Assembly: GCA_030740135.1 (NCBI GenBank)
Contig: JASLXW010000011.1
Span: 1-21,295 of the forward strand
Reading direction: 5' to 3'
Length of the DNA stretch: 21,295 bases
Source of the DNA: Nitrospinota bacterium
GTDB taxonomy: Bacteria; UBA8248; JACPRG01
Shown: in pieces, positions 1 through 21,295 of the stretch
Numbering within the stretch: position 1 is the first letter of the stretch
How the letters are laid out: every line of letters starts with the position of its first letter
The notes under the pieces: model-generated
What the model was told of the DNA's origin: nothing
What the model saw: the letters and a program-made list of their open reading frames with translations, nothing else
The model's database searches: none
Made by a program: the position numbers and the translations under genes

Positions 1-966
1 GTCATATTTTCCCTGGGTGAGCCGAGCCTTGCGCTCGAGCACGAGCTCCCTGACGGTCTGGGGGACCATCTTGCCGAAGGGGGCGATGTTCACCACGCCT
101 TCCTGCATGCCGCCCCAGTATGCATAACTTTTCCAGGTCCCGTTGTGGACTTCCCGGGCGACTTTCTTGTAAACGACCGCCCAGTTCCAGACGGGGGCCG
201 TGAGGTGTGCCTTCGGGGCGAACAACGACATGTCGGAGTTGTAGCCGACGCTGTAGCGGCCCCGCTTTTCGGCCGCCTGCTGAGGCGCGGGGGTGTCCTG
301 GTGCTGGGCGATCACGTCCGCACCGATGTCCAGCACGCTCTCGGCCGCCTCGCGCTCCTTGGCAGGGTCGTACCAAGTCTGCGTCCAGACCACGTGCACC
401 TTGGCCGAGGGGTTCACCGACCGGGCCCCGAGGGTGAACGCGTTGATCCCCCGAATGACTTCCGGAATCGGGTGCGCCGCGACGTAGCCGATGATGTTCG
501 ATTTGGTCATCTTCCCGGCGGCGATTCCGGTCAGGAAGCGCGGCTGGTACATCCGGCCGAAGTACGTCCCTACGTTCTTTGCGGTCTTAAATCCCGAGCA
601 GTGCATGAAAACCACGTTGGGATTGCGTTTGGCCACGTTGATGGTTGGGTCCATATAGCCGAAGCTGGTGGTGAAGATCAGGTTGTAACCCTTGCGCACG
701 TACTGGTTGATGACGCGCTCGGCTTCCGCCCCTTCGGGAACGGATTCCGTGAAGGCCGTTTTCACATAAGGCAGGCCCTTTTCCAGCGCTTTACGCGCGT
801 TGTCGTGGGCCAGCGTCCACCCCGCGTCACCCACCGGGCTAACGTAGACGAAGGCCGCCTTGATCTTGGCCTGAGGCTTCAGGGCGTGCGCGCCGGGGAC
901 GGCGCTCAGGGCCATCAGGAAGACGCTCAAAACAGCCACGCTCAGCAGTTTCCAACGCTTGCTCAT
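1..966 (-). CDS. BMP-family ABC transporter substrate-binding protein (C-terminus cut by window edge)
   Basis: Open from an ATG at 966 to the window edge, giving 322 residues without a stop. An AGGAGG site (complement of 972-977) lies 5 nt before the ATG, which fixes the start. Residues 1-28 form a classic Sec signal peptide (MSKRWKLLS, a hydrophobic core, then AHA before LKPQ) with no lipobox cysteine, so the product should be a free periplasmic protein. The mature part reads as a BMP/PnrA-type binding protein: KIKAAFVYVSPVGDAGWT at the start, FTTSFGYMDP, GTYFGRMYQPRFLTGIAAGKM, then IGYVAAHPIPEVIRGINAF and DVIAQHQDTPAPQQAA. Family members are about 350-370 residues, so roughly 30-45 are missing. 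Known members bind purine nucleosides or related small molecules; the ligand here is unknown. Permease and ATPase genes, if present, lie outside the window downstream. Confidence 0.87.
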   Translation of the reverse strand, partial: MSKRWKLLSVAVLSVFLMALSAVPGAHALKPQAKIKAAFVYVSPVGDAGWTLAHDNARKALEKGLPYVKTAFTESVPEGAEAERVINQYVRKGYNLIFTTSFGYMDPTINVAKRNPNVVFMHCSGFKTAKNVGTYFGRMYQPRFLTGIAAGKMTKSNIIGYVAAHPIPEVIRGINAFTLGARSVNPSAKVHVVWTQTWYDPAKEREAAESVLDIGADVIAQHQDTPAPQQAAEKRGRYSVGYNSDMSLFAPKAHLTAPVWNWAVVYKKVAREVHNGTWKSYAYWGGMQEGVVNIAPFGKMVPQTVRELVLERKARLTQGKYD

Positions 967-1155
967 TTCTTCCTCCTTTTCCTGATAGGTGCCGGAGTCA
1001 ATCTGATATCTCCGGATCGATTCCCACACGCACCATAACCCCAACCTCGAAATGTTTCGTCATCTCAACGGGAATTTCCCATTTTCAACTTCCGCCGATG
1101 TCCTTCCGGTCCCCTTTGCGGTTTGATAACATTGCACCCCCTTCCAATGGCCCAG

Positions 1156-1565
1156 TCAAGAGCTTCTCGAAGCCCCCCGAGTGTCCCGGTACGGTTGCGC
1201 CTTGACGTTCCCCACTTCAAGTGTCCAGGGAACCAGTCCGAGGGTCCGGGCCAATTTCACGAGTGACCGGAGAGCGGCCAAGCGTCGATTGATCGAATTA
1301 GCCGCAAGCCCTCTGTCCACCAGCGCCAACTTGTAGGCCAGTGCAAGCCCGTTCGCGCCACCATGCCCGCACCCAAGAGACGGCGGGCGGCTTCGTCCAG
1401 GGTGTTGGTCTCCGTGAAGGTGCGGAAGTCCTCAAGGTCCTGTCGATAGGCCGCAAGGGTCCGAGGATTCCGCCCCGACAGAAAGGCGTCAATGAGCCGG
1501 GCTGTGTCCGGTCTCGGGTTTGGACGCGGAGACGGATTCAGAATGGAAACGGCGGTCTCATTCAT
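1156..1565 (-). pseudogene. Tyrosine recombinase (phage integrase) N-terminal remnant, frameshifted
   Basis: Starts at ATG 1565 behind GGAGGAAAACCG. The first frame gives MNETAVSILNPSPRP, then LIDAFLSGRNPRTLAAYRQD and LEDFRTFTETNTLDEAARRLL, the SAM-like core-binding domain of XerC/D-type recombinases. Near 1375-1385 the frame changes. The next frame continues the same domain (GHGGANGLALAYKLALVDRG, then SINRRLAALRSLVKLARTLG and YRDTRG) and stops at 1156-1158. A third frame just beyond reads GFEKLLTGPLEGG, which would follow YRDTRG in the family, so a second frame change or small deletion lies near 1170. No catalytic domain (R..H-x-x-R..Y) follows. This is a dead integrase fragment. It sits directly after two other decayed ORFs on the same strand and probably formed one accessory module with them. 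Confidence 0.75.
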
Positions 1566-1623
1566 CGGTTTTCCTCCGGGTCATGTTTCCTCAAATTGAA
1601 CTTATGGGGAACAAAATTCGGGG

Positions 1624-1813
1624 TCATTTCGGCCCCTCGATCTCAAGCTGTCGATCATCGTTTTCAGCGAACAGGGGCAAGTCATCGGCCCCCTTGTCCG
1701 GTCCCTTTTCTCTCCACTTCGGAACCTCACGCAGCCCCAGGTCCGACATGAGTCGAATCTGTCCCTTGCGTTCCAAAACGTCCGGGTGTTCTTTCTCCGG
1801 TTTCGTGGTTCAT
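1624..1813 (-). pseudogene. Small unknown ORF between HTH and integrase remnants, probably frameshifted
   Basis: An ATG at 1813, three bases after the upstream HTH stop and preceded by TGAGGA, begins MNHETGE but soon runs into a stop. The neighbouring frame is open from 1809 to a TGA at 1624-1626 and has coherent, charged content: EKEHPDVLERKGQIRLMSDL, then GLREVPKWREKGPDKGADDL and PLFAENDDRQLEIEGPK. Joining the two frames near 1793 (one base) would give a protein of about 63 residues beginning MNHETGEKEHPDVLERKG. I do not recognise a family. The position between an HTH gene and an integrase suggests a component of a mobile module. An alternative is that only the downstream frame is meaningful and starts at an internal TTG or ATG. 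Confidence 0.4.
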
Positions 1814-1816
1814 TCC

Positions 1817-2007
1817 TCAAAACGGGGTTCCTCCGGCCACCATGCCCGCTTGCGCGTCGTTCAGCATGGCGGTCAAGGCCCGGACGTGGTTGACCGACTT
1901 CGGGCGCGTCCGTCCGTTTTCCCATCGGGAGAGGGTCAGCCAGGACACTCCCAGGCGTTCAGCGGCTTGGGCCCGAACGGGGTGATCGGCTGAATCGGGT
2001 GTTTCTG
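1817..2007 (-). pseudogene. XRE/HTH-type DNA-binding protein remnant, N-terminus lost at the MITE
   Basis: The recognisable part reads AQAAERLGVSWLTLSRWENG then RTRPKSVNHVRALTAMLNDA. It matches the second and third helices of an XRE-type helix-turn-helix, including the usual W-E-x-G-R-x-x-P turn after the recognition helix. It stops at 1817-1819. The first helix expected upstream (such as an R-x-L-G-L-T-Q segment) is missing: going upstream the frame runs into unrelated sequence and then the inverted-repeat element starting at 2008. The likely history is that the element inserted in, or deleted, the 5' end. Such HTH proteins usually repress their own module or act as antitoxins; here it is non-functional. 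Confidence 0.5.
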
Positions 2008-2168
2008 GTGTAGAACCTATCCCAAAATCGGTCGTGCCCGAACCGTCATGCCCGCATGTCATAGGCGGGCATCCAGAGAAGCTTGAAATCACTGGATTCC
2101 CGCTTGTGCGGGAATGACGATCAAAAACCCAGGGAGTATGAAAAGGGAATTTGAGATAGGTTCTGCAC
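2008..2168. mobile_element. MITE-like element: 19-bp terminal inverted repeats around a nested palindrome
   Basis: The ends are GTGTAGAACCTATCCCAAA (2008-2026) and the complement of 2150-2168, GTGCAGAACCTATCTCAAA, identical at 17 of 19 positions. Inside lies a second palindrome at 2044-2119: CGTCATGCCCGC at its left and GCGGGAATGACG at its right, with ATCCAG and CTGGAT further in, and two local hairpins (TGCCCGC/GCGGGCA and ATTCCCGC/GCGGGAAT). The inner part matches the widely dispersed bacterial repeat type with CGTCAT...GCGGG...ATGACG arms. The element has no coding capacity. It ends 24 bp beyond the stop of the amidohydrolase gene and abuts the truncated HTH gene. No clear target duplication is visible; at most a TG dinucleotide flanks both ends. 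Confidence 0.6.
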
Positions 2169-2191
2169 TGGAAGACGGGATTGCCGTCCGG

Positions 2192-3574
2192 TCAGTGCGA
2201 CGGCCCCCATATCCTCTGGAAGCCGCGCCGCATTCTCTCCCCCGAGGCCTCGGCCTCGCCGATGATGTCCTCCTCGGAGGTCGTCACCAATTCTCCGTCT
2301 CTCAGGACAAACCGTCCGTCCACCAGGACCGTCTCCACGTCGCTGCTCTTCGCGCTGTAGACGAGCTGGGCTTCGAGGTCGTGAAGGGGCGTCGTGTGGG
2401 CCCGGCCGGAAGGGCGGACGATGATCAAGTCGGCCCGCTTTCCTGCCTCGATGGAGCCGATTTCATCCTCGAGCCCGAGGCACCCGGCCCCGCCCAGCGT
2501 CGCCATCCGCAGGGTCTCTCGGGCGTGGAGCCGCGTGGGGTCCAGGTGATGGGCCTTTTGGAGCAGGGAGCCGAACTTCATCGTCTCGAAGAAGTCCAGC
2601 GAGTTGTTGCTGGCGGCCCCGTCGGTCCCCAGGCCGACCTGGACGCCCGCGGCCGTCAGGTCGCCGACCGGCGCGACGCCGTCTCCAAGGTACATGTTGG
2701 CCACGGGGTTATAGGCCGCGGAGACCCCCCGCGAGGCCAAAAGGTCGATCTCCCCGGGTGAGACGTGGATGACGTGGGCGGCCAGGACTTCGGGACCGAG
2801 AACGCCGATCTCTTCCAGGTAGTCAACGACGCCGCCGTGGCCGTAGCGCCGCCGGACGTCTTCCAGGACGTGAACCGTCTCGGAGACGTGGACGGTCATC
2901 TTGAAGCCCGTATCCCGGGCGAATTCCGAGCAGGCCTGAAGGGACTCCGTAGTGACGTTGTAGCCCGGGGAGTTGGGGCCGATGAACACCCCCACCTCCT
3001 TCCGCTCCACCGGCGCCTTGAGCTCGGCCAAAAGCCCCCGGCATTCTTCAATGACGTCCCCGGCTCTTTCCAGCCCTTCGGCGGGGCAGAGGTCGCCCAT
3101 GTCCATCATCCCGCGGGAGAAAAACCCCCGGATCCCCACGCGGCGGTAGGCGTCGAGGATGGCCCGCCCCAGCCCCGGCCGGGGGTTCATGAAGTGGTGG
3201 TCGACGAATGTCGTCACGCCGCTCCGGACAAGCTCCAAGCAGCCCAGGGCCGCGGCGGCGCGGCAGTCCTCTTCGGTCAGGAACGAGACGGCCGAATACG
3301 TGCGCTTCAGCCAGTCGTAGAGCGGGAGTCCGGTGAACGTCCCCCGGAGGACCGACAGGAACAGGTGCGTGTGGCAGTTGACGAAACCGGGGAGAAGGGC
3401 CTTGCCGCGAAAGGAGGCGCGCTCGGTGTCCGGGGGGAGGGGCGGGGGCCGGCCGCCGCCGAGTGAGACGACGCGTCCGTCCTCGATGTAGACCCATCCC
3501 TCGTCGAAGCGCCGGTTTTGCGGGTCGAGGGTCAGGACCGCGCCGTGTTCGAGAAGAAGGGGGGGTGCAGTCAT
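2192..3574 (-). CDS. Metal-dependent amidohydrolase of the cytosine deaminase / chlorohydrolase (AtzA-MtaD-SsnA) type
   Basis: 460 residues, a usual length for the family. The TIM-barrel metal ligands are all visible: N-C-H68-T-H70 after a GKALLPGFVN strand, H229 in MTVHVSE, H267 and H270 in LAAHVIHVS, and D318 in VGLGTDGAASNNS. The N-terminal strand (LEHGAVLTLD) and the C-terminal IGSIEAGKRADLIIV and VLVDGRFVLRDGELV segments form the composite beta-sandwich domain. Relatives deaminate or dechlorinate purines, pyrimidines, S-adenosylhomocysteine or s-triazines, releasing ammonia or chloride; the substrate cannot be read from the sequence. The ATG at 3574 has no good Shine-Dalgarno site. The product should be cytoplasmic. 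A same-strand BMP binding protein lies downstream beyond the decayed module, so the two may once have been closer. Confidence 0.9.
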   Translation of the reverse strand: MTAPPLLLEHGAVLTLDPQNRRFDEGWVYIEDGRVVSLGGGRPPPLPPDTERASFRGKALLPGFVNCHTHLFLSVLRGTFTGLPLYDWLKRTYSAVSFLTEEDCRAAAALGCLELVRSGVTTFVDHHFMNPRPGLGRAILDAYRRVGIRGFFSRGMMDMGDLCPAEGLERAGDVIEECRGLLAELKAPVERKEVGVFIGPNSPGYNVTTESLQACSEFARDTGFKMTVHVSETVHVLEDVRRRYGHGGVVDYLEEIGVLGPEVLAAHVIHVSPGEIDLLASRGVSAAYNPVANMYLGDGVAPVGDLTAAGVQVGLGTDGAASNNSLDFFETMKFGSLLQKAHHLDPTRLHARETLRMATLGGAGCLGLEDEIGSIEAGKRADLIIVRPSGRAHTTPLHDLEAQLVYSAKSSDVETVLVDGRFVLRDGELVTTSEEDIIGEAEASGERMRRGFQRIWGPSH

Positions 3575-3695
3575 ATGAAAATCACATGCCGGTGGTCGGG
3601 AAGCGCCTTTATCCCACAGTCTGTAGGATTCGACACGGGATTTTCAAGGTTGCGGCGAAATGGGCCGGCCGGCGCCCCGGGAGCGGATGATTCAA

Positions 3696-3782
3696 TCCAC
3701 GGATTTTATCAACAAGCCAAACCGTGATTCACGCGCATTATCATCGATGCGATGAATTCAAATGATCTGTGCAATCTGTGGA
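3696..3782. repeat. Short imperfect inverted repeat of the ATCCACAGATT type
   Basis: TCCACGGATT at 3696-3705 and AATCTGTGGA at 3773-3782 are inverted copies with one mismatch. The right part also holds a tandem pair, ATCTGTG CA ATCTGTGGAT. Sequences of this CCACAGATT pattern occur as dispersed intergenic repeats in many bacteria. The right arm is read through by the PilZ frame and encodes its odd tail (TDCTDHLNSSHR), which is probably not part of the original protein. Confidence 0.35.
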
Positions 3783-4054
3783 TGATAAGGGCTCTGAAAC
3801 CGGGAAGGAAATCTCCGCGCCCACTTCATACCCGCCGGAGGAGGCGGGCCTGCACCACCGGATCGCGGCCTGGACCTTCAGTTTCTCATCTTCGCCCGTG
3901 TCCAGCGTCATCTCTTTCACCGTGTTGGGGGGGAGAGGCTCCTTGCTGGAAAACCGGACGCCGTTGATCGAAACCTCCTGGACTTCGCATTCCAGGACCT
4001 CACCTTGGAGGGAAGGAGGAGACCCAATCTGGGGTATTGCCTGTTCTCGGACAT
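3741..4054 (-). pseudogene. PilZ-domain (c-di-GMP-binding) protein, frameshifted
   Basis: From ATG 4054 (GGGAG upstream) one frame reads MSENRQYPRLGLLLPSK, which carries the PilZ arginine motif R-x-x-x-R (RQYPR). The second half of the domain is in another frame: GEVLECEVQEVSINGVRFSS, matching the D/N-x-S-x-x-G motif as E-V-S-I-N-G, followed by LKVQAAIRWCRP and GYEVGAEISF up to a stop at 3741. The frame change lies near 3985-4005. The downstream frame is also open upstream to 4085, but that stretch lacks PilZ features. PilZ domains bind c-di-GMP and act as response modules. With the break the gene is non-functional unless the frame change is a sequence error. The final 12-14 residues come from a short repeat. 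Confidence 0.7.
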
Positions 4055-4312
4055 CGCTCCCGTCCTCGCGCAGGTGGAAAACCAAGGACCTGTTCTATAT
4101 TTCACCTTTTCTGGAAGACATTTCTGAGTGATTAAAAGACGCAATAATCATGCCGTCAGGGCAAGGGGAACCGACCGAGGGGGAGCGGGGTTGGCCATCC
4201 GCGCGGGCTGGTCATGATCGGCCGCCCGGAAGTAGGCCGGAATCGTCCGGTGACAGAGCGAATATCGTATCTGACCCCCTTTGGTTATTCTCCCCCCCCC
4301 TCCTCCTCCCGG

Positions 4313-4729
4313 CTAACCCGGAATCACGGCCGTGACCTCGACCTCGATCTTGAGGTTCGGGGCGACGAGGCCGTTGACGACGACGCACGTCCGGGCCGGG
4401 AGGTTGCCGCCGAAGACCTTCTCATATTCCTCGTTCATGGCGTCCATCTCCGCCCGGTCGATGAGGTATACGGTTGTCCGGACCACGTCCTTGAGCGTCG
4501 CTCCGCCGGCCTCCAGTACGAGTTGGACGTTCTCGAACGTCATGCGGGTCTGCGCCCGGATGTCGTCGGGAACCCGAAGCTCCTCCTCGACGTGGGGGTG
4601 GCTGTGGTAAAGGGGGGAGGCGGTGCATCCGGAGGCATAGACGACGGTGTGATCGCCCTTGACCGTGATGGCCGGGACGAAGGGCATGTCCGCCGCCGGG
4701 GGCTGGGGGTGGACGACCCGTTTTTCCAT
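4313..4729 (-). CDS. RidA/YjgF-family protein (reactive enamine/imine deaminase type)
   Basis: 138 residues from ATG 4729, chosen because AGGAGG stands 7 nt upstream; the frame is open further upstream but without a ribosome site or homology. The family pattern is complete: GDHTVVYASGCTA, QTRMTFENVQLVLEAGGATL, DVVRTTVYLID, then PARTCV with the conserved arginine R113 that binds the substrate carboxylate, and a C-terminal VAPNLKIEVEVTAVIPG. RidA proteins form cytoplasmic trimers and hydrolyse 2-aminoacrylate and related enamines made by PLP enzymes; close relatives such as RutC act in pyrimidine ring breakdown. Specificity is not decidable here. The same-strand NTF2-like gene upstream is 120 bp away, so co-transcription is possible but not certain. 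Confidence 0.9.
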   Translation of the reverse strand: MEKRVVHPQPPAADMPFVPAITVKGDHTVVYASGCTASPLYHSHPHVEEELRVPDDIRAQTRMTFENVQLVLEAGGATLKDVVRTTVYLIDRAEMDAMNEEYEKVFGGNLPARTCVVVNGLVAPNLKIEVEVTAVIPG

Positions 4730-4849
4730 AAAACGCCTCCTGAAATCCTTTTTGTGAAGGGCGGCTCCTTTTTCCGTGGATGAGCGGATGAAATGCCCCG
4801 GGGACCGGGGGCCTGCTGTCACACGGGGGGGCCGGGTTTACTTCCTGCT

Positions 4850-5272
4850 TCAGGAGGCTCCCTCATGCCCGAGAAGCCAGGTCTCGTGAACGTGAAGCCA
4901 TTCGACGCCGTTCGGCGCGCCCTCGCGGGAGCGAAACAGCGCCGTGCTGAGACGGCCGTTGATGAGGCCGGAGATTTCCTGCCACTCCTTGTGCGTGGCC
5001 AGACAGAGGTCGTCCGCCAGTGGGCGGCATTGAATGTCCTCGATCCAGACCCGGAATCCCCTCTCCTTGTGGACACCGTGGGCTGCCTCGCCGTCTTTGA
5101 CCATGGCCGCCTTCTCCGACAGGACGCCGCTCGGGTTGATGAAGACAAAGCCTTCGGCCATGCCGTCCAAGAATCGCGCAAACGACTCCTCCGTCCGCGG
5201 CAAGGCCCCGGTGAGCCACTCGACGAAGAATTGGTGCAGCTCCAAGACCTTCGCCTTGCATTTCTTCTCCAT
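4850..5272 (-). CDS. NTF2-like / SnoaL-type small protein, function unknown
   Basis: 140 residues from ATG 5272, preceded by AGGAGG with 7-nt spacing (the same leader style as the RidA gene). The sequence begins with a helix, VLELHQFFVEWLTGALP, then FARFLDGMAEGFVFINPSG. It ends in beta strands that include LATHKEWQE, GRLSTALFR and VEWLHVHETWLL. This helix-plus-curved-sheet layout is that of the NTF2-like fold (SnoaL/DUF4440 group). I infer the fold from the pattern of segments; no catalytic residue can be assigned. There is no signal peptide or membrane segment. The frame is open upstream to 5350, but that part is arginine-rich without homology and was left out. Confidence 0.72.
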   Translation of the reverse strand: MEKKCKAKVLELHQFFVEWLTGALPRTEESFARFLDGMAEGFVFINPSGVLSEKAAMVKDGEAAHGVHKERGFRVWIEDIQCRPLADDLCLATHKEWQEISGLINGRLSTALFRSREGAPNGVEWLHVHETWLLGHEGAS

Positions 5273-5979
5273 GGTCTGTCCTCCTGAATCCTTTCGCCCC
5301 GGCGTCCTCTTCGAAATCGGGAGGCTTGCATCTTCCCGAAAGGTTAGCACAAAGCGGGCGCCAAGGCCCCGTGCAACGCCGGGGGGGGAGGGGGGAGGCG
5401 AATCGTCGGCGCATTCCCGCCCGGGGGAGCTGACTGGATAAGGGTTGCGTCGGGATGCGTTTTGCGAACCCGAGGAGGGAAGGGGAAGGCGGGTGTGGTC
5501 AACCGGCGGTTGGGCTTAATGTCTCCAGATGTAATTCAACGCAAGACCGAATACGAACGCAAAGGCGATGAATCCAAAGAAGGGTCAGAACGCCGGTCCT
5601 TATTCTTGCGCCTGGCTCGACTCGAAGCCCTGCCGCGGTTTCGCGAGGGCCTTTTCTTTGCGTTGGGTCTCGAATGGCCCGTGGAAGGGGAATTCGATCG
5701 GTTTCGGTTGCGAGGCGCCATGTGCGTTCGACTCATTGTTCAGGTCAACGTCCGGCCGCGTGAAAAATCGACGAAACCAAATACCGGGATGTCACATCAA
5801 CCCAAAGTTAAGATATGTCGCCAAGGGACGGGGGCCAACGCGTGATTGCGGATAAGCCAAAAAATTTCTATCGCAAATCCAGATCGCAAGCCGACGGCGA
5901 AACAGGTGATGGAGTGTTCTTTTGATTTTGCCGCGCCAGGAGGCTTCAAGCGCGACGCCCTTCTTTCCGTTTCACGGAA
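5273..5979. other. Long stretch without a supportable gene
   Basis: Seven hundred bases between two minus-strand genes. Plus-strand frames are open across 5462-5845 and 5568-5855, but neither has a ribosome site, family motif or the codon pattern of its neighbours. On the minus strand a 22-codon hydrophobic piece ends at about 5520 (PFFGFIAFAFVFGLALNYIW) and is preceded by a stop, so it may be a C-terminal scrap of a membrane protein. The part from 5740 to 5940 is less GC-rich than the genes around it. A G-rich tract lies at 5382-5398. Confidence 0.4.
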
Positions 5980-7092
5980 TCAAAACCGGCCCTGCTTCAG
6001 GGGGGCCTCGACTTCCTTTCGCAATCGCGATATCCAGGCGCATAAAACACGGTTCGAAAGGACGGCGGGGAGCGAGCGGACGATCATCCGGTAAACCCAC
6101 CGGCGGCTGACCTTCGAGGGCCTGTCCGGATCCAGCCAGGCCTCATTGCGCGCCAGGTCGGCCAGGGTTGCGAGGCCGATCAGGATCGGCCAAAGTGCCC
6201 CGAGGCGAAGGCGCGGGCATCGTCGGGGGATCGCCAGGAGGTATTCTTCCGCCGCCGCGTAGTGCCCGAGAGCCGTCTCGATCCATCCGGACAGAACCGG
6301 GCGGGCCTTCTCGGCGGCGGACGGATTGAGCAGGTCTTGCGGGGAGATCCCCGCGCCGGAAAGCTCGATCTCCGGCAGGTAGCAGCGGCCGATCCGAAGG
6401 TCTTTCGGGACGTCCCGGAGGACATTGGTCAACTGAAGGGCCTTCCCGAATCGCATGCCGATTTCCGACATCCGCTCCGCGTCCCAGGATTTCAAGCCCC
6501 GGGCGCGCGCCATGCTCATCGCCGTCCAGAACTCGCCCACGCACCCGGCCACGTAATAGATGTACCGGTCCAGGTCCGCTTCTTCCCGGAACGCTTCGAT
6601 CCGCCCGGAGTCCTCCGGGGGAAACGTGGTCAGATCGGTCTCCATCCCGAGGGTGAGCCGCACGACGACCGAGCGGACGCGGCCGCGATCGTTTTCGTCG
6701 GCGCCTTCGAGCATCGAGAACGCCTTGGGAAGGGAGGACAGCAACTCGACCTCCTCGGGCGTGGATTGTCTTTTCAGGAGCGCTTGCTGAATTTCGCGAA
6801 GCGCCGACGCCTTCGCCGGTCCGTACACCTGCGCCCGGAAGGCCCGCAGACGGCCCAGGCGCTCGGCGGGCGGGAGGATGCGCGTATCGGCGATGGTGTC
6901 GGCGGCGCGGGCGAGCAGGTAGGCCAGACCCACGGGCCCCCGCAGACCCGCCGGCAGGACGCGCAACGTCAGATAGAAAGACCTCGACACGCGGCGCAGA
7001 AGGTCCGTCAGCAGGCGCTCCCGGTCACGGGGCGAAACGAGCGGCAGCGCTTCTTCCACGCCGGTCTCGGGGGCCTTTTCCGTTTCAACCAT
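5980..7092 (-). CDS. Squalene/phytoene synthase-family enzyme (head-to-head prenyl synthase)
   Basis: 370 residues. Both aspartate-rich motifs for the Mg-diphosphate substrates are present: A-D65-TIA-D69 in LARAADTIADT, and N-V-L-R-D227-VPK-D231 in QLTNVLRDVPKDL followed by GRCYLP. The segments SRSFYLTLRVLPAGLRGPVG and YYVAGCVGEFWTAM are also typical of the squalene/phytoene synthase family. Such enzymes join two farnesyl or geranylgeranyl diphosphates to squalene, dehydrosqualene or phytoene. The length and the Y-x-A-G-x-V-G segment resemble squalene synthases more than the shorter HpnC/HpnD proteins, and no C-terminal membrane anchor is seen. No hopanoid or carotenoid genes are near, so it may supply a pathway encoded elsewhere. 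The ribosome site is weak. Its promoter region is shared with the divergent isochorismatase gene. Confidence 0.88.
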   Translation of the reverse strand: MVETEKAPETGVEEALPLVSPRDRERLLTDLLRRVSRSFYLTLRVLPAGLRGPVGLAYLLARAADTIADTRILPPAERLGRLRAFRAQVYGPAKASALREIQQALLKRQSTPEEVELLSSLPKAFSMLEGADENDRGRVRSVVVRLTLGMETDLTTFPPEDSGRIEAFREEADLDRYIYYVAGCVGEFWTAMSMARARGLKSWDAERMSEIGMRFGKALQLTNVLRDVPKDLRIGRCYLPEIELSGAGISPQDLLNPSAAEKARPVLSGWIETALGHYAAAEEYLLAIPRRCPRLRLGALWPILIGLATLADLARNEAWLDPDRPSKVSRRWVYRMIVRSLPAVLSNRVLCAWISRLRKEVEAPLKQGRF

Positions 7093-7416
7093 TTGGAGGC
7101 TTCCCGCGAATCTCAGGGTCCTGAAGCGAGCCGACCGGGCTCCCGTTCCCGCGGGGCATCATAACACCCCGCCTCATCCGGCGGGGGAGATCGGTCCGGT
7201 CCGGAGGGAGGGCCGATTGGAAAGGCCGCGACGGACCGTTTCGCCTGGGTCTCCGGCGTCCGCCTGGATAGCGGAAAAAGACGATTGACAATCGGAAAGC
7301 GGGAGGATAGCGTTCACTCATGCGAGGGAGAGACAGGCGGGTCTCCAGGGTTGAAGAGGTGGGAATCCGCCCGCCGTTCATGAGCTTCCCGGCCGGAGCG
7401 GATGGAGGGGCGAACC
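7093..7416. other. Divergent intergenic region
   Basis: 324 bases between the minus-strand prenyl synthase and the plus-strand isochorismatase. A minus-strand frame is open over 7085-7381, but it is arginine- and proline-rich with no motif and overlaps the start of the synthase gene, so I treat it as chance. The region should hold both promoters; one candidate for the plus strand is listed separately. Confidence 0.5.
7285..7313 (+). promoter_or_regulatory. Candidate sigma-70 promoter for the isochorismatase operon
   Basis: A perfect -35 box TTGACA (7285-7290) is followed after 17 bases by TAGCGT (7308-7313), a weak -10 box that keeps T-A-x-x-x-T. The start codon lies about 100 bases downstream. 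The assignment rests on the boxes alone. Confidence 0.35.
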
Positions 7417-8088
7417 ATGAGCCATGAGAGCCTCGAACGGTGGGCCGAGCCGGGGGGCTGCGCCTTATTGGTGATTGACGTTCAGAATGATTTTTGTCAC
7501 CCGGAAGGGGGTCTGGGGAAAAGGGGCTACGATCTTTCGATGGTCCCCGAGATGGTCCCGCGGCTGCACGGTTTGATCGAAAGGGCCAGAAAGGCCGCCG
7601 TTCCCGTCATCCATATCCGGCTTGCCAGGATGGCTTTGGAAGAGTGGCCGGCGATGGATCGGCTCTTTCGCGCCCAGTTTGGAGAGGACTATATCCGCCT
7701 GGTGGAGGAGGGGACCTGGGGCGCCGAGTACTACGATGAGCGGATCACCCCAAGGCCCGGGGAGGTCGTCATCACGAAGCCCCGTTACGGGGCGTTTGCC
7801 GAGACGGAGCTGGACGCCGTCCTGAAAGAACTCGGCGTCGGGAGGCTGATTCTGGCCGGCGTCGCGACGAATGTCTGCGTGGAGTCCACCGCCCGCGAGA
7901 GTTTCATGCGGGATTATGACATTGTCGTGGTCTCGGACTGTTGCGCGGGCGTCAGCCGTGCGCGCCACGACGCGACGCTGGAAAACATCCGGCTGCATTT
8001 CGGCCTCGTCGCCACGGCGAATGAGGTGGAGAGTGCGTGGATCCGGGCCGTGGATTCGGCCGCGCGCAAGGAGGAGGCAAGGGCGTGA
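7417..8088 (+). CDS. Isochorismatase-family cysteine amidohydrolase (biuretase / ureidoacrylate hydrolase-like)
   Basis: 223 residues from the ATG at 7417, which has GGAGGGG 6 nt upstream; another in-frame ATG at 7402 lacks a ribosome site. The catalytic triad of the family is intact: D21 in VIDVQNDFCHP, K121 in VVITKPRYGAF, and C154 in GVATNVCVESTARE, with the usual non-proline cis-peptide segment just before the cysteine. PEGGLGKRGYDLSMVPEM, GTWGAEYYDE and FMRDYDIVVVSDCCA match the branch that contains RutB, biuret hydrolase and N-carbamoylsarcosine amidase, which cleave C-N bonds of carbamoyl or ureido compounds. Isochorismate itself is an unlikely substrate. The product is cytoplasmic. 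It is followed after 102 bases by a binding-protein gene, and the pair likely imports and hydrolyses one nitrogen compound. Confidence 0.9.
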   Translation: MSHESLERWAEPGGCALLVIDVQNDFCHPEGGLGKRGYDLSMVPEMVPRLHGLIERARKAAVPVIHIRLARMALEEWPAMDRLFRAQFGEDYIRLVEEGTWGAEYYDERITPRPGEVVITKPRYGAFAETELDAVLKELGVGRLILAGVATNVCVESTARESFMRDYDIVVVSDCCAGVSRARHDATLENIRLHFGLVATANEVESAWIRAVDSAARKEEARA

Positions 8089-8190
8089 TATGGTTTGGGC
8101 GCGGCACGTTGCACTCCCGCACCGATTGAGATGTCCTCGGGCAATCAGCGTTCCCGCGGCGGGATCGCTTTAATCAAGGAGGGCGCAGCG

Positions 8191-9210
8191 ATGAAGAGAT
8201 GGATGACGGGCGCGGCGGTTTTCGGGATGGTTCTCGGGCTGACCATCGGGGCGGCGTTGGCGGCCGATAAGGTCCTCGCGACGATGTCCTATATTTTTCA
8301 CGGCGGGCACACGCCCTTCTTTACGGCCTTGGAAAGCGGCCGGTACAAGAAGCTGGGTCTGGACGTCAGCATCACGCGGGGGTATGGCTCCAAGGCGACG
8401 ATCGCGACGATTTTCACCGGGAAAAGCCAGTTCGGAGAGGCCGGAACGGGGACGAGCATCATTTCCCGCAGCCGGGGCGTGAACGTCAAACAGGTCGGGA
8501 TGATCTACCACAACGATCAATCCGAGGTCGCCGCGATGAAGAGTTCCGGGATTCGGACCCCGGCCGATTTCCGCGGCCGGAGCGTGGGCGACGTTGCCGC
8601 CAGCTCGACGCGGACGATCTTTCCGGCGCTTCTCGCGAAGAACGGCCTGAAGGAATCCGATATCAATTTCATCACGATGACGGCGGCGGCCTTGGGCTCG
8701 AGCCTGTTGGCCGGGAAGGTGGACATGATCCTGACGTTCGCTTTGACCGCCGTATCGGTCAAGCGCAAGGCAAAGGCCATGGGCAGAGAGGTCGTGGAGA
8801 TTCCTTACGGGGAATACGGACTTCCCTTTTACGGGAACGGAATCATCACGCAGGAAGCCCTGATCGAGAAGAATCCGAACCTCGTCCGGCGGTTTGTCAA
8901 AGCGACGCTGGAGGCCCTGACCTGGGCGGTGGACAACCCCGAGGCGGCGGTCCGATACGTGGTTCAGAGCAAACCCGCGCTCGGTTACGACAACACGCTG
9001 GAGCAGTGGAAGACCACCATCCGGTTCGTCGCCACCCCGCAGAGCCTCAAGACCGGCCTGGGTTACATGGAAGAGAAGAAGATGAGATTCACCCAGGAGA
9101 TCGTCACGAAATACATGAAGGGGAAAATGGGGTCTTCGGCGGTGAACATCCGGGACGTCTATACGAACCGGTTTCTCCCCGGAAAGCTCGTTCCCAAAAG
9201 CGCGAAGTAA
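8191..9210 (+). CDS. NMT1/THI5-like ABC transporter substrate-binding protein
   Basis: 339 residues from ATG 8191, with AAGGAGG (8176-8182) 8 nt upstream. A signal peptide runs through MKRWMTGAAVFG and a hydrophobic core to ALA before ADKVLATM; there is no lipobox. The mature protein has the type II binding-protein pattern of the NMT1/SsuA/TauA group: FHGGHTPFFTALESGRYKKL then GLDVSI near the N-terminus, GKSQFGEAGTGTSIISRSRG, IRTPADFRGRSVGDV, LLAGKVDMILTFA, and NPNLVRRFVKATLEALTWAV. Relatives bind sulfonates, nitrate, aromatic acids or pyrimidine precursors of thiamine. No permease or ATPase gene follows, so it is an orphan that must share a transporter encoded elsewhere. The upstream amidohydrolase suggests an amide- or urea-containing ligand. 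Confidence 0.88.
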   Translation: MKRWMTGAAVFGMVLGLTIGAALAADKVLATMSYIFHGGHTPFFTALESGRYKKLGLDVSITRGYGSKATIATIFTGKSQFGEAGTGTSIISRSRGVNVKQVGMIYHNDQSEVAAMKSSGIRTPADFRGRSVGDVAASSTRTIFPALLAKNGLKESDINFITMTAAALGSSLLAGKVDMILTFALTAVSVKRKAKAMGREVVEIPYGEYGLPFYGNGIITQEALIEKNPNLVRRFVKATLEALTWAVDNPEAAVRYVVQSKPALGYDNTLEQWKTTIRFVATPQSLKTGLGYMEEKKMRFTQEIVTKYMKGKMGSSAVNIRDVYTNRFLPGKLVPKSAK

Positions 9211-9279
9211 CCCGTAGGGCTCCGGGCTTCGGTTCGGCGTCCGCGCGCGCGGCAACCTGAAAAGAACCCCGGTCCGGCG

Positions 9280-9308
9280 CGGGGGGGCTCCAGAGCGGAG
9301 CCCCCCCG
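9280..9308 (+). terminator. Strong GC hairpin after the binding-protein gene
   Basis: CGGGGGGGCTCC (9280-9291) and GGAGCCCCCCCG (9297-9308) pair perfectly over 12 bp around the loop AGAGC. It lies 70 bases after the stop codon, where a terminator would be expected. The following bases TGTCTT are only partly U-rich, so termination may be inefficient or the hairpin may mainly stabilise the 3' end of the mRNA. Confidence 0.55.
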
Positions 9309-9490
9309 TGTCTTCACGCGGGGCGGCCCCGTCCTCCGGGTCATCCGAGCGGTTGAGAGAACTTTTGAGGGCGTACGGTTGTCGAATTCAAGGAACGCGC
9401 GCCCCACGGATAAAGGAAAGGAAAACTCGAGGACGGACCTCACCCCTTACCCGAAGGAAATAGATGCGAGCCGGCAAAGAACATCGTCCA

Positions 9491-9519
9491 TTGCGATCGT
9501 GCAGGGAGTTGTCTAGGAT
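9491..9519 (+). promoter_or_regulatory. Candidate sigma-70 promoter for the DsbA-like gene
   Basis: TTGCGA (9491-9496), a 17-base spacer and TAGGAT (9514-9519) match the -35 and -10 consensus at four of six positions each. It is placed about 60 bases before the start codon at 9578. The rest of the 9309-9577 gap shows nothing else that I can name. Confidence 0.4.
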
Positions 9520-9577
9520 TGATCGTCGGCTCAATCCTTTTCAAATCCGGTGGGTGGACTTTCGGGAGAGGAACTCA

Positions 9578-10178
9578 ATGGCCGACGGACGAGAAGAAAT
9601 CCTGGAATATTCCGACTACACCTGACCGTATTGTTGCATCGCCGTCCGGGGGATGGCGCAGGTCGAGAAGGAAACCGGAGTCAAAGTCCGGTGGGTTCCC
9701 TGGGAGGGGCGTCCGGAGGGCGTTTCGTTCCTGGATCGGACGCCGGAAGAGGCGCGAGAGATCCTCGCCAAGCACAAGGCCGTGGGCGCAAGATACGGCG
9801 TGGACCTGATCTTCCCCTGGAAGAAGTGCCGGACCCGCCTGGCCCATCAGGCGACGCTTTTCGCCCGGGATCACGGCCGGATGGAGGAGTTTCGTGACGC
9901 CGTTTACGAGGCCCGGTATCAGCAAGACCTGGACATCGGCGATCCCGGGATCCTGCATGTCGATCGGCGAGCGGGTCGGCTTGGACGCGGCGGCCCTGCG
10001 TGAAGCCCTCGACGTCGAGACCTACGAAGGGGAGCTGGATGAGCTCAGGCGGCGGGGAGAAGAGCGGGGCGTGACGGGCATCTCCACGTACGTCATGGAC
10101 GGGAAGACTTACTGGGGTTCCGATTCGACGGATGAAGTCCTCGAAGCCATCGCGAATCGGGGCCGGCCCTCAACCTGA
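9578..10178 (+). CDS. DsbA/FrnE-like thioredoxin-fold oxidoreductase with in-frame TGA at the first redox-cysteine position (putative selenoprotein); one frame change near 9956
   Basis: ATG 9578 follows GGGAGAGG with 6-nt spacing. The frame reads MADGREEILEYSDYT, then TGA (9623-9625, codon 16), then PYCCIAVRGMAQVEKETGVK and VRWVPWEGRPEG. In the DsbA/FrnE family this place is S-D-x-x-C-P-W-C-Y-I-G, so the TGA replaces the first cysteine of C-x-x-C. After the TGA homology continues with KKCRTRLAHQATLFARDHGR, FRDAVYEARYQQDLDIGDPG and IL. An extra base (probably C9956) then shifts the frame to MSIGERVGLDAAALREALDV, GVTGISTYVMDGKTYWGSDS and a stop at 10176-10178. With both sites resolved the protein has 199 residues, normal for FrnE-like proteins. 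There is no signal peptide, so it should act in the cytoplasm as a thiol or selenol redox enzyme. Two readings remain: a U-P-Y-C selenoprotein with an indel error, or a decaying gene. The Tat-signal gene follows 41 bases later. Confidence 0.72.
9623..9664 (+). promoter_or_regulatory. Putative bacterial SECIS element after the in-frame TGA
   Basis: GACC (9624-9627, including the last two bases of the TGA) can pair with GGTC (9661-9664). Further in, TGC (9635-9637) pairs with GCA (9658-9660), and GCCGTCC (9641-9647) pairs with GGATGGC (9651-9657) with one G-U, closing a GGG loop (9648-9650). ATC (9638-9640) is left as a bulge containing a U; alternatively C9640 pairs with G9658. The loop begins 22 nt after the TGA. 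Known bacterial SECIS hairpins lie directly after the UGA, have a small apical loop with G in its first positions, and often a bulged U in the upper stem. The fold was made by eye. Confidence 0.5.
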
Positions 10179-10219
10179 AAGCGGGTCCCATTTTCCCGGA
10201 CCTTTTGGAGACGCCCACA

Positions 10220-11617
10220 ATGAAGCCCTACGGCGCTCAATCTCAACGGCCGCGCAGAGTCACCCGCCGGACCTTCCTGAAGTCCGTTGCCGGGGGCGCG
10301 GCCTCGGCCGGCCTGTTCGGCGGATGCGCCCCTGTTCCCCTGCAAGTCAAGAAGGCCCTCACCCCCGCGGCCAAGCGGGCCCTTGTTCAAAGACACGCCC
10401 CAATCCTCTGGTTTCACGAAAGCGATTACTTCCTCCCCGTCGGCGTGGAGACCCTCTTTCACCGATCGAACGTCATTTGGCGCAGGCTGAACGGCAGCCC
10501 TTTCAGGATGCTGAAGAACCTGGGCGAGTTGAACGCCCTTCTCCGGGACCCGGCCCACCGCGGCGAGAACGTCTTCGGCAGCTCGCTCGACCTGGAATCC
10601 CTGGGGATGAGGAATTTCACCGTCGAGCCCCACGTGCGACGCGCCTTCGACATCCGGGGACAGGGACCCGAAAGCGTCAGGGAAGCCGCCCGGAAGATTC
10701 TGGCCGCCCGCTATCCCAAGGGGGGCGTCCGCTCCAAGGTCCCGCCTCCGCCCTACGTCCCCAGGATCTATGCCCGCGTGGTCGAGGGCGTCGAGGTGGA
10801 CAACCGCTTCGTCCGCGCGGGCCTCTACGATATCGTTCAGTATTTCTTTTTCTTCCTTTACAACGACTTCTGGAACCAACACGAGGGGGACTGGGACGCG
10901 ACGGTCCAGGTGCTCATCCGGCGGGATGGGGGCGACACCTACGTGACCCAATCTTTCCACTACGAAGACTGGCTCATGGGTTATCCGAAAAAGCTGCCTG
11001 ATTTCCAGAAGTGGCTGGTCCTTTGGCCGAACACCTCATCACAGATCGACGCTTACGCCAAGCGAACGGACCCGCTGGCCGTCTATCGGCTCAAGACCCA
11101 TCCCATGTCCTTCATCGTGAAAGGGGGCCACGGCGCTTACCCCACGCCCGGTTTCGCCCTCTTCGAGGGGCGTGTGCCGAAGATCCGAATTGGGGGCTTC
11201 AAGCTCGGCGGGGACAACGTCATCGCCGCCGCCGACGAGCGCGTTGTCGGCCGATTTTGTCTGGCGCCCGGGTGGTCCGTGCCACGGAGGATGGTGGAGC
11301 GCTTTCTGGTCTTTTCGGGCGTCCGCTCCGAGGATCTGGAATACGTGGGCTATCCCCGGTCAGCGATAGAGATTCTTGAGAATCAACCCTGGTTCGGGTT
11401 CAAGGGCCAGTGGGGAGAGCGGGTTCCGAAGGCGGGCTGGTCGGGGCCTCCCGGCCCCGCTTTCGTATCGAGGTGGGACCCTTCGGACCCGTCCCGCTAC
11501 AACGCGCATCTGGAACGCGCCAACGATTTCACGCACCTTTTCCAGAAGATCTCGCGCTTCACCCATGTCGTTCGGGAGACCGACAAGGGGGAATCGGGTT
11601 CGACCTTTCGGGATTGA
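10220..11617 (+). CDS. Tat-signal, Vps62-related (DUF946-like) exported protein
   Basis: 465 residues from ATG 10220 (GGAG 10 nt upstream; a TTG five codons earlier is possible). The N-terminus has a twin-arginine motif, T-R-R-T-F-L-K, then a hydrophobic stretch ending LFGGC, close to a lipobox, so it may be a Tat-exported lipoprotein. The mature part starts HAPILWFHESDYFLPVGVET and has QYFFFFLYNDFWNQHEGDWD followed by ATVQVLI, a tract YVTQSFHYEDW, and KTHPMSFIVKGGHGAYPTPG. This N-x-H-E-G-D-W-E/D plus G-x-H-x-x-Y pattern is typical of the Vps62-related family, known from fungi, plants and scattered bacteria, with no settled biochemical role. It may be a metal-dependent or carbohydrate-active fold, but I cannot say. 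It lies 41 bases after the DsbA-like gene and may be co-transcribed with it. Confidence 0.78.
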   Translation: MKPYGAQSQRPRRVTRRTFLKSVAGGAASAGLFGGCAPVPLQVKKALTPAAKRALVQRHAPILWFHESDYFLPVGVETLFHRSNVIWRRLNGSPFRMLKNLGELNALLRDPAHRGENVFGSSLDLESLGMRNFTVEPHVRRAFDIRGQGPESVREAARKILAARYPKGGVRSKVPPPPYVPRIYARVVEGVEVDNRFVRAGLYDIVQYFFFFLYNDFWNQHEGDWDATVQVLIRRDGGDTYVTQSFHYEDWLMGYPKKLPDFQKWLVLWPNTSSQIDAYAKRTDPLAVYRLKTHPMSFIVKGGHGAYPTPGFALFEGRVPKIRIGGFKLGGDNVIAAADERVVGRFCLAPGWSVPRRMVERFLVFSGVRSEDLEYVGYPRSAIEILENQPWFGFKGQWGERVPKAGWSGPPGPAFVSRWDPSDPSRYNAHLERANDFTHLFQKISRFTHVVRETDKGESGSTFRD

Positions 11618-11643
11618 GCGCGCCGGTGTCCGACCCCCTTTTT
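11585..11643 (+). terminator. Possible intrinsic terminator overlapping the end of the Vps62-related gene
   Basis: AAGGGGG (11585-11591) pairs with CCCCCTT (11634-11640), and TCGG (11594-11597) with CCGA (11630-11633), leaving AA bulged; three further T follow at 11641-11643. The loop is long (32 nt). The opposing HD-GYP gene ends about 115 bases further on, so a terminator is expected here. Confidence 0.35.
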
Positions 11644-11757
11644 GAGCCGCAGATTCCACACAAGGATTTCACCGGGACTCCTCACAACCCTTCTTCGTGA
11701 GGAGCGAGGGCGAATCGTGAGCGCGCGCGATGCCGGCGACGGACGACCCCGTAGGGA

Positions 11758-13004
11758 TTATCGGGATGCGACTATGACGGCCGAGACGCGCGATCCGTTT
11801 GTCGGCGTCCCGTTCGTTTCGGGTTGTTGATTGCCGCCCATCATTCGGATGAAATTGCCGAGAACGTGAAGGTCGAACTGGCCGGGCCTGTCTCTCGACA
11901 TGTGATTGAGGGCCTCGAAGGCGGTGTGGTCCCGTGGCGATAAGGCTGCGGGGTTGTCATGGTGTCGAAGCTCCCGCAGATGGCGCAGACCTGGGCGATG
12001 AGGGGGATTCGATGTTGAAATAAGCCGCGAGGATAGCCTTGGCCGTCGACCCGCTCGTGATGGTTCAGAACGATGTCAACCGCAAGTGGATAGTCGCATC
12101 CCGCCTCTTTGAGAACATTCACGCCATGCAACGGAATTTGTTGGATGATCTTGCGCTCCAGGGGGTTCAGCGTGGAGCGTTGGTTCAATAAGTCCTTCGA
12201 GACCACAAGCTCTCCGATGTCGTGGCTGAGAAATCCCAAGGCAATCTCCTTGAGGTCGCATTCCGAATACCCCGGAAGGAAATTGTGAATGTAGCTCAGG
12301 CCGAATAGACAAACGTTGAGGGCGTGGGCGTACGCTCGAGGGTCCGTCTGGGCCAGCCGGAGAAGAGAAAAAGCCGCCTTCCAATCCTGCTGAATCAAAT
12401 CGAGCGCCTGCTCGGCGATAGGAAGAACGAGCATCGCGTTCTCGCCGCCTTCTTCGGAAATCCGCCGGAACACGTCGTCCAGGCGCTCTGTCGCGAAAGA
12501 GAAAAATAAGGGCACCTTCTCCCGGGCGTCTTTTTTGGGATCGGACAGCAGGCGGTTGATCGTCTGCTCGGTTTCAGCGGCGTACAGGGCATAGTCCTTC
12601 GCCTGGACGTAGATCGACCCTTTGGATTGCCGTTTAATTTTTTTCTGAAGGTTCTCGCTGAGCCGGCTGCCTTTGGAAACCAGGAGGGAATAACCCTTTT
12701 CGGAATCCGAATGGATGTAAATTGGAAATGGAAGGAGCGGAAACGCGGCGACCAGACTCATTTGAATCGGCCGGAGCTTGCCGAGGTCGAGATTCGGTTC
12801 GGGTTGATCCGTCGGGTTTTCCAAGGCTATCCCCACGGAATCGTCCTCGTGCCCGATCAGCTCGTACATCTCGGCATCCGTCAGCCTTTTTGTGCTTGGG
12901 CGCACCATTTTTATCTTTATCGGTTCACCGGCCCCATCTCTTAAGGCCTGAAGTGAACGCGGGGGTTTGGTGTAGGACACGTTCCCGAATTCCGGACGCC
13001 GCAT
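11758..13004 (-). pseudogene. HD-GYP domain protein (c-di-GMP phosphodiesterase type) with a late frameshift
   Basis: The main frame runs from 13004 to 11841 (387 codons). Residues 80-150 (VAAFPLLPFPIYIHSDSEKG, RLSENLQKKIKRQSKGSIYV) resemble the N-terminal sensory region common in HD-GYP proteins. The HD-GYP domain follows: H227, S-H261-D262-I-G-E265, H293 in PLHGVNVLKEAG, and H315-H316-E-R-V-D320-G-Q-G-Y-P. The GYP signature is intact, but the usual lysine of HDIGK is glutamate. After TPQPYRHG the reading frame changes near 11915: the neighbouring frame continues TAFEALNHMSRDRPGQFDLH and VLGNFIRMMGGNQQPE to a stop at 11758-11760, as the family requires. The break removes only the last helices, so partial activity or an indel error are both possible. 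The start is uncertain: ATG 13004 has no clear ribosome site, nor does the in-frame ATG at 12908. Confidence 0.75.
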
Positions 13005-13121
13005 CCATTCCGACGATTGCCTTCGGATCGGGGGGAGGACTAGACTAGCGGAGTTGAATGTCTATTCTCCACCCTTTCCCGGGGGAGAGAAGCGGCTCAC
13101 TCATTTCCACGGGGATCGCCG

Positions 13122-13538
13122 TTGGGGTACATCGCCCACGAATCGGAATTGGAGCGGTTGGTGTCTGAGCGTCCCGGGCGGGAGCGGGTGTTTTTTGTCA
13201 GCCCGGCGCTGGCCGGGACGGACGAATTCCTGGCGGGCAAGCTGACCTATCAGCCCGGGACCTCCTCTCCCTACCATTATCATGAGGGGTGTGAACACTT
13301 TCAGTTGATCCTGGAGGGAAGCGGGGTTGTCGTGACGGAAGAGGGCGAGATCCCGGTCGGTCCGGGGACCCTCATCTTCATCCACGAGGGGGACAGGCAT
13401 CAGATGAAGTCGGAGGGGAGCCCCCTAAAGTTCCTGGAATTTCAGGTTCCGAACCGCTTCAAGACCGTGATCCTCGAGGGGGGAGACACGGACCTGCGCT
13501 GGTTTCATGCGGACGGGCGTCTCTGGAAGCAGACCTGA
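13122..13538 (+). CDS. Cupin-domain protein with intact metal site
   Basis: 138 residues. The start is a TTG at 13122 with GGGGA a few bases upstream; no ATG or GTG exists in frame before it, so the start is tentative. The single cupin barrel carries the first motif as Y-H52-Y-H54-E-G-C-E58-H59 with LILEGSGVVVTEEGE after it, and the second motif as PGTLIFIHEGDRHQM with H93. These histidines and the glutamate can hold Fe, Mn or Zn. Small cupins act as dioxygenases, isomerases, decarboxylase helpers or ligand-binding regulators; nothing fixes the choice. It is the first gene of a five-gene plus-strand run with a 14-base gap to the next, which implies co-transcription with the UbiD-type gene. 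The product is cytoplasmic. Confidence 0.8.
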   Translation: MGYIAHESELERLVSERPGRERVFFVSPALAGTDEFLAGKLTYQPGTSSPYHYHEGCEHFQLILEGSGVVVTEEGEIPVGPGTLIFIHEGDRHQMKSEGSPLKFLEFQVPNRFKTVILEGGDTDLRWFHADGRLWKQT

Positions 13539-13552
13539 AAGGAGCGGGGCGG

Positions 13553-13903
13553 ATGGTTCACGTGATTCGGATCGAAGACCTTCCGGTCCTCCCGGTCGAT
13601 GGAGCCGCCGGGGGCGCCGCGATGCGGAAGATCATTTCCCCTGAATCGGTCGGGGCGAAACACGTCGGGGGAGAGGCCCATGATCTCGAGGGCGGCGCTT
13701 CGTCCCCGCCTTTCCAATCGGATGAACAGCGCCAGTTCTTTTACGTCCTGGCCGGCCGGGCGGAGGTCCGGTTGGGGGACGAGCGCCGGCCGGTCCGCAC
13801 GGGACACGGCGTCTACGCCGATCCGGGCGAGACCTGCCGTTTCACCGATTGCGGGGAAGAGGGGTTTCGCTTCCTGCGTTTCGTGATTGGAGGGAATCTG
13901 TGA
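13553..13903 (+). CDS. Second cupin-domain protein, metal ligands lost
   Basis: 116 residues from ATG 13553 with AAAGGAG upstream, 14 bases after the preceding cupin. The barrel pattern is recognisable: FFYVLAGRAEVRLGDERR then GHGVYADPGETCRF and FRFLRFVIGG. Where the first cupin motif should give H-x-H-x-x-x-E it has PPFQSDEQRQ, with no histidine, and the second-motif histidine is also absent (CRF). It therefore probably binds no metal and may be a structural or ligand-binding partner of the intact cupin or the decarboxylase. Its stop overlaps the GTG start of the UbiD gene by 3 bases, a sign of translational coupling. Confidence 0.78.
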   Translation: MVHVIRIEDLPVLPVDGAAGGAAMRKIISPESVGAKHVGGEAHDLEGGASSPPFQSDEQRQFFYVLAGRAEVRLGDERRPVRTGHGVYADPGETCRFTDCGEEGFRFLRFVIGGNL

Positions 13904-15315
13904 GCGGGCTCGGTGAACTGGACACTGCCTTTCGGTCCGTCATCCGGCGTTTGCAAGAAGCCGACCGGGTGATGCGCGTCCGGAGCCCCATTGATCCCCA
14001 CCTGGATCTTCCGGCCTTCGTTAAGAATCGCGACGGAAACCTGGCCATCTTCTTCGAGCGGGTTGAAGGGTGGGAGGTCCCGGTTTGCTGCAACCTTCTC
14101 GCGAGTCAGGAGAACGCCCTGGTCGCCCTGGGGGTGGACCTCCACGGACTTCGCGCCGCCGTGCGGCGGGCGATCGATCACCCCATCCTTCCCGTCGAAG
14201 TGGAAAAGGGAAGGTGCCAGGAAGTGGTCGTGATGGACGGGATCGACCTGGGGGCGATGTTCCCGATTCCCTTCCACATGCCGGAGGATTCCGGCCGCTT
14301 CGTCACCGGGGGGATCGTTATCGCCAAAGACGGCGCCGGTGTCCGGAACGCCTCTTTCCACCGCCTCCAACTCCTGGGTGGGAACCGGACGGCCGTCCAA
14401 CTGGACCTGGGCCGGCACCTGCGCACCCTGTATGAACGGGCCGAAGAGGAGGACCGGGAGCTTGAGATCGCTGTGGTCCTCGGTCCGGACCTGTCGCTGT
14501 TCTTCGCGGCGGCCAGCATGGGGGCGCACATTTCCCTGGACCGGGACGAGCTGGCGTGGGCGTCCGGCCTGAAGGGGAGGGCGCTCGAGTTGGTCAAGTG
14601 TCTGACGGTGGACCTCGAGGTCCCCGCCGAATCGGAGATCGTCTTGGAGGGCGTCATGCTCCCGCGGGAACGGGTTCCGGAAGGCCCCTTTCTGGAATTC
14701 GTCGGACTTTACGCCGCCCAGGGCCCCTCGCCGGTTTTCGAGATCCGCGCGGTGACCCACCGGGAGCGGCCCATTTATTATGACATCAGCGGGAGCGAAG
14801 TCCGCGTGATCCGCAAACCCCTGATGGAGCCCGGCATCCTCAGCATGGCCAAGGCGGCCGTGCCCATCGTCCAGGACGTGTGTCTCACCACGGGGGGGCT
14901 TTGCCGCTTCCACCTGGTTATCCAGGTCAAGAAGGAGCGTCCGGCGGACGAAGGCTTTCAGCGGAACGCCGTATTCGCCGCCGTGGCCGCGCTCAAGGAC
15001 ATCGACCTCATCACCCTGGTGGACGAAGACATCGACCCGCACAACCCCGAGGAGGTGGAGTGGGCGGTGGCCACCCGGTTCAACGCCGAGAACGACCTGA
15101 TCCTCTTCCCGGGCGCGCGGGGGCACGAGTACGTTCCCGTCTCGCGGGGCGTCCGGACCAAGATGGTCCTGGACGCGACCGTCCCCCCGGGGGAGCTCGA
15201 CCGGTATCGGCGCGTGTCCACGCCGGATTTCGATCCGTCCGTCTACGAAACGTGCGTGGGCCGGCCGGGCGATCCACCCCCCTCCCATCCGGTCTTCGAA
15301 GACGACCCTCCGTAA
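13900..15315 (+). CDS. UbiD-family prenylated-FMN-dependent (de)carboxylase
   Basis: 471 residues from the GTG at 13900, which overlaps the cupin stop and has GGAGGG 5 nt upstream; the frame is open earlier but only within the cupin gene. UbiD features are complete: TGGIVIAKDG, R-N150-ASFH-R155-LQLLGGNRTAV with the conserved arginine, SEIVLEGVMLPRE, and E261-G-P-F-L-E266, the two acidic residues of the catalytic Arg-Glu-Glu set. C-terminal PGARGHEYVPVSRG and the DATVPPGELDRYRR segment also fit. UbiD enzymes use prenyl-FMN made by a UbiX flavin prenyltransferase to add or remove CO2 on acrylic, aromatic or heteroaromatic acids. No UbiX gene is in the window, so the cofactor must come from elsewhere. 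The cupin pair upstream and the aminotransferase and Mo-hydroxylase downstream suggest a ring-compound pathway. Confidence 0.93.
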   Translation: MSGLGELDTAFRSVIRRLQEADRVMRVRSPIDPHLDLPAFVKNRDGNLAIFFERVEGWEVPVCCNLLASQENALVALGVDLHGLRAAVRRAIDHPILPVEVEKGRCQEVVVMDGIDLGAMFPIPFHMPEDSGRFVTGGIVIAKDGAGVRNASFHRLQLLGGNRTAVQLDLGRHLRTLYERAEEEDRELEIAVVLGPDLSLFFAAASMGAHISLDRDELAWASGLKGRALELVKCLTVDLEVPAESEIVLEGVMLPRERVPEGPFLEFVGLYAAQGPSPVFEIRAVTHRERPIYYDISGSEVRVIRKPLMEPGILSMAKAAVPIVQDVCLTTGGLCRFHLVIQVKKERPADEGFQRNAVFAAVAALKDIDLITLVDEDIDPHNPEEVEWAVATRFNAENDLILFPGARGHEYVPVSRGVRTKMVLDATVPPGELDRYRRVSTPDFDPSVYETCVGRPGDPPPSHPVFEDDPP

Positions 15316-15375
15316 ATCCGATCAGACGGCGTATCGGAAATCCGGTTGCCGTCCCGATGTTGTAGGAGAAACTCG

Positions 15376-16548
15376 ATGCTCTCTCAAAGGGTCGAGCGGT
15401 TCACCGAGTCCGTCATCCGGGGCATGACCCGGGAGTGCATGCGATACGGCGGGGTCAACCTGGCGCAGGGGTTTCCCGATTTCGACGGGCCGGAGGAGGT
15501 CAAGGAGGCGGCCCGCCGGGCCATCACCGACGGCTGGAACCAGTACGCCATCACGTGGGGAAACCCCAACATCCGCAACGCGATCGCCCGCAAGACCGCC
15601 CGTTTCAACGGGTTCGAGCCCGACCCCGAGACGGAGATCACCGTCGTCTGCGGGGCCACCGAGGGGATGATCGCCACCCTCATGGCGATCATCAACCCGG
15701 GCGAAGAGGTGGTGATCTTCGAGCCATTTTACGAGAACTACGGCCCCGACACCCACCTGAGCGGCGCGGTCCCCCGGTTTGTCCCCCTCAGGCCGCCCGA
15801 TTTCACGTTCGACCCCGAGGATCTCCGCGGCGCCGTCGGCCCGGCGACGAAGGCCGTCATCCTCAACACCCCCCACAACCCCACGGGACACGTCTTCACC
15901 CGGGCCGAGCTGGAGAGCATTCGGGACATCTGCGTCGAGTTCGACGTCTTCGCCGTCACCGACGAGGTCTATGAGCACATCGTGTTCGACGGCCGGACGC
16001 ACGTCAGCCTGGCCTCGCTGGATGGGATGCGGGAGCGGACCATCACGATCAACAGCCTTTCCAAGACGTACAGCGTGACCGGCTGGAGGGTGGGGTACGT
16101 CCTCGCCCCCAAGGAAGTGACGGCCGGCGTCCGGAAGGTCCACGACTTCCTGACCGTCGGCGCGGCCGCGCCCCTCCAGGAAGCCGCGGCGGCGGCTCTT
16201 TCCCTGCCGGACGCGTATTACGCGGACCTCGCGGCGATGTACCAGGCCAAGCGGGAGTTGTTGCAGGGTTACCTTCAGCGCGTGGAAATCCCGTTCATCG
16301 AGCCACAAGGGGCCTATTACATCATGGCGGACGTTTCCGGTTTCGGGGCCTCGGACGACGTGGACTTCGCCATGCGCCTCGTCCGGGAGCACGGCGTGGC
16401 GACGGTTCCCGGGAGCAGCTTCTATCACTCGCCGGGAATGGGGGGGGGGAAGGATTTTATCCGGTTCACATTCTCCAAGAAGGACGAGACGCTTCATGAC
16501 GCCGGCGGGCGGCTGCTGGGAATGGTGAGGGATTCGGGCTTGGAGTGA
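15376..16548 (+). CDS. PLP-dependent class I/II aminotransferase
   Basis: 390 residues from ATG 15376 with AGGAGAAA 8 nt upstream; ten codons before it belong to no homology. Fold type I features are all present: NLAQGFPDFDGPEEVKEAA at the start, ATEGMIATLMAIINPGEEVV, the N168-P-T-G turn in TPHNPTGHVF, D196-E-V-Y-E for the pyridine nitrogen, S-L-S-K230-T-Y-S-V-T-G-W-R238 with the Schiff-base lysine and phosphate-binding arginine, and FIRFTF carrying the substrate-carboxylate arginine. It belongs with the kynurenine / glutamine-phenylpyruvate / methionine transaminase branch, which uses 2-oxoglutarate or other keto acids. The exact amino acid is not readable. A run of ten G (16440-16449) lies in the codons for GMGGGK near the C-terminus. 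It sits 60 bases after the UbiD gene. Confidence 0.92.
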   Translation: MLSQRVERFTESVIRGMTRECMRYGGVNLAQGFPDFDGPEEVKEAARRAITDGWNQYAITWGNPNIRNAIARKTARFNGFEPDPETEITVVCGATEGMIATLMAIINPGEEVVIFEPFYENYGPDTHLSGAVPRFVPLRPPDFTFDPEDLRGAVGPATKAVILNTPHNPTGHVFTRAELESIRDICVEFDVFAVTDEVYEHIVFDGRTHVSLASLDGMRERTITINSLSKTYSVTGWRVGYVLAPKEVTAGVRKVHDFLTVGAAAPLQEAAAAALSLPDAYYADLAAMYQAKRELLQGYLQRVEIPFIEPQGAYYIMADVSGFGASDDVDFAMRLVREHGVATVPGSSFYHSPGMGGGKDFIRFTFSKKDETLHDAGGRLLGMVRDSGLE

Positions 16549-16557
16549 CGGCGTGCG

Positions 16558-16587
16558 TTGCGCACCCGAGACGACGTGGGCTAGAAT
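16558..16587 (+). promoter_or_regulatory. Candidate internal promoter before the Mo-hydroxylase gene
   Basis: TTGCGC (16558-16563) and TAGAAT (16582-16587, five of six matches to the -10 consensus) are separated by 18 bases in the 197-base gap between aminotransferase and Mo-hydroxylase genes. GTGCG-TTG-CGCAC in the same place is a small palindrome. The -35 match is weak. Confidence 0.3.
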
Positions 16588-16745
16588 CTTTTCGGAGATA
16601 AGGGGGGTGTTGGCCGATTTGTGACCCCCACGGGTCGATCGCCGCCCCCTGAAAGCGCCTCCGCGGAGGATCGGGCGTCTCGCCGCTCGATCTCCGCCAA
16701 AGCGCGCGTCTTTCAGCCATTCCTCTCGGTTTGGAGAGCATATTG

Positions 16746-19034
16746 ATGACGACGGCGATCCGAAAGCGGCTTCCGAGCAACGACGGCCTCCAGAAGGTCA
16801 CCGGAGCCGCGAAATACGCGGACGATTTCTACCTCCCCGGCATGTTGTACGGGAAGGTCCTCCGAAGCCCCCACGCCCACGCCCGCATCGTGCGCGTCAA
16901 CGCGGACCGGGCGCTTGCGCTCTCCGGCGTCCGCGCCGTGGTCTTCGGCCGGGACACCCCGGGCATCAAGTACGGGACCATCCCCGACGAGTACGGTCTG
17001 GCCATCGATAAGGTCCGCTTCATCGGGGACGAGGTGGCGGCCGTGGCCGCCGTGGACGAGGAGACCGCCGAGGCCGCCCTGGCGCACATCGACGTCGAGT
17101 ACGAGGTCCTCCCCGCCGTTCAGGATCCCGTCAAGGCCATGCGGGAGGGCGCGCCTGTCATCCACGAGCCCAACGACGACATCTACGACGCCGCCCGGAA
17201 CATCTCGCTCCGGACCCACCTGACGTACGGGGACGTGGAGAAGGGATTCGCCGAGGCGGATCACGTTTTCGAGCACTCCTTCGAGACCCAGCTCGTCAAC
17301 CACGCCGCCATCGAGCCCCACGCCACAGTGGCCGAGTACGACCCGGTCGGGAAAATCACGGTCTGGTCCTCGTGCCAGGCGCCCTTCCTGATCCGGAGCA
17401 ACATGGCGAAGACGCTCCAGATGCCCTTGACGCGCGTCCGGGTCATCAAGCCCAAGGTGGGCGGGGCGTTCGGTGGCAAGCGCGAGATGATGGCCAACGA
17501 TTTCTGCTCCGCGTTCCTGGCCATGAAGACCGGCCGTCCGGTCAAGGTGACCTATACGCGCGAGGAGGTGTTCTCGACCACGCGCCAGCGCCACCCCACG
17601 AAGATCACCCTCAAGACCGGGGTGACGAACGACGGCCGGTTGGTCGCGAAAGACTGCACGATGATCATGGAGAACGGCGCCTACAACGGAAGAGGCCCGG
17701 ACATCCTGGCGTCCTGTCCCAACTACATCACTGTCCTCTACCGCACGCCGAACATCCACTTCGACGGCTACCTGGTCTATACCAACAACCCGCCGGGCAG
17801 CGCCTTCCGGGGATTCGGGAGCCCGCAGATGCGCTTCGCCGACGACAGCCAGATGGACATCATCGCGACGGAAATCGGGATGGACCCGGTCGAGCTCCGG
17901 CGCATCAACGTCCGGGAGGAAGGCGACGTCACGCCCAACAAGGCCATCATCACCTCGTGCGGGTTGCGGGAGTGCCTGGAAAAGGCGAGCGAGGCGACGG
18001 ACTTCCAGCGCCAGTGGGGCAAGCTGCCCTTCGGCCACGGGATCGGCCTCGCCTGCGGTCACCACACCTGCGGATTCAAGTCGCTGCTGCCGCACGACTC
18101 TTCGGCCGCGACGGTGAAGCTCAACGACGATGGGACGGCCAATGTCCTGACGGGCGCCTCGGACGTGGGGCAGGGCTCGGACTCGGTCCTCGCCATGATC
18201 GCCGCCGAGGAGCTCGGCATTCCCTATCACCGGATCGAGATGACGACCGCCGACACCGAGGTCACCCCGATGGACCTGGGCTCCTACGCGAGCCGCGTCA
18301 CCTTCATCGCCGGCAACGCCGTGAAGCGCGCGGCGGCGGACGCCAAGGAGCAGCTCCTCGACGCGGCGGCGGACCTGCTCGAAGCGGCCCGCGAGGACAT
18401 CGTCATCGAGAACGGGACGGTCCGGGTCGGATCGGCCCCCGAGCGCAGCGCCACGGTCGAGGAGGTCATCCGGCACAACTTCCTGCATGTGGCGGGCGTC
18501 CCCATCGTGGGCCGGGGGGCCTACAACCCCCCCACCGACCGCATCAACCGCGAGACGGGCGTCGGGAACCCTTCGCTGGCGTACAGCTTCGGCGCGCAGG
18601 TGGCGGAGGTGAAGGTGGATTTGGAGTCCGGCCGCGTGAAGGTGGTCCGGATGACGAGCGCCATCGACTGCGGTGTCGCCCTCAACCCCACAGCGGTGGA
18701 AGGGCAAGTCGACGGTTCCGTCTCGGGCGGCATCGGCCAGGCCCTGATGGAAGGGTTCGATACGAAGGGCGGTCTGATGTTGAACCCCTCTTTGCTGGAG
18801 TATCGGCTGCCCCAGGTGTCGGATATGCCGGAGATGGAGACCCACATCGTCGAGTCCCGGGAGGAGGAGGGGCCTTTCGGCGCCAAGGGCGTCGGCGAGT
18901 TCGTCCAGATCCCCACGGCCGCGGCCATCGCCAACGCCGTTTATGACGCCATCGGGGTCCGCATCTACGACCTTCCCATCACGCCCGACAAGGTCCTCGC
19001 CGCCCTGGGCGAGAAAAAGGGCGCCCGCTCATGA
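16746..19034 (+). CDS. Xanthine dehydrogenase-family molybdopterin-binding (large) subunit
   Basis: 762 residues from ATG 16746 (GGAG 10 nt upstream). The order is that of the separate large subunit: an N-terminal a/b hammerhead domain (KVTGAAKYADDFYLPGMLYG, then VRFIGDEVAAVAAVDEETAE) and the molybdopterin-binding part with KPKVGGAFGGKRE (about 236-246), R355-G-F-G-S-P-Q, TGASDVGQGSDSV, and the catalytic glutamate E718 in GAKGVGEF. The CO-dehydrogenase signature (C-S-F-R loop) is absent; NNPPGSAFRGFG stands there instead, so this is a hydroxylase of N-heterocycles, aldehydes or aromatic CoA esters. The enzyme needs a FAD subunit and a [2Fe-2S] subunit. Only the first codons of a FAD-subunit gene overlap its end, and no Fe-S subunit is in the window, so the complex may be non-functional or complemented from elsewhere. 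Confidence 0.93.
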   Translation: MTTAIRKRLPSNDGLQKVTGAAKYADDFYLPGMLYGKVLRSPHAHARIVRVNADRALALSGVRAVVFGRDTPGIKYGTIPDEYGLAIDKVRFIGDEVAAVAAVDEETAEAALAHIDVEYEVLPAVQDPVKAMREGAPVIHEPNDDIYDAARNISLRTHLTYGDVEKGFAEADHVFEHSFETQLVNHAAIEPHATVAEYDPVGKITVWSSCQAPFLIRSNMAKTLQMPLTRVRVIKPKVGGAFGGKREMMANDFCSAFLAMKTGRPVKVTYTREEVFSTTRQRHPTKITLKTGVTNDGRLVAKDCTMIMENGAYNGRGPDILASCPNYITVLYRTPNIHFDGYLVYTNNPPGSAFRGFGSPQMRFADDSQMDIIATEIGMDPVELRRINVREEGDVTPNKAIITSCGLRECLEKASEATDFQRQWGKLPFGHGIGLACGHHTCGFKSLLPHDSSAATVKLNDDGTANVLTGASDVGQGSDSVLAMIAAEELGIPYHRIEMTTADTEVTPMDLGSYASRVTFIAGNAVKRAAADAKEQLLDAAADLLEAAREDIVIENGTVRVGSAPERSATVEEVIRHNFLHVAGVPIVGRGAYNPPTDRINRETGVGNPSLAYSFGAQVAEVKVDLESGRVKVVRMTSAIDCGVALNPTAVEGQVDGSVSGGIGQALMEGFDTKGGLMLNPSLLEYRLPQVSDMPEMETHIVESREEEGPFGAKGVGEFVQIPTAAAIANAVYDAIGVRIYDLPITPDKVLAALGEKKGARS

Positions 19035-19219
19035 CGATGCCGGCGTTCGATTACGTCCGCCCCGAACCCGGTGCGAGGGGCCGGCGAGGAATCTGCTCAA
19101 ACCGATCCTCCCTGCGATTCCATCCCTCGATTTTCGAACTTGCGTTCCTCACACAGCGCCCAGGCCGAGTCGTTCCGCTTTCTAGGGGGAAGTGGTCGTC
19201 TCACAACGCGTTGACATGA
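19031..19219 (+). pseudogene. Truncated start of the FAD-binding (CoxM-like) subunit gene
   Basis: The ATG at 19031 overlaps the large-subunit stop as ATGA, the usual arrangement in these operons. The first residues, MTMPAFDYVRPEP, are the typical N-terminus of the FAD-binding medium subunit (P-F-D-Y-V-R-P followed by an S-L-E-E-A-L-A-L-L helix). The homology ends about 19069; from there the frame gives arginine-rich sequence without motifs until a stop at 19217. The FAD-binding signatures (A-G-G-T-D-L and the later G-G-N loop) are absent. The most likely cause is a deletion or rearrangement with its breakpoint at about 19065-19075. The match is short, so the call rests on the N-terminal pattern plus position. 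Confidence 0.55.
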
Positions 19220-19558
19220 TGAAAGAAGGTTCGCCTCTTCTCTTTGCGAAAAATCCAAGCGCGGTCGAGTGAACCGGTCGGCTGTCCGGACCCGTCCGAA
19301 AAAAGCGCCGGTGCGCTGATCGGCCGACGCCCGCCTTCAACTTCGCGCATCCTGCTGAACCCGATGTTTGCCTCTCTGGCGATGGCGTTCAGCTCGGTCT
19401 CGGTCCTCTCAAACAGTTTGCGGCTCCGTCGCTTCAAACTCTGAGCCGGCGTTTCTCACCCACGATGAGGCCGAATCACTCTTTCATCGCGGCGACTCGT
19501 TGCGAAACGACGCCTTTCCGGGGGACGCGGTAGACCTCGGCCTGCGCCGCGGGGATCG
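19070..19558. other. Non-coding stretch after the broken operon
   Basis: Nothing certain is encoded. A minus-strand frame from a TTG at 19437 to 19201 (78 codons, beginning KRRSRKLFERTETELNAIAR) is open and less random than its surroundings, but it lacks a good ribosome site and I do not recognise it. A short minus-strand piece directly after the methyltransferase stop (TLTIPAAQAEVYRVPRKGVV, ending 19476) is coherent in codon use but is too short to name. Confidence 0.35.
19299..19317 (-). terminator. Possible intrinsic terminator of the methyltransferase operon
   Basis: On the minus strand AGCGC (19317-19313), loop ACCG, GCGCT (19308-19304) is followed directly by a run of six T (19304-19299). 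The stem is only 5 bp. It lies about 240 bases after the methyltransferase stop, so assignment is tentative. Confidence 0.35.
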
Positions 19559-20887
19559 TCAAGGTTTCGTCCCGACCGCGCAGTGATGCGGCGCGGCGTA
19601 GAGAAAGGTCCCGTTGGCTTCCGCCCGGTCGAGGGCGGCCCGCCACGCGGCCGCTTCCTCCCGGTCGAGGGCGGGGAGGATCCGGCCATCCAGCACCCGG
19701 GCCCAGTACGATCCGCCGAAGGACGCCGACTGCGGGAGGCTTTTCACTTCCCGCAAGCCCGCCTCGCGAAACCGCCGGTAAAGGCTCGCGTCGGCGCACC
19801 CCCGCTCCTCCACGGGTCCGCGCGGGGCCTGCACCTTCGCTTTCAAATCCCCATCAAGCGGAACGTTCGCCCACCACGGCATGTCCACGGCCCGGACAAT
19901 CACGCCGATCCTCCCCCCCGGTTTGGTCACGCGGACCAGTTCGCCGAGCATCCGGTCCGCGTCGAGCTCCTCCATGACCGTGAGCGAAAGCGTCACGTCG
20001 AAGCGGCCATCGGGAAACTCCAGGTCCTCCGCGCTGCCTTCGCGGAACTCAATGACCTCGCCCAGCTCTTCCTTCCCGGCCAGGTCCACCGCCTCGCGCA
20101 GGAGGTGGCGATTGAGATCCACGCCGACGATCCGGTTTGCGCCCCCGGTCCTCCGGGCCAGCCAGCGGTCAATCACGCCCGTTCCGCATCCCACGTCCAG
20201 AACCGTTTCCCCTTCGCGAAGACGAACCTCCTCCAGGAGGTTTCGGACGATCCCCAGGTACCCGGCCGAGCGGCCGCGCGCCTCCAGGAGGGCGGTGAAG
20301 CCCAGGGCCGCGCCGCCCAGCGTGATTGTGCAAAATCGCTCGTTCAGGCGGGAGATAACGGGCTCCCACTGAGAAGGGGCGAGCATCAGCGGAAGCAGGA
20401 CCAGAGGCGGCCCGGCGCCGCGAACGCGGTAGGAGATTCCGGCAACCTCTCCCTCATCGTCCCCCGAGAGCGTGGGTGTCCCTTCCTCTCCGGCCGCGGG
20501 GGTCCATCCCTTCAGGAACGTCTCCATCGCGGCGGCCGACTCCTCCCCCCGGTCGGTGAAGATGTCGGCCCAGGCGGGACTGAAATAGCCGTCCAGTGTT
20601 TTCAGCCCGGCGTCCGGCAGACCCGCCACGGCGCGCCTCAGGTTTTCCATCGGCGCCCCTTGATCGCCCGTAATCACCAGAAGTCTTGAGGAGATGGAGC
20701 GGACCGCATCCGGGTCGATGCCCGGCGGGCAGATGAGGGTCAGGGAGGCGATGCGATCGGGGTGCGCGCCCGCGAGACCGCTCCAGTCCAGCGCCGAGCG
20801 GGCCGCGAAGTGGGCCCGGCCGATATCGAGACGCCGAAGGACTTGAAGGAGACGTTCCTCGACGGGGAGCTCGGGTACGGAGGTCAT
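19559..20887 (-). CDS. Fusion of degenerate alpha/beta-hydrolase pieces with a class I SAM methyltransferase
   Basis: 442 residues from ATG 20887, overlapping the upstream stop as ATGA. Residues 1-130 look like the middle and end of an alpha/beta hydrolase (AHPDRIASLTLICPPGID, then RLLVITGDQGAPMENLRR), but the nucleophile elbow G-x-S-x-G is replaced by AARSALDWSG, so it should be inactive. Residues 148-200 resemble the start of another hydrolase (GISYRVRGAGPPLVLLPLML, PSQWEPVISRLNERF). From about 205 a methyltransferase domain begins: motif I V-L-D-V-G-C-G-T-G (229-237), acidic end of strand 2 in GVDLN (D257), EGSAEDLEFPDGRFDVTLSL and VTKPGGRIGVIVRAVDMPWW. The C-terminus PHHCAVGTKP closes the domain. 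The acceptor is unknown. The product is cytoplasmic. Confidence 0.85.
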   Translation of the reverse strand: MTSVPELPVEERLLQVLRRLDIGRAHFAARSALDWSGLAGAHPDRIASLTLICPPGIDPDAVRSISSRLLVITGDQGAPMENLRRAVAGLPDAGLKTLDGYFSPAWADIFTDRGEESAAAMETFLKGWTPAAGEEGTPTLSGDDEGEVAGISYRVRGAGPPLVLLPLMLAPSQWEPVISRLNERFCTITLGGAALGFTALLEARGRSAGYLGIVRNLLEEVRLREGETVLDVGCGTGVIDRWLARRTGGANRIVGVDLNRHLLREAVDLAGKEELGEVIEFREGSAEDLEFPDGRFDVTLSLTVMEELDADRMLGELVRVTKPGGRIGVIVRAVDMPWWANVPLDGDLKAKVQAPRGPVEERGCADASLYRRFREAGLREVKSLPQSASFGGSYWARVLDGRILPALDREEAAAWRAALDRAEANGTFLYAAPHHCAVGTKP

Positions 20888-21295
20888 TGTCGGATCACTC
20901 TGTTTCGGGCGCGGACCGCCGCCGCGCGACGGGATCCAGGGGAACCGGCTGCTTCTCCCCGCTGCGACATGCCCACGCGCCCCAGGACGGGCAACTTCAG
21001 GGCCGGGGGGTTGAAATCCACGCCGAAGGTCAGGCCGAGCAGCCCCTTCAGCGACAACTGAAAGCCGGCTCCGCTGGGAGACATCGCCGCGAACCCGCCG
21101 TCCACCAGGAAGTCCTTCCCGATGGCGGTGGGCGGCAGCTCGGCCTTGAGCTCGGGCACCCGGCGGATGACGTAAGCCGTGAACGTGTTGCTGTTGGGGC
21201 CGGGCCAGACTTTGTAGTTGTGGGGATATCTCTTTGCGATCTCCCGGATTTTGGGGATCGCCCCTTCGGCGGATTCCCCACGCAGGGCGTAGACG
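20884..21295 (-). CDS. DUF3750-like protein, C-terminal part only
   Basis: Open from the window edge (first whole codon 21294-21292) to a TGA at 20884-20886. The 136 visible residues start VYALRGESAEGAIPKIREIA, then YKVWPGPNSNTFTAYVIRRV followed by PELKAELPPTAIGKDFLVDG, LSLKGLLGLTFGVDFNPPAL and KLPVLGRVGM. The W-P-G-P-N-S-N-T-F segment and the P-P-T-A-I-G-K-D segment are what I recall of the DUF3750 family, which has no known function; the assignment is from memory and not checked. Its stop overlaps the start of the methyltransferase fusion by 4 bases, so the two are translationally coupled. The basic tail (RRAAAVRARNRVIRQ) is unlike the conserved part and may be a lineage-specific extension. 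Confidence 0.65.
   Translation of the reverse strand, partial: VYALRGESAEGAIPKIREIAKRYPHNYKVWPGPNSNTFTAYVIRRVPELKAELPPTAIGKDFLVDGGFAAMSPSGAGFQLSLKGLLGLTFGVDFNPPALKLPVLGRVGMSQRGEAAGSPGSRRAAAVRARNRVIRQ

What the first reader, a model, noticed from the sequence alone, without database searches (positions are those of the whole stretch)
9578..9664. Putative new selenoprotein: DsbA/FrnE-like protein with TGA in place of the first cysteine of C-P-Y-C
Seen: a good ribosome site, ATG 9578, 15 sense codons ending S-D-Y-T, TGA, then P-Y-C-C and uninterrupted family-like sequence for more than 100 codons. In this family the TGA position is the catalytic cysteine. The bases after the TGA can fold into a hairpin with a GGG loop 22 nt from the TGA, a bulged U and a base pairing that includes the TGA itself, as in bacterial SECIS elements. 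Known: thioredoxin-fold proteins with U-x-x-C motifs exist and use selenocysteine as a more reactive nucleophile. Inferred: a cytoplasmic selenol oxidoreductase or isomerase. A random nonsense mutation falling exactly on the redox residue is possible but unlikely.
Basis: partly seen in the sequence, partly recalled or inferred. Interest (0 to 1): 0.87.

Follow-up and report, generated by a model that had tools for sequence, protein, structure and literature searches.

The report
Selenocysteine-type DsbA/FrnE-like oxidoreductase gene
A bacterial gene for a DsbA-type redox enzyme very probably uses the stop codon TGA to insert selenocysteine at its active site, and database copies of its close relatives appear to be annotated with the active site cut off; this kind of protein is already known.

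Summary
ATG 9578 with a good ribosome site, 15 codons, TGA 9623-9625 and P-Y-C-C are there, and the frame stays DsbA-like for 111 codons. All 25 of 25 close database relatives found (55-88% identical) start downstream of the TGA site, as an in-frame TGA makes gene callers do; 18 of 25 distant homologues span it, 16 with Cys. In a sister branch, locus L019 shows it in DNA: F-D-Y-I-TGA-P-W-C-Y in a gene open from ATG to stop; the 120 listed sister proteins (of 8000 scored) start just after the site. A model of residues 1-127 puts the TGA residue at the cap of helix 1, best matches Deinococcus FrnE, and puts the annotated start inside that helix. The hairpin after the TGA has a bacterial-SECIS shape but is only moderately unusual (60 of 2000 synonymous recodings as strong). 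No genome is held, so selA/B/C/D could not be tested. Sec DsbA-like proteins (COG2761/PF01323, UxxC) have been known since 2005: a new member of a known kind, not a new selenoprotein family.

The parts
9564..9573 (+). ribosome-binding site GGGAGAGGAA before ATG 9578
   Evidence: read directly; by eye, nothing comparable at normal spacing before ATG 9653
9578..9622 (+). N-terminal 15 codons (MADGREEILEYSDYT): strand beta-1 of the thioredoxin fold
   Evidence: strand 7-12 in the model
9623..9625 (+). in-frame TGA read as selenocysteine (U16), place of the nucleophilic Cys of C-P-Y-C
   Evidence: same place in L019
9626..9637 (+). P-Y-C-C: C19 the expected partner of U16; C20 a further Cys
9623..9665 (+). 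candidate bacterial SECIS: upper stem 9640-9647/9651-9658, loop GGG 9648-9650, basal pairing 9623-9627/9661-9665
9626..9958 (+). DsbA-like coding sequence after the TGA, first part (frame 2)
   Evidence: PF01323 33.5 bits; relatives
9653..9655 (+). ATG (M26), the first start codon after the TGA, where most relatives are annotated to start; lies in the middle of helix 1
9946..9960 (+). stretch in which the family-like frame changes from frame 2 to frame 3; relatives P0003 and P0017 run through without a change
9960..10178 (+). C-terminal part of the DsbA-like protein in frame 3, stop TGA 10176-10178
   Evidence: PF01323 positions 127-191

Best explanation
A selenoprotein gene. Shown: an ORF with a ribosome site starts at ATG 9578, and its codon 16, TGA, stands at the first Cys of the C-x-x-C of a FrnE-like DsbA-fold protein; by eye the 15 residues before it hold no signal sequence. 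Inferred: SelB with Sec-tRNA reads this UGA as selenocysteine, steered by the hairpin directly downstream, giving U-P-Y-C-C. The selenol of U16 at the cap of helix 1 attacks disulfides (or other oxidised substrates) in the cytoplasm and forms a selenenylsulfide with C19, which a thiol donor reduces again. The frame change near 9946-9960 is either an indel error of the contig or private to this strain. The whole close branch, with two members in MAGs named Nitrospinota, uses Sec at this place (inferred from where their database sequences start).
For: 25 of 25 close relatives (P0003-P0027) start downstream of U16: 16 align to residue 26, 2 to residue 21, 7 later. In the window itself residue 26 is the first start codon after the TGA. 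Among 25 distant homologues 18 span the site, 16 with Cys and 2 with Ser (Fisher p 5e-8, which treats related rows as independent). L019, DNA of another lineage: ATG, F-D-Y-I-TGA-P-W-C-Y, open to the stop, PF01323 115.8 bits, 7-bp hairpin with its loop 20 nt after the TGA; the 120 listed sister proteins (of 8000 scored) start after the site, 119 of them with a start like [M/V]R-I-E-K-L. Two well-supported branches hold most post-TGA starts: the window with 16 rows (100/99) and L019 with 8 rows (100/98). Model pLDDT 87.4: strand 7-12, helix 17-33; best solved match a disulfide oxidoreductase (FrnE) of Deinococcus radiodurans, E 4e-6. TGA ends 10 of 13 whole window ORFs, so it is not generally recoded.
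Against: No tRNA-Sec lies in the window, none of the window ORFs scanned with Pfam is a sel gene, and no genome is held, so Sec use by the organism is unproven. DNA of the close relatives was never seen; their starts are indirect evidence and some sit on short contigs (605 bases for P0014). The window hairpin is only in the top 2-3% of stem-loop controls and 9% of recodings match its total energy; in L019, 14 of 2000 recodings but 209 of 3704 codon positions match the stem-loop and the region as a whole folds no better than shuffles (z -0.20, 75 of 200). No covariation test was possible. The copy in hand carries a second lesion (the frame change). In the window, P0003 and P0017 the usual cis-Pro is Ser, which could hint at relaxed constraint.
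Confidence: 0.88

Rival explanations
1. The gene is a decaying pseudogene: a nonsense mutation at the active-site Cys plus a frameshift.
For: Two lesions in one gene; Ser in place of the cis-Pro; a broken integrase-like gene elsewhere in the window, its PF02899 pieces lying in two frames (weak, 17.7 and 14.4 bits).
Against: 25 of 25 close relatives found lack the part before the TGA while the rest is well conserved, 16 of them aligning to the first start codon after it; L019 has the TGA and is otherwise open; near-identical P0003 and P0017 have no frame change. The HD-domain gene 11841-13004 seems, by eye, to change frame near its end, which would fit contig indels, but Pfam does not confirm it.
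Confidence: 0.06
2. The TGA is a true stop, and the branch makes a shorter protein from ATG 9653 (M26), having lost the active site.
For: Most of the 25 close relatives are annotated that way (16 align to residue 26), and residues from 26 on are conserved.
Against: M26 lies in the middle of helix 1 (17-33), so strand 1 and half the helix would be missing; by eye no ribosome site at normal spacing before 9653; with the upstream part the family score is 52.6 bits against 25.5 for the stretch from M26 (the two queries also differ slightly at their ends).
Confidence: 0.03
3. The TGA is a sequencing or assembly error for TGC/TGT.
For: The contig has other apparent frame changes, so base errors are possible.
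Against: It would not explain the start pattern of relatives from NCBI, ENA, JGI and other sources.
Confidence: 0.02
4. UGA is read as Cys or Trp throughout in this organism, or simply leaks.
For: None found beyond the in-frame TGA.
Against: TGA ends 10 of 13 whole ORFs of the window.
Confidence: 0.01

Closest known systems
DsbA-like selenoprotein, form 1 (PF01323 / COG2761, UxxC): PMC1088965 (nine Sargasso Sea sequences), PMC2398784 ('DsbA 1', 63 sequences), PMC13188914 Table 1 (NIP15863.1)
   Same: DsbA fold, UGA at the first Cys of C-x-x-C, a SECIS-like hairpin just after it, Cys homologues
   Different: Their sequences were not at hand, so the distance is unknown and it is not excluded that some belong to this branch; here the motif is U-P-Y-C-C and no close Cys form turned up
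FrnE of Deinococcus radiodurans (PDB 5coh, 5cnw, 5cp1, 5xwh, 5co3)
   Same: best solved matches of the window model, DsbA fold with helical insert
   Different: FrnE has Cys, not Sec, and a further C-terminal Cys motif (both recalled, from no call); the window's C-terminal part (9960-10178) holds no Cys
Rcas_1661 family thioredoxin-like (seleno)lipoprotein, NF041057 (listed as DsbG-like, UxxC, in PMC13188914)
   Same: thioredoxin-like, Sec at UxxC
   Different: 3 of 5 proteins of the branch match at 18.8-22.4 bits against a cut-off of 190; that family is named a lipoprotein
L019 and the 184-aa sister branch (this work)
   Same: DSBA fold, TGA at the same Cys in L019 DNA, post-TGA starts in the 120 listed sister proteins
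   Different: U-P-W-C-Y in L019; separate, well-supported branch in the tree; L019 is 26% identical to the window

Membership tests
PF01323 DSBA-like thioredoxin domain | score above the curated cut-off (25.6 bits) | tested here: met
   52.6 bits for the first part, 41.8 for the C-terminal part
PF01323 DSBA-like thioredoxin domain | active site C-x-x-C at the cap of helix 1 | tested here: met
   in the U-x-x-C form: U16-P-Y-C19, helix 17-33 in the model
PF01323 DSBA-like thioredoxin domain | cis-Pro loop (usual in thioredoxin folds, not required by the Pfam model) | tested here: inconclusive
   Ser in the window's C-terminal part and in 2 of 25 relatives, Pro in 22 of 25, 1 of 25 without a match to the pattern used; loop not modelled
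FrnE proper | nearest fold among solved structures | tested here: met
   ranks 1-5 of the Foldseek search, TMq 0.73-0.75, on a model of residues 1-127 only; a sequence search of the PDB instead gave one weak hit, 3gyk, E 0.008
FrnE proper | second, C-terminal Cys motif (recalled) | tested here: not met
   no Cys in the C-terminal part of the window gene; so it is called FrnE-like and not filed as FrnE
DsbA-like selenoprotein form 1 (UxxC) | in-frame UGA at the first Cys | tested here: met
   L019
DsbA-like selenoprotein form 1 (UxxC) | homologues with Cys at the place | tested here: met
   16 of 25 distant homologues
DsbA-like selenoprotein form 1 (UxxC) | bacterial SECIS directly after the UGA (small apical loop with G) | tested here: inconclusive
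   right shape and distance, but 60 of 2000 recodings as strong; no Rfam match; no covariation data
DsbA-like selenoprotein form 1 (UxxC) | selA, selB, selC, selD in the genome | not testable with these tools
   no genome held; close relatives not found in genome contigs
DsbA-like selenoprotein form 1 (UxxC) | sequence kinship to the published examples | not testable with these tools
   published sequences are in figures or named by accession only
NF041057 Rcas_1661 (seleno)lipoprotein | curated cut-off 190 bits | tested here: not met
   18.8-22.4 bits in 3 of 5 proteins scanned, no match to it in 2, the window's own among them

The most novel reading that the evidence does not exclude
A Sec-only branch of cytoplasmic FrnE-like oxidoreductases, with members in Nitrospinota-named MAGs, in which selenocysteine is fixed rather than alternating with Cys, and in which U16, C19, C20 and the nearly invariant C84 form a selenenylsulfide relay unlike the plain UxxC pair. 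With the sister branch of L019 it would be a large selenoprotein group that databases hold almost wholly with the active site cut off.
Probability: 0.3. Interest if true: 0.55.

Novelty: new member of a known kind. Interest (0 to 1): 0.4.

Why it matters
It would add a branch to the bacterial selenoproteins, with members in MAGs named Nitrospinota; a search for papers holding 'Nitrospin', 'selenocysteine' and 'selenoprotein' gave none, though four papers holding the first two words were not opened. It also shows a simple sign by which more such genes can be found: a family whose database entries all start just after an active-site position. The sister branch (120 listed proteins of 8000 scored) suggests that many DsbA-type proteins in metagenome databases lack their active site by annotation alone.

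Tried and rejected
Relatives' DNA in genome contigs: two scans, 63 and 19 pattern stretches, 0 relatives. In viral contigs: profile of the close branch, 11 stretches, 0 relatives; pattern for Y-T-TGA-P-Y/F-C-C, 17 loci, no tblastn match of P0006 or P0030 in any of the 17; sister-branch profile, 1 relative of 8 stretches, L019; D-Y/F-x-TGA-P-W-C pattern, 1 locus, the same contig; P-F-C pattern, 0; D-Y-T-TGA-P-Y/F-C pattern, 3 loci, none DsbA-like by eye. Plasmids by tblastn: only homologues under 60% identity, 16 records for P0006 and 234 for P0045; one unannotated hit examined (Caballeronia, L018) has Cys. Plasmids by distant blastn with window 9300-10300: no match. Phages with P0045: 3 records, under 60%. 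tRNA-Sec in the two viral records G001 and G002: 0 of 1 in each, which says nothing about their hosts. Rfam on the hairpin: no match. PADLOC: no hit for the gene.

Papers: FrnE with selenoprotein, 9 in the listing, none judged from title and abstract to concern bacterial FrnE; Nitrospin with selenocysteine, 4, listing only; with selenoprotein as well, 0; Tectomicrobia and others with selenocysteine, 135, of which 15 listed, none opened; phrases such as 'DsbA selenoprotein', 1, a sea squirt study, listing only. Passages seen with no bearing on this branch: PMC9402790, PMC12013277 (DsbA not mentioned in its main text); PMC9312934 repeats the DsbA-like UxxC entry.

An HD-domain gene frame change (11841-13004) was first taken as sure; a Pfam scan of the other-frame piece gave no family, so it is now given as by eye only.

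Full report
What is there. The window holds ATG 9578 with ribosome site GGGAGAGGAA, 15 codons ending S-D-Y-T, TGA 9623-9625 and P-Y-C-C. Read through, 9578-10003 matches PF01323 (DSBA) with 52.6 bits. 9626-9958 alone gives 33.5 bits and the part from ATG 9653 gives 25.5, just under the cut-off. The family-like sequence moves to another frame between about 9946 and 9960 and ends at 10178. Two near-identical relatives, P0003 and P0017, have no such change; intact copies thus exist. An integrase-like gene near 1159-1580 is broken over two frames (PF02899 positions 15-49 in one, 54-79 in the other, both below the cut-off). The HD-domain gene 11841-13004 also seems to change frame near its end, by eye only. 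Contig indels or decay can explain these; the data do not decide.

Relatives. A protein search with the read-through product gave 16 proteins, one of them the window's own ORF (P0002); a profile search gave 51. Apart from P0002, 25 are close (P0003-P0027, 55-88% identical to the window). Of these, 25 of 25 begin downstream of the TGA place: 16 align to residue 26 (P0015 and P0016 among them start with residues unlike the family), 2 to residue 21, 1 to 37, 4 to 75, 2 to 102. In the window the first start codon after the TGA is residue 26 as well. Of 25 distant homologues, 18 span the site; 16 have Cys and 2 Ser there; 7 do not span it. Two of the close relatives bear the name 'MAG: DsbA family protein [Nitrospinota bacterium]' (P0006, P0021). 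Their DNA could not be read. Several lie on contigs of about 1 kb or less, so a few starts may be contig ends. The window's own organism is not known.

A second lineage, with DNA. Five of the seven distant proteins that do not span the site (P0037, P0039, P0042, P0043, P0045) form one group. A search with its profile scored 8000 candidates, all under 1e-15, and listed the best 120. Of these 120, 119 start [M/V]R-I-E-K-L or with one letter changed, one (P0169) starts a few residues later, and none has C-x-x-C in its first 25 residues. The 7880 not listed were not seen. A scan of viral contigs with this profile gave one relative, L019; by eye the neighbouring ORFs are Mu-like transposition genes. 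Its DNA reads ATG 5935, F-D-Y-I, TGA 5977-5979, P-W-C-Y and stays open to the stop codon; PF01323 115.8 bits. The first start codon after that TGA is GTG 6001, the point where the sister proteins start (query residue 1 aligns there). So in the two loci whose DNA can be read, the start point of the database relatives is the first start codon after a TGA at the catalytic Cys.

Tree. 47 rows were used: the window, L019, 16 of the 25 close proteins, 8 of the 120 sister proteins, P0028, P0031, and 19 full-length ones. The window falls with the 16 close proteins (100/99), L019 with the 8 sister proteins (100/98); 12 full-length Cys proteins form a third group (97/97). The post-TGA label needs 4 changes. 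P0028 and P0031 carry that label too but may be short for other reasons. Whether Sec arose once or more often is not settled.

Hairpin. Stem 9640-9647/9651-9658, loop GGG starting 22 nt after the TGA, basal pairing that includes the TGA; in L019 a 7-bp stem with its loop 20 nt after the TGA. Controls, window: 7 of 200 shuffles; 60 of 2000 synonymous recodings and 93 of 4311 codon positions with as strong a stem-loop, 181 of 2000 recodings with as low a total energy; 14 of 598 TGA triplets; no excess stability over 9560-9700. L019: 14 of 2000 recodings, 209 of 3704 codon positions, no excess stability over 5940-6020 (z -0.20). My stem-loop criterion (uninterrupted stem of 4 or more pairs, loop 3-14 with G in its first two bases, 16-37 nt from the TGA) is recalled from the published bacterial SECIS model, not taken from a call. 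[quoted passage not shown] So the hairpin supports but does not prove.

Fold and mechanism. A model of residues 1-127 (pLDDT 87.4, 21 sequences) has strand 7-12 and helix 17-33, so residue 16 caps helix 1 and residue 26 lies inside it. The best solved matches are entries of the Deinococcus radiodurans disulfide oxidoreductase FrnE, then SCO1869 and an HCCA isomerase. By sequence alone the only PDB hit was 3gyk, E 0.008, aligned over the C-P-Y-C. By analogy with thioredoxin-fold enzymes (established knowledge), U16 is the nucleophile and C19 resolves it; C20 and the nearly invariant C84 (Ser in P0015 and P0025) may take part, which is speculation. The substrate is unknown. TGA ends 10 of 13 whole ORFs of the window, so it is a stop elsewhere.

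What is known. Sec DsbA-like proteins were found in the Sargasso Sea data (nine sequences, COG2761; passages of PMC1088965), in the GOS data ('DsbA 1' UxxC 63, 'DsbA 2' UxxC 18, 'DsbA 3' UxxV 5; passages of PMC2398784), and are listed in a 2026 review (section 7, part 1 of 3, of PMC13188914). That COG2761 is the FrnE COG is recalled. In NCBIfam the five proteins of the branch scanned had only hits far below cut-off. Kinship to the published sequences could not be tested, so the branch is filed as a new member of a known kind, and it is not excluded that some published sequence belongs to it.

Limits. No genome is held for the window, so selA, selB, selC and selD were not tested. DNA evidence for the TGA rests on the window and L019. 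The window's own copy is not intact.

Noticed in passing
window 11841-13004, minus strand: HD-domain gene that by eye continues in another frame near its 3' end; a Pfam scan of the other-frame piece gave nothing
   Followed up: partly
window 1159-1580, minus strand: Integrase-like gene in pieces: PF02899 positions 15-49 in one frame and 54-79 in another, both below the cut-off; an HTH-like piece lies upstream
   Followed up: partly
P0042, P0045, P0054-P0169: Very large group of about 184-aa DsbA-family proteins; the 120 listed all start right after the active-site position; probably selenoproteins annotated with the site cut off
   Followed up: partly
L019 301-3812 and 5935-6537: Mu-like transposition genes (by eye) in an IMG/VR contig with the Sec-type DsbA gene near its end, perhaps host DNA or cargo beside the element
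   Followed up: partly
window C-terminal part (G-I-S-T-Y in frame 3), P0003, P0017: Ser in place of the cis-Pro that 22 of 25 close relatives keep
   Followed up: partly
window 19559-20887, minus strand: Methyltransferase domain with likeness to arsenite methyltransferase selenoprotein models, far below their cut-offs
   Followed up: no
window 16731-19034: Molybdenum hydroxylase large subunit nearest to 4-hydroxybenzoyl-CoA reductase alpha subunit, below its cut-off
   Followed up: no
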